64,000 bases of DNA from Clostridia bacterium (GTDB taxonomy: Bacteria; Bacillota; Clostridia; Oscillospirales; Acutalibacteraceae), in NCBI GenBank assembly GCA_017625095.1, contig JAGALQ010000007.1, positions 1-64,000 on the forward strand, given 5' to 3'. A model generated the notes under the pieces. The model was given only the letters and a program-made list of their open reading frames with translations. It had not been told where the DNA came from and ran no database searches. The position numbers and the translations under genes were made by a program. Below are positions 1 to 64,000 of this stretch, piece after piece; within the stretch, counting starts at the first letter, position 1; every line of letters begins with the position of its first letter.

Positions 1-78
1 AGACAGAAGATCCACATCGAATATGATGGCATCGGCTTTATCCCTTTGGAAGAACTTGCGAAAAAGGAAACGGCGTGA
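1..78 (+). CDS. C-terminal tail of a large serine recombinase (partial)
   Basis: Only the last 25 codons are in the window, open from base 1 to a TGA at 76-78. The tail reads RQKIHIEYDGIGFIPLEEL and ends KKETA. This closely resembles the C-terminal DUF4368 end of TnpX/TndX-type large serine recombinases of clostridial mobilizable elements, where a phrase like QKIHIYY..GFIPL is common. In those elements the recombinase usually lies at one end, next to the attachment site, so the window probably begins at the edge of an integrated element. The assignment rests on a short remembered motif and cannot show whether the full gene is intact. Confidence 0.55.
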   Translation, partial: RQKIHIEYDGIGFIPLEELAKKETA

Positions 79-116
79 CCGAAGTCACGCCGTCCCTTGA
101 AAACAGTCGTTTTCAA
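71..116 (+). repeat. Two adjacent perfect hairpins after the recombinase
   Basis: CGGCGTGAC (71-79) pairs with GTCACGCCG (84-92) over a CGAA loop and covers the recombinase stop codon. Directly after it TTGAAAAC (97-104) pairs with GTTTTCAA (109-116). Neither is followed by a T run, so they may be 3'-end structures or binding sites near an element end rather than terminators. Confidence 0.5.
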
Positions 117-145
117 GCATTTTTCAAAATAACTGTTTTACGAAG

Positions 146-175
146 CCCCGCCAAATCGGAGGGATTTTTTATTTT
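146..175 (+). terminator. Intrinsic terminator of the recombinase transcript
   Basis: A GC-rich hairpin (CCCGCC...GGAGGG with one mismatch) is followed by a T6 run and further Ts on the plus strand. It lies between the recombinase tail and the convergent gene ending at 181. Confidence 0.55.
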
Positions 176-180
176 AGTAA

Positions 181-1044
181 TTATTCAGCTTTGGAGCTGC
201 CTTTGAAAAGTATTACAAGACCGTCGAAGTTAGCCTTTGCAAGAGCTATGAAGTTGTCGAAGAAGCTCTTTAAGTAAACCTTGAAGAACCATACGAAGAG
301 GTTGTACTCTGTTGTTGTGTCTTCAAGCTTTTTGGTGTCAACTTCGTACATTACAGTGAGTTCATCCTGCTGACCGATTTTAGCGAGATCAGTCCAAACG
401 AAACTTGTCTTTGCGTTGACTTTATCTCTGTCCCATACGATGATTTTATCTGCGTCTGCTTCTGTGCCGGTGAAGCAAATAACGGGTCTGAAACCGTCTG
501 TTGCCTGCTGGTTGAATATCTCAACACCGTTTCCGATAACAATTCTCTCAATAGCTGAGCAGTAAGCAAATGCGCGATAGCCAACAACTTTTACGCTGTC
601 GGGGATGCGGATACCTGTAATGTCAATACGGCAGTAGAATGCGTATGCATCAATCTTGGAAACGTCCTTGCCGTCAAGCTTTGAGGGGATTATTACTTCG
701 CCGTTAACGTCTTCGGCAACGGGATCATAGATGATTGCGATTGTTCCGTCTGCAAGCTCTCTGTAGAGATAATTGTCATCAGATACGATATAGTTGCGGC
801 CGTAAACATATTTCCAGTCTGTGCCGTTTTCGTCTGTATATGTGTCAGCGTCGCCATCCCACTTCTTTGCTTCGGTAGCAGTGTCCTCAGCGTGCTGAGT
901 GAGAGCGAATTCTGCACTGTTGGCAAGTAAAACGTTTGTTTCCTTGGTTACTACTTCTTCTTCGGCTGCAATTGCGGGGATTGCAATGCACATCATTGTA
1001 GCAATCACAAGCACGATGGAGATAATCCTTTTTGTCGCGTTCAA
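181..1044 (-). CDS. Exported BspA-like leucine-rich repeat protein
   Basis: 287-aa protein with a TTG start; GGAGG lies 8 nt upstream on the minus strand and no better start is nearby. Residues 1-27 form a signal peptide ending AIPAIAA. The middle (about 70-200) has the BspA/LRR_5 pattern: phrases such as VIIPSKLDG, IDAYAFYC, IRIPDSVKVVGYRAFAYCSAI and IVIGNGV. The last 40 residues are rich in Phe and Leu (WFFKVYLKSFFDNFIALAK) and could form an amphipathic or membrane-associating tail. BspA repeats occur in surface proteins of gut bacteria, often with binding roles; the ligand here is unknown. The next gene upstream is also an exported protein in the same direction. Confidence 0.7.
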   Translation of the reverse strand: MNATKRIISIVLVIATMMCIAIPAIAAEEEVVTKETNVLLANSAEFALTQHAEDTATEAKKWDGDADTYTDENGTDWKYVYGRNYIVSDDNYLYRELADGTIAIIYDPVAEDVNGEVIIPSKLDGKDVSKIDAYAFYCRIDITGIRIPDSVKVVGYRAFAYCSAIERIVIGNGVEIFNQQATDGFRPVICFTGTEADADKIIVWDRDKVNAKTSFVWTDLAKIGQQDELTVMYEVDTKKLEDTTTEYNLFVWFFKVYLKSFFDNFIALAKANFDGLVILFKGSSKAE

Positions 1045-1142
1045 TGTTATTTCCTCCGTTTAAATCAGTTTTTTTACAATACCTCTGCCGGTGATCATTA
1101 TCAGATCGGCCGGCAGGAGGTTAATAATGTGCCTGTGGTTGA

Positions 1143-3152
1143 TTATTCTGCAGGCTCTTCGGGAGCGGGCTCTTCGGGAGCAGGCTTGATACCTATCTTC
1201 TCAACGAATGCGAGGAGATCTTCGTCACCGATCATAACGAATACATCGTAAAGAACAAGCTCGCCGATGATAACAAGGGGAAGAAGACCTGCGAGAGCTA
1301 CGAGAAGACCGTTGATCATACCGAAGAAGTTCATGATTTCTGTGAAGAAATCCTTTGTGGGGTTGATGAAATCTTCTTCCATCTCTGTAAGACGCTCGAA
1401 CGGAGCAAGAGCTTCCATAGTTCTTACAAGAGCAACTGCAGCATCGTTGATGTTACCCTGATGGTCAGCGAATGTGGTGTTTGATTCTCTGCTGAGAGCG
1501 ATAGCTGCATCACGCTGTGCAACGAATTTGTCCCAAGCTTCCTGCGCACCTGCCATCTCTTCTTCAGTGTAGTAGTCTTCTTTAACGTAAGTGTTTGCAA
1601 TTTCGAGAACTGCATCAAGTGATGTGAAGTCAGCGGGGATAATCTCTGCCTTTGCGAATATTGCTTTTAACTTATCTGTTGATGCATCAACCTCAGCCTG
1701 ATGCATAATATCAAGATTGAGAGCAGCATAGTCGTTTTCTGCTACAACTGCGTTTGCTTCAGCAATAAGCTTTGCAGCGTTAGCGTATCTGACGGGTGAA
1801 AGGTTTTTGATGCTGTTAAGAGTTGCTGACCATGCTGATGTGTCAGTTCTCATAAGGGGAACACGTGCGTTTAAATCTTCGAGAACTGCTGTTGCCTCAT
1901 CAACCTCAGCCTGCTTGTCAATTGTGTAACCGCTTACGGGTGTTTTTGTACGGTCCTCATAAGTGTTGAGTGACTGGCGCATAAGGTTATTGAAGTTGTC
2001 ACCGATCTCATTTGCCTGAGCATTAAGATTGTAGATGGGCTTGGAGAGTGTGGGTGTGATCTCTACAGGCTCATTTGCAAGAATTCTTCTGGTCTCTGCA
2101 ACTGCCTCGAGATAGGCTGCTGTGTCAGCGGGCTTATACTTGAGGTTTGCGATGGCATCGAGGATAGCTGCTGTAGCCTCGTCAACCTCAGCCTGCTCAA
2201 GCTTTGTGCAAGCGCTTACGTCAACTGCAAGAGCTGCATCAAGGTCTGCTGTTTCATAAAGAGCTTTGTCAACCTCGCCTGCCTGAGCAAGAGCCTCGTT
2301 GTAAGCTGTGAAGTCAGCGGGCTGAGCGGAAAGACCTGTAACAGCAAGAGTGCCCTTTGAGCCTGCAGCAAGTGTGTATGTGCCGTCAGTTGCTACGAGA
2401 GCATTGCCGTCAAGTGTAACTGCCATGTTGTCTGCTGAGTAGTTGTCTGTGTCAACAACAGCCTTGAATGTAACAGCGGATGTTGTTGCGTAGTATGTAA
2501 CAGCGTTGTCATTTACTGTGAAGCTTACGCCGTCAACTGCGGGGAACTTAGCAAAGCTGCCTGCCTTGAGTGTGATAACGGGGCGGTAGCCTGTTGTTGC
2601 GACTGTACCGCTTGCGTTTGAAACATTACCGTTTTTGATGATTGAGACAACAGCATCAGTCTTGGTGTTTGCACGTGCGCTTGCAAGGAAGTAGGGAGTA
2701 GCTGTATCTGTGCCTGCAAGATTAGCATTACCGAGAGAGGGTGCCATTGCAACATCAGGAACTACGACGTTTGCTGAAAGTGCAGCGCCTGTAACCTTCT
2801 TGTTTGCTGTTGCATCCCAGTAATCATAAGTGATTGTTGTGGGTGTGATAGCTGCCTTCTCAGCATCGGTGAATGCACCGTAGAAGTCAGTGTTGAGTGT
2901 TGTGTAGAGTGTGCTCGTTGCAAAGTTCATGGGAGCCTTATTGTTAAACTTTGCCTTTGCAAGTACGTCCTTTGTGATAAGGACGAGGTCGCCGTCATCT
3001 TCTGTCTTAATGACGTCCCATACGTATGAACCAAAGACGATTGTGTCTTTAGTTGCGGTTTCTGCTGTTGCAGAGAAGGGGATTGCTGTAAGCACCATAG
3101 CCACTGCGATAACGACAGCGAGCAGACGCTTAAAGGATTTGGATTTCTGCAT
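1143..3152 (-). CDS. Large exported protein with helical (FIVAR-like) repeats and C-terminal membrane segment
   Basis: 669 aa, ATG start with TAGGAGG upstream. Residues 1-31 are a signal peptide (hydrophobic core then FSATA). Residues about 36-190 resemble a DUF6273-type domain (IVFGSYVWDV near the start, GYRPVITLK near the end). A short beta-rich part follows, then several alpha-helical repeats of about 70-80 residues with phrases like YNEALAQAGEV and QAEVDEATAAILDAIANL, similar to FIVAR-type repeats that bind or space domains on cell surfaces. Near the C-terminus a hydrophobic segment (MINGLLVALAGLLPLVII) is followed by an acidic Pro-rich end (PAPEEPAPEEPAE). No sortase motif is visible, so anchoring would be by the membrane segment. 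Exact function unknown. Confidence 0.65.
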   Translation of the reverse strand: MQKSKSFKRLLAVVIAVAMVLTAIPFSATAETATKDTIVFGSYVWDVIKTEDDGDLVLITKDVLAKAKFNNKAPMNFATSTLYTTLNTDFYGAFTDAEKAAITPTTITYDYWDATANKKVTGAALSANVVVPDVAMAPSLGNANLAGTDTATPYFLASARANTKTDAVVSIIKNGNVSNASGTVATTGYRPVITLKAGSFAKFPAVDGVSFTVNDNAVTYYATTSAVTFKAVVDTDNYSADNMAVTLDGNALVATDGTYTLAAGSKGTLAVTGLSAQPADFTAYNEALAQAGEVDKALYETADLDAALAVDVSACTKLEQAEVDEATAAILDAIANLKYKPADTAAYLEAVAETRRILANEPVEITPTLSKPIYNLNAQANEIGDNFNNLMRQSLNTYEDRTKTPVSGYTIDKQAEVDEATAVLEDLNARVPLMRTDTSAWSATLNSIKNLSPVRYANAAKLIAEANAVVAENDYAALNLDIMHQAEVDASTDKLKAIFAKAEIIPADFTSLDAVLEIANTYVKEDYYTEEEMAGAQEAWDKFVAQRDAAIALSRESNTTFADHQGNINDAAVALVRTMEALAPFERLTEMEEDFINPTKDFFTEIMNFFGMINGLLVALAGLLPLVIIGELVLYDVFVMIGDEDLLAFVEKIGIKPAPEEPAPEEPAE

Positions 3153-3199
3153 TTTTCTTTTCCTCCTAAATTAGATTGTAGGATTTTTTTGCATTAGTA

Positions 3200-3228
3200 A
3201 TTATATCATATAAGGATAAATTTGTCCC
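3200..3228 (-). promoter_or_regulatory. Candidate promoter for the 669-aa exported protein
   Basis: On the minus strand a TATAAT (3205-3200) has GGGACA 17 bp upstream (3228-3223). The -10 is perfect and the -35 matches four of six bases. Confidence 0.4.
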
Positions 3229-3270
3229 TATGTAATATCTACCAAAAAAACTCACTAAAAAATGGAACAG

Positions 3271-3290
3271 TTATATAAAATTTTATATAA
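3271..3290. repeat. 20-bp perfect AT palindrome
   Basis: TTATATAAAATTTTATATAA is its own reverse complement. It lies just past the stop codon of the rfbB-like gene. It could be part of a 3' hairpin or a protein-binding site; the low complexity makes this uncertain. Confidence 0.45.
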
Positions 3291-3295
3291 ATCTA

Positions 3296-4312
3296 TCATA
3301 TAAACTGTTCAGAAGTAAACTCACGGTAACAACCGTTGAGAATGTTTTCCCACCATTTCTTGTTGTCAATATACCACTGAATTGTCATTTTAATTCCGTC
3401 ATCGAATTTTGTCTGCGGCAGCCAACCAAGCTCATTGCTGATTTTTGTCGGGTCGATTGCGTATCGTCTGTCGTGACCGGGCCTGTCCTTGACGTATGTT
3501 ATAAGATCGTCTGTTTTGCCGAGCGCAGATATGATTGTTTTTACAACCTCAATGTTTGCTCTTTCATTGTGACCGCCGATGTTGTAAACTTCACCGACCG
3601 TGCCGTTGTCGAGTATCATTGCAATTGCACGGCAGTGATCTTCAACATAGAGCCAGTCACGTACGTTAAGTCCCTCACCGTAGACGGGCAGAGGCTTATC
3701 GTGAGTTGCGTTTGCAATCATGAGCGGAATCAGCTTTTCGGGGAACTGATACGGGCCGTAGTTGTTTGAGCAACGTGATATTGTGACAGGTGTGCCGAAT
3801 GTTCTGTGATATGCGAGCACGAGCAGGTCAGCCGAAGCCTTGCTTGCCGAATAAGGAGAGGATGTGTGAATCGGTGTCTGCTCCGTGAACATAAGGTCGG
3901 GTCTGTCAAGCGGAAGGTCGCCATACACCTCGTCTGTTGAAACCTGATGGAAACGGGGCACGTTATATTTGTTGCAGGCGTCAAGCAGCACCTGCGTGCC
4001 GAGGATGTTCGTCTTGAGAAATACCTCCGGCTCCTCGATTGAGCGGTCAACGTGAGATTCGGCAGCGAAGTTTACAACGCAGTCAAATCCCTCTTTTTCA
4101 AACAGCTCATAAATGAAAGTACGGTCTGTGATATCGCCTTTTACGAAGGTGAACTTGTCCGATCTGAAAGCATCTTTCAGTGTTTCAAGGTCACCTGCAT
4201 AGGTCAGGGCATCAAGGCATACAAGCTGAGTGTCGGGATAATTTTCAAGCATATAGTAGACGAAATTTCCGCCGATAAAGCCGGCACCGCCCGTGATAAG
4301 AAGCTTATTCAT
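3296..4312 (-). CDS. rfbB: dTDP-glucose 4,6-dehydratase
   Basis: 338 aa, usual length. Extended-SDR fold: N-terminal NAD-binding GGAGFIGGNFV (residues about 8-18), catalytic STDEVYGDL and the YSASKASAD Tyr-Lys pair, then SNNYGPYQFPEKLIPL, which is characteristic of this enzyme. It converts dTDP-glucose to dTDP-4-keto-6-deoxyglucose for rhamnose and other deoxysugars of surface polysaccharide. ATG start, AAAGGTG 9 nt upstream. No rfbA, rfbC or rfbD lies next to it, so it is a solitary gene, perhaps with its partners elsewhere. Confidence 0.93.
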   Translation of the reverse strand: MNKLLITGGAGFIGGNFVYYMLENYPDTQLVCLDALTYAGDLETLKDAFRSDKFTFVKGDITDRTFIYELFEKEGFDCVVNFAAESHVDRSIEEPEVFLKTNILGTQVLLDACNKYNVPRFHQVSTDEVYGDLPLDRPDLMFTEQTPIHTSSPYSASKASADLLVLAYHRTFGTPVTISRCSNNYGPYQFPEKLIPLMIANATHDKPLPVYGEGLNVRDWLYVEDHCRAIAMILDNGTVGEVYNIGGHNERANIEVVKTIISALGKTDDLITYVKDRPGHDRRYAIDPTKISNELGWLPQTKFDDGIKMTIQWYIDNKKWWENILNGCYREFTSEQFI

Positions 4313-4360
4313 TGATAAAGCACCTTTCGTTGAAAGTTAAGCTGATATACGCTTATTGAA

Positions 4361-4389
4361 ATTATATCAAATATTTACAGTAAAATCAA
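4361..4389 (-). promoter_or_regulatory. Promoter for rfbB
   Basis: Minus-strand TTGATT (4389-4384), 17 bp, TATAAT (4366-4361). It lies back to back with the promoter for the plus-strand AhpD-like gene. Confidence 0.55.
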
Positions 4390-4398
4390 CAAAAACTA

Positions 4399-4427
4399 TT
4401 GCATAAAAGCTGAACAACAAATAAAAT
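4399..4427 (+). promoter_or_regulatory. Promoter for the AhpD-like gene
   Basis: TTGCAT (4399-4404), 17 bp, TAAAAT (4422-4427), about 20 bp ahead of the start codon. Confidence 0.55.
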
Positions 4428-4448
4428 AGAATTACAGGTGGTGATGGT

Positions 4449-4940
4449 ATGGCAAGAGTTGAACCTGTCGGCATTCAGGATGCTGCAGAAAAAATCAACA
4501 AAATGAACGATGAGTATTCACATAAAGTAAAGCTGAATAATATGAAACGTACGCTTTTGCACAACACGGTTGCTTTTGATGCACTTAACGGTTTTCATAA
4601 ACTCTGCGATGAAGCGAAAGGCTTTTTGTCAGAGCTTGATGTGAATCTTTTCTGCTATGCAATATCGTTTGAAAACGACTGTATGGTGTGCTCGGCTGTG
4701 TTCAAATCTTTCCTCGATGAGCAGGGTGTCGATTTTGATACACTGATTATGACTCCCGTTGAGCAGGCACTTGTTTCATTCGGCAGAAATATTGCGGACA
4801 ATCCTCATGAGGTTTTTGAAGATCAGATAGAGGAAATGAAGGAATTTTTCACCGATGAGCAGCTCGTTGTGCTGACTGCGCTTGCGGCTATGATGGTGGC
4901 ATCAAATATCGTGAATACCGTTCTTGACGTAGAATATTAA
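4449..4940 (+). CDS. AhpD-like/carboxymuconolactone decarboxylase-type protein
   Basis: 163-aa all-helical protein. The phrase FENDCMVCSAVFKSFL (Cys78 and Cys81) resembles the CxxC active site of AhpD-like peroxidase helpers, and the C-terminal hydrophobic helix ending NIVNTVLDVEY also fits that family. The family uses the Cys pair for thiol-disulfide chemistry in peroxide defence. Here the His that normally follows the CxxC is not evident, so activity is uncertain. ATG start after AGGTGGTGAT. Single-gene unit with its own promoter and a strong terminator. Confidence 0.5.
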   Translation: MARVEPVGIQDAAEKINKMNDEYSHKVKLNNMKRTLLHNTVAFDALNGFHKLCDEAKGFLSELDVNLFCYAISFENDCMVCSAVFKSFLDEQGVDFDTLIMTPVEQALVSFGRNIADNPHEVFEDQIEEMKEFFTDEQLVVLTALAAMMVASNIVNTVLDVEY

Positions 4941-4989
4941 AAGCAACCTGTACAGCTTTATTTCGGGTCTGTACAGGTTGCTTTTTTCA
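4938..4989. terminator. Bidirectional terminator
   Basis: AAGCAACCTGTACAG pairs with CTGTACAGGTTGCTT over a loop of about 15 nt and is followed by TTTTTT; on the minus strand it ends the S1-domain gene. Confidence 0.8.
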
Positions 4990-5910
4990 GAATGTGCTTT
5001 CAATTTGCCTTGAACAGCATTCGGGCGAATAAATCCAGCGGCTGATATGCTGTGCGTCCGTGTAATACTGCGGCTGCTCGGGCGGATAATCGGCGCTGAA
5101 GGCATCGACTATTATCAGCTTAATCTTCATTCTTTCGGGGATAAGACTCTTTATATAAACCGTTGCGTGCTGTCCCGGATAGACATCGGGCACAGGCTCC
5201 GCAAGCCCTGCGAGATTCGGCGCGAGCTCAACAAAAACGCCGTATTTTTCTACCGAACGTATGATTCCCGGCACTGTCTGACCGGCACAGAAATTCTGTG
5301 CATTCTGTTCCCAGGTGCCGAGCAGCTCTTTGTGCGATAGGGTGATTTTTCCGTCGTCAGCAATGTCTTTTACAATTGCTTTTATATCATCACCCGTTGA
5401 AAATCTGACGTTAGGGTGAGGGATGCGTGAAACTGAGATTGCATCTATAGGTATCAATGCAACAAGTCCTGCGCCGATATCTGCAAATGCACCGAAGCCC
5501 TCAATGTGTGTAATTCTGGCATCAATAACATCGCCGGGTAACAGCTTTGAAATGTATTCGTTGTAACAGTCCTGCTGTACGGCTCTTCTGCTCAGCATTG
5601 CAATGCGCTCACCGTATCCGTTATCTTCAAAACCTGTTATGCGGAAAACAACGGGCTTGTTTACTCTGGATATAAGTGCAATATCGCGCACGCTCCCGTC
5701 TTCAATTCCGATTGCACCCTCATTTCGGGGAATAATACCTCTGAGCGGCCCTAAATCAAGGTGAAGGTTGTGGTTATTGTCGCATAGCAAAACTCTTGCT
5801 TCAAGCGGAGTTTTCTTTGTGTATGCCTGCATTATCGAGCTCATATCTTCAAGTGCGGCACGGTTTTCCGGGGTTGAGAGTAGCTTTCCTTCGGGTTTGT
5901 ATTTTTTCAT
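4987..5910 (-). CDS. S1-domain RNA-binding protein
   Basis: 307 aa. Two clear S1 (OB-fold) repeats: about residues 120-195 (GDVIDARITHIEGFGAFADIG ... KITLSHKEL, split here as two phrases) and about 205-265 (GIIRSVEKYGVFVELAPNLAGL). The part before them (about 35-105) looks like a degenerate S1 unit. Firmicutes often carry such RpsA-like paralogues; roles in translation or RNA turnover are possible. The ATG start is unusual: a strong GGGAGG lies 29 nt upstream, separated from ATG by a perfect 6-bp hairpin (listed separately). Ends in a terminator shared with the convergent neighbour. Confidence 0.8.
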   Translation of the reverse strand: MKKYKPEGKLLSTPENRAALEDMSSIMQAYTKKTPLEARVLLCDNNHNLHLDLGPLRGIIPRNEGAIGIEDGSVRDIALISRVNKPVVFRITGFEDNGYGERIAMLSRRAVQQDCYNEYISKLLPGDVIDARITHIEGFGAFADIGAGLVALIPIDAISVSRIPHPNVRFSTGDDIKAIVKDIADDGKITLSHKELLGTWEQNAQNFCAGQTVPGIIRSVEKYGVFVELAPNLAGLAEPVPDVYPGQHATVYIKSLIPERMKIKLIIVDAFSADYPPEQPQYYTDAQHISRWIYSPECCSRQIESTF

Positions 5911-5945
5911 TGTTGCACGGCGGGAAAATTCCGCCGCTTCCTCCC
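5911..5945 (-). promoter_or_regulatory. Shine-Dalgarno site separated from ATG by a hairpin (S1 gene)
   Basis: Reading the minus strand: GGGAGG (5945-5940), 3 nt, CGGCGG (5936-5931), 7-nt loop, CCGCCG (5923-5918), 7 nt, ATG (5910). The linear spacing is 29 nt, too long for normal initiation; looping out the hairpin leaves about 10 nt. The same layout occurs ahead of tmk near 63038. Confidence 0.55.
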
Positions 5946-6009
5946 TTGCTGTGTTTTTTGACCGTTGATTTATATATATGCATTTTCTTTGTTCTCATTA
6001 CTGCGGTGA

Positions 6010-6038
6010 TTGATATTTTTGTATGTATATGTTATAAT
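6010..6038 (+). promoter_or_regulatory. Promoter for the prfA transcript
   Basis: TTGATA (6010-6015), 17 bp, TATAAT (6033-6038); about 25 bp ahead of the prfA start. Confidence 0.75.
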
Positions 6039-6063
6039 ACCCTGAAACAGAGGTGATATTTTT

Positions 6064-7134
6064 ATGCTCGACAAGCTTGAACAGGTCGAACAAAGATTTG
6101 AAGAAATAAACGAAAAGCTCTGTCAGCCCGATGTTGTGTCTGATATGGAGCTGTACAAAAAATATATGCAGGAGATGAAACATCTCACTCCTGTCGTCGA
6201 AAAATTCCGTGAGCACAAAAAGGCTCTTGCCGATATGGCAGATGCAAAGCTTATGCTTGAGGATTCTTCGCTTGATGCGGAATTTAAAGAGATGGCTTTT
6301 GAAGAGCTTGAGTCTGCAAAGGCACTTGTTGAGCAGACACAGCAGGAGCTCAAAGTTCTGCTTCTTCCGCGTGACCCGAATGACGATAAAAACGTTATTG
6401 TTGAAATCAGAGGCGGTGCAGGCGGCGATGAAGCTTCACTTTTTGCAAATTCGCTCTACCGCATGTATTCCATGTATGCTCAGACAATGGGCTGGGGCAG
6501 TGAAATACTCAGCGCAAACGAAACGGAAGTAGGCGGATTCAAAGAGATCAGCTTTATGATAAGCGGCGAGGGTGCTTATTCTCGCTTCAAATTTGAAAGC
6601 GGCGTTCACCGTGTGCAGCGTGTGCCCGAAACCGAAAGTCAGGGCAGAATCCACACTTCAACCGTTACTGTAGCTGTGCTTCCCGAGGCTCAGGAGGTTG
6701 ATATTCAGATAAACCCTGCAGATTTGCAGATTGATACCTTCCGCTCGAGCGGTGCAGGCGGTCAGCATATCAACAAAACAGAGTCGGCAATCCGCATAAC
6801 TCACCTGCCGACAGGCACTGTTGTTGAGTGTCAGGACGAAAGAAGTCAGCACAAAAACCGCGACAAGGCTATGCGTATTTTACGCTCCCGAATCCTTGAA
6901 GCAGAGCGTGAGAGGCAGGCAGGCGAAATCGCAGGCGAAAGACGTTCGCAGGTAGGTACAGGTGACAGAAGTGAGCGAATCCGCACCTATAACTACCCTC
7001 AGGGCAGAATGACGGACCACAGAATAGGTCTTACTTTATACAAGCTTGAAGCTATTCTCAACGGCAGTCTTGATGAGCTGATTGATGCTCTCATCACAGC
7101 CGATACTGCAGAAAAGCTCCGTGCACAGGAATAA
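6064..7134 (+). CDS. prfA: Peptide chain release factor 1
   Basis: 356 aa, standard length. The catalytic GGQ loop is present ([18 protein letters not shown], about residue 232). The stop-codon reading region has [17 protein letters not shown], with the PxT tripeptide as Pro-Glu-Thr, which fits RF1 rather than RF2, and the end carries [13 protein letters not shown]. It releases finished proteins at UAA and UAG. ATG with AGAGGTGAT upstream. It heads a run of same-strand housekeeping genes; the next start is 22 nt after its stop. Confidence 0.96.
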
Positions 7135-7156
7135 TAAATTGAAATCAGGTAAAACA

Positions 7157-8785
7157 ATGGCAGAAACAAAATTATTTAAATATGAGCCTTCCGATTCGGA
7201 GTCGCTTGCTGCCGTAGGCGCGATACTGCGTGACGGCGGTATTGTCGGCATACCGACAGAAACTGTTTACGGTCTTGCCGCAAACGCTTTTGACGGGAAT
7301 GCGGTGGCAAAGATTTTCAAGGCGAAAGGCAGACCGCAGGACAATCCGTTGATTGTTCATATCAGTGATATTTCCCAGCTCGGTTCTGTTGTGTCGGAGA
7401 TTCCGGATTCGGCTTATGCACTGGCTGAAAAATACTGGCCCGGTCCGCTGTCAATAATAATGCCAAAGGGTGAGCGTATACCCGATGAAGTAAGCTGCGG
7501 ACTTGATACCGTTGCCGTGCGTATGCCCTCACATCCTGCAGCGCGTGATATTATCTCTGCCGCAGGTGTGCCGCTTGCCGCTCCGTCAGCAAACCTTTCA
7601 GGCAGTCCGAGTCCTACAACGGCTCAGCACGTAATTGATGATATGTGGGGCAGGGCAGATGCGATTGTCGATGGCGGTATGTGCGATGTCGGTGTCGAAT
7701 CAACCGTTGTGTCGCTCGCCTCAGATAAGCCGAGGCTTCTGCGACCCGGCGGCATTTCGCTTGAACAACTTGAGAGTGTGCTCGGTGATGTCGAAGTTGA
7801 CAGAGCTGTGCTTGCCGAGCTTGAGCCCGGTCAGAAAGCGGCTTCACCGGGAATGAAATACAAGCATTATTCACCCAAAGCCAGGGTAATAATATTAAAG
7901 GGCAGCTTTGAAAATTACAGACGGTTTGTAAAAGGTAAGAAAGACTGTGCGTCGCTGTGTTTCGACGGTGAGGGAGATAAGCTCGATATTCCGTTTATCG
8001 AAATCGGCAGTGAACACGACAGCAGTGCGCAGGCTCACCTCATTTTTGATGCGCTTCGCCGACTTGATGAAATGGGTGTGCAGACTGCCTATGCAAGATG
8101 TCCTGATACAGACGGTGTAGGTCTTGCGGTAATCAACCGTCTGCTCCGTGCGGCGGCATTTACCGTGCTGGATGTTGACGGTGTAATGGTTATCGGTCTT
8201 ACCGGTGCGACGGGTTCGGGTAAATCAAGCATTGCAAAAATGCTTTGCGAAAAATTCGATCTGGCACATATCGACTGTGATGAGATTGCAAGAGAAATAA
8301 CTGCAGCGGGTTCACCTGTTTTAAGTCAGCTTGCGCAGGCTTTCGGCGATGATATAATACGTGACGATATGAGTCTTGACAGAGCACTTCTTGCTTCACG
8401 TGCGTTCGCTTCGGAGAAGTCAACAAGGCTTCTCAACAGCATAACTCATCCCGTTATAACTTCAAAAGCGCTTGCAAAGGCGAAAGACTTTACACGCGAA
8501 GGCAAAACGGCTGTATTGCTTGACGGAGCAGCTATTTTTGAGAGTAAAATTGACAAGCTCTGTGACTTTACAGTGGCTGTAACTGCACCTGAAGATGTAA
8601 GAAAATCAAGGATTATGGAACGTGATTCGTTAACTGTCGAAAAAGCGGAAGAAAGAATAGGCGCACAGCTTCCGGATGACGAATATAAGCGTAATGCAGA
8701 TGTAATAATCAAAAACTATCCGCCGTACAATATTGAAACGGAAATCCAAAAAATAATTGAAAAATATGAGGAGAAAATAAAATGA
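7157..8785 (+). CDS. Fused threonylcarbamoyl-AMP synthase (Sua5) and dephospho-CoA kinase (CoaE)
   Basis: One 542-aa frame holds two complete enzymes. Residues about 1-340 are Sua5: a YrdC domain (GIPTETVYGLAANAF, KGRPQDNPLIVHI, SANLSGSPSPT) and the Sua5 C-terminal domain ending NRLLRAAAFTVLDV, its usual end. This half makes threonylcarbamoyl-AMP for tRNA t6A37. After Asp-Gly-Val, residue 344 starts MVIGLTGATGSGKSS, the normal start of CoaE, with HIDCDEIAREI and the usual later motifs; it phosphorylates dephospho-CoA in the last step of CoA synthesis. There is no stop between them; the ATG at 8186 could also start CoaE internally, though no clear Shine-Dalgarno precedes it. Start chosen at 7157 because earlier in-frame codons lie inside prfA. 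Overlaps the next gene by ATGA. Confidence 0.88.
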   Translation: MAETKLFKYEPSDSESLAAVGAILRDGGIVGIPTETVYGLAANAFDGNAVAKIFKAKGRPQDNPLIVHISDISQLGSVVSEIPDSAYALAEKYWPGPLSIIMPKGERIPDEVSCGLDTVAVRMPSHPAARDIISAAGVPLAAPSANLSGSPSPTTAQHVIDDMWGRADAIVDGGMCDVGVESTVVSLASDKPRLLRPGGISLEQLESVLGDVEVDRAVLAELEPGQKAASPGMKYKHYSPKARVIILKGSFENYRRFVKGKKDCASLCFDGEGDKLDIPFIEIGSEHDSSAQAHLIFDALRRLDEMGVQTAYARCPDTDGVGLAVINRLLRAAAFTVLDVDGVMVIGLTGATGSGKSSIAKMLCEKFDLAHIDCDEIAREITAAGSPVLSQLAQAFGDDIIRDDMSLDRALLASRAFASEKSTRLLNSITHPVITSKALAKAKDFTREGKTAVLLDGAAIFESKIDKLCDFTVAVTAPEDVRKSRIMERDSLTVEKAEERIGAQLPDDEYKRNADVIIKNYPPYNIETEIQKIIEKYEEKIK

Positions 8786-10173
8786 GCAAAAACGAAGAAC
8801 TCAGAGAAAAACTCTTTTACGATCCCAAACACGCATGCAAAGTAATTGACGATGCCGAGCTTGCAGCTGTTGACGGTTTTGCTGAAGGCTACAAAAAGTT
8901 TATGACCGACTGTAAGGTTGAGCGTGAGGTTGTTGAATATGTCTGCGACCTTGCATCAGCCAAAGGCTTTGTTGCTTTCGACAGCAAAGCACAGTACAAG
9001 CCCGGTGATAAGGTAATTTATAACAACAGAGGCAAAGCGGTTATTCTTGCTGTTATCGGTCAGAGAGCCGTTGAAGAGGGTGTACGCATTGCCGCTGCAC
9101 ATATCGATTCTCCCAGACTTGATCTCAAGCCCAATCCGCTCTATGAAGATGCAGATTTTGCTCTTTTCAAGACACATTACTACGGCGGTATCAAAAAGTA
9201 TCAGTGGGCGGCAATTCCGCTTGCCCTTCACGGCGTTATCGTTAAGGCTGACGGCACAAGCGTAAAGGTTAACATCGGCGAAGATGCAGGCGACCCGAAG
9301 TTTGTTGTGACTGATCTTCTTCCGCACCTTGCCAATGACCAGATGAAACGCTCTCTTGCAGAGGGTATCAAGGGTGAAGAACTCAATATCCTTATCGGCA
9401 GCCGTCCTTTCAAGGATGATGAAGGCTCCGAGAGCATAAAGCTCAACATTATGAATATTCTTAACGAAAAATACGGTATTGTTGAGGCTGATTTCCTCAG
9501 TGCAGAGCTTGAGGCTGTTCCTGCATTTACTGCGGATGATATCGGCTTTGACAGAAGCCTTATCGGTGCATACGGTCACGATGACAGAGTTTGCGCATAT
9601 CCTTCGGTTATGGCAATCCTCGATGCAGGCACTCCCGAGTATACTGCACTTACGGTTCTTGCGGATAAAGAGGAAACAGGCTCCGACGGTAACACGGGCC
9701 TCAATTCATCATATATGGCTTACTTTATCAGTGACCTTGCACGTATGCAGGGCGGCGTAGGCAGCATTGCAATGAGCAACAGCGAGTGCCTTTCTGCTGA
9801 TGTAAATGCAGCATTCGATCCGACATTCCCCGGTGTTTATGAAAGAAGGAACACTTCTTATGCAAACAAGGGCATTGTCGTTACAAAATACACAGGTTCG
9901 AGAGGCAAGGGCGGCACGTCCGATGCAAGTGCCGAGTTTATGGGCAGAATCCGCCGTCTGTTTGATGAAAATGGTGTTGTCTGGCAGGTAGGCGAGCTCG
10001 GTAAGGTAGACGAAGGCGGCGGAGGAACCGTTGCAAAATACGTTGCATCACACAACATTGACGTTGTAGATGTCGGTGTGCCTGTTCTCTCTATGCACGC
10101 ACCGTACGAGGTTGTTTCAAAAATTGATCTCTATATGGCTTATAAAGGATTTTTAACTTTCTTCACAAAGTGA
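8782..10173 (+). CDS. M18 family aminopeptidase
   Basis: 463 aa. Cytosolic zinc aminopeptidase of the M18 (aspartyl aminopeptidase/ApeA) family, removing N-terminal residues from peptides. Metal and catalytic landmarks: AAHIDSPRLDLKPNPLYED (first His), LADKEETGSDGNTGL (Glu-Glu pair), YGHDDRVCAYPS (bridging Asp), and SMHAPYEV near the C-terminus (last His). ATG overlaps the CoaE stop as ATGA, so translation is coupled; uvrC starts 7 nt after its stop. Confidence 0.92.
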   Translation: MSKNEELREKLFYDPKHACKVIDDAELAAVDGFAEGYKKFMTDCKVEREVVEYVCDLASAKGFVAFDSKAQYKPGDKVIYNNRGKAVILAVIGQRAVEEGVRIAAAHIDSPRLDLKPNPLYEDADFALFKTHYYGGIKKYQWAAIPLALHGVIVKADGTSVKVNIGEDAGDPKFVVTDLLPHLANDQMKRSLAEGIKGEELNILIGSRPFKDDEGSESIKLNIMNILNEKYGIVEADFLSAELEAVPAFTADDIGFDRSLIGAYGHDDRVCAYPSVMAILDAGTPEYTALTVLADKEETGSDGNTGLNSSYMAYFISDLARMQGGVGSIAMSNSECLSADVNAAFDPTFPGVYERRNTSYANKGIVVTKYTGSRGKGGTSDASAEFMGRIRRLFDENGVVWQVGELGKVDEGGGGTVAKYVASHNIDVVDVGVPVLSMHAPYEVVSKIDLYMAYKGFLTFFTK

Positions 10174-10180
10174 GGATTTT

Positions 10181-12037
10181 ATGGAAACTGATCAGGAAAG
10201 AGTAAAACGTCTGCGCAAAAAATCGATGAGTCTGCCGCTCAGACCCGGAGTATATCTTATGAAGGATAAGAGCGGCGGAATCATCTATGTCGGCAAGGCA
10301 AAAGCTCTCAAGAACAGGGTGAGCAGCTATTTCGGCTCTCACTATAATCATACGGCAAAGGTTATACGTATGGTTGAAAATGTTCAGGATTTTGACTATA
10401 TCGTTACGGACAGTGAGTTTGAAGCGCTTGTGCTTGAATGCAGTCTTATCAAGCAGCACAGCCCAAAGTACAACATTCTTCTCAAGGATGACAAGGGCTA
10501 CCACTATGTCAAAATTACTAAAGGTGCCTGGCCGAGAATAGATGCCGCAATGCAGCTGGTGGATGACGGGTCTGAGTATATCGGACCGTACACCAGCTCT
10601 TTTGCCGTGCGCCAGACTGTTGAGCAGGCGCAGAAAATATTCCGTCTGCCGCAGTGTAACAAAACCTTTCCTGTTACCCACAAACAGCGACCTTGCCTGA
10701 ATTATCATATTTCACAATGCTCAGCACCCTGTGCGGGCAAGATTTCTCAGGCAGATTACAAACGCAGTGTTGAGCACGCTGTTGATTTTCTCAAAGGCGG
10801 CTCGGCTGTAATGATAAAACAGATGCAGAGTGAGATGGAGCAGGCTGCTGAAAATCTCGATTTTGAAAAAGCTGCCGTGCTGCGCGACAGAATAGCGGCA
10901 ATCACCAAATTCGGTGAAAAGCAGAAGGTTGTCAGCGCGGACGTTGCCGAGCAGGATGTTTTTGCTCTTGCACATTCGCAGGATAAGGCGTGCCTTGCCG
11001 TGCTCCGCTTTTTCGGCGGCAGACTCTGCGATACTGAGCACTTTATTTTTGACGCTCCGGAGGATTCAGACTATGCACGGTACGAGCTTTTGATGAGCTA
11101 TTATTCCATGCGTGAAAGAGTGCCGCCGCGTATTCTGATTGATTCGTTGCCGCAGGATTCGGAGCTTATTGCGCAGTGGCTGAGTGAAAAGCTCGGCAAA
11201 AAAGTCAGCTTTGCCGTGCCGCAAAGAGGTGGCCAGTTGAAGCTGCTTGAAATGTGTCGCTCCAATGCAAGTGAAAAGCTGGCGTTGAGCCTAGGCAGAA
11301 AGGGCAAGGATACGGCTGCTCTTGATGAGCTTGCACGTCTGCTCGGCCTTGATTCACCGCCGGAATATATTGAGTCTTACGATATTTCACATACCGCAGG
11401 CACTGAAAACGTCGCAGGTATGATAGTTTTTAAAAACGGTCAGCCGTATAAAGCGGCATATAAACGCTTTAAAATCAAAGGGTTTGACGGGCAGGATGAC
11501 TGTGCTTCAATGGCAGAGGTGCTTGAGCGAAGATTCAGGCATTATCTCGAAGAAAACGAAAAACCCGAGGGCGAAAAACGTGATGAGGGCTTTGCAAGGT
11601 TGCCCGATCTTATTCTGCTTGACGGTGCGCAGATGCAGGTCAATGCGGTAAGGGCTGTGCTGCTAAGACTCGGAATTGACGTTCCGCTTTACGGTATGGT
11701 CAAGGATTCAAGTCATAGAACACGTGCCGTAACAGGTGAGGGCGGCGAGATTTCTATCAATTCAAAGCGCAGCGCGTTTACTCTTGTTTCTACAATCCAG
11801 GAGGAGGTTCACCGCTTTGCAATCGAGTATCACCGCAAAAGACGCAGTGCCGGTATATCGACTTCGCTTACCGGAATCAGCGGTGTCGGCAAGAAAAGAG
11901 CGGCTGCACTTATGAAACATTTCAAGTCGCTCACAGCAATAAAAGAGGCTTCGGTCGAAGAGCTTTGTGCTGCAAACGGTGTGGATTCGCGTACGGCTCA
12001 GGTTGTTTATGACCATTTCCACGGTACAGAAGAGTAA
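10181..12037 (+). CDS. uvrC: Excinuclease ABC subunit C
   Basis: 618 aa. N-terminal GIY-YIG nuclease domain (PGVYLMKDKSGGIIYVGKAK, about residues 18-37) for the 3' incision; UvrB-interacting UVR motif around 205-240 (MEQAAENLDFEKAAVLRDRI); C-terminal RNase H-like nuclease (ESYDISHTAGTENVAGMIVF, LILLDGAQMQV) for the 5' incision; and two helix-hairpin-helix units at the end (TGISGVGKKRAAALMKHF). Acts with UvrAB in nucleotide-excision repair. The zinc-like Cys cluster CLNYHISQCSAPCAG is present. Confidence 0.96.
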   Translation: METDQERVKRLRKKSMSLPLRPGVYLMKDKSGGIIYVGKAKALKNRVSSYFGSHYNHTAKVIRMVENVQDFDYIVTDSEFEALVLECSLIKQHSPKYNILLKDDKGYHYVKITKGAWPRIDAAMQLVDDGSEYIGPYTSSFAVRQTVEQAQKIFRLPQCNKTFPVTHKQRPCLNYHISQCSAPCAGKISQADYKRSVEHAVDFLKGGSAVMIKQMQSEMEQAAENLDFEKAAVLRDRIAAITKFGEKQKVVSADVAEQDVFALAHSQDKACLAVLRFFGGRLCDTEHFIFDAPEDSDYARYELLMSYYSMRERVPPRILIDSLPQDSELIAQWLSEKLGKKVSFAVPQRGGQLKLLEMCRSNASEKLALSLGRKGKDTAALDELARLLGLDSPPEYIESYDISHTAGTENVAGMIVFKNGQPYKAAYKRFKIKGFDGQDDCASMAEVLERRFRHYLEENEKPEGEKRDEGFARLPDLILLDGAQMQVNAVRAVLLRLGIDVPLYGMVKDSSHRTRAVTGEGGEISINSKRSAFTLVSTIQEEVHRFAIEYHRKRRSAGISTSLTGISGVGKKRAAALMKHFKSLTAIKEASVEELCAANGVDSRTAQVVYDHFHGTEE

Positions 12038-12064
12038 TATTCAGGTCTTTTTCTTATAAATAAC

Positions 12065-12093
12065 TTGACAAATCTGAAATAATAAAAGATAAT
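12065..12093 (+). promoter_or_regulatory. Promoter for rsmD-coaD
   Basis: TTGACA (12065-12070), 17 bp, GATAAT (12088-12093), in the 109-bp gap after uvrC. Confidence 0.65.
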
Positions 12094-12146
12094 ATAAAGA
12101 GAATAGTGTCATATTGTGCAGTTTTGCACTTTACGGAGAAATATAT

Positions 12147-12680
12147 ATGAGAGTTATCACAGGCTCCGCGAGGGGCAGGGTTCTTACCACGCTTGAGGGT
12201 GGCGATATTGTCCGCCCGACAACCGACAAAGTTAAAGAAGCAATGTTCAGCATCATCCAGTTCGATATAGAGGGCAGGAGGGTGTTGGATCTTTTTGCGG
12301 GTTGCGGTCAGCTCGGCATCGAAGCACTCAGCAGAGGTGCGGCGAAGTGCACCTTTGTTGATTCCGATTCAAAATCAATTTCGGTTATTAAAAGCAACCT
12401 TGAGCACACAAAGCTTACCGAGTTTGCGGCTGTTGCCCAGATGGATGCTTTTTCATTCCTTCGTATGTCGCCCGAGGTTTTCGATATAGTTCTGCTCGAT
12501 CCTCCTTACGGTACGGGCCTTCTGCAGAAAGCGCTTTCTTCTCTTGACGGCAAAATGGCTGAGGGCTCGCTCATTGTTTGTGAGCTTCCCGCAAAAGAGG
12601 AGCTTCCCGAAACGGCAGGCGGTCTGACTTTGTTCAAGCGCTATAAGTACGGCAAAACAGAGCTTGCCGTATACAGATAA
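12147..12680 (+). CDS. rsmD: 16S rRNA guanine-966 N2-methyltransferase
   Basis: 177 aa. Starts MRVITGSARGR, the family's usual N-terminus, with ACGGAG 7 nt upstream; an upstream in-frame codon at 12114 lacks a ribosome site. SAM-binding VLDLFAGCGQLGIEALSRGA (about residues 48-67) and the amino-methylation motif LLDPPYGTG (about 120). Methylates 16S rRNA during 30S assembly. Followed 14 nt later by coaD, the common pairing in bacteria. Confidence 0.93.
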   Translation: MRVITGSARGRVLTTLEGGDIVRPTTDKVKEAMFSIIQFDIEGRRVLDLFAGCGQLGIEALSRGAAKCTFVDSDSKSISVIKSNLEHTKLTEFAAVAQMDAFSFLRMSPEVFDIVLLDPPYGTGLLQKALSSLDGKMAEGSLIVCELPAKEELPETAGGLTLFKRYKYGKTELAVYR

Positions 12681-12694
12681 AGGGGATGTGAGCT

Positions 12695-13189
12695 ATGAAA
12701 ATTGCCATCTGCCCCGGCAGCTTTGATCCTGTTACAATCGGTCATCTCGATGTTATCAGGCGTGCTGCGAAAATGTTCGACAAGGTAATCGTTGTCGTAA
12801 TGTATAACTATCACAAGAAAACAAGCGCATTCACACCCGACGAAAGGGTCGAGCTTATAAAGCGCGTCACTGCGGATATTCCCGGTGTTGAGGTTGAGCA
12901 TTACTACGGTCTGCTTGCCGACTATGCAAGAAATAAAGGCGCTGTTGCGATTGTCAAAGGCTTGCGTGCCGTATCTGATTTCGAGGCTGAGTTTCAGCAG
13001 GCACTTGCAAACAAAAAACTCAACAGCGAGGTTGAAACGGTTTTTCTCACTGCGAGTGCGGAAAATATGTATCTCTCTTCCAGTGTTGTCAAACAAATCT
13101 GTGAATTCGGCGGAAACATATCCGAATTTGTTCCTGCTGAAATTCTGGATGATATAGTAAAAAGACTCAGAAAGGATGTAAATATATGA
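12695..13189 (+). CDS. coaD: Phosphopantetheine adenylyltransferase
   Basis: 164 aa, usual size. Nucleotidyltransferase motif GSFDPVTIGHLDVIRRA near the N-terminus with the TxGH pair, KGLRAVSDFEAEFQQALANK in the middle, and SSSVVKQICEFGGN near the end. Makes dephospho-CoA from 4'-phosphopantetheine; the CoaE half encoded 5 kb upstream does the next step. Overlaps the next gene by ATGA. Confidence 0.96.
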   Translation: MKIAICPGSFDPVTIGHLDVIRRAAKMFDKVIVVVMYNYHKKTSAFTPDERVELIKRVTADIPGVEVEHYYGLLADYARNKGAVAIVKGLRAVSDFEAEFQQALANKKLNSEVETVFLTASAENMYLSSSVVKQICEFGGNISEFVPAEILDDIVKRLRKDVNI

Positions 13190-13881
13190 GAGTAGAAGAT
13201 TTACTTGAACAGATTGAGGAAGTCCTCGATAACGGTCAGAAGGTTGCTTTTTCTTCAAGAGTTACAGTAGACATTGATGCTATCCGTAACTGTGTTGATG
13301 AAATCCGCGACAATATGCCCGAAGAGGTACGCCAGGCACGCAACATTGTTCGTGACCGTAACAAGCTCATCGATGATGCAGCTGCACAGGCTGAGGCAAC
13401 TCTTGCCAAGGCAACAGAGAGAGCTCAGGAAACAATCAACAAAGCAAATGCCAAGGCAAAGGAACACATCCTTTCCTCTGAAGAGATTGCAAGAACAAAC
13501 GTTGCACAGTCTGAAGAGAGAGCAAGCCTTACCATCGCAGAGGCTGATGCAAAAGCTCAGCAGATGGTAGAGGAGAGCGAGGTTGTTGCGCGCGCAAAGG
13601 CATACTGCGAAGAGATGCTGCAGAAGGCTCAGGCTCAGGCAGATGCAACAATCGCAAATGCAAATGCAACCGCTGCAGAGACAGTTGAAACAGCTAACCA
13701 GCAGGCTGCTGCTATCAAAGAGCAGGCTGCAAAGTGGTCTAACGATATCTGCACATCTGCTGCAAACTTTGTTGAAAACATTGTCGGTCAGACAGAGCGC
13801 ACACTTGCAAACAGCCTTTCTAACGTGCGTCAGACAAAAGAGAATATTCACGGCGCAATAGGCAACCGCAGCCAGCAGTAA
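13186..13881 (+). CDS. Coiled-coil protein coupled to coaD
   Basis: 231 aa, almost all helical. The N-terminal 60 residues (MRVEDLLEQIEEVLDNG, FSSRVTVDIDAIRNCVDEIR) match a conserved clostridial protein often labelled 'ATPase' or V-type ATP synthase subunit H-like and commonly found just after coaD. The rest is an Ala/Glu/Gln-rich coiled coil (for example ANATAAETVETANQQAAAIK). No nucleotide-binding motif is visible, so the ATPase label is not supported by sequence. Function unknown; starts inside the coaD stop codon. Confidence 0.7.
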   Translation: MRVEDLLEQIEEVLDNGQKVAFSSRVTVDIDAIRNCVDEIRDNMPEEVRQARNIVRDRNKLIDDAAAQAEATLAKATERAQETINKANAKAKEHILSSEEIARTNVAQSEERASLTIAEADAKAQQMVEESEVVARAKAYCEEMLQKAQAQADATIANANATAAETVETANQQAAAIKEQAAKWSNDICTSAANFVENIVGQTERTLANSLSNVRQTKENIHGAIGNRSQQ

Positions 13882-13906
13882 GAGTTTTGTGTGTAGGTGA
13901 TAAACT

Positions 13907-15091
13907 TTGAAAACATCACAGCTTATTGCATTATTGGTAGCAATAGCAATTGCTGTCGGTTCATTAATTGCTGTTGTTAAGTCAAGACCGAATCTGTCAG
14001 ATGACGCGATAGAATTTCAGACCGAGTCGTTTACCGCTGCGGGAAAACCTCTTGTCACAAGTGCGTCTTTGCTTGCGGTGGGTGACAACCTTATACATAA
14101 GAACATTTACGAGCAGGCTAAGGCAAGATCATCTGACGGCGGTTATGATTTCTTACCGGTGTACGAAAATGTTTCAAGTCTGATCGCTGCTGCCGATATT
14201 GCGGTTATCAACCAGGAGACAATGATGGCTGAGAGTTATCCTGTTTCCACGTATCCGACTTTTAACACACCTACCGTTATGGCGTCTCAGCTTTCTCAGC
14301 TGGGCTTTGATGTTCTTACCATAGCGAATAATCATATGCTTGATAAGGAAAGCTTCGGTCTTATCGAAACACTTGACCTTATCAACTCAACAGAAGGTCT
14401 CACATCTGCCGGTGCGTTTCACAGCAAGGATGAGTACACACAGATAAAGACCGTAACGGTCAACGATATCAGCTTTGCTTTTCTTGCTTTTACCGAGCAC
14501 ACAAACGGTATCACCATACCCGAAGAAAAAGAGAGCTTTGTTGTTTATCTCAACGAGCTTGATGACGTTAAAACGCAGGTTGAATATGCCGAAACAATTG
14601 CTGATGTCGTGGTTGTATCTATGCATGCAGGAACCGAAGGCTCTAACAAGGTGAATGATGTTCAGCGTAATTTTGCGCAGAAGGTTGTCAACTGGGGTGC
14701 CGATATTGTTATAGGCACACATCCCCATACACTTCAGCCTGTTGAGTATGTCACAAATACAGAAGGCAAAGAAGTGCCTGTAATGTATTCGTTGGGCAAT
14801 TTCGTTTCAGCTCAGTCTGAAAGACATCTTCTTGTAGGCGGTATGGCAAATGTTACTTTCACAAAGAATCATGTTACGGGTGAGGTTACCGTAAGCAAGC
14901 CTCAGCTTGATATTGCGGTTACACATTACGGTGCCGGTTATTCCGGTGTGAAAATTTACCGTCTTGCCGACTATACGTCTCAGCTTGCCGCTGCTCATGC
15001 AAAAAGTAATATGAGCCTTGATTATATCTATGATCATATCCGTTCCGTTATCGGCGACGAGTATTTGATAGACGAATATAAAAGTAAATAA
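13907..15091 (+). CDS. CapA-family metallophosphatase-like protein
   Basis: 394 aa. TTG start with GTAGGTGAT 6 nt upstream. An N-terminal hydrophobic segment (LIALLVAIAIAVGSLIAVV) makes it membrane-anchored or exported. The rest matches the CapA/PGA_cap fold: LLAVGDNLIHKNIYEQA (DN..H in place of the usual DxxxH), VINQETMMA, TIANNHMLDKES, VVSMHAGTE, VIGTHPHTLQPVEYV and MYSLGNFVSAQ. The family is tied to poly-gamma-glutamate capsule, but many members act on other substrates, and no pgsB or pgsC lies nearby. Confidence 0.85.
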   Translation: MKTSQLIALLVAIAIAVGSLIAVVKSRPNLSDDAIEFQTESFTAAGKPLVTSASLLAVGDNLIHKNIYEQAKARSSDGGYDFLPVYENVSSLIAAADIAVINQETMMAESYPVSTYPTFNTPTVMASQLSQLGFDVLTIANNHMLDKESFGLIETLDLINSTEGLTSAGAFHSKDEYTQIKTVTVNDISFAFLAFTEHTNGITIPEEKESFVVYLNELDDVKTQVEYAETIADVVVVSMHAGTEGSNKVNDVQRNFAQKVVNWGADIVIGTHPHTLQPVEYVTNTEGKEVPVMYSLGNFVSAQSERHLLVGGMANVTFTKNHVTGEVTVSKPQLDIAVTHYGAGYSGVKIYRLADYTSQLAAAHAKSNMSLDYIYDHIRSVIGDEYLIDEYKSK

Positions 15092-15098
15092 AGAATAA

Positions 15099-15156
15099 AT
15101 ACCCACCAACGCTGCATATATTTGATTGAATACAATAAATGCAATGAGGTGGGTAT
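15099..15156 (+). promoter_or_regulatory. Hairpin that sequesters the Shine-Dalgarno of the DUF4830 gene
   Basis: ATACCCACC (15099-15107) is fully complementary to GGTGGGTAT (15148-15156), which overlaps the ribosome site GAGGTG (15146-15151) and touches the ATG at 15157. Inside, TGCAT (15113-15117) pairs with ATGCA (15139-15143). A folded leader would hide the ribosome site. Confidence 0.45.
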
Positions 15157-15675
15157 ATGTTTGTTCTTTCGGTTAAATCTTCATCCGTGAAAGCGGCACT
15201 TCTGGGCACTCTGATTGTTGTATGTGCCGTTGCAGGAGTTTACGTTGCGGGGCGCAGCGTGGAAGCTACGGTTGAAACAGCAAAAAACGGTATTGATTAC
15301 AGTGCTGCCGATGCTTCGCAAAGGCTTGCTTTTTTATCGCAATTCGGTTGGGATGTTCAGCCTGACCCTGTGGAAGTCCGTGAGGTGATTATACCTGCGG
15401 AGTTTGATGCTGCTTATGAAAAATACAATACAATGCAACGTGAACACGGCTTGGATCTTTCGAAATATTGCGGAAAAAGAGCTAAACGCTGGACTTATGA
15501 AATAAAAAATTATCCCGGATATGAAAATTCGGATATGGTTCAGGTGAATATGTTTGTGCTCGACGGAAGAGTTATTGGCGGAGATATATGTTCACTTGAA
15601 AAAAACGGATTTATGCAAAGCTTTTTATATCCGCAGAAGGAGAGTAGTTCAAAGGATGTCACTGCAAAGACTTGA
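15157..15675 (+). CDS. Membrane-anchored DUF4830-like protein
   Basis: 172 aa. One N-terminal transmembrane segment (AALLGTLIVVCAVAGVYVAG) then an outside domain with RLAFLSQFGWDVQPDPVEVREVIIP and WTYEIKNYPGYEN, phrases typical of DUF4830 proteins of clostridia. No known activity. Its start codon follows directly after a hairpin that can mask the ribosome site. The pseudouridine synthase gene begins inside its last codons (20-bp overlap). Confidence 0.65.
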   Translation: MFVLSVKSSSVKAALLGTLIVVCAVAGVYVAGRSVEATVETAKNGIDYSAADASQRLAFLSQFGWDVQPDPVEVREVIIPAEFDAAYEKYNTMQREHGLDLSKYCGKRAKRWTYEIKNYPGYENSDMVQVNMFVLDGRVIGGDICSLEKNGFMQSFLYPQKESSSKDVTAKT

Positions 15676-16372
15676 TAAAATAATTGCTTCACAAGGTAAA
15701 TACAGCCGTAATGACGTACGCAGACTTGTTCGTAACGGAGAGATTGCTGTAAACGGTAAGGCTGTCAGTGACAGCGGCATGAAGGTTGATCCCGAAAGCG
15801 ATATTATAAATGTTTGCGGTGAAAATTTCGGATACAGCGAGTATGTATATATAATGTTAAATAAACCTGAGGGTGTTGTCAGCGCAAGCAGGTCGCCCGG
15901 TGAGAAAACTGTAGTTGACCTTGTGCCCGATGAACTGAGACGCTCCGGTCTTTTTCCTGCCGGCAGACTTGATAAGGATACAACCGGTTTTGTGCTGATT
16001 ACCGATGACGGTGCTTTTGCACACGATATTCTTTCACCTAAAAAGCATATTGAAAAAACATATATTGCCGTGCTTGACAGACCGATAGGGGATGCAGAAC
16101 TTGAGAAATTCCGCACAGGTGTCACTCTTGCCGACGGTTATGAATGTCTGCCTGCACAGATTACCCCTCTTACGGATGACGGGCTGACTGTTGAAATAAA
16201 ACTCAGAGAAGGTAAATATCATCAGATAAAACGTATGACAGCAGCCTGCGGATCTCATGTCAATAAACTGCGACGTGTTTCCATGGGCTCGCTTGAGCTT
16301 GACAGCTCGCTTGCCGAAGGTGAGTGCAGGTTGATAAGTGCTGAAGAACTGGCAAAAATTAAAAGAAGTTGA
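15656..16372 (+). CDS. RluB/RsuA-family pseudouridine synthase
   Basis: 238 aa. N-terminal S4 RNA-binding domain (LQRLDKIIASQGKYSRNDVR, VRNGEIAVNGKAV) and a catalytic domain with FPAGRLDKDTTGFVLITDDG, where the Asp of GRLDKDT is the catalytic residue, and YHQIKRMTAACG at the end. Modifies uridine in rRNA; RluB versus RsuA cannot be told apart with certainty. Start at 15656 (MSLQRLDK) is chosen because it gives the family's normal N-terminus; AAGGAGAG lies upstream inside the previous gene. Confidence 0.88.
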   Translation: MSLQRLDKIIASQGKYSRNDVRRLVRNGEIAVNGKAVSDSGMKVDPESDIINVCGENFGYSEYVYIMLNKPEGVVSASRSPGEKTVVDLVPDELRRSGLFPAGRLDKDTTGFVLITDDGAFAHDILSPKKHIEKTYIAVLDRPIGDAELEKFRTGVTLADGYECLPAQITPLTDDGLTVEIKLREGKYHQIKRMTAACGSHVNKLRRVSMGSLELDSSLAEGECRLISAEELAKIKRS

Positions 16373-16608
16373 CAAAAGTAATTGACGGTTTTTCATATGT
16401 CGGAATTCTGCTTTTTGAACAACGCAACTGTGTGCGGATGAAGTTTGGAGTTGGGTTTGCTCACGAACGCAAGGACGAGCCTGATGAAAACATTAAAACA
16501 TCAGAAAAAGCGAACGGCTTAAATTGTGCGGAAAGCTGATACGAATAAAAAAGAAGGATCGATAATTGGAACTTTCAGACAGTGCAGCTCAGGCTGTGCT
16601 GTTTTTTA
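16373..16608 (+). other. Non-coding stretch, possible small RNA ending in a terminator
   Basis: No plausible coding frame. Several short stems are visible: CTGATG/CATCAG around 16490-16515, and CAAC...GTTG and GCTC...GAGC arms before it. The stretch ends in a clear terminator: CAGTGCAGC (16580-16588), 4-nt loop, GCTGTGCTG (16593-16601, two G-U pairs), then T6. A TTGACA at 16369-16374 could be a -35 but has only a weak -10. It might be the 3' region of the pseudouridine synthase transcript or an independent small RNA. No match to a remembered RNA family. Confidence 0.3.
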
Positions 16609-16713
16609 TGTCTGAAATCTGTTTTACTTCGGATATAATGCATAAAATGACACATATTTGTAGATTTATACAAAAACTTATAATTTTATTGATTATTTAC
16701 ATTAAATATCCTC

Positions 16714-16742
16714 TTTACATATTCAAATAAAAGTGATAATAT
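16714..16742 (+). promoter_or_regulatory. Candidate promoter for nifJ
   Basis: TTTACA (16714-16719), 17 bp, TAATAT (16737-16742), leaving a leader of about 45 nt with AGGAGG. The surrounding 16609-16794 is AT-rich and otherwise empty. Confidence 0.45.
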
Positions 16743-16794
16743 ATTGACGGTGCATTTTCAGCATTGCTATTTAAATACAGGAGGAATATAAAAC

Positions 16795-19700
16795 ATGGCT
16801 AGAAAAATGAAAACCATGGACGGTAACAACGCTGCGGCATATGTGTCCTATGCGTTTACGGAAGTTGCCGGTATCTACCCGATCACACCTTCCAGCCCCA
16901 TGGCAGACTATGTTGACCAGTGGTCAGCACAGGGTGTAAAGAACATCTTCGGAACAACAGTCAAGGTTGCAGAAATGCAGTCTGAGGCAGGTGCAGCAGG
17001 TACCGTTCACGGTTCTCTTGCAGCAGGTGCTCTCACAACTACCTACACTGCTTCCCAGGGTCTTCTTCTCATGATCCCCAATATGTACAAAATCGCAGGT
17101 GAGCTCCTTCCCTCAGTTTTCCACGTATCAGCTCGTTGCGTAGCTTCACACGCTCTTAACATCTTCGGTGATCATTCCGACGTCTACGCTTGCCGTCAGA
17201 CAGGTTTCGCAATGCTCGCTGAAACAAATACACAGGAAGTTATGGACCTCGGTGCTGTTGCTCACCTTGCAACAATCAAGAGCCGTGTTCCCTTCCTCAA
17301 CTTCTTCGATGGCTTCCGTACTTCACACGAGCTTCAGAAGATTGAAATCTGGGATTATGACGATCTCAAGGAAATGTGCGATATGGACGCTGTCAAGGGC
17401 TTCCGTGACCGTGCTCTCAATCCCGAGCATCCCGTAATGCGCGGTTCTCACGAGAACGGCGATATCTTCTTCCAGCACCGTGAGGCTTGCAACAGCTACT
17501 ATGATGCAGTTCCCGGTATTGTTGAAGAATACATGGGCAAGGTCAACGCAAAGCTCGGCACAAACTATCAGCTCTTTAACTACTACGGTGCAGAGGATGC
17601 AGAGCGCGTAATCGTTGCTATGGGTTCAATCTGTGACGTTGCAGAAGAAGTTATCGATTACCTTACCGCTAAGGGCGAGAAGGTCGGTCTTGTAAAGGTT
17701 CGCCTTTACCGTCCCTTCTCAGCAGAGAAGTTTGTTGCTGCTATCCCTGCAACAGCTAAGAAGATTGCTGTCCTTGACAGAACAAAGGAGCCCGGTTCAC
17801 TTGGTGAGCCTCTCTACCTTGACGTTGTTGCTGCTCTTGCAGCTACAGGCAGAACAGGTCTTACAGTAACAGGCGGCCGCTACGGTCTCGGTTCAAAGGA
17901 TACTCCTCCCTCAAGCGTATTCGCAGTATACGATGAGCTTGCAAAGGATGCTCCCAAGGCTCAGTTCACAATCGGTATCAACGATGACGTTACAAACCTT
18001 TCACTCGCAGAGAAAGAGGCTCCCAACACAGCTGCTGAGGGCACAATCGAGTGTAAGTTCTGGGGTCTTGGCGGCGACGGTACTGTCGGTGCTAACAAGA
18101 ACTCCATCAAGATCATCGGTGACCATACAGATAAGTATGTTCAGGCATACTTCCAGTATGACTCAAAGAAGACAGGCGGTATCACGGTTTCTCACCTTCG
18201 TTTCGGTGATAAGCCCATCAAGAGCCCCTATTATATCAACAAGGCTGACTTCGTTGCTTGCCACAACCCCTCTTATGTTGAGAAGGGCTACAAGATGGTT
18301 AACGACGTTAAGCCCGGCGGTGTATTCCTTGTAAACTGCCAGTGGTCTGCTGATGAGCTTGGCGCAAAGATGCCTGCAGAGGCAAAGCGCTATATTGCTA
18401 ACAACAATATTCAGCTCTACACAGTTAACGCTATCGATCTTGCTGCTCAAATCGGTCTTGGCAAGAGAACAAATACAATCCTTCAGGCTGCTTTCTTTGC
18501 ACTTGCAAACGTTCTTCCCAAGGACGAAGCTATCGGCTATATGAAGGATGCTGCAACAAAGTCCTTCCTCAAGAAAGGTCAGGACATTGTTGACATGAAC
18601 CATAAGGCTATCGATGCAGGCTTCGGCGCATTCGTTAAGATTGACGTTCCTGCTGATTGGGCAGATGCAGCTGACGATGCAGCTCCCGAGGCATCAAAGG
18701 GCGCAGCAAAGCTCGTTAAGATGGTTGATAACATCATGAAGCCCGTTGGTCTTATGAACGGTGATTCTCTCCCCGTATCTGCATTCGCAGATCATGCTGA
18801 CGGTACATTCGAGCACGGTGCTTCCGCATACGAGAAGCGCGGTGTTGCAGTTATGGTTCCCGCTTGGGATGCTTCCAAGTGTGCTCAGTGTAACCGCTGC
18901 TCATACGTATGTCCCCACGCAACAATCCGTCCCTTCGCTCTCACAGCTGATGAGGCTGCAGGTGCTCCCGAGCAGGCAATCATCGTCGACAAGAAGGGTA
19001 AGGGCAAGGATGCTTACAAGTATACTCTTTCTGTTTCTCCGCTCGATTGTATGGGTTGTGGCGTATGTATCGGCGTATGTCCCACAAACTCTCTTACAAT
19101 GGTTCCCAGAGAGACTCAGGACAACCAGCAGCCCGTATTCGATTATATGGTTGCTAACGTTTCCGAGAAGGCTGATATGTGTGACAACACAGTAATCGGC
19201 AGCCAGTTCAAGAAGCCTCTTCTTGAGTTCTCCGGTTCTTGCGCAGGCTGTGCTGAGACATCTTATGCACGTCTTATCACACAGCTCTTCGGCGACAGAA
19301 TGTATATCTCCAACGCAACAGGTTGTTCTTCAATCTGGGGCGGTCCTGCAGCAACATCACCCTACACAACAAATGCTAAGGGTCAGGGTCCTGCATGGGC
19401 AAACTCCCTCTTCGAGGATAACGCAGAGCATGGCTTCGGTATGCTTCTCGGTCAGAATGCTATCCGTTCCAGACTCATCGACGATGCTAAGGCTCTTACA
19501 GAGTCCGATAAGGCAAGCGACGAGATCAAGGCAGCTTGTGCAGCATACCTTGATACAGTAAACGACGGTGCAAAGAACGGCGCAGCAGCTGATGCTCTTG
19601 TTGCAGCAGCTTCCAAGTGCGATTGTGACCTTTGCAAGGATATCGTTGACAACAAGGATTATCTTGCTAAGAAGTCCGTATGGATCTTCGGCGGTGACGG

Positions 19701-20334
19701 CTGGGCATACGACATCGGCTTCGGCGGTGTTGACCACGTTCTCGCTTCCGGCCAGGATGTAAACATCATGGTATTTGATACAGAGGTTTACTCCAACACA
19801 GGCGGTCAGGCTTCCAAGGCTTCTCAGATCGGTCAGGTTGCTCAGTTCGCAGCAGCAGGTAAGGCAATCGCTAAGAAGAGCCTTTCCGAGATTGCTATGA
19901 GCTACGGCTATGTCTACGTTGCTCAGATTGCTATGGGTGCTGACATGAACCAGACAATCAAGGCTATCACAGAGGCTGAAGCATATCCGGGTCCGTCAAT
20001 CATCATTGCATACGCTCCCTGTGAGATGCACAGCATCAAGGGCGGTATGGTTAACTGCCAGAACGAAATGAAGAAGGCTGTTGACTGCGGCTACTGGAAC
20101 ATGTTCCGTTACAATCCCGCACTCAAGGCTGAGGGCAAGAATCCCTTCACAATCGATTCCAAGCCCGCAACAGGCAGCTACCGCGACTTCATCCTTGGCG
20201 AAGCTCGTTACTCATCACTCACACGTTCCTTCCCCGAGCGTGCTGAAGAGCTCTTTGCACAGGCTGAAAAGGCATCTGTTGACAGATATGATCACCTTCT
20301 CAGACTCAAGGATCTCTATGCTCCTGCTGAATAA
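16795..20334 (+). CDS. nifJ: Pyruvate:ferredoxin oxidoreductase
   Basis: 1179 aa, the single-chain form. Domain order: N-terminal pyruvate domain (VAGIYPITPSSPMADYVDQW), transketolase-like domain II (VGLVKVRLYRPFS), gamma domain (KFWGLGGDGTVGANKNSIK), two-cluster ferredoxin domain (CAQCNRCSYVCP near 695 and CMGCGVCIGVCP near 752), then the thiamine-diphosphate domain with SGSCAGCAETSYARL, NATGCSSIWGG and IFGGDGWAYDIGFGG (about 967). Oxidises pyruvate to acetyl-CoA and CO2, reducing ferredoxin; central to fermentation in anaerobes. Codon use is strongly biased (AAG, CTC, TCC), as expected for a highly expressed gene. A ferredoxin gene follows. Confidence 0.97.
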   Translation: MARKMKTMDGNNAAAYVSYAFTEVAGIYPITPSSPMADYVDQWSAQGVKNIFGTTVKVAEMQSEAGAAGTVHGSLAAGALTTTYTASQGLLLMIPNMYKIAGELLPSVFHVSARCVASHALNIFGDHSDVYACRQTGFAMLAETNTQEVMDLGAVAHLATIKSRVPFLNFFDGFRTSHELQKIEIWDYDDLKEMCDMDAVKGFRDRALNPEHPVMRGSHENGDIFFQHREACNSYYDAVPGIVEEYMGKVNAKLGTNYQLFNYYGAEDAERVIVAMGSICDVAEEVIDYLTAKGEKVGLVKVRLYRPFSAEKFVAAIPATAKKIAVLDRTKEPGSLGEPLYLDVVAALAATGRTGLTVTGGRYGLGSKDTPPSSVFAVYDELAKDAPKAQFTIGINDDVTNLSLAEKEAPNTAAEGTIECKFWGLGGDGTVGANKNSIKIIGDHTDKYVQAYFQYDSKKTGGITVSHLRFGDKPIKSPYYINKADFVACHNPSYVEKGYKMVNDVKPGGVFLVNCQWSADELGAKMPAEAKRYIANNNIQLYTVNAIDLAAQIGLGKRTNTILQAAFFALANVLPKDEAIGYMKDAATKSFLKKGQDIVDMNHKAIDAGFGAFVKIDVPADWADAADDAAPEASKGAAKLVKMVDNIMKPVGLMNGDSLPVSAFADHADGTFEHGASAYEKRGVAVMVPAWDASKCAQCNRCSYVCPHATIRPFALTADEAAGAPEQAIIVDKKGKGKDAYKYTLSVSPLDCMGCGVCIGVCPTNSLTMVPRETQDNQQPVFDYMVANVSEKADMCDNTVIGSQFKKPLLEFSGSCAGCAETSYARLITQLFGDRMYISNATGCSSIWGGPAATSPYTTNAKGQGPAWANSLFEDNAEHGFGMLLGQNAIRSRLIDDAKALTESDKASDEIKAACAAYLDTVNDGAKNGAAADALVAAASKCDCDLCKDIVDNKDYLAKKSVWIFGGDGWAYDIGFGGVDHVLASGQDVNIMVFDTEVYSNTGGQASKASQIGQVAQFAAAGKAIAKKSLSEIAMSYGYVYVAQIAMGADMNQTIKAITEAEAYPGPSIIIAYAPCEMHSIKGGMVNCQNEMKKAVDCGYWNMFRYNPALKAEGKNPFTIDSKPATGSYRDFILGEARYSSLTRSFPERAEELFAQAEKASVDRYDHLLRLKDLYAPAE

Positions 20335-20410
20335 TGCAATAATTAGTACTTGCATTTTTACAATTGTGTGATACAATTGTTTCATAAATTAAAAGAGGAG
20401 GATAATCACA

Positions 20411-20581
20411 ATGGCATACGTAATTACTGACGATTGCATCGCTTGCGGTGCATGTGCAGCAGATTGCCCCGTAGGTGCTATCTCTGAGGGCGACGGCAAG
20501 TATGTTATCGATGCTGATACTTGCATCGATTGCGGCGCTTGCGCAGGTTCTTGCCCCGTAGGTGCAGCTCAGGAGGGCTAA
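20411..20581 (+). CDS. 2[4Fe-4S] ferredoxin
   Basis: 56-aa protein with two CxxCxxCxxxCP clusters: CIACGACAADCP and CIDCGACAGSCP, the classic clostridial ferredoxin layout. ATG with AGAGGAGG upstream. It lies 76 bp after PFOR and before two strong terminators, so it is most likely co-transcribed and acts as the PFOR electron acceptor, passing electrons to hydrogenase or other partners. Confidence 0.95.
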   Translation: MAYVITDDCIACGACAADCPVGAISEGDGKYVIDADTCIDCGACAGSCPVGAAQEG

Positions 20582-20604
20582 TCCCACACAAGCTTTATGA
20601 AACG

Positions 20605-20639
20605 AAGGGCTGTCCGATTTGTTGTCGGACAGCCCTTTT
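20605..20639 (+). terminator. First terminator after ferredoxin
   Basis: A 13-bp stem (AAGGGCTGTCCGA / TCGGACAGCCCTT) over a TTTGTTG loop, then Ts. Confidence 0.85.
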
Positions 20640-20646
20640 GCCTTAG

Positions 20647-20692
20647 GCCGTCCCGATACGTTTTTTGCGTATCGGGACGGCTTCTTTTATTT
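20647..20692 (+). terminator. Second, tandem terminator after ferredoxin
   Basis: A 14-bp stem (GCCGTCCCGATACG / CGTATCGGGACGGC) with a T6G loop, followed by TTCTTTTATTT. Two strong terminators in a row isolate the highly expressed PFOR unit from the dcw cluster. The remaining 20693-20835 is AT-rich and shows nothing else. Confidence 0.85.
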
Positions 20693-20835
20693 AGCTCGCG
20701 ACGGCAGATTTTAATGTGAAAACGAATAAATTGTGTTCGAATAAATGTTCTCCACAAGATATAAAAATGTGAAAATGCGATATAAAAAAACCGTCAAATT
20801 TTACGAAATTTTTAGAAAAATTTTTGTGATTTTGC

Positions 20836-20864
20836 TTGACTTGTAGTGCACTTATAGTTATAAT
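20836..20864 (+). promoter_or_regulatory. Promoter of the dcw cluster
   Basis: TTGACT (20836-20841), 17 bp, TATAAT (20859-20864). Transcription would start near 20871, just before the MraZ-type repeats. Confidence 0.8.
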
Positions 20865-20875
20865 ATGTGTATCAA

Positions 20876-20900
20876 TAGGGACGTTTAGGTCAATTTAGGT
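20876..20900 (+). promoter_or_regulatory. Putative MraZ operator (three direct repeats)
   Basis: TAGGG (20876-20880), TAGGT (20886-20890) and TAGGT (20896-20900): three 5-bp repeats with 5-bp gaps, an exact 10-bp period. MraZ of other bacteria binds TGGGN repeats spaced by 5 nt near the start of its own operon. Placement straight after the predicted transcription start suggests autorepression. Confidence 0.6.
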
Positions 20901-20940
20901 GCTCTTAAACACCAAAAATTCGAAAAAGGAGGGTGTGGAC

Positions 20941-21432
20941 GTGGCAGAAACTGAAAAAACAGCAGTATCCGAGCAGGAAAAAAAGCTTTATCTCGGTTTC
21001 AAAGGTATGGCTGATGCCGTGCTTGATGACAATAACCGTATGTCCATTCCCGCCAAGTACCGTGAACACCTCGGCAAGACGTTTGTCGCTTGCTGTGCTC
21101 CCGGTCCTTTTCCTTGTCTCTATTTCTTCCCAGAACAAAACTGGGAAGAGCTTTGTCAGGAGCTTAACGATAAAAGCTCTGAAGTTGCACACACACCCGA
21201 GCTTGAGTGGATGCGCAGAAACCTTTACAAGAATTCCGAAGACTATACGATGGACGCAAAAGGAAGGTTCACACTTATATCTGCAATGTGCAAATACGCA
21301 GGTCTTAAAGAAGAAGTTCTTGTTATCGGTAATATGAAGCGTCTTGAGATATGGAATCCCGACACTTATGCAGCAGCAGAAAGAGAAAGCATGGCTTTCA
21401 ATTCGGGCAATATACCTGATCTCAACTATTAA
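20941..21432 (+). CDS. mraZ: Transcriptional regulator MraZ
   Basis: 163 aa with a GTG start, 7 nt after AAAAAGGAGGG; an earlier frame extension to 20899 overlaps the operator and lacks a ribosome site. SpoVT/AbrB-like double fold: first half VLDDNNRMSIPAKYREHLGK, second half TMDAKGRFTLISAMCKYAG, with DxxxR in both. MraZ normally represses its own dcw operon. The first 20 residues are an extra polar stretch compared with the usual protein of about 143 aa. First gene of the cluster. Confidence 0.92.
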   Translation: MAETEKTAVSEQEKKLYLGFKGMADAVLDDNNRMSIPAKYREHLGKTFVACCAPGPFPCLYFFPEQNWEELCQELNDKSSEVAHTPELEWMRRNLYKNSEDYTMDAKGRFTLISAMCKYAGLKEEVLVIGNMKRLEIWNPDTYAAAERESMAFNSGNIPDLNY

Positions 21433-21444
21433 AAGGAGAAGACG

Positions 21445-22368
21445 ATGGAGTTTAACCATAAATCCGTTCTCTTTGACGAAACAATAGATGCACTCAATAT
21501 AAAACCTGACGGTGTGGTTGTCGATTGCACGGGGGGCGGCGGCGGACACAGTGCTGCCGCACTCGCAAGACTCGGAGAAAACGGCAGACTTATTGTGATT
21601 GACCGTGATCCTGATGCAATACAGGTTCTTACACAGCGTTTTGCATCGGATAAACGTGTTACGGTTGTTCACGATAATTTTTTTAACATCTCTTCGATCC
21701 TTGTCGCACTCGGTATAAGCGGTGCGGATTCAATAATGGCAGACCTTGGTGTCAGCTCATATCAGCTCGATTCGGCTGAACGCGGCTTTTCTTTTCATCA
21801 CGATGCTCCGCTTGATATGCGTATGAGCAAAACGGGCGTCAGCGCAAAGGATCTTGTCAATTCACTTCCTGCAGGCGAGCTTAAAAGAATACTTTACGAT
21901 TACGGTGAAGAGAAGTTTGCACCGAGAATTGTTTCGGCAATTATACGCGAACGTGAAAAAGCACCCATCGAAACTACGTTTCAGCTTGCGGAAATAATAA
22001 AAGGAGCCTATCCGGCTGCTGCAAGACGCGACGGTCACCCGGCTCGAAAATCCTTCCAGGCACTTCGCATCGAAGTAAATCTCGAGCTAAATGGGCTCGG
22101 ACAAGCTGTGAAGGATATGTTTGATTCACTTAATAGGGGCGGCAGGTTGGCAATCATCTCTTTCCATTCGCTTGAAGATAAAATTGTCAAAAACTCCTTT
22201 TCATATTTTATTGGTGGTTGCACCTGCCCGCCGGAATTTCCGGTATGTGTCTGCGGAAAAACTCCGCAGGGCAAAATCGCTTTTAAACCTAAAACTGCTA
22301 CAAGCCGTGAGCTCGAGGAAAATCCGAGAAGCAGAAGTGCGAAGCTCAGGGCGATTGAAAAATTATAA
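21445..22368 (+). CDS. rsmH: 16S rRNA cytosine-1402 N4-methyltransferase
   Basis: 307 aa, standard. Starts MEFNHKSVLFDETIDALNIK, the RsmH opening. SAM site VVDCTGGGGGHSAAAL, then IMADLGVSSYQLD, RGFSFHHDAPLDMRM, the KSFQALRIEVNLEL stretch and FHSLEDKIVK. Methylates the ribosomal P site. Second gene of the dcw cluster, 12 nt after mraZ. Confidence 0.97.
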   Translation: MEFNHKSVLFDETIDALNIKPDGVVVDCTGGGGGHSAAALARLGENGRLIVIDRDPDAIQVLTQRFASDKRVTVVHDNFFNISSILVALGISGADSIMADLGVSSYQLDSAERGFSFHHDAPLDMRMSKTGVSAKDLVNSLPAGELKRILYDYGEEKFAPRIVSAIIREREKAPIETTFQLAEIIKGAYPAAARRDGHPARKSFQALRIEVNLELNGLGQAVKDMFDSLNRGGRLAIISFHSLEDKIVKNSFSYFIGGCTCPPEFPVCVCGKTPQGKIAFKPKTATSRELEENPRSRSAKLRAIEKL

Positions 22369-22392
22369 CCCATGTAAACGGAGGAAACTGTT

Positions 22393-22851
22393 TTGGCGTA
22401 CAATTACAACAACAGCTCAGCTGCATATGATCTTGATATGTTTGCACCTGCTCCTCGTCAGGTGCCGCAGCGTAAGCCTGAACTGCGTCCTCAACCCAGA
22501 CTTGTTAAGCCTCAGGTAAAGACAAAGCAGGAAATAAGAGCGGAAGCTGCAGCAATCAGAGCTAAGATGATCAAGTTTGTTGCTGTTCTCACCGCCGGTA
22601 TTGTTCTGCTTGGTGCAAACGTTGCTTTGCACATTCAGGATAACGAACTTAATAATGCAATAGTAAAGCTTGATAAGGAGCTTGGTGAGAAGAAGAGTGA
22701 GTACACAAGACTCACAGCTGTATTTAATTCCAAGTTTTCACCTGATAACGCAAAGGCTTACGCAGAAGAGCACGGTATGGTAAAGCGTGAGCGATATCAG
22801 ATAGTTTATTTCGACATTGATGAAGGAAATCAGATAATCTCTGCTGAATAA
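22393..22851 (+). CDS. ftsL: FtsL-like septum protein
   Basis: 152 aa, TTG start after GGAGG. A basic, Pro-rich cytoplasmic tail (about 1-55), one membrane helix (FVAVLTAGIVLLGANVAL), then a coiled coil (LNNAIVKLDKELGEKKSEYTRL) and a short end. This topology and its position between rsmH and the PBP gene fit FtsL, a partner of the FtsQ/DivIB and FtsB/DivIC divisome complex. Sequence similarity in the family is low, so the call rests on topology and synteny. Confidence 0.75.
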   Translation: MAYNYNNSSAAYDLDMFAPAPRQVPQRKPELRPQPRLVKPQVKTKQEIRAEAAAIRAKMIKFVAVLTAGIVLLGANVALHIQDNELNNAIVKLDKELGEKKSEYTRLTAVFNSKFSPDNAKAYAEEHGMVKRERYQIVYFDIDEGNQIISAE

Positions 22852-22943
22852 ACATATATTCGAGCATATTGAAATATATTGATTAGGACGGGAGTTGGGT
22901 CAGGAACTTAGCTCTCGTCATTTTGACTAAGGAGGTTTGAGCA

Positions 22944-25211
22944 ATGGCTCGCGGTGCAACCAAGCAAATGTCCAAGCGCGCGATGCGGCTTATTATCGGT
23001 TTGCTGATTTTAGGCTTTGGCACAAGTTTGATTCAGCTTGCCGGTATTCAGCTTGTCAACGGCAGAGAATATAAAGAAAAAGCTGCCGAGCGATATCTCG
23101 GTGACAGTGAAGTACCTGCTCTCAGGGGTACGATATATGACTGTAATATGCATGCTCTTGCTCAGAGTGCTTCCGCATGGCTTGTTTTTATAGATCCCGT
23201 TAACATAACAGTCAGTAAAAAGAATAAGACCGAATCCCAGATTGAATCTGAGCTTAATGCAAAGCGCGAGCTTATTGCGGACGGTCTTTCGAAAATCCTC
23301 GGTGTTGATGCACAGACTATTCTTGAAAAAACCAAGAAAAACAGCAGATACGAAAAGATTAAGGGCGAGATTGATCTCAGCCTGCGTACGCAGGTGATGG
23401 AGTTTATTGATGAAAATAATCTTTACAGCTGTGTCGGTGTCAGCACTGATGTGACACGCTACTATCCTTACGGCTCACTTGCGTCAACACTTATCGGTTT
23501 TACCGGCGACCAGGATGTCGGACGTGAGGGTCTTGAAGCCAAATACGATGATATCCTTACAGGTATACCCGGCAGAATAATCAGCGCGAAAAGTGCTTCG
23601 AGCGGTAGCGTTCCCATAGAATATACTTCAATCAATGAAGCAAAGCAGGGCACAAGCCTTGTGCTTACAATCGACCGTACAATACAGAGCAAGCTCGAAT
23701 CAGAGCTCGGCAAGGCTTATGAGAGTGCTCAGGCAAAGGCTGCATACGGCATTGTAATGGATGTAAAGACAGGCGCAATTCTTGCAATGTCAAATATGCC
23801 AAACTACGATCTCAACGATCCGTTTACGCTTTATTCCGAAACCGAAAACGAGCGTGTAAGCAAAATTACAGACGAAGAGGAGCGCAAAGCAGCTGTTTCA
23901 TCAGCCGTAAAAGAGCAGAGGAAAAACAGCGTTATAACAGCTTCTTACGAGCCCGGTTCGGTTTTCAAGCTTATAACTCTTGCTGCAGGTCTTGAAGAAG
24001 GCGTTGTTTCTGAAACCACAACACACAACTGTGTGGGCGGTATCCAGGTTCCGGGTCATTATATCCGTTGCCATAAGCGTGACGGCCACGGCCATCAGAA
24101 TCTTCAGATGGGCCTTATGAATTCCTGCAACCCGTTCTTTATTTCAACGGGTCAGAAAATCGGCGAAGAAAAATTCTACGATTACTTTGAAGCTTTCGGC
24201 TTCACTTCCAAAACCGGTATCGATCTTGCCGGTGAATCAGAGCCTAAAGTCAATGCCGCATATCACTCAAGAGAAAAATTCGGCATTTCACAGCTTTCGA
24301 GTTATTCTTTCGGTCAGACCTTTGAGGTTACACCGCTTCAGATGATTACTGCCGTAGCGGCTATTGCAAACGGCGGTAAGCTGATGACACCTTACGTTGT
24401 TGCAAAGCAGCTTGATGAAGCAGGCAACGTAATTGCAGAAACTCAGCCTGTAATGAAGCGTCAGGTTGTTTCTGAAACCACTTCAGAGCGCGTTCTCACT
24501 ATGATGGAGGCTGTTGTCAGCGCAGGTACAGGTAAAAACGCTTATGTTGCGGGTTACCGCGTGGCAGGTAAGACCGGTACATCACAGAAGCTTCACGACG
24601 GCGCAGGCAAGTATGTTTCATCGTTTGCGTGTGTTGCTCCTGCGGATGATCCTGAAGTTGCAATTCTTATTGCAATTGATGAGCCTGTAGGTCAGGTTAA
24701 CGGCGGTCAGATCGCGGCTCCCGTTGCGTCATCTCTTGTTGAAGAAATTATGACTTATCTCGGCGTTGATCCCGAATACAATGAAAAAGAGCAGAATCTT
24801 ATCGATATAGTTGCTCCGTCGCTTGTAGGCAGAACGGTTTCTGATGCAAAAGGTATTGCAAAAGATAAAAATATCACTGTCCGTGTAATAGGAGATGGCG
24901 AAAACGTAATCCGTCAGATTCCGGGACACGGTCAGACGATGCCGCAACAGGGCGTTGTGATACTCTACACTGACGACAGAGCAGAAGAAAAGGTAAAGGT
25001 GCCCGACTTCAGAGGCATGAGCCTTTCAGTGGCAAGACGCAGCGCCAATGACGTAGGTATCAATATTAAAATATCAGGCAACGCATTCAGCGGTTCCGAT
25101 ATTCTTTCGTATGCTCAGGATATTCCGGTGGGCACAGAGGTTAAATACGGTGATGTGGTTACCGTTTACTTCAAATCTTATTCCGGTGTGTCCGATTCAC
25201 TTTACGGTTAA
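22944..25211 (+). CDS. Class B penicillin-binding protein with two PASTA domains (FtsI/SpoVD type)
   Basis: 755 aa. N-terminal membrane anchor (LIIGLLILGFGTSLIQLAGIQ), dimerisation domain with RGTIYDCNMHALAQS, and a transpeptidase domain with SxxK in YEPGSVFKLIT (about 337), SxN in NSCNPFF and KTG in VAGKTGTSQK. Two PASTA repeats close the protein (VAPSLVGRTVSDAKGIAKD and VPDFRGMSLSVARRSAND). It cross-links septal peptidoglycan; PASTA-tailed forms in this place are either the vegetative division PBP or the sporulation paralogue SpoVD, and sequence alone does not settle which. ATG after AAGGAGG. Confidence 0.92.
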   Translation: MARGATKQMSKRAMRLIIGLLILGFGTSLIQLAGIQLVNGREYKEKAAERYLGDSEVPALRGTIYDCNMHALAQSASAWLVFIDPVNITVSKKNKTESQIESELNAKRELIADGLSKILGVDAQTILEKTKKNSRYEKIKGEIDLSLRTQVMEFIDENNLYSCVGVSTDVTRYYPYGSLASTLIGFTGDQDVGREGLEAKYDDILTGIPGRIISAKSASSGSVPIEYTSINEAKQGTSLVLTIDRTIQSKLESELGKAYESAQAKAAYGIVMDVKTGAILAMSNMPNYDLNDPFTLYSETENERVSKITDEEERKAAVSSAVKEQRKNSVITASYEPGSVFKLITLAAGLEEGVVSETTTHNCVGGIQVPGHYIRCHKRDGHGHQNLQMGLMNSCNPFFISTGQKIGEEKFYDYFEAFGFTSKTGIDLAGESEPKVNAAYHSREKFGISQLSSYSFGQTFEVTPLQMITAVAAIANGGKLMTPYVVAKQLDEAGNVIAETQPVMKRQVVSETTSERVLTMMEAVVSAGTGKNAYVAGYRVAGKTGTSQKLHDGAGKYVSSFACVAPADDPEVAILIAIDEPVGQVNGGQIAAPVASSLVEEIMTYLGVDPEYNEKEQNLIDIVAPSLVGRTVSDAKGIAKDKNITVRVIGDGENVIRQIPGHGQTMPQQGVVILYTDDRAEEKVKVPDFRGMSLSVARRSANDVGINIKISGNAFSGSDILSYAQDIPVGTEVKYGDVVTVYFKSYSGVSDSLYG

Positions 25212-25259
25212 TAATTTCGGGTGGGCAGTTTTTGCTCATCTGTTCAAGAGGGAAGGAAA

Positions 25260-26696
25260 ATGAATTTATATACTCTTCTTAAAGGTGCAGGTTACGATGC
25301 CGCAGGCATAACAGATGCCGAGGTCTCACTTGTCACCGAGGATTCCAGAAAGGTAACCGCAGGCAGTGTTTTTGTCTGCGTCAAGGGTGCAAGGTTTGAC
25401 GGTCACGATGCTGCCGCCGATGCTGTTGCAAACGGCGCGATGCTCATTGTTGCCGAGCGCGATACAGGTGCGCCCAATCAGTTAATAGTCAACGATTCAA
25501 GAGAAGCGTTTTCGCTTCTCTCTGCGTCGTTTTTCGGCAATCCGTCACGAAAGCTTCGTTTGGTTGGTATCACCGGCACAAACGGCAAAACAACAACCTG
25601 TTTTCTGCTCAAGTCGGTTTTTGAAAACCTCGGTCACAAGACGGGTCTTGTCGGCACGGTGAAGAATATTGTCGGCGATAAAGAGTATCCCGCAAATCTT
25701 ACAACTCCCGATCCGTTTGAGCTCAATTCTCTTTTTGCTCAGATGGTTGATGCAGGCTGTGAATTCTGCGTTATGGAGGTTTCTTCTCAGGCACTTGCTC
25801 AGCAGAGAGTGGCAGGGCTTCATTATGAGGTTGCTGCGTTTACAAATCTCACGCAGGATCATCTCGATTATCACGGAACGTTTGAGAATTATATTGCGGC
25901 AAAGCATAAGCTGTTTGAAAACTGCGATAAGGCGGTTGTGAATGCCGATGATGAAGCATATAAGGCTATGGTTGACGGTACGGACTGTGAGGTCGTAACT
26001 TGTTCAGCAAGACGTGACAGCGCGGATTATTCTGCAAAGAACATAGAACATAAGCCGGGCGGAGTGTCATATATTCTTGTCGGTATCGGTAAGCTCGAAA
26101 GAATCAAAATGCGTATACCGGGCGGATTTACGGTATATAATTCTATGACGGCTGCTGTATGTGCCGTTCAGCTCGGTCTGTCTTTCTCTGATATTGCACG
26201 TGCTCTCTCCGAAGCTGCAGGTGTGCCCGGCAGAATTGAGGTTGTGCCTACCGATACGGATTATACGGTTATCATCGACTACGCACATTCACCTGACGGA
26301 CTTGAGAATATACTTGCTTCACTGCGCAAAATCGCTCGCGGCAGAATCATAACAGTGTTCGGCTGCGGCGGTGACAGAGATCGTACAAAACGCCCGAAGA
26401 TGGGCAAAATTGCCGCTGATATGTCCGACTTCGTTATTATTACGTCTGATAATCCGCGTACGGAAAATCCCGATGCAATTGTTGAGGAAGTGGCTCTCGG
26501 CGCAAAAGATGCCAGGATTCCCGTTGTGAAAATTGTTGACAGAACTCAGGCTATAGAATTTGCCCTCAATGAAGCAGAGGAGAATGACATTATTCTTCTT
26601 GCAGGCAAGGGACACGAAACTTATCAGATAATCGGTACGGAAAAGAAACATTATGATGAGCGAGAGGTTGTAAGAAATCTTCTCGGCAACAAATAG
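25260..26696 (+). CDS. murE: UDP-MurNAc-tripeptide synthetase, meso-DAP type
   Basis: 478 aa. Start at 25260 (MNLYTLLKG) after AGGGAAGGA; a codon at 25221 in frame adds an unlikely tail. ATP site GITGTNGKTTTCFLL, then HLDYHGTFENYIAAKHKLF and the substrate motif TSDNPRTENPDAI. The DNPR sequence is the signature of enzymes that add meso-diaminopimelate, so the cell wall is predicted to be of the DAP type. Acts in the cytoplasm before MurF, whose gene is next. Confidence 0.96.
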   Translation: MNLYTLLKGAGYDAAGITDAEVSLVTEDSRKVTAGSVFVCVKGARFDGHDAAADAVANGAMLIVAERDTGAPNQLIVNDSREAFSLLSASFFGNPSRKLRLVGITGTNGKTTTCFLLKSVFENLGHKTGLVGTVKNIVGDKEYPANLTTPDPFELNSLFAQMVDAGCEFCVMEVSSQALAQQRVAGLHYEVAAFTNLTQDHLDYHGTFENYIAAKHKLFENCDKAVVNADDEAYKAMVDGTDCEVVTCSARRDSADYSAKNIEHKPGGVSYILVGIGKLERIKMRIPGGFTVYNSMTAAVCAVQLGLSFSDIARALSEAAGVPGRIEVVPTDTDYTVIIDYAHSPDGLENILASLRKIARGRIITVFGCGGDRDRTKRPKMGKIAADMSDFVIITSDNPRTENPDAIVEEVALGAKDARIPVVKIVDRTQAIEFALNEAEENDIILLAGKGHETYQIIGTEKKHYDEREVVRNLLGNK

Positions 26697-26712
26697 AATC
26701 GGAGGGTAAAAA

Positions 26713-28059
26713 TTGATACCTCTTACTTTAAAAGAAATCGGCGCGGTGCTCGGCTGCACCTGCGGTGAAGATAAACAGGTGCTCAGTGTGTGCACCGACA
26801 CAAGAAAAATTACCGAAGGCAGTCTTTTTATCGCTCTTGTCGGTGAGCGTTTTGACGGTCACGATTTTGTGGAAGCTGCCTTTGAAAAGGGTGCAGTTGC
26901 TGCTGTATGCTCCAGACCCGTTGATTCTGACGGAGAAGTGCTCGTTGTTGAAAACACAGGCAAGGCTCTGCTTGATATTGCCGCATATTACCGCTCACTG
27001 TTTTCGATTCCGTTTGTCGGAATTACGGGCAGTGTCGGTAAAACTACTACAAAAGAAATGGTTTATGCCGTTTTGTCAGAAAAATTCAACACACTCAAAA
27101 ACGAAGGCAATCTCAATAACGAAATAGGTCTGCCTACAACGGTTTTCCGCCTTGACAGTGATTATGAGGCGGCGATACTTGAAATGGGTATGAGTGCTTT
27201 CGGTGAGATATCAAGACTTGCCGCCGTAGCACAGCCCAACGTCGGAATAATAACAAAAATCGGTGTTTCACATATCGAGCACCTCGGTTCACGCGAGGGT
27301 ATCCTCAAGGCAAAACTTGAAATTCTCGACGGCCTCAAGCCGGGTGCACCGCTCATTGTTAACGGTGACGATGACCTTCTTTCTGCCGTTAAACTCAGTG
27401 ACCGACGCGTAATTACCTTCGGTATTGATAACACAGCGTGTGATTACAGAGCGATTGATATCAGACAGGACGGTTATTCGACAAGCTTTACCGTTTTGTT
27501 TGACGGCGGTCAGCAGCAGGTGACAATACCTACCGTCGGCACACACAATGTCTATAATGCTCTTTCTGCTTTTGCGGCAGGTATATTCCTCGGCGTAACA
27601 CCCGAGAGTGCCGCAAACGGACTTTCAAAATACGTTACCTCAGGTATGCGCCAGAATGTGCGCGATATTAACGGCATCACGCTTATTGAGGATTGCTACA
27701 ATGCAAGTCCCGATTCTGTCCGTGCAGCTGCTGAGGTGCTTGTCGGTATGAATGCAGGCACAAAAGTGCTGGTCTTCGGCGATATGCTTGAACTCGGCGA
27801 TATTTCCGAGCAGGCACACCGTGAGGTGGGTAAGCTCGTTGCTCAAAAGGGAATTGATCGCTTTTATACCTACGGCAATATGGCTGCTCTTGCGGCTGAG
27901 GAAGCGGAAAAATGCGGTGCAGGATGTGTTAAAGCATTTGATGATAAGCTTCAGCTTGCGCTTGAGCTTAAAGCGGCACTTGTTTCAGGAGATGCGGTGC
28001 TGTTTAAAGCCAGCAGGGGAATGAAGCTTGAAGAAGCAATCAAAAGTTTTACTGAATAA
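26713..28059 (+). CDS. murF: UDP-MurNAc-pentapeptide synthase
   Basis: 448 aa, TTG start after GGAGGG. Mur ligase pattern: FVGITGSVGKTTTKEMVYAVL (ATP loop), NEGNLNNEIGLPTTVFRL, EMGMSAFGEISRLAAVAQP, HIEHLGSREGILKAKLE and LIEDCYNASPDSVRAA. It adds D-Ala-D-Ala to the UDP-MurNAc-tripeptide made by MurE. mraY follows after 16 nt. Confidence 0.96.
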   Translation: MIPLTLKEIGAVLGCTCGEDKQVLSVCTDTRKITEGSLFIALVGERFDGHDFVEAAFEKGAVAAVCSRPVDSDGEVLVVENTGKALLDIAAYYRSLFSIPFVGITGSVGKTTTKEMVYAVLSEKFNTLKNEGNLNNEIGLPTTVFRLDSDYEAAILEMGMSAFGEISRLAAVAQPNVGIITKIGVSHIEHLGSREGILKAKLEILDGLKPGAPLIVNGDDDLLSAVKLSDRRVITFGIDNTACDYRAIDIRQDGYSTSFTVLFDGGQQQVTIPTVGTHNVYNALSAFAAGIFLGVTPESAANGLSKYVTSGMRQNVRDINGITLIEDCYNASPDSVRAAAEVLVGMNAGTKVLVFGDMLELGDISEQAHREVGKLVAQKGIDRFYTYGNMAALAAEEAEKCGAGCVKAFDDKLQLALELKAALVSGDAVLFKASRGMKLEEAIKSFTE

Positions 28060-28075
28060 GGGTAAGGTGCTTTGA

Positions 28076-29098
28076 ATGAACACGTATCTGGCTTTTGCTC
28101 TCTCTGCTGTAATAGCTTTCGGTGTTACCGCAATTCTCGGTATTGTTATGGTGCCGTGGCTTCGCAGGCTTAAATTCGGGCAGACTATTCTTGATATCGG
28201 TCCGAAATGGCACAAAAGCAAGCAGGGCACACCCACTATGGGCGGACTTATGTTCATTATCGGCACGTTAACTGCGGTTGCCGTTGTCTTTCTGACGGAT
28301 AAACTCAAAGGCTCGGATATTATTGCAGGCGATAATCTTGTGCGCTCCGCTATGTATACCAAGCTGTTTTCGGGCTTGATTATGGCGCTGACACTTGCAC
28401 TTATCGGCTTTGTTGACGACTATATAAAGGTTGTTAAAAAAAGAAATCTCGGTTTGACTGCAAGACAGAAAACCATGATGCAGCTGCTTGTAATTATTGC
28501 CTATCTCGGCAGTCTTAGACTTGCAGGCTGTACGTTTATGTTTATTCCGTTTTACGGTTCAACAGGCGATCTCGGAATATTCTTCTTCCTTTTCGGAATC
28601 GTTCTCATATACGGTGCGACAAATGCAGTCAACTTTACCGATGGTGTTGACGGGCTCTGCTCTTCGGTTACACTTTCGTCGGCTGCGGCGTTTATTGTTA
28701 TTGCTTTTATGCGTAACAATCTCGGTGCAGGCATTGTTGCCGCCGCACTTGCAGGTGCGTGTGCAGGCTTTCTTATCTGGAACTGGAACCCCGCAAAGGT
28801 TTTTATGGGCGATACGGGCTCAATGTTCCTTGGCGGAATGGTGGTGGCGCTCGCTTATGCGGTTGACTGTCCGCTGATTCTTCTGCCCGTCGGCCTGATA
28901 TATTTTATCGAAGGTCTTTCCGATGTTTTGCAGATCGGATATTTTAAGCTAACGAACGGAAAACGCATTTTTAAAATGGCTCCCATCCATCATCATTTTG
29001 AAATGAGCGGATGGAAAGAAAAGAAAATTGTTGTTGTTTTTACAGCTGTCAATATTATCGGCTGTGCAGTCGGCATAGCGTTTATCAGGTTCGGCTGA
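28076..29098 (+). CDS. mraY: Phospho-MurNAc-pentapeptide transferase
   Basis: 340 aa with about ten membrane helices. Family motifs: KQGTPTMGGLMFI, FVDDYIKVVKKRNLGL (Asp-Asp), ATNAVNFTDGVDGLCS and MGDTGSMFLGG, with PIHHHFEMSGWKE near the end. Forms lipid I on undecaprenyl phosphate. In most bacteria murD comes next; here only 39 nt separate mraY from ftsW. Confidence 0.97.
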   Translation: MNTYLAFALSAVIAFGVTAILGIVMVPWLRRLKFGQTILDIGPKWHKSKQGTPTMGGLMFIIGTLTAVAVVFLTDKLKGSDIIAGDNLVRSAMYTKLFSGLIMALTLALIGFVDDYIKVVKKRNLGLTARQKTMMQLLVIIAYLGSLRLAGCTFMFIPFYGSTGDLGIFFFLFGIVLIYGATNAVNFTDGVDGLCSSVTLSSAAAFIVIAFMRNNLGAGIVAAALAGACAGFLIWNWNPAKVFMGDTGSMFLGGMVVALAYAVDCPLILLPVGLIYFIEGLSDVLQIGYFKLTNGKRIFKMAPIHHHFEMSGWKEKKIVVVFTAVNIIGCAVGIAFIRFG

Positions 29099-29137
29099 TA
29101 TACTAATATAATGTTATAAAAAAGGAGGCGTCGGGAT

Positions 29138-30349
29138 TTGAGCAATTCACGTTTGAAAATCAATAATAAGTTGCTCGATAAAAAGTGGATAGCCAAGGGA
29201 AATATGGATGTAGGCTTTCTGCTTACTGTTTTTCTTCTTCTTGCCATCGGACTTATTATGCTCGCTTCCGCCGGCTATTCGCTTGCATATTACAAAAAAG
29301 AGGATAGCTATGATTATATCCGTGATCAGGTAAAGTACGCAGTCATCGGTCTGATTATGATGTATGTAATATCAAGGATAAATTATAATTATTTCAGACG
29401 TTTTGTTCTCATTGGTGTCGGCGGATCTGTTGTTCTGCTGCTGGCGGCGCTTGTTGTTGCCAAGGTGAAAGAAAGTGCAAATCCGGGCGGCGGTGAAGAA
29501 TTCGGTCGCTGGATCAGTATTCCGGGTATAGGTCAGTTTCAGCCTTCGGAACTTGCGAAGGTGGGTCTGATTGCTTTTTATGCATGGGGCTGTGAAAAAT
29601 ATCATAACCTGATTATCAGCAAGGATCAGCAGGTTTCGATAAAAACTGCCGTTGTTTTCGGATCTGTCGGCATAATGTTCACTCTTCTTGTCTTTCTTGA
29701 GCATCATCTGTCAGGTACTATTCTTTTCTTCCTCCTGACAATTGCAATGCTTTATCTCGGCGGATTCAATAAATGGTGGTTCAGAATTCTGATACCGGTG
29801 ATTTTGCTGGTCGTTGTCGTTTTTGTCATTAACCCCGATTTTCTCGGAATTATTGATGAATATCAGCAGGAGCGTATTATCGCCTGGAAGGATAAGAGCT
29901 ATGATCCTGACGGTGCACGCTGGCAGATAAATAATTCACTTTACGCAATAGGCTCGGGCGGCCTTTTGGGTCAGGGACTCGGTGAATCCAAAATGAAGCA
30001 TCTTTACGTTTCTGAGTCTCAGAGTGACTTTATTTTTTCAATTGTCTGTGAAGAGCTCGGCTTTATCGGTGCAGCTTTTGTGCTCGTGCTCTATGCCTTG
30101 CTCATATACCGCGGCTATAAAATCGGTATGAAGTGTCAGTCAAAATTCGGTATGCTTCTTGTTGTCGGTATTATGGTTCAGATCGGTCTTCAGACAATTC
30201 TCAACGTTTTTGTTGTAACTGATTTCTTCCCGAATACGGGTATAAGCCTGCCGTTTTTCAGTGCAGGCGGTACGTCGCTGATTATTCTGCTGTGTGAAAT
30301 GGGAATGGTGCTTTCTGTTTCAAGGCAGACAAATATGATAAAAGAATAG
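29138..30349 (+). CDS. ftsW: FtsW/RodA/SpoVE-family peptidoglycan polymerase
   Basis: 403 aa, TTG start after AAAGGAGG. Ten-helix SEDS protein: GRWISIPGIGQFQPSELAKVG (conserved loop), LEHHLSGTILFFL (in place of EPDLGT), YQQERIIAWKD, NNSLYAIGSGGLLGQGLGES and the end FFSAGGTSLIILL. Polymerises glycan strands with a class B PBP, here most likely the PBP encoded in the same cluster. The Asp of the usual DLGTA loop appears as HHLSG, so the lipid II-binding region deviates from the common consensus. Confidence 0.92.
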   Translation: MSNSRLKINNKLLDKKWIAKGNMDVGFLLTVFLLLAIGLIMLASAGYSLAYYKKEDSYDYIRDQVKYAVIGLIMMYVISRINYNYFRRFVLIGVGGSVVLLLAALVVAKVKESANPGGGEEFGRWISIPGIGQFQPSELAKVGLIAFYAWGCEKYHNLIISKDQQVSIKTAVVFGSVGIMFTLLVFLEHHLSGTILFFLLTIAMLYLGGFNKWWFRILIPVILLVVVVFVINPDFLGIIDEYQQERIIAWKDKSYDPDGARWQINNSLYAIGSGGLLGQGLGESKMKHLYVSESQSDFIFSIVCEELGFIGAAFVLVLYALLIYRGYKIGMKCQSKFGMLLVVGIMVQIGLQTILNVFVVTDFFPNTGISLPFFSAGGTSLIILLCEMGMVLSVSRQTNMIKE

Positions 30350-30360
30350 GGTGCAAGTAT

Positions 30361-31485
30361 ATGCTTAACGGAAAAAATATTGTTTTTGCTGCCGGCGGTA
30401 CGGGTGGACATATCAACCCTGCGCTTGCGGTTGCAGGCGAAATACGCAAACGCTACCCGGGGGCAAATATCCTCTTTATCGGTACAGCCGAGAAGATGGA
30501 AGCCCGTCTTGTTCCTGCTGCGGGATTTGATTTCAAAACAATTCAGATCAGCGGATTCAACCGTGTTCTTAATCTCAACGGCATCAAGCAGAATATCAAA
30601 ACACTTTCATATCTTCTCAAATCCTCTTCTCAGGCTAAGAAGATTATAAAAGAATTCAATGCTGATGCGGTTATCGGCTTCGGCGGTTACGTAAGCGGAC
30701 CTGTTGTGCGTGCTGCCGCAAAGCTCGGTATCCCCACTGCAGTACACGAGCAGAACGCTTTCCCGGGTATGACTAATAAAACCCTCGCCAAAATGGTAGA
30801 TGCCGTAATGCTTACGGAGGAGAGCGTTGCACAGTATATGCAGCCGAAAAATCCTCCCGTTGTAACGGGTCTTCCCGTCAGAGGCGAGCTTCTTGAAACT
30901 GACAGAGATATTGCCCGTGCCGAGCTGGGCCTTGATGACAAACCGTTTATTCTTTCTATGGGCGGCAGCCTCGGTGCAAAGGCAATAAACGATTCAATGC
31001 TTGAGGTTATAGCTAGCCGTTCACAGAAGAATGACTGCGTGTTTATGCACGCAACAGGTAAGGACTGTAAAGACTTCCCCGAAAGACTTGCCGAAAAGGG
31101 TATTGACCTTAATAATAAGAATATTATCATCAGAGATTATATTGACGATATGCACCGTTGCCTTGCGGCTGCGGATCTTGTTATCTGCCGTGCAGGTGCA
31201 AGCTCACTGTGCGAATTTCAGGTAATGGGTAAGCCGTCAATCCTCATCCCTTATCCCTTTGCAACAGAGAACCATCAGTATCACAACGCAAAGGCGCTTG
31301 CCGATAAAGGTGCGGCAATACTTATTGAAGAAAAAAATCTCACACCTGCAGTACTTATGCAGCATATCGATACACTGCTTGAAAGCCCGGGCAAACTCAC
31401 ACAGATGGGTAAAGCCGCTAAGCAGATGGCGGTTACCGATGCTACATCGAGAATTGTTAAGGTTATCGAAGGCATAATAAAGTAA
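30361..31485 (+). CDS. murG: Lipid II-forming GlcNAc transferase
   Basis: 374 aa. GT-B enzyme: AAGGTGGHINPALAVAGEI at the N-terminus, FGGYVSGPVVRAA, HEQNAFPGMTNKTLAK, the second-domain loop SMGGSLGAKAIND and CRAGASSLCEFQVMGKPSILIP with the donor-binding Glu. Transfers GlcNAc from UDP-GlcNAc to lipid I at the inner membrane face. ATG 11 nt after ftsW. Confidence 0.97.
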   Translation: MLNGKNIVFAAGGTGGHINPALAVAGEIRKRYPGANILFIGTAEKMEARLVPAAGFDFKTIQISGFNRVLNLNGIKQNIKTLSYLLKSSSQAKKIIKEFNADAVIGFGGYVSGPVVRAAAKLGIPTAVHEQNAFPGMTNKTLAKMVDAVMLTEESVAQYMQPKNPPVVTGLPVRGELLETDRDIARAELGLDDKPFILSMGGSLGAKAINDSMLEVIASRSQKNDCVFMHATGKDCKDFPERLAEKGIDLNNKNIIIRDYIDDMHRCLAAADLVICRAGASSLCEFQVMGKPSILIPYPFATENHQYHNAKALADKGAAILIEEKNLTPAVLMQHIDTLLESPGKLTQMGKAAKQMAVTDATSRIVKVIEGIIK

Positions 31486-31493
31486 CGCTGATT

Positions 31494-31540
31494 CACCTCA
31501 CGGCATAGTATGGCTTATGTCACTATGCTTTTGTGAGGTG
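31494..31540 (+). promoter_or_regulatory. Hairpin masking the murA ribosome site
   Basis: CACCTCAC (31494-31501) pairs perfectly with GTGAGGTG (31533-31540), which contains the GAGGTG ribosome site of murA; inside, GCATAGT (31503-31509) pairs with ACTATGC (31522-31528). Fifteen base pairs in two helices end 4 nt before ATG 31545. No T run follows, so it is not a simple terminator. Confidence 0.6.
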
Positions 31541-31544
31541 CGAT

Positions 31545-32801
31545 ATGTCACGTTTTGTGGTTGAAGGTTCAAACAGAATTGACGGAAAAATCAGGGTTCA
31601 AGGCTCAAAAAACGGAGTGTTGCCGCTGCTGTCGGCATCTGTGCTGGTTTCGGGTGAAAGCGTTTTTAAAGGTTGTCCCGAGCTTACCGATGTCAAAGCA
31701 GCGATAAATATACTTACATATCTCGGTTGCCGTGCGGAGCAAAAGGACGGTGTGATATGTGTTGATTCTTCAGGAGCTGATAAATTTACTATAACGGAAG
31801 AGCTTATGCGCGAAATGCGTTCTTCCGTTGTCTTTCTCGGTGCTTTGCTCGGTCGTTTCGGCAGAGCTGAAATGTCGGCACCGGGCGGATGTGAAATAGG
31901 TCTCAGGCCGATTGATCTGCATCTTGAAGCGATGCGTGCACTCGGTGCGGTTATTGATGAAACGGGCGGTAAGCTCGTTTGCTCGTGTCCGCAAGGTCTG
32001 AAGGGTGCCAGAATATCGCTTTCTTTTCCGAGTGTCGGTGCAACGGAAAACATACTGCTTGCCGCGTGCACTGCAAAGGGCGAAACGCTGCTGATAAATG
32101 CGGCGAGAGAGCCTGAAATAATCGAGCTTGCCGACTTTTTGAACGCTTGCGGAGCAAAAATCAGCGGTGCAGGCGAGAGCGTTATAAGAGTTGAAGGTGT
32201 TGACAAGCTTTGTCCGTGTGAGCACAGTGTGTGGCAGGACAGAATTGCGGCGACAACCTATATGTCTGCGGCGGCTGTTACCGGCGGCAGACTTGAGCTT
32301 GAGATGAACAGACCTTCACTTTTGCTGCCTGTAATTGAGCTTTTTGAAAAAACAGGTTGCGTTATTGATATAAAAGGAAGTAAAATAAATATTAAAGGTG
32401 CTTCGCGCCTCAAAAAATTCGGAATAATAAGAACGATGCCGTATCCGGGTTTTCCGACTGATTCGCAGGCGGATTTTGCCGTGATGGCAAGTGTTGCACA
32501 GGGTACGTGCACCATTGTTGAAAATATATTCGAAAACAGATTCAAATATGTCAGTCAGTTGAGAAAAATGGGTGCACAGATTCGTATTGAAAACCGCGTC
32601 GCCGTTATTGAAGGAGTCAGCAGGCTCAGCGGCGCAAATGTTGTTTCTCCCGATCTGAGAGGCGGCAGTGCGCTTGTCGTTGCGGCTATGTGTGCTGACG
32701 GCATCACTGTTGTCGATGACATATATCATATCGACAGAGGTTATGAAAAATTTGAGGAACAACTTAAAATATTGGGTGTGAAAATCAAAAGAGAGGAGTA
32801 A
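31545..32801 (+). CDS. murA: UDP-GlcNAc 1-carboxyvinyltransferase
   Basis: 418 aa. Start at 31545 (MSRFVVEGSNRIDG) after GAGGTG. Substrate-binding GSKNGVLPLLSAS and the active-site loop SAPGGCEIGLRPIDLHLEAM, in which the Cys that reacts with fosfomycin is kept. Further landmarks: FPSVGATENILLAA, RTMPYPGFPTDSQADFAVM and DLRGGSALVVAAM. First committed step of peptidoglycan synthesis. Its ribosome site is inside a strong hairpin, so translation may be controlled separately from the genes upstream. Confidence 0.95.
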   Translation: MSRFVVEGSNRIDGKIRVQGSKNGVLPLLSASVLVSGESVFKGCPELTDVKAAINILTYLGCRAEQKDGVICVDSSGADKFTITEELMREMRSSVVFLGALLGRFGRAEMSAPGGCEIGLRPIDLHLEAMRALGAVIDETGGKLVCSCPQGLKGARISLSFPSVGATENILLAACTAKGETLLINAAREPEIIELADFLNACGAKISGAGESVIRVEGVDKLCPCEHSVWQDRIAATTYMSAAAVTGGRLELEMNRPSLLLPVIELFEKTGCVIDIKGSKINIKGASRLKKFGIIRTMPYPGFPTDSQADFAVMASVAQGTCTIVENIFENRFKYVSQLRKMGAQIRIENRVAVIEGVSRLSGANVVSPDLRGGSALVVAAMCADGITVVDDIYHIDRGYEKFEEQLKILGVKIKREE

Positions 32802-32804
32802 GTT

Positions 32805-34106
32805 ATGGACGATAATAACGAGAAGTTTATAATCGGTGATAACACCGAAGGCTATAGAAGAAGTAACGTAGAATATGACCTCGATCTCTTTTCAGATCCT
32901 AAAAAACGTGAACAGCAGAATTCAGCAGGCAAAGGGTCGGCAGGATCTTCTGCTTCCGCACGAAATAAGAACGCAAAAAAGAACGCATTTTTCGGCAAAA
33001 AGAACTCTGAGCCCGTGCCGAAAAAGGAAGGACCAAGCGTAACAAGATATGCCAAGCCTCCCAAGGAGGTTGAATCACGTAACATCAGGCGTACTGTAAA
33101 GGGTCCGATTCAAAAACCTGAAAAGCAATCTGCACAAATACCGGGAAAGAGACCTGCGCGCCAACCCGTAAGAAGACCTGCGCAGAGACCTGTACAAAGA
33201 CCCGGACAGAAACCGGTTCAAATGTCTGCCAACGAGCAGAGACGCGATTATGCTCAGAAGCGTCGTGCTCAGCGTCAGCGCAGGCTGTTTATTCAGTGCG
33301 TTGCGATCGGTCTTTGTGTCACGATAGCCATGGTTGTGCTCTCACTGACCGTGTTCTTCAGAATTGATGAAATAAAAATAGAATGTGCAGGTGAACTGCC
33401 TTATTCAGATCAGGAGATTATTGCTGCAAGCGGAATCTCACTGAACGAAAATATCCTTACCTGCGATGCTGACGAAGTAGGCGCAAAACTTTCAAAGGCA
33501 CTTCCTTATATCGGAGGAGCAAAGGTGAAACGTTCACTCAACGGAAAAGTTGTGATAACCGTTGAACTTACCCCCGGCTGTTATTCTTTCTCGTTGGGAG
33601 AAAAAATTGTAGTTGTTGATCCCGAAGGTAAAGTGCTTGAGCACAAGGCAGAACAGTCGGAGGATACGTATACAGAGATAGTCGGTGCTGACCTTTCTCA
33701 GGCAACACCGGGCGAAAAGGTTGAACTGGTTGACCAGGGTATGTTCACTTTGCTGTCAGATATGTATACCAAGCTCGAAAACGCGGGCGTGAATAACGTT
33801 ACGTCAATTGATGTAACAGATGTTTATGATGTAACCATAATATATGACGGCAGAATCACGATGGAACTCGGTGATACGAATAATCTCGATAAAAAGCTTG
33901 CACTTGCGGCTATGGTTATACAGCGTGAAAATCAGATCGATCCCGAACAACACGGCATTATAGATCTCAGCGCTGTTGAGGGTAAGGCTTTCTTCAGACC
34001 TGTTGAAGCACCCGAAGAGACAACTGAAGAAGATGTTTCGGAGGAGACATCCGTGCCTGACGATGTAATTCCCGAAGTGAAGACAACAGCTCCGCCTCAA
34101 CAATAA
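32805..34106 (+). CDS. ftsQ: FtsQ/DivIB-like cell-division protein
   Basis: 433 aa. A long cytoplasmic tail (about 1-160) rich in Lys, Arg, Gln and Pro, with repeats such as RPARQPVRRPAQRPVQRPG, then one membrane helix (FIQCVAIGLCVTIAMVVLSL), a POTRA domain (IKIECAGELPYSDQEIIAASG ... start of the fold) and a DivIB-type domain (VKRSLNGKVVITVELTPG). The end is acidic and Pro-rich. Scaffold of the divisome with FtsL and FtsB. The tail is much longer than in model species. Starts 3 nt after murA. Confidence 0.87.
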   Translation: MDDNNEKFIIGDNTEGYRRSNVEYDLDLFSDPKKREQQNSAGKGSAGSSASARNKNAKKNAFFGKKNSEPVPKKEGPSVTRYAKPPKEVESRNIRRTVKGPIQKPEKQSAQIPGKRPARQPVRRPAQRPVQRPGQKPVQMSANEQRRDYAQKRRAQRQRRLFIQCVAIGLCVTIAMVVLSLTVFFRIDEIKIECAGELPYSDQEIIAASGISLNENILTCDADEVGAKLSKALPYIGGAKVKRSLNGKVVITVELTPGCYSFSLGEKIVVVDPEGKVLEHKAEQSEDTYTEIVGADLSQATPGEKVELVDQGMFTLLSDMYTKLENAGVNNVTSIDVTDVYDVTIIYDGRITMELGDTNNLDKKLALAAMVIQRENQIDPEQHGIIDLSAVEGKAFFRPVEAPEETTEEDVSEETSVPDDVIPEVKTTAPPQQ

Positions 34107-34107
34107 A

Positions 34108-34136
34108 TTGATAATAAGAATAAAGTTTTTTAAAAA
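34108..34136 (+). promoter_or_regulatory. Weak candidate promoter for ftsZ
   Basis: TTGATA (34108-34113), 17 bp, TAAAAA (34131-34136) in the 132-bp gap before ftsZ. The codon bias of ftsZ suggests expression above that of its upstream neighbours, which would need its own promoter. Confidence 0.35.
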
Positions 34137-34238
34137 TACTATTGTTTTTTTTAGAAAACTGTGATAGACTTACAATAACTGATTATGTCTAGTAGGCTAT
34201 GTGTTTATAAATAATTGCTTGACAGGAGGCAAAAAGAT

Positions 34239-35375
34239 ATGGGTTTTGAAATCGATAATGAAGTTGAAAATGTAGTACAAATTAAAGTTATAGGTGTCGG
34301 CGGTGGCGGCGGCAACGCTGTTAACCGTATGGTTACAACAGGTATCAGAGGCGTTGAGTTTATTGCTATCAACACAGACAAGCAGATGCTTCTCAGCTCT
34401 CAGGCAACTCACAAAATTCAGATTGGTGAGAAAGTTACCCGCGGTATGGGCGCGGGCGGTAAGCCTGAGGTTGGCCAGAAGGCTGCAGAAGAAAGCCGCG
34501 ACATAATTTCCGATACACTCAAGGGTACAGACATGGTCTTTATCACTGCCGGTATGGGCGGCGGTACAGGAACAGGTGCTGCTCCCGTTATTGCTCAGAT
34601 CGCTAAGGATATGGGTATACTTACAGTCGGCGTTGTTACAAAGCCATTCAATTTCGAAGGTAAGCGCAGAATGACCCAGGCTGAAAACGGTATCGATACA
34701 CTCACAGAGCATGTCGACAGCCTTGTTATCATCCCCAATGAGCGTCTTCGTTTCGCAAGCGAAACAAAGATCACAATGAGCAACGCTTTCGCAAAGGCAG
34801 ACGATGTTCTTCTTCAGGGCGTTAAGAATATTTCCGAGCTTATCAAGATCCCCGGTGTTATCAACCTCGACTTCGCAGACGTTCTCTCTGTTATGAAGGA
34901 TGCAGGCCACGCACACATGGGCATCGGCTACGCAAAGGGCAAGGACAAGCCCGAGGTTGCAGCAGAGGCAGCTATCTCCAGCCCGCTTCTTGAAACATCT
35001 ATCAAGGGCGCAAAGGGTGTTATCATCAGCGTTACATCCTCTCCCGACATCGGCCTCGAGGATATCGAGATTGCCAGCGAGAAGATCAAGGATGCAGCTC
35101 ATCCCGATGCAAACATCATCTGGGGTCTCTCCTTCGACGACTCTCTTAACGATGAGCTTTATATCACTGTTATCGCTACAGGTTTCGGCTTTGCAGGCGG
35201 TATTGAGGAGCCTCCGAAGGTTGACGATCTCTTTGCTGCAGGTGTAGCTCCCATTGCTCCCGCAGCTGATGTTGTTGATATTTCTTCAAATTCTGCTCCC
35301 GCAGCATCTGCAGGCGACTCTGCAACAGGTAACAGCAACTATTACGACTTCATTGAGAACCTTTTCGGTAACTGA
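34239..35375 (+). CDS. ftsZ: Cell-division GTPase FtsZ
   Basis: 378 aa. Start at 34239 ([14 protein letters not shown]) after CAGGAGG. Tubulin-type GTPase: [17 protein letters not shown], the signature [24 protein letters not shown] replaced by [10 protein letters not shown], and NLDFADV (T7 loop, with Asp residues for GTP hydrolysis). The linker (about 330-370) is Ala/Pro-rich, and the end [12 protein letters not shown] differs from the usual DIPxF tail bound by FtsA and SepF. No ftsA lies in the cluster, which fits. Confidence 0.97.
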
Positions 35376-35435
35376 TAAGCCGTAAGACGGAGATATATCT
35401 GAATATTCTCTTAGCTTAATTTCAATAATCGAATC

Positions 35436-35490
35436 AGCGGTGCAGTTACGAGAGAATGATTTCTTGTTATTGCGCCGCTTTTTTTATATT
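35436..35490 (+). terminator. Terminator after ftsZ
   Basis: AGCGGTGCA (35436-35444) pairs with TGCGCCGCT (35471-35479, one G-U pair) over a 26-nt loop, followed by a T-rich run. Ends the dcw transcript before folD. Confidence 0.65.
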
Positions 35491-35507
35491 TTTCGGAGGA
35501 TATAAAA

Positions 35508-36359
35508 ATGAAATTAATTGACGGTAAAGTTATTTCCGCACATATCAAACAGCAGGTTAAAGGTCAGGTTGACGAGCTTAAGGCTCAGGGCATTGAACCC
35601 TGCCTTGCTGTTATCATAGTAGGCGACGATTTTGCATCGAGAACCTATGTTAATAATAAAAAAAGAACCTGCGAAGAGGTCGGCATCAGATCGCTTGAGT
35701 TTGCTATGCCTGAGGAAACTACGCAGGATGAGTTGCTTGAACTTGTCAATAAACTCAATGCAGACGACAGTGTCAACGGTATTCTCTGTCAGCTTCCCAT
35801 TCCGAAGCACATTGATGAGAAGGTTATTCTCAATGCAATTCGTCCGGAAAAGGATGTTGACGCGTTTCATCCCGTTAATGCGGGCCACATTATGATTGGC
35901 GACTGTGTTCTCAAACCCTGCACACCTGCCGGCATTATGGAAATGCTCAAGTATGAAGGCATTGAAGTAAGCGGTAAAAACTGCGTTGTTATCGGCAGAA
36001 GCAATATCGTCGGCAAGCCTATGGCTATGCTTCTTCTCGGTGCAAGCGGTACGGTTACCGTCTGCCATTCAAGAACACAGAATCTCGCTGATATCACACG
36101 CGGCGCGGATATTCTTGTTGCTGCTGTCGGTAAGGCTAAATTTGTCACAGCCGATATGGTCAAAGAAGGCGCTGTTGTCATCGACGTCGGTATGAACAGA
36201 GATGAAGACGGAAAACGCTGCGGTGACGTTGATTTTGAAGCTGTCAAGGATAAGGCTTCTCATATTACTCCCGTTCCCGGCGGCGTAGGTCTTATGACTG
36301 TTGCAATGCTTATGCAGAACACTGTTACTGCAGCAAAAATTCAGAACAACAGAGGTTGA
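35508..36359 (+). CDS. folD: Methylenetetrahydrofolate dehydrogenase/cyclohydrolase
   Basis: 283 aa, standard. Motifs: AVIIVGDDFASRTYVNNKKRTCEEVGI (Tyr and Lys of the active site, written here as one landmark of the N-terminal domain), GILCQLPIPKHIDE, PEKDVDAFHPVN, KPCTPAGIMEMLK and the NADP loop VIGRSNIVGKPMAMLLL, then PVPGGVGLMTVAMLMQN. Interconverts one-carbon tetrahydrofolates. ATG after TCGGAGG. The GH89-like gene follows within 6 nt. Confidence 0.96.
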   Translation: MKLIDGKVISAHIKQQVKGQVDELKAQGIEPCLAVIIVGDDFASRTYVNNKKRTCEEVGIRSLEFAMPEETTQDELLELVNKLNADDSVNGILCQLPIPKHIDEKVILNAIRPEKDVDAFHPVNAGHIMIGDCVLKPCTPAGIMEMLKYEGIEVSGKNCVVIGRSNIVGKPMAMLLLGASGTVTVCHSRTQNLADITRGADILVAAVGKAKFVTADMVKEGAVVIDVGMNRDEDGKRCGDVDFEAVKDKASHITPVPGGVGLMTVAMLMQNTVTAAKIQNNRG

Positions 36360-36365
36360 TTGTTT

Positions 36366-38459
36366 ATGATAAGGTCACTTATAGACCGTTGCTCACCTGA
36401 GCTTGCGGATAATTTTATATTTGAAATTATCGGATCCGAAGACGGCAAGGATATTTTCAGCTATGAGATGTCTGAGAATAAGGTGATGCTTAAGGGTAAT
36501 TGTGCACTCAGCTTGGCTGTTGCTTATTATCATTTTATGCGTGATTGCTGCGGTGCTTATTTTACTGCAGACCATTCTCTTGCCTACGGAGATTTTGCGC
36601 TCCCTTCAGAAAAAAAAGAGGGCGTAATCAAGGGCAGATACCGCACCTGCTTTGAATATACGACGTTTTCCTGTGCTGCCTGCTGGTGGGATTGGGAGCG
36701 TTGGGAGAATGAGATCGACTTTATGGCGATGAACGGCATCAATATGCCGCTTTGTGTTGTCGGTACAGAAGCTGTCTGGATGAAGACAATGCTCGATCTC
36801 GGTATGCACGAGAACCTTGCTCTTGCAGGCATTTCGGGTCCGTCTTTCTGGGGATGGCAGCTTTCAGATTGCTTTGACGGATATCTTCCTCAGGCGACAA
36901 CGGAGAGTATTGACAAGCGTCTTGAACTGGGCAGAAAGATTGCCGACCGTGAGCGTGAGCTTGGTATGACACCTGTTATGCAGGGCTTCACGGGTTATAT
37001 ATTCCGTAACTTCATTCAGGGTAAAATCCGTGCAAGAATGAAGAAGGCGGATGAATGGTGTCTTTTTCCGTCACAGTATCAGATTTCCGTGCGTGATACG
37101 ACGTTCCACAAAATCGGAAGCATCTTCTATAAAAATCAGTATCTTCTCCTTGGTGAAGCAAAATATTTTCTTGCTGATCCTTTTGGTGCCCACGCACCTG
37201 CAAAGAATGACAGCGGATTTATGTCGGGTCTCGGCACGGCTGTATATCAGCTTATTTCGGCGCAGAGTGACGACAGCGTATGGCTTGTACATTCTTCGTG
37301 TGCGGTGCCTGCGATGCTCAGGGGAATTCCCAAGGACAGAATTATTATTGTCGATGACAGTAACAAATTCCTTGATGAAAACCTCGAAGGCTTTAATATG
37401 ATTGTCGGCACACGCTTCAACAATTGTGATGTCACTTCAATTCACGGTGATATTTCAGCTGTTTCCGGTGCTGAGTACGATAAGATTTCGGCAAAGAATC
37501 CTTCCGTTTGCGGTATAGGTTCTTTTTCTGACGGTGCTTATTCCAATGAAACATTCCGTCAGTATGTGCTTGCGTGTATGAGTGATGATGGTGACGTGGA
37601 TGCGTGGCTTAAAAAACACGTTGCCAACCGTTACCGTACCGACAGCAGTGCCGCTTTTGAGGCAATGAATCTGCTCAAATCAAGCTGTTGGAGAAGCGGT
37701 CAGCCCTCAAGAGAGCATGGCAGCGCAATATGCACACGTCCCGCAACTCTTTTGCGTCACACTTCAATCGGTGACAGCGGAAATGATATTGAATACAGCA
37801 TTTTCGATGTCTTTGCAGCTGCAGAAAAGCTGCTGGAAGCCAAGGGTACGACCTATGAATATGAACTTGATGTTTGTGATGTGCTTCGTCAGGCTTTGAG
37901 TGACCTTGCAAACGTTGTGTGTAAGAAAGCGCTTGACGGCTATAAAAACAAAGACGTTCACGCTTTTGAAGAGAATACAAATCTTTTCCTCGGCATTGTT
38001 GAAGATATCGACAGACTGCTTCTTACCAAAAAGGAGTTTTCACTGCCGCATTATCTCTCACTTGCGCGTGAAGCAGGTGTAAACGATACGGAAAAGCAGA
38101 ATTACGAGATTAACGTGCTGTCACAGGTCAGTATTTTCGGACCAGTCAAAGATACCGTTATGTATGATTGCTGCTGGAAGGAGTGGGGCGGTATGCTCAC
38201 GTCCTTCTATGCGCTGCGTTGGAGAGCACTTTTTGAGATTCTTGCATCTTCTTTCAAAAAGCTCAGACGTATTCCCGAAAAGACAAAGAAACAGGTTTAT
38301 GACCGTGACCTTTATCTTGGCAGTGAGTTCGGTGGAAGTCTTTCAAGAGTCGAAAAAGAGTGGATTGCGACATATACGCCCGACAATGAATCGGTCGGCA
38401 AAGAAAACACGGTTGATGTCGCAAATGAGCTTGTGAGCAAATACAGGGCAAATTTTTAA
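36366..38459 (+). CDS. GH89 (alpha-N-acetylglucosaminidase)-like protein, probably without the catalytic glutamates
   Basis: 697 aa, ATG at 36366 after AGAGG. The fold is recognisable from YHFMRDCCGAYFT, then WWDWERWENEIDFMAMNGIN, EAVWMKTML and GPSFWGWQ, all typical of NAGLU/GH89 proteins. In active members, catalytic Glu residues sit in a FNEM-type and an APEG-type motif. Here the matching places read FGAH (residues 273-276) and FSDG (Asp389), so both acids seem to be replaced. There is no signal peptide, so it is cytoplasmic. It may be a binding or regulatory pseudoenzyme, or a divergent hydrolase. Co-directional with folD, likely one transcript, ended by a strong terminator. Confidence 0.72.
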   Translation: MIRSLIDRCSPELADNFIFEIIGSEDGKDIFSYEMSENKVMLKGNCALSLAVAYYHFMRDCCGAYFTADHSLAYGDFALPSEKKEGVIKGRYRTCFEYTTFSCAACWWDWERWENEIDFMAMNGINMPLCVVGTEAVWMKTMLDLGMHENLALAGISGPSFWGWQLSDCFDGYLPQATTESIDKRLELGRKIADRERELGMTPVMQGFTGYIFRNFIQGKIRARMKKADEWCLFPSQYQISVRDTTFHKIGSIFYKNQYLLLGEAKYFLADPFGAHAPAKNDSGFMSGLGTAVYQLISAQSDDSVWLVHSSCAVPAMLRGIPKDRIIIVDDSNKFLDENLEGFNMIVGTRFNNCDVTSIHGDISAVSGAEYDKISAKNPSVCGIGSFSDGAYSNETFRQYVLACMSDDGDVDAWLKKHVANRYRTDSSAAFEAMNLLKSSCWRSGQPSREHGSAICTRPATLLRHTSIGDSGNDIEYSIFDVFAAAEKLLEAKGTTYEYELDVCDVLRQALSDLANVVCKKALDGYKNKDVHAFEENTNLFLGIVEDIDRLLLTKKEFSLPHYLSLAREAGVNDTEKQNYEINVLSQVSIFGPVKDTVMYDCCWKEWGGMLTSFYALRWRALFEILASSFKKLRRIPEKTKKQVYDRDLYLGSEFGGSLSRVEKEWIATYTPDNESVGKENTVDVANELVSKYRANF

Positions 38460-38488
38460 TATTTTGCCTATAAAACCGTAAAAACAGT

Positions 38489-38523
38489 AAAAGGACTTTC
38501 GGAAAAACCGAAAGTCCTTTTTT
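38489..38523. terminator. Bidirectional terminator
   Basis: AAAGGACTTTCGG and CCGAAAGTCCTTT form a 13-bp stem over AAAAA, with A and T runs on both sides. It serves the GH89-like gene and the convergent EamA gene. Confidence 0.8.
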
Positions 38524-38535
38524 GATGCCGAATTT

Positions 38536-39432
38536 TTAATATTTTGAGGTGCTTTTGTGCGGCTTATGCGGCAGATTTAGTATAACTGCGCTCATAAGTA
38601 CAAGTGTTATGCCGATAACGGTTGCTGTGCTGAGCTTTTCCTCAAGGACAAAAACGCCGATTAATGTTGCGACGGCAGGCTCTATTGTAGCGGTTATGTT
38701 TGCTTTTCCTGCATCAATGTATTTTAATCCGCATGTGAAACAAACGTAGGGGATAACACTTGTTATTATTCCGAATACCGCAGGCATTGCAGCAGCTTTT
38801 GCTGATGATGATACGGTTGTCAGCAAAGATCCGATATCGCACAGGGGTATAAGCACCAATGTTGCTGTGAGAAATGTGTAAAAGGTGAAGGTGAGTGGCG
38901 AACAGTGTTTCAGACCGATTTTTGTGAAAATACTATACATACCGTAAGTGAAACCCGAAGCAATTCCAAGAAAAACGGCAGCAGGGGTGAGTGTTGCGGC
39001 TGAGTCTGCTATGCCTGAAACAAGTATGCACCCCGTAAATGCGGTTATAAGAGCGATGATTTTCAAAGGAGTTATTTTCTCTTTGAATAATACCGCGGAT
39101 ATAAGCGTTACGAATATGGGTGAGGTATATAGCAGCGTTGCGGCAATGCTGATTGAGCCTGCCATAATTGCGCTTGTGTAACAGTGTTGAAAAAGCACTA
39201 CGCTGATTAAACCTGCAAGTATGAATATCAGAATGTCTTTGATTCTGATTTTAAGCTTATTTCTGTCAAAGATAAGCAGATAAACAAATAACACGGCTGC
39301 GGTTATTGAGGCGCGTATAAACACAAGCTGTAGAGTTGAAAAACCGAGTTCTGTCATTCTTCGGGTGAATAAACCCATTGTGCCCCAGAGCGCAGCAGCA
39401 ATTACAATCAGCAGGGGAGAGAACTTTTTCAT
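38536..39432 (-). CDS. EamA/DMT-family transporter
   Basis: 298 aa, ten hydrophobic segments in two EamA repeats. Start ATG at 39432 (MKKFSPLLIVIAAALWGTMG), overlapping the ybaK stop. Family phrases AALWGTMGLFTRRM, the start of the second repeat (AVFLGIASGFTYGMYSIFTK) and the end EPAVATLIGVFVLEEKLS. Likely exporter or importer of small metabolites; substrate unknown. Last of three minus-strand genes (exoA-ybaK-eamA). Confidence 0.88.
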   Translation of the reverse strand: MKKFSPLLIVIAAALWGTMGLFTRRMTELGFSTLQLVFIRASITAAVLFVYLLIFDRNKLKIRIKDILIFILAGLISVVLFQHCYTSAIMAGSISIAATLLYTSPIFVTLISAVLFKEKITPLKIIALITAFTGCILVSGIADSAATLTPAAVFLGIASGFTYGMYSIFTKIGLKHCSPLTFTFYTFLTATLVLIPLCDIGSLLTTVSSSAKAAAMPAVFGIITSVIPYVCFTCGLKYIDAGKANITATIEPAVATLIGVFVLEEKLSTATVIGITLVLMSAVILNLPHKPHKSTSKY

Positions 39433-39908
39433 TCTGCATCCTGCCAGGCTTTGCATACATCGACCCATTCTGCATCTGTGCAGAGTGATTCGAGCTCGGG
39501 GATATTCAGTTCAACCGCACTGTTTGAGCTGCCTGCGGCAGGGTATACGATATCGAAACGCTTGAGTGAAACATCAAGATATATACTTACACCGTCGTTT
39601 ACCGCAAACGGGCATACGCCGCCGACTGCGTGACCGACAAGCTCGATAACTTCGTCAGGTGTGAGCATTTTTGCCTTTGCGCCGAAACGGGCCTTGTATT
39701 TTGCGTTGTCTACCTTTGCGTCACCTGCGGCGACGATAAGTATAGGCTTTGAGTTGAGCATAAATGACAGCGTTTTTGCAATCCTCTTGCCCTCACAGCC
39801 GAGTGCCTGGGCGGCAAGCTCGACGGTTGCGCTTGATACGTCAAATTCCTTGATTCTTGCTGCCATTCCTCTTTCTGCAAGATAAGGACGTACTCTTTCA
39901 ATTGACAT
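39429..39908 (-). CDS. YbaK/EbsC-family deacylase
   Basis: 159 aa. Matches the YbaK/ProX aminoacyl-tRNA deacylase fold: RIAKTLSFMLNSKPILIVAAGDAKVD (with the conserved Lys), MLTPDEVIELVGHAVGGVCPFAV and VYPAAGSSNSAVEL. Members hydrolyse mischarged tRNAs, typically Cys-tRNA(Pro), although some have other substrates. Lies 14 nt after exoA and overlaps eamA by 4 bp. Confidence 0.88.
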   Translation of the reverse strand: MSIERVRPYLAERGMAARIKEFDVSSATVELAAQALGCEGKRIAKTLSFMLNSKPILIVAAGDAKVDNAKYKARFGAKAKMLTPDEVIELVGHAVGGVCPFAVNDGVSIYLDVSLKRFDIVYPAAGSSNSAVELNIPELESLCTDAEWVDVCKAWQDAE

Positions 39909-39922
39909 CGTTGTGTTTCTCC

Positions 39923-40678
39923 TTAAAAATCGATTTCAACTTCTACCGGGCAATGATCCGAGCCGAAGATGTCGCTGTGGATTTTTGCTCCTTTAAGCAG
40001 GTTGTCTGCGCTGCTGCTGACAAGAAAATAGTCTATACGCCAACCGACGTTTTTGGCTCTTGCCTGAAAACGGTAGCTCCACCAGGAGTAAGCGTTTTCA
40101 AGGTCGGGGTAGAAATAGCGGAATGTGTCCGTGAAGCCTGCGCCGAGAAGTAATTCAAACTTGCCTCTTTCTTCGTCGGTGAATCCGGGATTGCGGCGGT
40201 TGGTTTTCGGATTTTTAAGGTCGATTTCTTTGTGCGCAACGTTCATATCGCCGCATACAACAACGTGCTTGTCTTTTGCGAGGGATACGAGATACTCTCT
40301 GAAATCGTCTTCCCATTCCATTCTGTAATCAAGTCTGCGAAGCTCGTCCTGTGAGTTGGGGGTGTAGACGCAGACAAAATAGAACTTGTCAAACTCAAGT
40401 GTTATGACTCTTCCTTCGTGGTCGTGCTTTTCGATATCTATGCCGTAAAATACGCTTATCGGCTCCTGTTTTGTGAAAACGGCAGTGCCCGAGTAGCCTT
40501 TCTTTTCGGCGTAGTTCCAGTACTGATGATATCCGTCGGGATGATAGTCAATCTGACCGAGCTGAAGCTTGGTTTCCTGAACGCAGAATATGTCAGCGTC
40601 CAGATTTCTGAATATGTCATCAAAGCCTTTTGTCATACAGGCTCTGAGTCCGTTTACGTTCCAGGATACAAATTTCAT
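39923..40678 (-). CDS. exoA: Exodeoxyribonuclease III
   Basis: 251 aa. Start MKFVSWNVNGLRACM at 40678, GAGAGGTG upstream. Exonuclease-endonuclease-phosphatase fold: SWNVNGLR, FCVQETKL (metal-binding Glu), VCGDMNVAHKEIDLKNPKTN (catalytic Asp and Asn), SWWSYRFQARAKNVGWRIDYFL in two phrases, and GSDHCPVE at the end (catalytic His). AP endonuclease in base excision repair. First gene of its operon. Confidence 0.95.
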   Translation of the reverse strand: MKFVSWNVNGLRACMTKGFDDIFRNLDADIFCVQETKLQLGQIDYHPDGYHQYWNYAEKKGYSGTAVFTKQEPISVFYGIDIEKHDHEGRVITLEFDKFYFVCVYTPNSQDELRRLDYRMEWEDDFREYLVSLAKDKHVVVCGDMNVAHKEIDLKNPKTNRRNPGFTDEERGKFELLLGAGFTDTFRYFYPDLENAYSWWSYRFQARAKNVGWRIDYFLVSSSADNLLKGAKIHSDIFGSDHCPVEVEIDF

Positions 40679-40710
40679 AAGTTGCACCTCTCAGCAGAAA
40701 AATTGATATT

Positions 40711-40739
40711 AGTTTATCACATTTATTGCTTTATTTCAA
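40711..40739 (-). promoter_or_regulatory. Promoter for exoA-ybaK-eamA
   Basis: Minus-strand TTGAAA (40739-40734), 17 bp, TAAACT (40716-40711). Confidence 0.5.
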
Positions 40740-40760
40740 CTGAAAAGAGCGTTTTTTATG

Positions 40761-40789
40761 TTGCTTTTTTATGTTCGCTATGTTATAAT
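40761..40789 (+). promoter_or_regulatory. Promoter for the CPBP protease gene
   Basis: TTGCTT (40761-40766), 17 bp, TATAAT (40784-40789) in TGTTATAAT context. Divergent from the exoA promoter. Confidence 0.65.
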
Positions 40790-40857
40790 AGCTTCGTGTT
40801 ATATAATAGATATATATTATATTATTTTTATGCGTTATTATTTAAGGAGGTGGCGAT

Positions 40858-41817
40858 ATGTATCAGCAGGAAATGTTATATGCTCAGTCTGCGGATGAGA
40901 TGTATCGTGCACTTCGCAAGCACAGTGCCCGTGTGGGCTTGTGCCTGATTGCCGGATTTGCCATTCAGGAAATAAGCGTTGTGCTTCTGCATCTTTTCGG
41001 ATTTGGCAGCATACTTGAAAACAACCTTTCTTTTCAATACGCTGTTTCTATTCTGATTCTTACTGTATTTGCGATGATGATGCCGTTTTTGTTATACAGC
41101 CTGCGCAAGGGCAGACTGTCGTACATCAAGGCATTACCGTTTCATTCGGATCTGCCTTCCGGTAAAATGCTTTTGCTTGTTGCAATGGGCTTTGGTTTGT
41201 GCATAGTTGTAAATGGCGTATCCGGTACAATAGGCATCTTCTTTTCTTCAGTGGGTATAGAGGGTGAAGTGCCCGAACTGCCTGTTTCTCAAAATGCCCT
41301 TGACGTTTTTATGAATTTTGTTGCATCTGCTGCGGTTGCTCCTCTTGTTGAAGAGTTTATTTTCCGAGGTGTGATTATGCAGCCGCTACGCCGTTACGGC
41401 GACCGTTTTGCAATTGTTGCCAGCGCTGCTGTTTTCGGAATTGCGCACGGCAGACCTACCAATATCATTTTTGCTTTTTTATCGGGTGTTATAATAGGCT
41501 GTGCGGTTGTTTATTCCCGCAGCATCTGGGTGGGCGTAATAATCCACTCGCTCAATAACCTTTTTTCAACTCTTTTTATCGAATTTGACAGCGTTGCTTC
41601 CGAGTTTTCAAATTTTGTGTATTTGATTGCATGCATCGTCATATCAATAGTCGGTGTGGTTGCTTTTATTATTTACGGCATTAAGTATGGTCTGCGTATG
41701 AAGCGCGACACTTCGGGGCTCAGCGTACGCAGAAAGCTTCGCGGCTTCTTTTTTACGGTGCCGATGATATTAGCTGTAATTTATTATTCCGTCAATATTA
41801 TCAGAAATCTCGGTTAA
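40858..41817 (+). CDS. CPBP-family intramembrane metalloprotease
   Basis: 319 aa, about eight membrane helices. ATG after AAGGAGGTGGCGAT. CPBP (Abi/Rce1) motifs: EEFIFRGVIMQPLRR (EExxxR), FGIAHG (FxxxH) and HSLNNLFS (HxxxN), all catalytic in this family. Family members process peptides or proteins in the membrane, some linked to bacteriocin immunity. A Lys/Arg-rich patch precedes the last helix. tadA starts 19 nt after its stop. Confidence 0.88.
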   Translation: MYQQEMLYAQSADEMYRALRKHSARVGLCLIAGFAIQEISVVLLHLFGFGSILENNLSFQYAVSILILTVFAMMMPFLLYSLRKGRLSYIKALPFHSDLPSGKMLLLVAMGFGLCIVVNGVSGTIGIFFSSVGIEGEVPELPVSQNALDVFMNFVASAAVAPLVEEFIFRGVIMQPLRRYGDRFAIVASAAVFGIAHGRPTNIIFAFLSGVIIGCAVVYSRSIWVGVIIHSLNNLFSTLFIEFDSVASEFSNFVYLIACIVISIVGVVAFIIYGIKYGLRMKRDTSGLSVRRKLRGFFFTVPMILAVIYYSVNIIRNLG

Positions 41818-41836
41818 CGGACAGGAAGGGGATATT

Positions 41837-42355
41837 ATGTCAGACAGTGACTCAATGATCCGGGCGATTGAGCTTGCAAAGCAGGCAGCTCTTCTCGATG
41901 AAGTTCCCGTAGGTGCGGTTGTAACGCACAACGGCGTAATTGTCGGTGAAGGCTTCAATCGCCGTGAAACAGGCAAAAACGCACTGGCACACGCTGAAAT
42001 TGAAGCTATAAATATGGCGTGTAAAACACTTGGCGGCTGGCGACTTGCAGAGTGTGAAATGTTCGTTACACTTGAGCCTTGCCCTATGTGCACGGGTGCA
42101 ATCATCAATTCGCGAGTCAAACGGGTTGTTTTCGGTGCTTACGACTATAAGTCGGGCTCTATGGGCAGTGTTGTTAACCTTTGTGATCTGCCTTATAACA
42201 GCAAGCCTAAAATTGAAGGCGGCTTTATGCAGGACGAGTGTGCAACACTTCTGACTGAATTCTTTGCCGCACTTCGTGTCCGCAAGGCAGAGCAAAAGAA
42301 GAAAAGAAAAGAGGAGCTGAGCGTATGTACCTGCACCTCGGACAAGACACTGTAA
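41837..42355 (+). CDS. tadA: tRNA-specific adenosine deaminase
   Basis: 172 aa. Zinc deaminase motifs HAEIEAIN (His-Ala-Glu) and PCPMCTGAI (two Cys ligands). Converts A34 to inosine in tRNA-Arg(ACG). The C-terminal 25 residues are a Lys/Arg-rich tail ending CTCTSDKTL that overlaps the next gene by 31 bp. ATG after AGGAAGGGG. Confidence 0.93.
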   Translation: MSDSDSMIRAIELAKQAALLDEVPVGAVVTHNGVIVGEGFNRRETGKNALAHAEIEAINMACKTLGGWRLAECEMFVTLEPCPMCTGAIINSRVKRVVFGAYDYKSGSMGSVVNLCDLPYNSKPKIEGGFMQDECATLLTEFFAALRVRKAEQKKKRKEELSVCTCTSDKTL

Positions 42356-42612
42356 TCACTTACGAAGAAATTCTCGGCATTTTTGACCTTGAGGCAACAA
42401 CGGTCTCAAAAGCTACCAGGGATTATCTTGCGGCTGCAACAAAAGGCGGCAGGATAGTCAACGTCAGCTTTGATCTGCCGAAATCATTCGTTGTATGTCG
42501 CAATAAAGACGGCAGCACAACGGTTTATATATCGCCGATATCTCCGTCAACACTTCTCAAGCGAAGCAAAATCGGTCTTAAAACCGCTGAGAAAAAGACG
42601 GACATCAAATAA
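42325..42612 (+). CDS. RemB-like (DUF370) regulator
   Basis: 95 aa. Starts [21 protein letters not shown], followed by [20 protein letters not shown], which matches RemB/YaaB of Bacillus, a DUF370 protein encoded upstream of gyrB and related to RemA, a DNA-binding regulator of matrix genes. Here too it lies directly before gyrB, supporting the call. ATG after GAGGAG inside tadA. Confidence 0.82.
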
Positions 42613-42631
42613 AAACAGGAGGAAGTTAGTT

Positions 42632-44635
42632 TTGGATAATCAGGAAACAGTTCAGAACACTGAAAACTTCACAGACGAGATCAATGAAGAGGGGATTGGC
42701 CCTGTTGAACAGATGGACACAGCCGTAAATGAGGAATACGGCGCAAATCAGATTCAGGTTCTTGAAGGTCTTGAGGCAGTACGTATGAGACCCGGTATGT
42801 ATATCGGTTCTACGGGTCCCAACGGTCTTCATCACCTTGTCTATGAAATTGTCGATAACTCAATTGACGAGGCTCTTGCGGGCTTCTGTACACATATCGA
42901 GGTTGAAATTGAGCCTGACAATATAATCAGTGTACGCGATAACGGCCGTGGTATTCCCGTTGATATGAACGAAAAGATGGGTATGCCTTCGGTTACCGTT
43001 GTTCTTACCGTTCTTCACGCAGGCGGTAAATTCGGCGGCAGCGGTTATAAAGTATCCGGCGGTCTTCACGGCGTTGGTTCTTCTGTCGTTAACGCTCTTT
43101 CAGAGTGGTTTGTTGTTGAGGTATCCCGTAACGGCAACGTATACCGTCAGAACTTTGAGCGCGGTGAAATCAGAAGTGATCTTGACATTGTCGGCACAAG
43201 CGAAAATACGGGCACGTTTATCCGCTTTAAGGCTGACCCCGAAATCTTTACCGAAACAACAGTATACGATTTTGAAATTCTCGAGCGTCGACTTCGCGAG
43301 TCCGCATTCCTCAATGCCGGTTTGAGCATTAAATTCACAGACAGACGCGACCCCGACAATATTGTTGAGCGCGAATTCTGCTACGAGGGTGGTCTGAGCG
43401 AGTTTGTAAACCACGTCAACGAGAGCAGAGGTTTCACACCCATTCAGCCATCACCGATTCATTTCTCAAGCGTGCGTGATGATTCGAGTGCTGAAGTTGC
43501 TCTTATGTATAACGACGGCTATAACGAAACGCTTATCAGCTTTGCAAATAACGTCCGCACAATCGACGGCGGTACTCACGAAACCGGCTTTAAAACAGCT
43601 CTTACCAAGGTTTTCAATGATTACGGCAAGAAGTACGGCATTCTTAAGGAAAGCGACAAAAATCTTTCCGGTGAAGACGTACGTGAAGGCCTTGTTGCAA
43701 TCATCAGCGTTAAGCTGACTGAGGCACAGTTTGAGGGTCAGACAAAGGGCAAGCTCGGCAACACCGAGATGACAAAGCTCGTTTCCAAGACCGTAAGCGA
43801 TAAGCTTATGACTTATTTTGAGGAGAATCCGCAGGTTGCAAAGGCTCTCCTTACCAAGGCTTGTGAGGCTTCCCGTGTACGTGAAGCTGTTCGTAAAGCC
43901 AAGGAATCCGCAAGAAAGACAGCTCTTTCAAATTCAAGCTCACTTCCCGGCAAGCTTGCTGACTGTACCGATAAAAACCCTGAAAATACAGAACTGTATA
44001 TCGTCGAGGGTGACTCTGCAGGCGGCTCTGCAAAGGAAGGCAGAGATAAAAACTATCAGGCTATTCTTCCCCTTTGGGGTAAGATGCTCAACGTCGAAAA
44101 GGCAAGACTCGATAAGGTTATCGGCAACGAAAAGCTGACTCCTGTCGTTATTGCTCTGGGTACGGGTATTGATGAGGACTTTGATATCACAAAGCTACGT
44201 TATCATAAAATCATCATTATGGCCGATGCCGACGTCGACGGTGCACATATCCGTACACTTCTTCTCACTTTCTTCTTCCGCTATATGCGTCCGCTTATTG
44301 ATAACGGCTATGTCTATATTGCACAGCCTCCGCTTTACAAGCTCAGCAAAGGCAAGAAGGTTGAATATGCATTTTCTGATGAAGAGCGTGATGAAAAAAT
44401 TGCCGAAATGGGCGGCAGCTGTGATATTCAGCGTTACAAAGGTCTTGGTGAGATGGATCCCATCCAGCTTCGTGAAACCACAATGGACCCTGCAAACCGT
44501 ACAATGCTCAGAGTTACTCTTGAAGATGCCATTCAGGCTGATGAAACCTTCTCAATACTTATGGGTGATAAGGTCGAGCCCAGACGTGATTTTATCGAGA
44601 AGAATGCAAAATACGTACAAAACCTTGATGTTTGA
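42632..44635 (+). CDS. gyrB: DNA gyrase subunit B
   Basis: 667 aa, TTG start at 42632 after AGGAGG (8 nt); the frame stays open upstream but that part overlaps the RemB-like gene. GHKL ATPase ([43 protein letters not shown]), transducer domain, then TOPRIM ([26 protein letters not shown]) and QRYKGLGEM near the end. Introduces negative supercoils with GyrA, whose gene is not adjacent. The usual PLRGK loop reads PLWGK, with Trp for Arg. glyA follows after 20 nt. Confidence 0.96.
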
Positions 44636-44655
44636 TTTATCGGAGGTAAAATAAA

Positions 44656-45903
44656 ATGTTCGAAAAAGTACTTGATTCAATTTCTCTCATCCGCGAAACG
44701 GATGCTGAGGTAGCAGATGCAATGTCTCTCGAGCTTGCGCGCCAGAAGCGCAACATCGAGCTTATTGCTTCTGAAAATATAGTTTCTCCTGCAGTTCTTG
44801 CTGCAATGGGCAGCGTGCTCACGAATAAGTATGCCGAAGGTTATCCTGCAAAGCGTTATTACGGCGGCTGCGAATGTGTTGATATAGTTGAAAATATTGC
44901 TATAGAGCGTGCAAAGCAGCTCTTCGGTGCAGAGCACGTAAACGTTCAGCCTCACTCAGGTTCACAGGCTAATTTCGCTGTTTATAACGCTTTCCTCAAG
45001 CCCGGCGATACTGTCCTTGGTATGAGCCTTGATTGCGGCGGTCACCTGACCCACGGTTCACCTGCAAACCTCAGCGGTAAGCTTTACAATTTTGTACCCT
45101 ATGGTGTTACTGAGGAAGGCTTTATCGATTATGACGAGCTTGAAAGACTCGCACTTGAAGTCAAGCCCAAGCTCATCGTTGCAGGTGCTTCCGCATATCC
45201 CAGAGTTATCGATTTCAGACGTATCGGCAAAATCGCAAAGCTTGCAGGCAGTCTCTTTATGGTTGATATGGCTCATATCGCAGGTCTTATCGCTGCAGAT
45301 TGCCACGATTCTCCCGTACCGTTTGCTGATTTTGTCACAACAACAACTCACAAGACTCTCCGCGGCCCCAGAGGCGGTATGATTCTCTGCAAGGAAGAGT
45401 ACGCTAAGGATATCGACAAGGCAATCTTCCCCGGCAGCCAGGGCGGTCCTCTTATGCACGTTATTGCAGGCAAGGCTGTCTGCTTTGGTGAGGCACTCAA
45501 ACCCGAGTTCAAGGCTTATCAGCAGCAGGTTGTAAAGAACGCAAGGGCTCTTGCCGATGCTCTTCTTGCAAAGGGTTTCAACCTTGTTTCGGGCGGCACG
45601 GATAACCACCTTATGCTTGTTGACCTTCGTCCTTTCAGCATCACAGGCAAAGAGCTTGAAAAGAGACTTGACGAAGTATTTATCACAGTCAACAAGAACG
45701 CAATTCCCAACGACCCTGAGAAGTTCTTCATCACAAGCGGTGTGCGTATCGGTACAGCTGCCGTTACCTCAAGAGGTATGGTTGAAGAGGATATGGCAAA
45801 GATTGCCGAGCTTATTTACCTTGCTGCAACAGATTTTGAAAACAGTGCTGATTATATCCGTGCAGAGGTCAACAAAATCTGCGAAAAATACCCGATTTAT
45901 TAA
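44656..45903 (+). CDS. glyA: Serine hydroxymethyltransferase
   Basis: 415 aa. PLP enzyme with [65 protein letters not shown] and [16 protein letters not shown] (PLP Lys). Interconverts serine and glycine, giving methylene-THF, the substrate of FolD encoded earlier. ATG after CGGAGG. Followed by a terminator. Confidence 0.97.
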
Positions 45904-45922
45904 TTAACATTTAATTTTTGTT

Positions 45923-45951
45923 TACAGCCTCATATGAGGCTGTATTTTTTT
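45923..45951 (+). terminator. Terminator after glyA
   Basis: TACAGCCTCA and TGAGGCTGTA form a stem with a tight loop, followed by T7. Confidence 0.75.
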
Positions 45952-46000
45952 GTCTTTATATCACAAAATAAAATCAAATTCTTGTTTAAGGGTGAATTCT

Positions 46001-47314
46001 TTGGAGTCATTGTGGCGTAAAGATATAGAAATGCCGTCGTTCCGGACACTTGAAGGCGAAGTGAAAACTGATGTGCTGATAATCGGTGGAGGCATAGCGG
46101 GTATATTGACGGCGCATTTTCTGCACAGCAGGGGTGTGCAGTATATTCTTGTTGAAAAGGGCAGAATCTGCAGCGGTACAACACAGAACACAACCGCAAA
46201 AATCACATCACAGCACGGCTTGATTTACAGCAAATTGGTCAAAAAATACGGTGCAGAAAAAGCTGCCATGTATTACCGTGCAAACGAAGAAGCACTTGAT
46301 GAGTACAAAAGACTGTGCCTTGGTATCGACTGCGACTTTGAAATAAAAGATAACTATGTCTATTCTGTGTTTGACAGAGAGATTCCGGAGCAGGAGATGT
46401 CTGCACTCAAGAAAATCGGCTGCAAAGCAATGTTTGTTGACAGCTTGCCGTTGCCGATTGATATCGCAGGTGCGGTAAGATTCAGTAATCAGGCTCAGTT
46501 TCATCCGCTGAAGTTTCTTGGTGCGGTTGCGAAAAATCTGAATATTTATGAAAATACTTTTGTGCGTGAAATGAAAGGCAATACCGCAGTTACCGATAAA
46601 GCGGTTATCTGTGCTGAAAACGTTATTGTTGCAACTCATTTTCCGTTTATAAATAAGCACGGGCTTTATTCGCTCAAGCTTTATCAGCACCGATCCTATG
46701 TGCTTGCGCTGGAGAATGCGCAGCAGCTTGACGGTATGTATGTTGATGAGGACAAAAAAGGTCTTTCGTTCCGTACTCACGGCGATTTGATGCTTCTCGG
46801 AGGCGGCAGCCATCGAACGGGTAAAAAAGGCGGCAACTGGGCGGAACTTCGCCGATTTGCCGCTGAACACTATAAGTCATCTGCTCAGGTTGCACATTGG
46901 GCGGCACAGGACTGTATGAGTCTTGACGAGGTACCTTATATCGGCAGTTATTCTGCAAATACCCACAGGCTTTTTGTTGCGAGCGGTTTTAATAAATGGG
47001 GGATTACAGGAGCAATGGCAGCGGCAAAGCTGCTGTGCGACTGTATAATGGATAATAAGAATGATTATTTGCAGCTTTTTGCACCCGACAGAAATATATC
47101 TGCTTTTCAACTGCTTGCCAATACAGTTGAATCAGCGATAGGTTTTGTAGGATTTACGGGCAGACGCTGTCCTCATTTAGGCTGTTCATTAAAGTGGAAC
47201 AGGGCAGAGCATTCCTGGGATTGTCCTTGTCACGGTTCACGGTTTGACGAAAAAGGTACGTTGCTCGACAATCCTGCAAACGGAAATTTGAAGATAAAAC
47301 CCAAAAAATGGTAA
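46001..47314 (+). CDS. FAD-dependent oxidoreductase with C-terminal Rieske domain (YhfW-like)
   Basis: 437 aa. TTG start at 46001 after AAGGGTG; the frame stays open a little further upstream but without a ribosome site. FAD-binding DVLIIGGGIAGILTAHFLHS near residue 25 and the GCVEKG-like ILVEKGRICSGTTQNTTAKI. The last 80 residues hold a Rieske [2Fe-2S] site: CPHLGC, 15 residues later CPCHGSRF. This DAO-plus-Rieske layout is known from YhfW-type proteins of Firmicutes; the substrate is unknown. Followed by the small-peptide cluster. Confidence 0.85.
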   Translation: MESLWRKDIEMPSFRTLEGEVKTDVLIIGGGIAGILTAHFLHSRGVQYILVEKGRICSGTTQNTTAKITSQHGLIYSKLVKKYGAEKAAMYYRANEEALDEYKRLCLGIDCDFEIKDNYVYSVFDREIPEQEMSALKKIGCKAMFVDSLPLPIDIAGAVRFSNQAQFHPLKFLGAVAKNLNIYENTFVREMKGNTAVTDKAVICAENVIVATHFPFINKHGLYSLKLYQHRSYVLALENAQQLDGMYVDEDKKGLSFRTHGDLMLLGGGSHRTGKKGGNWAELRRFAAEHYKSSAQVAHWAAQDCMSLDEVPYIGSYSANTHRLFVASGFNKWGITGAMAAAKLLCDCIMDNKNDYLQLFAPDRNISAFQLLANTVESAIGFVGFTGRRCPHLGCSLKWNRAEHSWDCPCHGSRFDEKGTLLDNPANGNLKIKPKKW

Positions 47315-47373
47315 AAAATGCCTCGTTTTTACCTCGGTGTTACTTCTGGCGTTAATAATTTGTTAACAGTGTG

Positions 47374-47403
47374 TTGACAATGAGTTTATGCTTCGGTTAT
47401 AAT
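47374..47403 (+). promoter_or_regulatory. Near-consensus promoter of peptide gene 1
   Basis: TTGACA (47374-47379), 18 bp, TATAAT (47398-47403): both hexamers perfect. Confidence 0.8.
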
Positions 47404-47437
47404 AAAACTACCGAAAGTAATATAGGAGGTGAAAATA

Positions 47438-47575
47438 ATGGATAAAATTCTCGCATTTGTAGAAGAGCTTCTTAACTTCCTTAACGAGGGTAAGGCTGCT
47501 GACATCGTAGGTATGATTAAGGATTCTGATGTTGTTGAGACAATTGTTGCTTTCTTCCAGGGTCTCTTTGCATAA
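47438..47575 (+). CDS. Small amphipathic peptide 1 (45 aa)
   Basis: ATG after TAGGAGGTG, an excellent ribosome site. The peptide begins MDKILAFVEELLNFLNEG and ends VVETIVAFFQGLFA: two acidic amphipathic helices around a Gly-rich turn, net charge about -5, no Cys. There is no signal peptide. A perfect promoter and a terminator make it a single-gene unit. Unrecognised; possibilities are a membrane-active peptide, a regulator of the neighbouring membrane protein, or a subunit of a peptide complex with peptide 2. Confidence 0.7.
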   Translation: MDKILAFVEELLNFLNEGKAADIVGMIKDSDVVETIVAFFQGLFA

Positions 47576-47602
47576 ATTCTTATAAAACATATTTTACACT
47601 TT

Positions 47603-47634
47603 GGCGGAGCGCAAATTGCGGTCCGCCTTTCTTT
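47603..47634 (+). terminator. Terminator after peptide gene 1
   Basis: GGCGGA pairs with TCCGCC, extended inside by CGCAA/TTGCG, followed by TTTCTTTTG. Confidence 0.65.
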
Positions 47635-47656
47635 TGTTTTGCGCTTGATTAATTTG

Positions 47657-47685
47657 TTGACAATTATTTTTCAGTGTGCTAAAAT
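47657..47685 (+). promoter_or_regulatory. Promoter of peptide gene 2
   Basis: TTGACA (47657-47662), 17 bp, TAAAAT (47680-47685). Confidence 0.75.
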
Positions 47686-47727
47686 CAACTTGAGGGAGTT
47701 TTAAATTCTATGGAGGTGTAAATTACA

Positions 47728-47919
47728 ATGGAAGAACTTTTGACTGCTTTCACAAAAGCACTCAGCGAGATTGACTGGAACGCTATGTTTAACATGTTCA
47801 AAGAAGCGATTACTAAAGTTCAGGAATCAGGAATCTTTGATAAGATGGTTGCGGCATTTACTGAAATCTTAGGTAATTTAGGAAACTTCGCTAGTTCAGG
47901 TGGTATTACCACTCTGTAA
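47728..47919 (+). CDS. Small amphipathic peptide 2 (63 aa)
   Basis: ATG after ATGGAGGTG. It begins MEELLTAFTKALSEIDWNAM; helices FNMFKEAITKV and FDKMVAAFTEILGNL show the same spacing of Phe and Leu as peptide 1, and the end (FASSGGITTL) is polar. Net charge about -4, no Cys and no signal peptide. Own promoter and a 14-bp-stem terminator. The similar style to peptide 1 suggests a common origin or role, but no family is recognised. Confidence 0.7.
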   Translation: MEELLTAFTKALSEIDWNAMFNMFKEAITKVQESGIFDKMVAAFTEILGNLGNFASSGGITTL

Positions 47920-47933
47920 TTTCTGAAAAGATG

Positions 47934-47972
47934 CAGAAAGCTTTCGTGTTAACGAGGGCTTTCTGTTTTTTT
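47934..47972 (+). terminator. Terminator after peptide gene 2
   Basis: CAGAAAGCTTTCGT (47934-47947) pairs along its full length with ACGAGGGCTTTCTG (47952-47965, with G-U pairs) over GTTA; T7 follows. Confidence 0.8.
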
Positions 47973-48009
47973 ATACCTTTTGTGTTAATAATATAGCAGG
48001 GTGGTGTTA

Positions 48010-48723
48010 TTGAACAATGAAAATATCCGTGTGTTGGCGCGGGTTATGCTGATAGGAAAAAGTGCGTCAGTAAATGCGGTTGAGCTTTTTTCTGCTCTCT
48101 TTCGTGCTGTTGTTTTCGGTCTTTGCTATCTTTATATTAAAAATTTCGTTGAGTACCGTCAAAGTATATTAGGAAATACGGTGCTTGTTATCGGTGCAAT
48201 AACAATTGTTATTGCGTTGATTATGCTGGAATGTATGCGTACGGTGAAAGACAGATGGTACGGCTTGGTGAAAGCAGGGCACGACTGCAGCTTTTCGGAT
48301 CTGATAGTTTCGTTTGGGGTTGACGATTTGTTTTTTTCTTTGCTTAGTGCTTTTGCAAGCTGCTGGGCATCGGTTTTGCGCTTTACAGTTTTCTTTTTTG
48401 TTCCTGCAGCAAGTGCTTTTTTAACGCTGAATTTTTTGAAATACGGAGTCAGTAATCTTATGTTTACGGCATTGACTGTCGGAAACTTTGTGCTTTTTTG
48501 CTGTGCCTTGGTGTTTTGGCTTGTTTCCTTGAATTGCATCAGTCTTGCGCGTTCATTATGTGTCGGTGATATTAAGCGGTTTGCATCTGTTCTGAGTATT
48601 CTTGACAGATATGCTTTTCGTATTTTCAGGTTCGGAACATTGCTCAGCGTTGTAAATGCAGGGAGCAGAAGATTGGCAAAAATTATGTATGCAGACTATG
48701 GCTTTTGTAAAGTTATTAAATAA
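48010..48723 (+). CDS. Membrane protein of unknown function
   Basis: 237 aa from a TTG at 48010, 5 nt after GGGTGG; a GTG at 48001 is also in frame but overlaps that ribosome site. Four or five membrane segments (FSALFRAVVFGLCYLYI, NTVLVIGAITIVIALIMLE, VLRFTVFFFVPAASAFL, TVGNFVLFCCALVFWLVSL) and a basic C-terminus. No transporter, protease or kinase motif is seen. Five Cys in the last two thirds are not arranged as a metal site. It lies between peptide genes 2 and 3 and is a candidate partner, exporter or immunity protein for them. T-rich codon use sets it apart from the core genes. Confidence 0.65.
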   Translation: MNNENIRVLARVMLIGKSASVNAVELFSALFRAVVFGLCYLYIKNFVEYRQSILGNTVLVIGAITIVIALIMLECMRTVKDRWYGLVKAGHDCSFSDLIVSFGVDDLFFSLLSAFASCWASVLRFTVFFFVPAASAFLTLNFLKYGVSNLMFTALTVGNFVLFCCALVFWLVSLNCISLARSLCVGDIKRFASVLSILDRYAFRIFRFGTLLSVVNAGSRRLAKIMYADYGFCKVIK

Positions 48724-48749
48724 TTGTTAATAAATTACCGTCGTAAATA

Positions 48750-48778
48750 TTGACAATATCTGACTCTGATGTTATAAT
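48750..48778 (+). promoter_or_regulatory. Consensus promoter of peptide gene 3
   Basis: TTGACA (48750-48755), 17 bp, TATAAT (48773-48778): a fully consensus promoter. Confidence 0.85.
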
Positions 48779-48831
48779 CTCTATACCTAGTCCGTTCAAG
48801 GATTAAAAACTTAATAAAAGGAGTTTTTACA

Positions 48832-49194
48832 ATGAAAAAGTCATTCACAAGAGTTATTGCTGCATTACTCAGCGTTCTTATGCTTCTTTCAGGCACAAGC
48901 GTTATGTCCTTCGCAGCAGACAATGAGCAGATGGAAAACATCGGCGAAGCATTCGGCGATTGGGTCAGCGCGCTTTCAAACTACAAGCTGTCAGACTTTT
49001 ATGAGTTTATTTCAGCTGTCCTTAAAGTGTTTGGTTTCAAGGGCAACTTTGAAGGTGTTCACAGCCTTCCCGAGCTTATGAACGAGTGGTTTGAGAGCCT
49101 TGGCTTCCTTGGCGACATCTATGAGAAAGTCATCAACAACGTTGATACAACATCTTTCCTTGCCTTCCTTCTCGGCTTGTTTAAGCTGTCCTGA
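48832..49194 (+). CDS. Small exported protein 3 (120 aa)
   Basis: Starts MKKSFTRVIAALLSVLMLLS with a signal peptide ending VMSFAA, so the mature protein has about 92 residues. The mature part alternates helices rich in Phe, Leu and Glu (FYEFISAVLKVFGF, LMNEWFESLGFLGDIYEKVI) and ends SFLAFLLGLFKLS, close in style to the ends of peptides 1 and 2 and to the C-terminal tails of larger exported proteins in this window. ATG after AAAGGAG, perfect promoter and own terminator, so expected to be strongly expressed. Family not recognised. Confidence 0.7.
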   Translation: MKKSFTRVIAALLSVLMLLSGTSVMSFAADNEQMENIGEAFGDWVSALSNYKLSDFYEFISAVLKVFGFKGNFEGVHSLPELMNEWFESLGFLGDIYEKVINNVDTTSFLAFLLGLFKLS

Positions 49195-49217
49195 TTGTAA
49201 GAAGAATTAAACCTATC

Positions 49218-49249
49218 AAAAGTCTCCTTCGTCAAGAGGGAGACTTTTT
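49218..49249 (+). terminator. Terminator after exported protein 3
   Basis: AAAAGTCTCCTT pairs with AGGGAGACTTTT (one G-U) over a 7-nt loop and is followed by a T. Confidence 0.75.
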
Positions 49250-49281
49250 GTGATATATTATTTTTTTACGGAGTGAGTAAT

Positions 49282-50592
49282 ATGTACGAAAACAGCTGGG
49301 AGTCTCTAAATTCCCGTCCCGTGCCCGAGTGGTTTGCAGACGCAAAGTTCGGTATCTTTATCCATTGGGGTCTTTATTCGGTGCCTGCATATGCCCCTAA
49401 AAAGGACTATGCCGAATGGTACGGATATTCCTGCAATCTGGAAAATTGTGAGACTGAGGCTCAGGAAAAATACAAAGCCTATCACAAGGAGCACTACAAT
49501 TCAAGACCTTATTTTGATTTTTTAAACGATTTTAAGGGTGAGCGCTTTGATGCTGAAAAATGGGCTGACCTTTTTAAACGTGCAGGTGCTAAGTACATAA
49601 ATTTTGTTTCAAAGCATCACGACGGATATTGCCTTTATGAAACCGAGTATGCTCCCGGTCTTAATTCCGTTGAGTGTGCACCTAAGCGTGATTTCCTTAT
49701 GGAACTTAAAAACGCTATGGAGGGCACAGGCGTGCGTTTTGGCGTTTATCATTCCGTTTATGAGTGGTGGCATCCGTATTATCTTGAGGATCCCGAAAAA
49801 TATGCCCTCGAGCATCTTCATCCCATGCTCAAGGAGCTTGTCGAAAAATATCAGCCCAATACACTTTTTACCGACGGTGAATGGTCACACGAAAGCTCTG
49901 TCTGGCATTCAACCGAGTTTCTGCAGTGGCTCTACAATGAGTCATCCGTCAAGGATTTTATTGTGCCCAACGACCGTTGGGGTAAGGAGACAAGAGGCAA
50001 GCTCGGCGGCAATTTCACAACCGAGTACGGCATTATTGACGTTTATCAGGGTCAGCTCAGGCGAATTGAAGATGTCGAGCTTGACAGACCGTTTGAGGAG
50101 TGCAGAGGCATCGGTCACTCATTCGGCATAAACAAAGAAGAGCAGTGTGAAGATTATCTGTCTGCAAAAGAGCTTCTTGAAACGCTCTGCTCGCTCGTAT
50201 CAAAGGGCGGTAACTTTCTTCTCAACATCGGTCCCGATGCAGACGGCACAATTCCCGTAATTATGGAGGAACGCCTTCTTCAGATGGGCGATTGGCTTCG
50301 TGTCAACGGTGAAGCAATTTACGGCACACGTCTGTATACAAAGCAGATACAGGAAGGTGTTTACTACACCAAAAAGGGTGAGGATGTTTATGCGATAATA
50401 AACCGCTTCCCGTTTGGCTCACAGGTGCTTGAGCACGTGCCTTATTCAGCCGAGCTCAAAGCAACTCTCCTCGGCTGTGATGCAGTGCTTGAGGTTAATG
50501 ATAACGCAGGCAGGGCAGAGGTCGTTTTCCCTGCAATAAATCCCGATAATCTCGACAGCAACTGGCTGTATACAATAAAACTTTCAAAGTAA
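49282..50592 (+). CDS. Alpha-L-fucosidase (GH29)
   Basis: 436 aa. ATG at 49282 after ACGGAGTG. GH29 landmarks: WFADAKFGIFIHWGLYSVPA, FDAEKWADLFKRAGAKYIN, SKHHDGYCLY, FGVYHSVYEWWHP and TLFTDGEWSHES, where Asp198 sits at the nucleophile place; then GGNFLLNIGPDADG. No signal peptide, so it would cut imported fucosylated oligosaccharides in the cytoplasm. Genes for fucose use are not in the window. Separate from the peptide cluster by a terminator. Confidence 0.9.
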   Translation: MYENSWESLNSRPVPEWFADAKFGIFIHWGLYSVPAYAPKKDYAEWYGYSCNLENCETEAQEKYKAYHKEHYNSRPYFDFLNDFKGERFDAEKWADLFKRAGAKYINFVSKHHDGYCLYETEYAPGLNSVECAPKRDFLMELKNAMEGTGVRFGVYHSVYEWWHPYYLEDPEKYALEHLHPMLKELVEKYQPNTLFTDGEWSHESSVWHSTEFLQWLYNESSVKDFIVPNDRWGKETRGKLGGNFTTEYGIIDVYQGQLRRIEDVELDRPFEECRGIGHSFGINKEEQCEDYLSAKELLETLCSLVSKGGNFLLNIGPDADGTIPVIMEERLLQMGDWLRVNGEAIYGTRLYTKQIQEGVYYTKKGEDVYAIINRFPFGSQVLEHVPYSAELKATLLGCDAVLEVNDNAGRAEVVFPAINPDNLDSNWLYTIKLSK

Positions 50593-50900
50593 AAATACAA
50601 AACTCAGCGTCATTCTGAGCGTGAACGAAGAATTTTGACAAAAAGATCCTTCACTTGCGTTCAGGATGACAATGTAATTTAGGCAAGTTTTGAGCGTAAC
50701 TTTATGCACTCAAAATAACGGTTATGTGTAGGGCAGGTGCTTGCTCCTGCCGCGTGTCATTCTGAGCGTGAGCGAAGAATCTTAATTCAGCTCTATCTCG
50801 GGTCGGGGGGGAAGATCCTTCACTTGCGTTCAGGATGACAATGTTTATCGGAATGATTGGATTGGGCGTATTATGCCCGAGAAATGATGAGGTGTTGTCT
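50593..50900. repeat. Gene-free stretch with two dispersed hairpin repeats and a third hairpin
   Basis: Copy A (50609-50670) and copy B (50756-50839) begin GTCATTCTGAGCGTGA and end CACTTGCGTTCAGGATGAC; their ends are imperfect inverted complements, so each can fold into a long hairpin. Copy B carries about 22 bp more in the middle, including a G7 run. Between them GGCAGG (50733-50738) and CCTGCC (50746-50751) form another hairpin. A half copy lies at 52944-52992. This is the style of dispersed REP- or MITE-like elements in gut clostridia. Confidence 0.7.
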
Positions 50901-51383
50901 GTGGCAAAAGTCATTTTAATCTGCGGAAAAATTTGCTGCGGTAAAACTACATATGCACAAAAGCTTTGCAACGAAAATAATGCCGTATTGCTCTCGGTTG
51001 ATGAAATAACGCTTGCTCTTTTCGGACAGCATTGCGGTGATAAACACGATGAATATGTGGAAAGAACTGAGAAATATCTGTTAAATAAATCTTTGGAACT
51101 ACTCGAAAACAATTTCAATGTCGTTCTTGACTGGGGCTTCTGGACAAAAGCAGAACGAGAGGCTGCAAAAGAATTTTATAAGTCCCGTAATATCGTATGC
51201 GAGCTTCATTACATTGATATAAGCGATGAAACTTGGAAATCTCGCTTGCATAAGAGAAATAACGCTGTGCTTTCAAATGAAACAAGTGCCTACTATGTTG
51301 ACGAGAATCTCGCGGCAAAATTCGCTTCGATATTTGAAGTGCCGAGCGAAGATGAGATTGATGTTATTTATCAAGGAGATTAG
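50901..51383 (+). CDS. P-loop AAA/zeta-type kinase-like protein
   Basis: 160 aa from a GTG at 50901 with GAGGTG 6 nt upstream; longer in-frame starts would run into repeat copy B. Walker A is VILICGKICCGKTTYAQKL; LLSVDEITLALFG follows, then VVLDWGFWTKAERE and a C-terminal stretch with Arg-rich RLHKRN, as in small-molecule or antibiotic kinases of the AAA_33 group. Phosphorylates an unknown small substrate. First gene of an AT-rich cassette with two acetyltransferases and a flavodoxin-like gene. Confidence 0.7.
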   Translation: MAKVILICGKICCGKTTYAQKLCNENNAVLLSVDEITLALFGQHCGDKHDEYVERTEKYLLNKSLELLENNFNVVLDWGFWTKAEREAAKEFYKSRNIVCELHYIDISDETWKSRLHKRNNAVLSNETSAYYVDENLAAKFASIFEVPSEDEIDVIYQGD

Positions 51384-51385
51384 AG

Positions 51386-51901
51386 ATGAATATAAAAATA
51401 CGAAAAGCCAGAAACGGTGACGAAAAAACGCTTGCTTATATTCAGACAGAATCGTGGAAGTCTGCGTTTGCTGATATTATATCTACTGATGATTTAAAGA
51501 AATACACAGATATATCAAAAGCAGAAACAAAGTATGAGAATGTTCTAAAATCAGGCTATGCAGAAATATCAATTCTTGAAATTGATGGCAAACCTCATTG
51601 TATTGCCGCTTGGAGCAAAGCAAGAAATCCCGAATTTTCAGATAGTGCAGAATTGATTTGCATTCATAGTTTGTGCGATAATTGGGGTAAAGGTTATGGC
51701 ACAATAATGATGAATCATATATTCAACGAAATTAAAAATTCGGGATACAACAGCACGCTGCTTTGGGTATTTGAAAAGAATACCCGTGCTCGTAATTTTT
51801 ACGAAAAGCACGGATTTGAATTAACCGATAACACACAAACAGCATACGACGCCGTTGAGGTTATGTATCGAAAAAATTTACAAAAGGTAATAACAATATG
51901 A
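51386..51901 (+). CDS. GNAT-family N-acetyltransferase
   Basis: 171 aa. Acetyl-CoA loop NWGKGYGTIMMNHIFNEI (about 112-129) and the end LWVFEKNTRARNFYEKHGFE, typical of GNAT enzymes. Substrate unknown; the family includes resistance and protein N-acetyl enzymes. ATG after AAGGAG. More A+T-rich than core genes. Overlaps the next gene by ATGA. Confidence 0.85.
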   Translation: MNIKIRKARNGDEKTLAYIQTESWKSAFADIISTDDLKKYTDISKAETKYENVLKSGYAEISILEIDGKPHCIAAWSKARNPEFSDSAELICIHSLCDNWGKGYGTIMMNHIFNEIKNSGYNSTLLWVFEKNTRARNFYEKHGFELTDNTQTAYDAVEVMYRKNLQKVITI

Positions 51902-52359
51902 ACATCATCAGAAAACTAAAGGCAACAGAACTTCCCATTTTAACACAACTTTTCAACTACAAAGATATTGATGATATGATTGCCGAAAACACCCGCAGCA
52001 TCAAAAATGGTATCGTTGATATTTTTGTTCTGTTTGATGATGACAATCTGATTGGTGAGCTTCATGTAAAATATGATAATGAAGATAAAAACTTCGCCGA
52101 AAAAGGAAAGCGAGCATATCTGTTTGCATTCAGAGTTCATAAAGATTATCAGGGTAAAGGATTAGGCTCATATCTTCTTGAAGCTGTAATTGATGAACTT
52201 ACAAATAGCGGTTATCACGAACTCACCGTCGGTGTTGAAGATGATAACATCCGAGCAAGATATATGTACGAGAAACACGGCTTTGTTCACCATATTGCCC
52301 GAATAAAAGAAACCTACCAAGGCGACAGTTATGAATATGATTTGTTGTTGAGGAAATAA
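51898..52359 (+). CDS. GNAT-family N-acetyltransferase
   Basis: 153 aa. Acetyl-CoA loop VHKDYQGKGLGSYLLEAVIDEL and the C-terminal DDNIRARYMYEKHGFVHH. Translationally coupled to the preceding acetyltransferase by a 4-bp overlap. The two share little sequence beyond the GNAT core, so they are not a recent duplication. Substrate unknown. Confidence 0.85.
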   Translation: MNIIRKLKATELPILTQLFNYKDIDDMIAENTRSIKNGIVDIFVLFDDDNLIGELHVKYDNEDKNFAEKGKRAYLFAFRVHKDYQGKGLGSYLLEAVIDELTNSGYHELTVGVEDDNIRARYMYEKHGFVHHIARIKETYQGDSYEYDLLLRK

Positions 52360-52380
52360 ACACTTTAAAATGGTGATTAT

Positions 52381-52929
52381 ATGAAAACACTCATAATAAA
52401 CGGCTCTCCTCGAAAAAACGGAGATACTGTCAGCTTAATTAAAAAGCTAACCGAGCAACTGAATGGTGAATATAAGATAGTTGATGCTTATTATTCGGAT
52501 ATTTCTGCTTGTATAGATTGCCGTTATTGCCGGAGCAATGACGGTTGTTCAATTAATGACGAAATGACAGAAGTATATGATTATATTGCCGATTGTGACA
52601 ATGTTGTAATCGCATCACCCATTTATTTTTCGCAGCCAACAGGAAAACTGCTTGATGTTTGCAGCAGATTTCAAACGTATTTTGCACAAAAACATTTTCG
52701 CGGAAAATCTCCTTCAATCAAGCCGAAGAAAGGCGCAATAATTCTTGTGGGTGGGGGAGACGGAAATCCGCAAAAAGCTTATGAAACGCTGTGCGGCATT
52801 TTGAAGCATATAAACGTTAAGGATGTTTATGAACTTGTCGGCAGTTTTAGTACGAACGAAATCAGTGTGAAATATGATGAACGGGCGCTTGAAAAAGTTA
52901 AGTCGTTAGCTGTGTTTTTGAATAGCTGA
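52381..52929 (+). CDS. Flavodoxin-fold NAD(P)H-dependent FMN reductase-like protein
   Basis: 182 aa. FMN-binding start TLIINGSPRKNGDTVSLIKK, the Cys-rich stretch SACIDCRYCRSNDGCSINDEM, and VIASPIYFSQPTGKLLDV. This matches NADPH-dependent FMN reductase/iron-sulfur flavoprotein-type proteins of anaerobes. Last gene of the cassette; followed by a hairpin repeat that forms a terminator. Confidence 0.85.
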   Translation: MKTLIINGSPRKNGDTVSLIKKLTEQLNGEYKIVDAYYSDISACIDCRYCRSNDGCSINDEMTEVYDYIADCDNVVIASPIYFSQPTGKLLDVCSRFQTYFAQKHFRGKSPSIKPKKGAIILVGGGDGNPQKAYETLCGILKHINVKDVYELVGSFSTNEISVKYDERALEKVKSLAVFLNS

Positions 52930-52943
52930 ATTTAAATGTAATT

Positions 52944-52995
52944 GTCATTCTGAGCGTGAGCGAAGAATCTTTTTCAGGATTCTTCGCTCTTTTTT
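52944..52995 (+). terminator. Half repeat copy acting as terminator
   Basis: It begins GTCATTCTGAGCGTGAGCGAAG like repeat copies A and B. GAGCGAAGAATC (52958-52969) pairs perfectly with GATTCTTCGCTC (52978-52989) over an 8-nt loop, followed by TTTTTTATAAT. Confidence 0.7.
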
Positions 52996-53005
52996 ATAAT
53001 ATCTA

Positions 53006-53034
53006 TTGAAATCTCTTTAAAAAAAAGTTAAAAT
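53006..53034 (+). promoter_or_regulatory. Promoter of the Gfo/Idh gene
   Basis: TTGAAA (53006-53011), 17 bp, TAAAAT (53029-53034). Confidence 0.6.
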
Positions 53035-53080
53035 ATAAAAAGTTATAACTAATTTTATGTCCGAAAGGGAGTTTTTTATT

Positions 53081-54148
53081 ATGGCAAAGCTTAAAATGGC
53101 GGTTATCGGTACAGGCGGTATCAGTAACGAGCATATCAGGGGTTATATAAACAATCCCGACACTGAGCTTTATGCTTTTTGTGATATCAATCCCGATCAG
53201 CTTAAAATGATGGCTGAAAAGTACGGTGTGCCTGCCGAGCGTACATTCACCGACAAGGATGAAATGCTTAAGGCACTGCCCGAAATTGACGCTGTCAGCG
53301 TCTGTACATGGAACAGTGCTCACGCAGAGTGTACTATTGCCGCTCTCAATGCGGGCAAGCACGTTATCTGCGAAAAGCCGATGGCAATGAATGCAGACGA
53401 AGCAAAGCAGATGCTCGAGGCTGCAAAGCGTAATAACAAACTTCTTATGATCGGTTTTGTACGCCGTCACGGTAACGACTGTGAGGTTGTACGCGAGAAT
53501 GTAGATGCCGGCACTTTCGGCGACCTTTACTACGCAAAGGCTACATATCTTCGACGTAACGGTAATCCCGGCGGTTGGTTTGGCGACAAGTCACGTTCAG
53601 GCGGCGGTCCTCTTATCGACCTTGGTGTTCATGTTATTGACCTTGTGCGCTTTATCTTCGGTAATCCCAAGCCTGTTTCGGTTTACGGCGTTACATTCCA
53701 GAAACTTTTTAACCGTCCGAATGTTATAGGCGGTAAGGCATGGCAGTCCTGCTCTGCAGGTGTTCAGGATAAGTGCGATGTCGAAGACCTTGCAAGTGCA
53801 ATCATCCGTTTTGACAACGGTGCAGTGCTCAGTGTTGAGGCAGCGTTCAGCCTTAACATCAAGCACGATGAGGGCAATATTGAGCTTTTCGGTACAAAAG
53901 CAGGTGCAAAGCTTGATCCGAATGTTGAAATCTTTACGGAGCTTAATAACCGTATGGTAAATATCAGCTTCGCACAGGAAACAGCTCTCAGCTTCAACGG
54001 TCTTTTTCAGAAGGAAATTGACAACTATGTTGATTCAATTCTCGGCAGAGCAGAGTGTCTTGCACCTGCCGAAGACGGTGTTGAGATGATGAAGATACTT
54101 GATGCTGTTTACGAGTCAGCAAGAACAGGTCACGAGGTTATTCTGTAA
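53081..54148 (+). CDS. Gfo/Idh/MocA-family oxidoreductase
   Basis: 355 aa. Start at 53081 after AAAGGGAG; an ATG at 53057 would add eight residues but lies upstream of the ribosome site. NAD(P) site AVIGTGGISNEHIRGYINN, the family motif VICEKPMAMNADEAKQML (Glu-Lys-Pro), then GGGPLIDLGVHVIDLVRFIFG (catalytic His). Oxidises a sugar or cyclitol; the substrate is not predictable. It lies ahead of nagB but has its own promoter. Confidence 0.92.
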   Translation: MAKLKMAVIGTGGISNEHIRGYINNPDTELYAFCDINPDQLKMMAEKYGVPAERTFTDKDEMLKALPEIDAVSVCTWNSAHAECTIAALNAGKHVICEKPMAMNADEAKQMLEAAKRNNKLLMIGFVRRHGNDCEVVRENVDAGTFGDLYYAKATYLRRNGNPGGWFGDKSRSGGGPLIDLGVHVIDLVRFIFGNPKPVSVYGVTFQKLFNRPNVIGGKAWQSCSAGVQDKCDVEDLASAIIRFDNGAVLSVEAAFSLNIKHDEGNIELFGTKAGAKLDPNVEIFTELNNRMVNISFAQETALSFNGLFQKEIDNYVDSILGRAECLAPAEDGVEMMKILDAVYESARTGHEVIL

Positions 54149-54183
54149 CGGCAGATATTATTAACTATATTCTGCACAAAGTG

Positions 54184-54211
54184 TTGAAAATCAGCTCAGA
54201 GAATATATAAT
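54184..54211 (+). promoter_or_regulatory. Promoter of nagB
   Basis: TTGAAA (54184-54189), 16 bp, TATAAT (54206-54211). Confidence 0.55.
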
Positions 54212-54267
54212 AAAAAAGTTTTAATACGGAAATAAAGTATAAACCAAGGAAAGAAAGGTAAATAAAG

Positions 54268-54996
54268 ATGAAAGTTATCGTACTTGAAAATGCAGCACAG
54301 ATAGGTGAGGAGCTCGGCAAATTCTATGTTGATTTTATCAACGAGAATCCCTCTTGCGTACTCGGTCTTGCAACGGGTGCAACACCCGTGCCCACCTATA
54401 ATTACATAACAAAGGCTTATGCTGACGGCCAGGTAAGCTTCAAGGATGTAAGCACATTCAACCTTGACGAGTATTGTGACCTTCCCAAGGACAACAAAAA
54501 CAGCTATTACACATTTATGTTCCAGAATCTTTTCAGCCACGTTGATATAGACCCTGCAAACGTAGGCTTCCTCGACGGTAACGTAACAGATTACGATGCA
54601 GAGAGCAAGCGCTATGCAGAGGCTATTAAGGCAAAGGGCGGCATTGATGTTCAGCTTCTCGGTATCGGTCACAACGGACACATCGCATTCAACGAGCCTG
54701 CTGATGAGTTTACCGATGAGGCTTTCCGTGTAACTCTTTCCGAGAGCACAATCAACGCGAACTCAATCTATTTTGACGATGCTCCGATGCCGAGATATGC
54801 TATGACAATGGGTATCGGCTCAATTATGCGCTCAAAGAAGATTGTCCTTGTTGCAACAGGTGCAGGCAAGGCTCAGGCAATCAAGGGTATGATTGAGGGC
54901 GAGGTTACACCTCAGCTTCCCGCATCAATTCTCCAGAATCATGACGATGTTGTTGTATACCTTGATAAGGATGCTGCGTCACTTCTTACGAAGTGA
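54268..54996 (+). CDS. nagB: Glucosamine-6-phosphate deaminase
   Basis: 242 aa. LGLATGATPVPTYNYI (substrate loop), STFNLDEYCDLPKDNKNSYY (catalytic Asp), LLGIGHNGHIAFNEPADEF (catalytic His-Glu) and ALLATGAGKA-like VLVATGAGKAQAIKGMIEG. Converts glucosamine-6-P to fructose-6-P and ammonia. Together with a GH29 fucosidase and a GH89-like protein it points to use of host-type glycans, though nagA and nagE are not in the window. Confidence 0.95.
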   Translation: MKVIVLENAAQIGEELGKFYVDFINENPSCVLGLATGATPVPTYNYITKAYADGQVSFKDVSTFNLDEYCDLPKDNKNSYYTFMFQNLFSHVDIDPANVGFLDGNVTDYDAESKRYAEAIKAKGGIDVQLLGIGHNGHIAFNEPADEFTDEAFRVTLSESTINANSIYFDDAPMPRYAMTMGIGSIMRSKKIVLVATGAGKAQAIKGMIEGEVTPQLPASILQNHDDVVVYLDKDAASLLTK

Positions 54997-54997
54997 G

Positions 54998-55184
54998 TTT
55001 TATTCGCCTGCGGCGAGTTATATTGCTTAAAGCAGTTATATTATGATACGCATAGTTATATTTGGCGATGCCAAGTTGTTTTGGCGAATAAAATATAACT
55101 GAAAACAATGTTTTCAATATAACTATTGCTTTAAGCAATAATATAACTCTGACTTTAGTCGGAATATAACTAAAAACTTTAGTT
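54998..55184. repeat. Array of 9-bp motifs separated by different small palindromes
   Basis: AGTTATATT occurs at 55016, 55034 and 55054 with a degenerate copy at 55074; its reverse complement AATATAACT occurs at 55092, 55116, 55140 and 55163 (spacing 24, 24, 23 bp). Every gap is a palindrome with its own sequence: TCGCC..GGCGA, GCTT.AAGC, ATG..CAT, TGGC..GCCA, GAAAAC..GTTTTC, ATTGCTT.AAGCAAT, GACT..AGTC, AACT..AGTT. The first half is enclosed by an 11-bp perfect inverted repeat, TTTTATTCGCC (54998-55008) and GGCGAATAAAA (55083-55093). It lies between nagB and a frameshifted four-helix-bundle gene. No known element is recalled with certainty. Confidence 0.75.
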
Positions 55185-55221
55185 CTTATTTAATAGTATT
55201 AAGTTAAATAAGGTGATTGTT

Positions 55222-55582
55222 ATGTCAGACAGTGTTTTAAGAAATGAATCTAAAAAAGTTTGCAAAGGAAGTTGTTTTTCTTTGCAGAGATATGAAGGCT
55301 GACCGCAAGGAAACTGTTTTAATCAATCAGTTGCTTAGGTCAGCCACTTCTATAGGTGCCAATATACACGAGGCACAGTATGCTCAAAGCACAAAGGATT
55401 TTGTTTCGAAATTCGAAATATCTCTAAAAGAGTGTTTTGAAACAGAATATTGGTTGGAGCTTCTTTTTGAGACAGATTGTTTTTCCGAAGAAAAGTACAA
55501 GAAACTGCATAACGATTGCGGAGCAATACGCAGAATGCTTATATCTTCACTAAAAACAATAAAAGAGAAACATAAAATTTAA
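55222..55582 (+). pseudogene. Four-helix-bundle (S23/IVS-type) protein gene with a frameshift
   Basis: The frame from ATG 55222 (good site AAGGTGAT upstream) reads MSDSVLRNESKK and then runs out of register; the frame from ATG 55244 reads on as KKFAKEVVFLCRD ... LLRSATSIGANIHEAQYAQS ... LKECFETEYWLELLFETD, typical of four-helix-bundle proteins related to 23S intervening sequences. Removing one A from the A6 run (55252-55257) joins both into one protein of 119 residues. From the second ATG a 112-aa product lacking the N-terminus could be made, but with no ribosome site. The family is often found within rRNA insertions or beside retroelement modules. The lesion may be real, a sequencing error, or a slippage site. 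Confidence 0.7.
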
Positions 55583-55604
55583 ATGTGTTTAAGGGGAAAT
55601 CAAA

Positions 55605-56744
55605 GTGAAAAAAATCATTTCCGTACTTTTCAGTGTAAGTCTGCTTGTTTCGTGCTTTGTTTTCGGAGCGAGTGCCGAAGATGATGCACTCCGTTTCGGG
55701 GCTGACGGCAAGTTTACAGTGCTTCAGATTACCGACACGCAGGACGATGCATATATCGCTCACGGTCTTAAAGAGTTTATCGAAAAAGCAATTGAAGAAA
55801 CTAATCCTGATTTCATTGTTATAACCGGTGATATTGTTGAGGATTCGCGTGCAGGTGACATTTCGGATGATAAGATCTTTCAGGAGGGTGTAAGCGTTGA
55901 CGGCGACTATGCCGCGACACTTACCAACACAAAAAAAGCCTGTGAAGATATATTTGCGCCTGTTGAAGCATCGGGTATTCCCTATGCGGTTTCTCAGGGC
56001 AATAACGACTATAAAAGCGGTGTTACCAACGAAGACTGGCTCAGGATTTACTCGTCATACTCCAATAATATGACGGTTGATATGTCGGATGATGCAGAAG
56101 GTAAAATTGACTGTTATATTCCTGTGCTTTCATCCGATTCCGATGAGCCTGCATTCGGCTTGTGGATACTTGATAACGGCAGAGGTTTCAGCGATGGTCA
56201 GCTTGAATGGTTCAAAGGCTATGAAACACAAAGTGTGCCTTCCGTTGTGTTTGAACACATTCCCGTTGATGATATGGGCAACCTCTATGAAGAATGCAGC
56301 ATTTTTGATGAGGGCGCACTTATTGACGGCACTGAAACATACCGACTTAAAGGTGATATTGCGGGCGGTCACGCTGAGGGTGTAATCAGACCCGGCACAT
56401 CAACGGCAGAGTTTGCTGCGTGGAAACAGCAAAATGTTGTCGGCGCGTTTTTCGGTCATTGGCACACAAGCGGTTTTACGGGTGTGTGGGACGGCATAAC
56501 ACTCGGCTTAACCTACGGCTGTCAGTTTTCAAAGGCAGGCCCTTACGGCGTGCGTACGGTTATTCTTGATGAGGCGAGCGGCACAATCGAAACGGAGCAG
56601 TATGAGTATATTGACGGCGAATTTGTTCTGCAGATTGACGAGCCTTATGCTCAGTATGACAATGCTTTTGAAGAGACTGTTGCTAAGGCAATCAATTTCT
56701 TTAAAAATCTTTTTAACGCACTTACATATCTTCTGAAATTCTGA
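55605..56744 (+). CDS. Exported calcineurin-like metallophosphoesterase
   Basis: 379 aa, GTG start after AAGGGGAA. Signal peptide about 1-24 (IISVLFSVSLLVSCFVFGASA). Metallophosphoesterase motifs: LQITDTQDD (DxQ for DxH), VITGDIVED (GD), VSQGNNDYK (GNND for GNHD) and GAFFGHWHTSGF (GHxH). The last 30 residues (TVAKAINFFKNLFNALTYLL) form a Phe-rich amphipathic tail like that of other exported proteins here. Acts outside the cell on phosphate esters; substrate unknown. Ends in a strong terminator. Confidence 0.88.
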   Translation: MKKIISVLFSVSLLVSCFVFGASAEDDALRFGADGKFTVLQITDTQDDAYIAHGLKEFIEKAIEETNPDFIVITGDIVEDSRAGDISDDKIFQEGVSVDGDYAATLTNTKKACEDIFAPVEASGIPYAVSQGNNDYKSGVTNEDWLRIYSSYSNNMTVDMSDDAEGKIDCYIPVLSSDSDEPAFGLWILDNGRGFSDGQLEWFKGYETQSVPSVVFEHIPVDDMGNLYEECSIFDEGALIDGTETYRLKGDIAGGHAEGVIRPGTSTAEFAAWKQQNVVGAFFGHWHTSGFTGVWDGITLGLTYGCQFSKAGPYGVRTVILDEASGTIETEQYEYIDGEFVLQIDEPYAQYDNAFEETVAKAINFFKNLFNALTYLLKF

Positions 56745-56778
56745 TTTTTATTTTTCTTAAATTTCAAAAAATCTTGTA

Positions 56779-56819
56779 AAAAAGCCGAGCATCTCTTGGT
56801 TAGAGATGCTCGGCTTTTT
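56779..56819. terminator. Strong terminator
   Basis: An 18-bp perfect stem, AAAAAGCCGAGCATCTCT with its complement, over a 5-nt TGGTT-type loop. Confidence 0.9.
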
Positions 56820-56846
56820 CAATGGTTTAATTAACGTAACGCATTA

Positions 56847-56875
56847 TTGACACGTATAGTCTCATATGTTAGAAT
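56847..56875 (+). promoter_or_regulatory. Promoter of the ligase-condensation-carrier operon
   Basis: TTGACA (56847-56852), 17 bp, TAGAAT (56870-56875). Confidence 0.7.
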
Positions 56876-56917
56876 CGGACATGGTTTAGCATGATTATTA
56901 ATGAGTAGGAGAATAGT

Positions 56918-58456
56918 ATGCTTCCGTCAGTAGTGCCGTCTGTAAAAGAACTGCTAAATGAAAGCGCCCGTAAATTCGGCGAAGCTACTTTTATAAAGTA
57001 TGTAAAGAACGGCAAGGTAGAAGAAAAAAGCTTTATTCAGATACGTGATGACAGCGAGTGCGTTTGCCGTATGATAAGACACACTGTCAGCAAAAGAACA
57101 CATATTGCCGTTATCGGTAAAACTTCGTATGAGTATCTTGTTTTCTGCTCCGGTGTCCTTTCAAGCGGCAATGTGTTTGTTCCGTTTTCACCCGAAATAT
57201 CAGCAGTTGAAGCTTCTGAGCTTTTTAAGCGCGCAGATATTGAGATGCTCTTTTATGAAGAAGAGTTTGCAGATAAAGCAAATGAGCTTTTTGAGGTTTG
57301 TTCTCAGCTGAAAAACATCTGTTGCTTTTCCCGTGCTGAAGAAATATACGAAACTTATTCATCAGGCTCGGAATTTGCAGAGCTTTCGGATGTTGAAGAA
57401 GATAAAGAGCAGTGTGCCATTATTATCTACACTTCAGGCACAACGGGTGTGAAAAAAGGCGTTATGCTTTCGATGAATTCGCTTGTCGGCAACGTTATGT
57501 ATGAAGAATACTGCACCGATATATTTAACGAGGGTGTGGTTGCGCTTTCTGTATTGCCGATGTATCACACGTTCTGTTTTTCGGGAGATTTTATAAAAAA
57601 CCTTAAGGATGGCCTTCAGGTCTGCCTTAACGGTGAGTTTAAAGATATAGCAGAAAACCTCAAGCGTTTTCAGCCTAAGGTAATCAGAATTGTTCCGATG
57701 ATTGCTCAGTCTCTTTTGGGTAAAATCAAAATTCTTCTCCGAAGAAATCCCGGTCTTACTCCAAAAGAAGCTGCCGAATCAGTTTACGGCAAGAATATAA
57801 GGTGGCTTATTTCAGGTGGTGCTTACCTTAATCCCGAGTTGGTGGCTGAGTATGATAAGCTCGGCATCTTTCTTCGTCAGGGTTATGGTATGACTGAAGT
57901 CGGCTGCCGTATTTCCGTACCTGATGAAGGCGTTGCATATGAGTCTGTAGGCAGGGTAATAGATATCTGTCAGGTCAGAACGCGCGACGGCGAGATTCAG
58001 GTTAAATCACCTACAGTTATGTTGGGCTATTATAAAATGCCCGAGGAAACAAAAGAGATGTTTACCGAAGACGGATGGGTTAAAACAGGCGATATCGGTT
58101 ATGTTACCGAGGATAATCAGCTCTTTATAACAGGCAGAGTAAAAAATCTTATCATCCTCTCAAGTGGTGAAAACGTATCTCCCGAAGCGATTGAGAGAAA
58201 GTTCAGTGCTTTTGATCTGGTAGAAGAGGTGCTTGTTTACGGAGAAGGCAATAAAATAGTTGCCGAGTTTTATCCGAATGCGGAATTTATTGATGCTAAA
58301 GGTATAGACGATATCGAGGCTGAACTTGAAAAAATTGTCGATTCACTCAACGAAACGGCAAAGTCTGCCCATCTGATTTCTGAGATAAGAGTCCGTGACA
58401 TTCCGTTTGAAAAGACGGGTCCCGGTAAAATAAAGCGATACGAAACAAAAATATAA
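56918..58456 (+). CDS. AMP-dependent synthetase/ligase
   Basis: 512 aa, stand-alone adenylate-forming enzyme. Core motifs: IIIYTSGTTGVKKGVMLS (ATP loop, about 165-182), RQGYGMTEVGCRIS, GWVKTGDIGYVTEDNQLFITGR and the C-terminal GPGKIKRYETK, whose Lys is the usual catalytic residue. It activates a carboxylic acid as an acyl-AMP and loads it on CoA or a carrier. With a condensation-domain protein and a carrier protein following (12 and 14 nt gaps), carrier loading is the better guess. Fatty acid or amino acid specificity is not readable by eye. Confidence 0.87.
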   Translation: MLPSVVPSVKELLNESARKFGEATFIKYVKNGKVEEKSFIQIRDDSECVCRMIRHTVSKRTHIAVIGKTSYEYLVFCSGVLSSGNVFVPFSPEISAVEASELFKRADIEMLFYEEEFADKANELFEVCSQLKNICCFSRAEEIYETYSSGSEFAELSDVEEDKEQCAIIIYTSGTTGVKKGVMLSMNSLVGNVMYEEYCTDIFNEGVVALSVLPMYHTFCFSGDFIKNLKDGLQVCLNGEFKDIAENLKRFQPKVIRIVPMIAQSLLGKIKILLRRNPGLTPKEAAESVYGKNIRWLISGGAYLNPELVAEYDKLGIFLRQGYGMTEVGCRISVPDEGVAYESVGRVIDICQVRTRDGEIQVKSPTVMLGYYKMPEETKEMFTEDGWVKTGDIGYVTEDNQLFITGRVKNLIILSSGENVSPEAIERKFSAFDLVEEVLVYGEGNKIVAEFYPNAEFIDAKGIDDIEAELEKIVDSLNETAKSAHLISEIRVRDIPFEKTGPGKIKRYETKI

Positions 58457-58468
58457 GGAGTAAAGGTT

Positions 58469-59863
58469 ATGATGAAAAAGGTAGCAGTAACAGGTACGGT
58501 ATACGATCTTATTCCTCCTCAGGAAATGATTCAGTTTATGCTCAAATACAGCTTTTTTCATAAGCAGGTTACTCAGATTCCGGAGTCGATAATCGTTGAG
58601 AAGGATATCGATTTCAAGCTGATGGAAAAGGCGTTCAATATTGAAATCCAGCGTAACGATTGTCTCCGACTTCGCTTTTTTAAAGAGAAGGGCAAAATCA
58701 AACAGCATTTTCTGCCTGAATTCAAGCTTGGAAACATTCCCGTTCTTGAGTTTAAGTCTGAGCAGGAGCGTATAGATACACTTACTGCCGATGCAAGAAA
58801 GCCTATCAGGATGCTCAAGGGAGAAACCTATCGCGTTAAATTTTTCCGCACTCATGATAAGCGCTGCGGTGTGTATATTAATATCCATCATCTTGTTATG
58901 GATAATGCCGCTGTTTTTACTTTCTTTGCAGATCTTTTTGCTGTTTACGATCACCTCAAAGACGGTGCGGCAATGCCTAAGCCGCTTGGTAAGTACGAGG
59001 ATATCATAAAAAAAGAGCTTGCCTATGTCGCTGATCCCGAAAACTTTAAAAGAGAAGAAAAGGCATATCGCGAGTTTATGGATAAGCTCGGCGAGCCGCT
59101 CTATCTCGGCGTTGAAGGTCCTAAGTTCCTGGAGGCAGAGCGTGCAAAAAAGAAGGATCCCAAAATTAAGGCTCCCTCTCTCTTTGACCCGATTCACGAT
59201 AAGGCAGAGCTTTCAAAATATACAATTCCCTACGATGACAGTCAGAAAATTTTTAAGTTTATGGAAGAGAACGGTGTAGGCGGCGAGTGCCTTGTTCAGC
59301 TTGCGATGCGTCTTCACGTTTCAAAGATAAATAACAGACACGATGATACATATTTCATCGTGCTTTGTCCCAGAAGAAAGACCGTTGCCGAAAAACGTGC
59401 AGGCGGAACTCTTGCAGCTCCGTTGCCGCAGCGTGTGGTTCTTCCCGAAAACACAACGTTCAGAGAAGCGCTTGAAAAGATGGCTGAGGTTCAGTTCTGG
59501 GCATTCAAGCATATGGATTATCCTTATCTTGAGTACCGTTCGCTTCAGCAGAAGATGTATAATTATCCTTCTGCAGCAGGTGCATCGACGATGATGTTTT
59601 CGTGGTTCCCGCTTGAAGCAGGCACTATGAATAAGTGGGATTATGAGTTTGAAGGCTATTCGCTCGGCAGATATATTATGGTGCTTTATACTTTTGCGAT
59701 GAAGGATATACGCAGCGGTTGCCTGAAAATTTCCTGTATGCACAGAACGAAGTTTGTCAGCGTTGAAGATATAGACGCTTTCCAGCAAGGCACGGCAAAA
59801 GCACTTAAGTTGGGTGTAGAGAACCCCGATATGACTCTCGGTGAAATAATAGACAGAATATAA
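58469..59863 (+). CDS. Stand-alone condensation-domain protein
   Basis: 464 aa. The condensation motif HHxxxD is present as HHLVMDN (residues 140-145) after CGVYINI; the N-terminal half with QRNDCLRLRFFKEKG and the second half with GGTLAAPLPQRVVLPENTTF match the chloramphenicol-acetyltransferase-like double fold of NRPS condensation domains. It would join a carrier-bound acyl group to an amine or hydroxyl acceptor. Two adjacent ATG codons (58469 and 58472) follow ATAAGGAG. No adenylation or thioesterase domain is fused to it. Confidence 0.8.
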   Translation: MMKKVAVTGTVYDLIPPQEMIQFMLKYSFFHKQVTQIPESIIVEKDIDFKLMEKAFNIEIQRNDCLRLRFFKEKGKIKQHFLPEFKLGNIPVLEFKSEQERIDTLTADARKPIRMLKGETYRVKFFRTHDKRCGVYINIHHLVMDNAAVFTFFADLFAVYDHLKDGAAMPKPLGKYEDIIKKELAYVADPENFKREEKAYREFMDKLGEPLYLGVEGPKFLEAERAKKKDPKIKAPSLFDPIHDKAELSKYTIPYDDSQKIFKFMEENGVGGECLVQLAMRLHVSKINNRHDDTYFIVLCPRRKTVAEKRAGGTLAAPLPQRVVLPENTTFREALEKMAEVQFWAFKHMDYPYLEYRSLQQKMYNYPSAAGASTMMFSWFPLEAGTMNKWDYEFEGYSLGRYIMVLYTFAMKDIRSGCLKISCMHRTKFVSVEDIDAFQQGTAKALKLGVENPDMTLGEIIDRI

Positions 59864-59877
59864 CAGGAAGGTGAAAA

Positions 59878-60108
59878 ATGATGTTTGATAAGATTAAGGA
59901 TATAATCTGCAGTTTTGTTGATCTTGAAAGCGAAGAGATTACGGCAGAATCCAAGCTTACGGTTGACCTCGGTCTGTGTTCTATGGATCTTGCGATGCTT
60001 TCATCTGAAATTGAAAACGAATTCGGTGTAAGCATATCTGCAAAAACCTTTGCAACCGTTAAAACGGTCGGCGGCATTGTTGAGTATATTGAAAACGAGC
60101 TGGGATAA
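59878..60108 (+). CDS. Acyl/peptidyl carrier protein
   Basis: 76 aa. Carrier fold with the phosphopantetheine attachment place at Ser35 in GLCSMDLAML, where the common DSL motif reads CSM; SEIENEFGVSIS and TVGGIVEYIENEL complete helices III and IV. Acidic, as expected. Third and last gene of the operon; no phosphopantetheinyl transferase lies nearby. Distinct from a fatty-acid ACP by its context. Confidence 0.88.
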   Translation: MMFDKIKDIICSFVDLESEEITAESKLTVDLGLCSMDLAMLSSEIENEFGVSISAKTFATVKTVGGIVEYIENELG

Positions 60109-60121
60109 GACCTGTAAAGAC

Positions 60122-60156
60122 AAAGAAGCACGGAGTGTATCCGTGCTTCTTTTTTA
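60122..60156. terminator. Bidirectional terminator after the carrier gene
   Basis: AAAGAAGCACGGA pairs with TCCGTGCTTCTTT over GTGTA; T and A runs serve both the operon and the convergent thyX-like gene. Confidence 0.85.
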
Positions 60157-61521
60157 TATGCTGTATTTTTCTTTCATTTCTGCTGCTCTGCCGCAGGTGA
60201 GTCTGCCCTCGGGGCAGTAGCCGTCAACGTAGCAGCTCGGTCCGTAATATCGGAAAAGCTCTGGCTCTTCGCTGCGGAGTATTTCGAGCATTCTGTTTGC
60301 GTAAATCTGAATTTCCCACTGTGCTCTTGTGCAGCTTCTCAGCTTCATAAACAGCATAAGCTCTCTGCCGTTCATTGTGGAAACAATGCTGAGTGTGTTG
60401 CCGCTTAAGATAAGGTAGGGCAGTGCATCTTCCTCACCGTCAGCTTTCAGCTCATTGTAAAGCTTGATGCTGTTTTCAAAGCAGGCTGTGTATGCTGCGG
60501 AGATATCTTCGTCTGCTGTTATGCTCTGCGGTTTTACCCAATCGTTGCGGTCAACCGTGCTGAGTGAGGGAATCTGAATCGAGTGGATTCTGTGCCTTGC
60601 AAAGTGAGTGAGAGTTGAGAGAGAAACCTTGTTGAGTGCGAATGTGAACTGAACACTCTCAAGTGCTCTGGGACGTGATGAGTTTATGACAGCTTTGATG
60701 ATTTCTTCTCTTGTTGCTTTGTCTTCAACCGCATTCTTTACAGCAGCAGGGGAGAAGATGTTGGCTTCAAGCATTGCTGCTGTTGCTACTGTTTTTGCTG
60801 CATCCTTACTGCCGCTGATGTATTCAACAAGCTCATCGGGCGACTGTGTGCGGTCAGGTTCGATAAAGCTCAGGTCTAGCGTGTCGTTCTTTTTAGGTTT
60901 ACGCTCTTCGAAACCTGTGAGCACACCGGGTGCAATCTCTCTTACCTGTTCGAGCAGCTGCTTGCCGAGTGCATAAATTTCGGGAATTTTGCTGCCTCTG
61001 CCGTGGAGCATTGCGTGCAGCACGTGGAGCAGCTCTCTGCCGCCGAGTGAGCAGAAGAAGTTGCTGAAGAAGCAGTAGGGAAGAACAAATCTTGCGTCTT
61101 CCTTCGGGATGCCTGCATCGGTCATTTTTTTGTATGCTTCAAAAAGTGAAGAGATGTGAGCTGTGTATTTTGCTTTGTTTTCCTCGCTTTTGAATTCGGG
61201 TACATAAAAGCCTGCATCGTAGAAATCGACGTATCTGCGTGATTTTACGGTGAATGATGCAAGTCTGAACTCAATCATAAACTGCTCAACAATAACCGAA
61301 ACATCATTGAAAGCAAGGTTGAACATAATGTGCTCAACCGTTGAGTTGTGACCCGAGCGCGTTACCTTGTCAATAAGGTTTGCGTTTTTTTCATCATCCT
61401 GAGATTTCTCCCATATACCGAGTGCGTTGCCGGGTTGAGTGGAAATTCTTCCGCCTGCTGCGCACATTTTTTCACCGCAGTTGCTGTAGCCTAATACATA
61501 TACACCGGATTTGCAGTCCAT
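60154..61521 (-). CDS. thyX: Tandem-domain ThyX-like flavin-dependent thymidylate synthase
   Basis: 455 aa, twice the usual length. ATG at 61521, 8 nt after CGGAGG. First half: GHNSTVEHIMFNLA, then EFRLASFTVKSRRY (84-97), matching RHRxxSxxxxSxRY but with the first Arg and the His changed. Second half: RPRALESVQFTFAL, RHRIHSIQIPSLS (about 309-321), then NGRELMLFMKLRSCTRAQWEI, a close match to the ThyX C-terminal helix. Each half keeps a different part of the flavin/nucleotide motif. It would make dTMP from dUMP with methylene-THF; tmk lies 1.5 kb away. Confidence 0.82.
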   Translation of the reverse strand: MDCKSGVYVLGYSNCGEKMCAAGGRISTQPGNALGIWEKSQDDEKNANLIDKVTRSGHNSTVEHIMFNLAFNDVSVIVEQFMIEFRLASFTVKSRRYVDFYDAGFYVPEFKSEENKAKYTAHISSLFEAYKKMTDAGIPKEDARFVLPYCFFSNFFCSLGGRELLHVLHAMLHGRGSKIPEIYALGKQLLEQVREIAPGVLTGFEERKPKKNDTLDLSFIEPDRTQSPDELVEYISGSKDAAKTVATAAMLEANIFSPAAVKNAVEDKATREEIIKAVINSSRPRALESVQFTFALNKVSLSTLTHFARHRIHSIQIPSLSTVDRNDWVKPQSITADEDISAAYTACFENSIKLYNELKADGEEDALPYLILSGNTLSIVSTMNGRELMLFMKLRSCTRAQWEIQIYANRMLEILRSEEPELFRYYGPSCYVDGYCPEGRLTCGRAAEMKEKYSI

Positions 61522-61565
61522 TTTCAAGACCTCCGTAATTACTGAATTTATGACATATTTATTAT

Positions 61566-61594
61566 ATAATAAAACAGGGAGAAAGAAAAGTCAA
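61566..61594 (-). promoter_or_regulatory. Promoter of thyX
   Basis: Minus-strand TTGACT (61594-61589), 17 bp, TATTAT (61571-61566). Confidence 0.6.
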
Positions 61595-61629
61595 GAAAAG
61601 CATATTGGTTTTTATAGTTTTATTGTGTA

Positions 61630-61665
61630 TTGATGTTGAGTGTATTTTATGATAAAATTTATCAT
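61630..61665 (+). promoter_or_regulatory. Promoter with palindromic operator-like site
   Basis: TTGATG (61630-61635), 17 bp, TAAAAT (61653-61658). The -10 lies inside a 17-bp perfect dyad, ATGATAAA-A-TTTATCAT (61649-61665), a plausible repressor site for the membrane protease gene. Confidence 0.45.
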
Positions 61666-61696
61666 AATGTCGTTGAGCGGATGAGGTGAAGAGAAA

Positions 61697-62830
61697 ATGA
61701 AGCAGGCGAAGAAAAAGAAAAAAATTCTGTGGCAACAGTATGTGGGGAAAGCGGTTATTATACTTATCGGAGTAATATGCGGTGTCGTGACATCTTCATG
61801 TTTCAACGAATTTATTCCGGGAATCCCTTTTTATAAAAGATTTGCGGTGCTGCTTGTCGGTGTGTGTCTTGCTTTTTTATTTAATATTATTATGCACGAA
61901 ATCGGACACCTTGTTTTCGGTTTGCTTACCGGATACAAGTTCAGTTCGTTCCGCATCGGCTCTTTTATGTGGATGAATGAGGGCGGAAAACTTAAATTCA
62001 AAAGGCTTAAAATAGCCGGTACGGGCGGTCAGTGTCTGATGATTCCTCCGGATATGAAAGACGGTAAAATACCGCTTGCTTTATTTAACCTCGGTGGTTC
62101 TTTTGCCAATATAATTGTCGGCGTTTTATTTTTAGTCGGACGTTGCTTCTGCTCCGGAACGGATTTCCTTTCATCGTTTCTTTTTATATTTGCTTTTGTT
62201 GTATTTATAAGTGCTGCGATAAACGGCGTACCGATGCGCCTCGGAGTGATTGACAATGACGGATATAATGCTTTTGCCTTGTCCAAAAACAAAGAAGCGG
62301 TTGAAGCTTTCTGGGTTCAGCTCAAGGTTGTCGAACAGAATTCCAAAGGTATCCGTCTTAAAGATATGCCTGCCGAGTGGTTTGCCGTACCGACAGATGA
62401 AGCTATGAAAAACAGTATGGTGGCAACCCGCGGTGTGTTTGCTTGCAACAGACTTATGGATGAAGAAAAATTCGAGGAAGCAGATGCACTTATGAAACAC
62501 CTGCTTGAGATTGACAGCGGAATTGTCGGACTTCATCGCAATCTTCTCATGTGCGACAGGATATATGTCGAACTTATCAGAGAAAACCGCTGTAAGGTAA
62601 TTGAAAATATGATGAGCGGCGAACAAAGGAAGTTTATGAAGACAATGAAACGTTTTCCTTCTGTGCTTCGCACTCAATATGTTTTGGCGTTGCTTTTTGA
62701 AAAAGATACCGTAAAAGCAAAAAACGTTAAAAACGAATTTGAAAAGGTTGCAAAGACTTATCCTTATCCGCAAGATATTGAATCTGAAAGAGATTTGATG
62801 GAGATAGCAGATAAAGCATTTGTAATGTAA
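61697..62830 (+). CDS. M50-like membrane metalloprotease
   Basis: 377 aa. Four or five membrane helices in the first 190 residues; HEIGH at 67-71 within a helix (FNIIMHEIGHLVFGLL) and a second motif INGVPMRLGVIDNDGYNAF resembling the NxxPxxxxDG site of site-2 proteases. The last 180 residues are a soluble helical domain, unusual for the smaller family members, with TPR-like spacing (FEEADALMKHLLEIDSG). Substrate unknown; a role in intramembrane signalling is possible. ATG after GATGAGGTG. Confidence 0.72.
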   Translation: MKQAKKKKKILWQQYVGKAVIILIGVICGVVTSSCFNEFIPGIPFYKRFAVLLVGVCLAFLFNIIMHEIGHLVFGLLTGYKFSSFRIGSFMWMNEGGKLKFKRLKIAGTGGQCLMIPPDMKDGKIPLALFNLGGSFANIIVGVLFLVGRCFCSGTDFLSSFLFIFAFVVFISAAINGVPMRLGVIDNDGYNAFALSKNKEAVEAFWVQLKVVEQNSKGIRLKDMPAEWFAVPTDEAMKNSMVATRGVFACNRLMDEEKFEEADALMKHLLEIDSGIVGLHRNLLMCDRIYVELIRENRCKVIENMMSGEQRKFMKTMKRFPSVLRTQYVLALLFEKDTVKAKNVKNEFEKVAKTYPYPQDIESERDLMEIADKAFVM

Positions 62831-62858
62831 AATTCAGACAGAATCAAAATTTTTAACA

Positions 62859-62902
62859 GAACACCTCTCTTTTTCGATAAGCGAAGGGAGGTGTTCTTTT
62901 TA
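62859..62902 (+). terminator. Terminator after the M50-like gene
   Basis: GAACACCTCTCT pairs with AGGGAGGTGTTC (one G-U) over a 14-nt loop, then T5. Confidence 0.75.
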
Positions 62903-62960
62903 TGCAGCTGACAATTGCAGATTTTGCTTGTATAAATTCTTATTAAATAATAATAAATAA

Positions 62961-62989
62961 TTGAAATATGCGGTTATGTGTGTTATAAT
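62961..62989 (+). promoter_or_regulatory. Promoter of tmk
   Basis: TTGAAA (62961-62966), 17 bp, TATAAT (62984-62989). Confidence 0.7.
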
Positions 62990-63037
62990 AGCTAATGTAT
63001 AATTAGGTTAGTTATGTGCAATTGATTTTTTTGACAC

Positions 63038-63076
63038 AGGAGGAAGCCGCCTATACATTTGCGGCTAAACCGTATA
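63038..63076 (+). promoter_or_regulatory. Shine-Dalgarno site separated from ATG by a hairpin (tmk)
   Basis: AGGAGG (63038-63043), 1 nt, AGCCGC (63045-63050), 10-nt loop, GCGGCT (63061-63066), 10 nt, ATG (63077). Linear spacing 33 nt; with the hairpin looped out about 11 nt. It matches the layout of the S1 gene leader near 5911-5945. Confidence 0.55.
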
Positions 63077-63748
63077 ATGGGCAGAATGATAGTAATCGAA
63101 GGGCTTGACGGAAGCGGAAAATCCACACAGATAGCTCTTCTCAAAAAACATCTTGACAGCAAGGGCTGCGAATACAGACAGATAAAATTGCCTGACTACG
63201 AAGACCCGTCGAGCACACTTGTGCGTATGTATCTCGGCGGTGCTTTCGGAAATAAGCCTGAGGACGTCGGCGCTTTTGCTGCTTCTGCATTCTTTGCGGT
63301 TGACCGTTTTGCGAGCTTTAAACAGCATTGGCAGGCGGATTATGAGGCGGACAAGCTTATCCTTGCCGACCGTTACACCACATCAAACGCATATCATCAG
63401 CTTGAGAAGATGCCCCGCGAAGACTGGGACAGCTACATTCAGTGGCTTGAAGATTTTGAATACGTCAAGCTCGGCATTCCGAAGCCTGATATGGTAATCT
63501 ACCTTGATATGCCTATTGAGGTTTCACAGCAGCTTATGTCGCTCAGAAGCGAGAAAACAGGCGAGAAAAAAGACGTACACGAGGCTGACGTAGGTTATCT
63601 TCATCGCTGTCGTGAGGCTGCAATGTATGCTGCAGAAAAAATGGGCTGGCACGTTATAAAATGTGCCGAAAACGGTAAACCTCTGTCTGTGGAAACAATT
63701 GCTCAGATGATTGCAGACTCATTACCCGGAGAGTTTATTTATGCTTGA
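63077..63748 (+). CDS. tmk: Thymidylate kinase
   Basis: 223 aa from ATG 63077 (MGRMIVIEGLDGSGKST); the ATG at 63086 and a TTG at 63059 are also in frame. P-loop EGLDGSGKSTQ, the DRY-type motif LADRYTTSNAYHQ and the LID region RSEKTGEKKDVHEAD. Phosphorylates dTMP to dTDP, acting after the ThyX encoded nearby. The leader has an unusual ribosome-site hairpin. Overlaps the next gene by 8 bp. Confidence 0.92.
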   Translation: MGRMIVIEGLDGSGKSTQIALLKKHLDSKGCEYRQIKLPDYEDPSSTLVRMYLGGAFGNKPEDVGAFAASAFFAVDRFASFKQHWQADYEADKLILADRYTTSNAYHQLEKMPREDWDSYIQWLEDFEYVKLGIPKPDMVIYLDMPIEVSQQLMSLRSEKTGEKKDVHEADVGYLHRCREAAMYAAEKMGWHVIKCAENGKPLSVETIAQMIADSLPGEFIYA

Positions 63749-64000
63749 TTTTCATCCGATAACTTTGGAGGATAAATCACGTGCGGAAAAGATTTTTATG
63801 GCGAGTAAAAATATTGGCTGTGAATATTGCTTTGGCACGCTGTTTATCTGGAAAAACGTTTATAAAACACAGATTGCTTACAACGGCGATATGCTCGTTG
63901 CAAAGTATATCACGCAGGACGGTGTGAATTACTGCTGCCCCACGGGCGACGGCGATTTAAAGCAGATGACCCAGCTTGTTGTCGAGGATGCACGAAAGGA
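63741..64000 (+). CDS. DUF2156-like protein (partial)
   Basis: The first 86 codons to the window end. Starts MLDFHPITLEDKSRAEKIF, then CEYCFGTLFIWKNVYKTQIA, matching the opening of clostridial DUF2156 proteins (phosphatidylglycerol lysyltransferase C-terminal-like, GNAT fold). Function not established for these stand-alone forms. Overlaps tmk by 8 bp, so translation is coupled. Confidence 0.72.
   Translation, partial: MLDFHPITLEDKSRAEKIFMASKNIGCEYCFGTLFIWKNVYKTQIAYNGDMLVAKYITQDGVNYCCPTGDGDLKQMTQLVVEDARK

Follow-up and report, generated by a model that had tools for sequence, protein, structure and literature searches.

How did a row of nine-base motifs, with a palindrome of different sequence in each gap, come to lie between nagB (54268-54996) and a calcineurin-type phosphoesterase gene (55605-56744) in a Clostridia bacterium, together with a short PF05635 open reading frame? 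The row was picked out by a sequence-only reading of the window (the whole stretch of 64,000 nucleotides analysed) and has been followed up here in other genomes, the data being MAG assemblies. The answer favoured, to which a probability of about 0.65 is given, is that the array and the four-helix-bundle gene are one mobile element that has no transposase of its own. The array would be the cis part, probably protein-bound, the gene-less arrays would be non-autonomous copies, and insertion would take place just after hairpins, often those of tRNA terminators.

A mirrored array of hairpins

The array spans 176 bp (about 175) and consists of seven different hairpins set between 9-base linkers. 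The linker consensus is AGTKNTATT in the left half (half A) and, in mirror orientation, AATANMACT in the right half (half B). The plan of the element is H0-L1-H1 (CGCC..GGCG)-L2-H2 (GC..GC)-L3-H3-L4-H4-centre-L5'-H5-L6'-H6-L7'-H7-L8' (Table 1). The sequence-only reading had described 9-bp motifs with a different palindrome per gap, and this is confirmed, the layout being more regular than it had noted. Its spacings (18-20 bp, then 24, 24 and 23 bp) are reproduced on window coordinates, with start-to-start distances of 20, 18 and 20 for the forward linkers and 24, 24 and 23 for the inverse ones. The 11-bp inverted repeat said to enclose the left half (54998-55008 and 55083-55093) is an exact match, and this half is bounded by TTTTATTCGCC and GGCGAATAAAA. 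Four forward motifs of a single type had been claimed; the array of four stands, but only three of them are identical and the first differs. GC content is 28% in 55000-55249.

Table 1. Parts of the array, its gene and the inserted segment, in window positions
Feature	Position	Strand	Sequence or remark
H0 hairpin	54979-54996	+	TCACTTC-TTAC-GAAGTGA, terminator-like, GTTTTATT behind; nagB 3' end, directly before array
L1 linker	54996-55004	+	AGTTTTATT; leftmost part of half A; variable base X, paired with centre Y
H1 hairpin	55005-55015	+	CGCC-TGC-GGCG
L2 linker	55016-55024	+	AGTTATATT
H2 hairpin	55025-55033	+	GCTTAAAGC
L3 linker	55034-55042	+	AGTTATATT
H3 hairpin	55043-55053	+	ATGATACGCAT
L4 linker	55054-55062	+	AGTTATATT
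H4 hairpin	55063-55073	+	TGGC-GAT-GCCA
Centre	55074-55091	+	AGTTGTTTTGGCGAATAA; degenerate forward linker AGTTGTTTT from 55074, and complement of L1 and of the H1 5' arm
L5' inverse linker	55092-55100	-	AATATAACT; start of half B
H5 hairpin	55101-55115	+	GAAAACAATGTTTTC
L6' inverse linker	55116-55124	-	AATATAACT
H6 hairpin	55125-55139	+	ATTGCTTTAAGCAAT
L7' inverse linker	55140-55148	-	AATATAACT
H7 hairpin	55149-55162	+	CTGACTTTAGTCGG; one G.T pair
L8' inverse linker	55163-55171	-	AATATAACT; right end of array
Array-gene spacer	55172-55221	+	
First codons of four-helix-bundle gene	55222-55251	+	MSDSVLRNES; frame differs from rest
Four-helix-bundle gene	55244-55582	+	PF05635 / TIGR02436
Approximate extent of insertion	55003-55590	+	array and gene; absent from same site in seven same-genus genomes

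Is such an arrangement expected by chance? When the 64-kb window was resampled 100 times with a first-order Markov model, linkers never clustered in groups of two or more. The two-linker pattern has 30 matches in the whole host genome, where a backward control pattern has none. The array region folds with an energy z of -6.5 as RNA and -7.7 as DNA; none of 200 shuffles was as stable in either case. Across relatives, and counting mirror elements only, hairpins make up 189 of the 199 unique gap sequences (letter-shuffled mean, 31). In the 23 complete elements, i.e. those passing a strict pattern, 372 of the 390 stem positions checked can pair (G.U allowed). Pairing of H3 to H7 exceeds that of all 500 whole-arm shuffles; that of H1 and H2, which hardly vary and are hence uninformative, does not. 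Similar arrays exist in relatives and their palindromes change with compensation, the two points on which the sequence-only reading had staked its case.

The centre shows a further, long-range pairing. In 49 of 57 unique AGT-type cases (duplicates removed, 16 elements unparsed) the variable base X of L1 pairs with base Y in the centre, against a mean of 26.5 and a maximum of 39 when Y was permuted 5000 times. In 52 gene-linked arrays, described below, the mean length of the longest match of the 5' end with the centre is 8.7 bases (5.1 with shuffled centres), and 34 of them reach at least 8 bases. Since H1 and the long-range L1-centre helix are mutually exclusive, the left end of the array could alternate between two forms. 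A rod-like model, with the linkers of the left half paired to those of the right, was dropped: nested left-right pairs (37 of 92, 40%) hardly exceed non-nested pairs of the same element (103 of 276, 37%), the value between elements being 28%.

Presence, absence and position of the arrays

The arrays are dispersed. The host genome (2.46 Mb) has eight by pattern and six by BLAST, and one same-genus genome has 72 pattern matches. Within the genus, ten of 11 genomes match, two of which (G018 and G156) have a single match with as many or more control matches. At least one two-linker match is present in 63 genomes of a family sample of 150 (host included), and ten or more are found in 16, none of which exceeds four control matches. 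At least 118 stretches were obtained by scanning GTDB genomes. Of those listed, 104 belong to Bacillota (Clostridia among them), with many ruminant-gut MAGs, and 14 to unrelated groups such as Sulfurimonas, Streptococcus and Gilliamella, which look like chance matches.

Comparison of orthologous sites, made between species, shows the presence and absence by which a transposon or MITE is recognised. Array and gene are missing between nagB and the phosphoesterase gene in seven of the ten other genomes of the genus. The flanks are 38 (G148) and 43 (G153) bases apart, versus about 590 in the window, and in G151, G150, G154, G155 and G018 the two genes lie close together with no array-gene unit; of the remaining genomes, G152 and G156 match nagB alone and G157 neither flank. 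The window array with its gene is an insertion. The gene-less array at G000:C17:125598-125723 is likewise missing, with adjacent flanks, from seven of ten genus genomes, the three others matching one flank. The unit of array and gene was also found at two further loci in G155 and at one in G160, which belongs to a different family. The gene-bearing copy at G000:C47 was set aside as a clean empty site: relatives keep the tRNA-Thr gene, and G018 is without the element, but the downstream gene is not syntenic.

How were the ends joined? A terminator hairpin is visible by eye at the nagB site of G148 and G153 and is absent from the window, where the insertion replaced about 40 bp, native terminator included. 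No target-site duplication could be recognised by eye at the nagB or the C17 site. The deletion and the lack of a recognised duplication make the joining seem unlike that of a clean transposon. At the nagB site of G148 (L277, G148:C8 near 31270) the sequence reads GAGTTTTAACTC, possibly an L1/L8' scar left by loss of an element, or possibly the original target. As a separate observation, a REP-like palindrome, GGGGCGGCCATTGGCCGTCC, adjoins the gene-less array just left of 125598 (L006), and a relative (L433) has a palindrome of similar kind at the corresponding position.

The position of the arrays is not random with respect to hairpins. A hairpin of at least ten pairs (H0) ends 0-2 nt before L1 in 65 of the 82 elements that have enough left flank, as compared with 5 of 410 shuffled sequences and 11 of 410 random positions. 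For 29 of the 52 arrays linked to a gene, a same-strand tRNA gene ends no more than 160 bp to the left; the same holds, at 150 bp, for ten of 93 AGT-type arrays, where chance would give about 0.6 (from 24 tRNAs in 544,719 bases); among the 93 there is no tRNA on the opposite strand and none at the right end. In the window and C17 copies, H0 is the end of the upstream gene. Several copies away from tRNA genes have similar H0 sequences, which suggests that such copies may carry H0 along.

The four-helix-bundle gene and the linkers

The gene beside the window array matches PF05635 and TIGR02436 (E 1.8e-26 and 5.2e-30; 92.9 bits for PF05635, above the Pfam gathering score of 33.8), and the closest solved relative of the protein is 2rld (E 4.4e-27). 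To our knowledge, no catalytic activity is known for PF05635 proteins, and no function for S23/IVS proteins. The first codons of the window gene are out of frame with the rest, whereas relatives have copies that are open from the start; from its reading frames, the window copy seems to be damaged at the N terminus and may be dead. A family member, Xcc0516, is reported to be a homopentamer (PMC4990558).

Does this gene belong with the array, as the sequence-only reading proposed? Among 97 unique elements (out of 147; four of the 97 are without orientation), a gene lies within 600 bp in eight, none is near in 72, and 17 have no room for one. In all eight the gene is downstream and on the same strand, at 77-84 bp in seven and at a measured 46 bp in the window. 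Genome G130 has arrays with no PF05635 match. An exact AGTTATATT or AATATAACT is lacking within 1.5 kb of the remaining PF05635 loci in the host, but the view that the bundle link is therefore false was overturned by the empty sites and by a reading of upstream regions that presupposes no linker. In the latter, a mirror repeat was defined as a 6-mer present at least twice and followed by its reverse complement at least twice. It was sought at 87 PF05635 matches in 28 genomes that are array-rich or their kin and had been picked by the AGT linker, not by other linkers; the positions of 29 of the 87 were set from a known 1500-base flank. Mirror repeats are upstream of 52 (0.2 expected from shuffles), and 35 have none by this test. 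With 7-mers the figures are 51 of 87 upstream, three matches with less than 230 nt upstream being scored as misses, four of 87 downstream and 13 of 870 shuffled. A less specific test for direct repeats gave 56 of 87 upstream, 12 of 87 downstream, ten of 115 control open reading frames and 1.3 for shuffles; in 39 of the 56 upstream cases the reverse complement is also present.

These 52 gene-linked arrays are hairpin arrays for the most part. A stem of at least four pairs is found in 113 of their 198 gaps (15 when shuffled), and 32 arrays have two or more such gaps. Eleven have none, and some of these (e.g. TATTCA, AGAATA) look like plain short repeats. The linkers differ from element to element, e.g. 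GCGATAT, GTGAAAT, GTGAAGT, AATGATG, TGATGATAT and GTTATGA, and they follow the protein tree. Linker and protein distances are correlated (Mantel r 0.65, 0 of 2000 permutations, 50 of the 52 arrays), and the correlation persists among pairs below 60% identity (r 0.21, 0 of 2000). There are exceptions: GTGAAGT also accompanies the distant protein of G148:C6, and one clade has both AGTKNTATT and GTTATGA. Gene and array thus do belong together. The further proposal, that the array is a substrate of the bundle protein, is strengthened by gene order and linker-protein covariation, from which we would predict binding.

Outside this set the picture is different. Only one of 30 PF05635 loci fetched from across the phylum has an upstream mirror repeat, and in 14 of these 30 the gene is flanked on either side by short inverted repeats (e.g. 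CTAGTAACTAGTAACTAG; L398-L427). Flanking repeats of this kind occur at ten of the 35 family matches without an array and at two of the 52 with one; the null has none. Among the titles and abstract openings listed in literature searches, none connects PF05635 genes with such arrays, or Gut-1 RNA with PF05635.

DNA, RNA and relations to known systems

Might the array function as RNA? A structured non-coding RNA, comprising Gut-1 and sister types and bound by the bundle protein, could have spread by recombination or a retro-mechanism and have a regulatory or retroelement-like role. This alternative we regard as unlikely, though some observations favour it. The hairpins change yet stay paired, as do X and Y, and the related four-helix bundle Avd works with a reverse transcriptase in diversity-generating retroelements (PMC10053308, which gives it as homologous to PF05635). 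Among the four window proteins scanned there is no reverse transcriptase.

Gut-1 itself is a further point in favour. Gut-1 RNA (RF01706) consists of hairpins spaced by a constant 7-nt linker (GUGAAAU), and its model aligns at full length (1-77) with host AGT-type arrays, which also keep a constant 7-nt linker. The window copy scores 25 bits and five other host arrays 33-49 bits, below the gathering cut-off of 50. The cut-off is passed at ten of 20 PF05635 loci given, or nine places, as L227 and L367 overlap. Most of these have GAAAT-type linkers, with scores of 50-72 bits; L341 and L294, whose linkers are similar, fall below the cut-off. One of the nine places also holds an AGT-type array that passes, in G157 (52.5 bits). 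We conclude that Gut-1 RNA is one half (half A) of an array of the present type. What differs is its context: here the half belongs to an element that is mirrored and dispersed, that often neighbours PF05635 genes and in which other linkers take the place of GUGAAAU. No function, as far as we know, has been assigned to Gut-1 since 2010. Weinberg 2010 (PMC2864571) lists it as found only in the human gut and as probably a stand-alone non-coding RNA.

What speaks against a transcript is the polarity of the hairpins. Read in the AATANMACT direction, in which the halves lie on opposite strands, 36 of 84 triloops are GNA and one is TNC, and 50 of 82 tetraloops are GNNA and one is TNNC. Mismatches in the same sense are G.T in 14 cases versus A.C in four. 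On the coding strand the polarity flips between halves, half A having one G.T and five A.C and half B nine and three (Fisher p 0.043), these curated counts being small and the pooled sets possibly sharing a few hairpins; a larger uncurated set is weaker (G.T 10, A.C 5). The third base is a purine in 28 of the 50 GNNA loops, unlike GNRA loops of RNA, where a purine is expected at this position; C-GNA-G and GNNA are exceptionally stable loop types in DNA. Gut-1 matches fall on both strands, i.e. in both halves, at L335 and L355. A promoter-like site (TTGnnn-16..18-TATAnT) lies between array and gene in 17 of the 52 gene-linked arrays (0.8 in shuffles), so the array is upstream of the promoter there; in the window spacer, no sigma-70-type promoter was found on the + strand. 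The earlier expectation that the RNA would be a row of hairpins is not supported in that form, as loops and mismatches are polarised with the linker. RNA from one strand is disfavoured on this polarity, the mismatch counts being small, and DNA, or two opposite RNAs, fits better than one transcript. With the same small counts in mind, we lean towards recognition at the DNA level.

Are the arrays, rather, REP- or BIME-like palindromes that owe their mobility to RAYT or another Y1 transposase, the bundle gene being a passenger? They resemble REP/BIME-RAYT systems in being palindromes scattered through intergenic DNA, in genomes where Y1 genes are frequent: a Y1 match is present in 14 of the 16 array-rich family genomes versus 57 of the 134 others (Fisher p 0.0009), and RAYT-like genes are present in the host. 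Y1 transposases act on single-stranded hairpins in IS200/IS605 (PMC6006769). The enrichment suggests that a Y1 enzyme may be a partner of the arrays. As the whole answer, mobilisation by RAYT is improbable: no array was found beside any of 20 chosen Y1 genes (the nearest, in G010, is 3.4 kb away), G004 and G117 have 35 and 18 pattern matches and no Y1 match, and the Y1 matches are of several kinds. The window element contains no transposase. REPs have a fixed stem and foot, whereas here stems are free, linkers fixed and halves mirrored, and the gene with a fixed place next to the array is the bundle gene. In CRISPR terms the spacers are hairpins and the linkers reverse at the centre, and the sequence-only reading is supported in setting the array apart from CRISPR, REP and tandem repeats. 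The RAYT-like Y1 proteins (L200-L218) show short variable stretches, VGDDAHIVP, VGEGSPLPQL and GAATSRP, which look like palindromic repeats inserted in frame. That the array is an operator or terminator, serving as a fixed regulatory region for the bundle gene or as a 3'-end element for upstream genes, is very improbable, for all that the 77-84 bp spacing in seven of eight, the position behind terminator-like hairpins and the presence of three terminator-like sites within or ahead of the window array would suit it, in view of the 72 of 97 elements with no gene near, the relatives lacking the element at both sites and the replacement of the native nagB terminator.

A mobile element made of array and bundle gene is thus the preferred reading. 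How would it work? The cis-acting part would be the array of about 175 bp with its mirrored 9-bp linkers, in which hairpin sequence is free while pairing is kept. Linker recognition would most likely fall to the bundle protein, a member of the 23S rRNA-IVS/S23 family; the same or similar linkers accompany related proteins, and other linkers distant ones. Gene-less arrays would be mobilised in trans, and new copies would land in intergenic sites immediately 3' of a hairpin, often a tRNA gene terminator. Cutting and joining might be supplied by replication or repair, or by a partner in trans, possibly a Y1 transposase.

The intervening sequences of 23S rRNA also encode a PF05635/S23 protein, as the element does (with an N-terminal frame break in the window copy). 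They differ in that the present elements are intergenic and behind hairpins, the array flanks the gene on a single side, numerous copies lack the gene, and the linkers vary with the protein; no rRNA match was found in 54000-56500 or in L001-L006. PMC4990558 calls the Coxiella intervening sequence a selfish element with an S23p-family gene and complementary ends, and leaves its origin, its spread and the past or present mobility of such sequences unresolved. A broader generalisation is tentative and somewhat doubtful: there may be a class of minimal, transposase-less mobile elements whose only protein, an S23-type four-helix-bundle oligomer, reads clade-specific linkers between hairpins of single-stranded DNA and drives insertion behind terminator hairpins. 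Gut-1 would then be one arm of such an element, rRNA intervening sequences would be related elements trapped within rRNA genes, and the short inverted repeats at S23 genes elsewhere in the phylum would be the ancestral form. Through the arrays, Gut-1 and S23 proteins acquire a common setting. It offers a code that can be tested, linking each protein clade with a 7-9-nt linker, as well as sites that are empty in nature and numerous copies without a gene. Movement directed by the protein alone would make this a mobile element working on an unknown principle, and help from a Y1 enzyme would make it a new two-part arrangement.

Two loci have unusual copies. At L305 (G167:C32) the same array sequence and gene end are found both before and after a PF05635 gene, i.e. 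a tandem repeat of the unit. At L288 (G148:C18:15900-16551) two opposed half arrays enclose a PF05635 gene that has an internal stop, which makes a composite copy.
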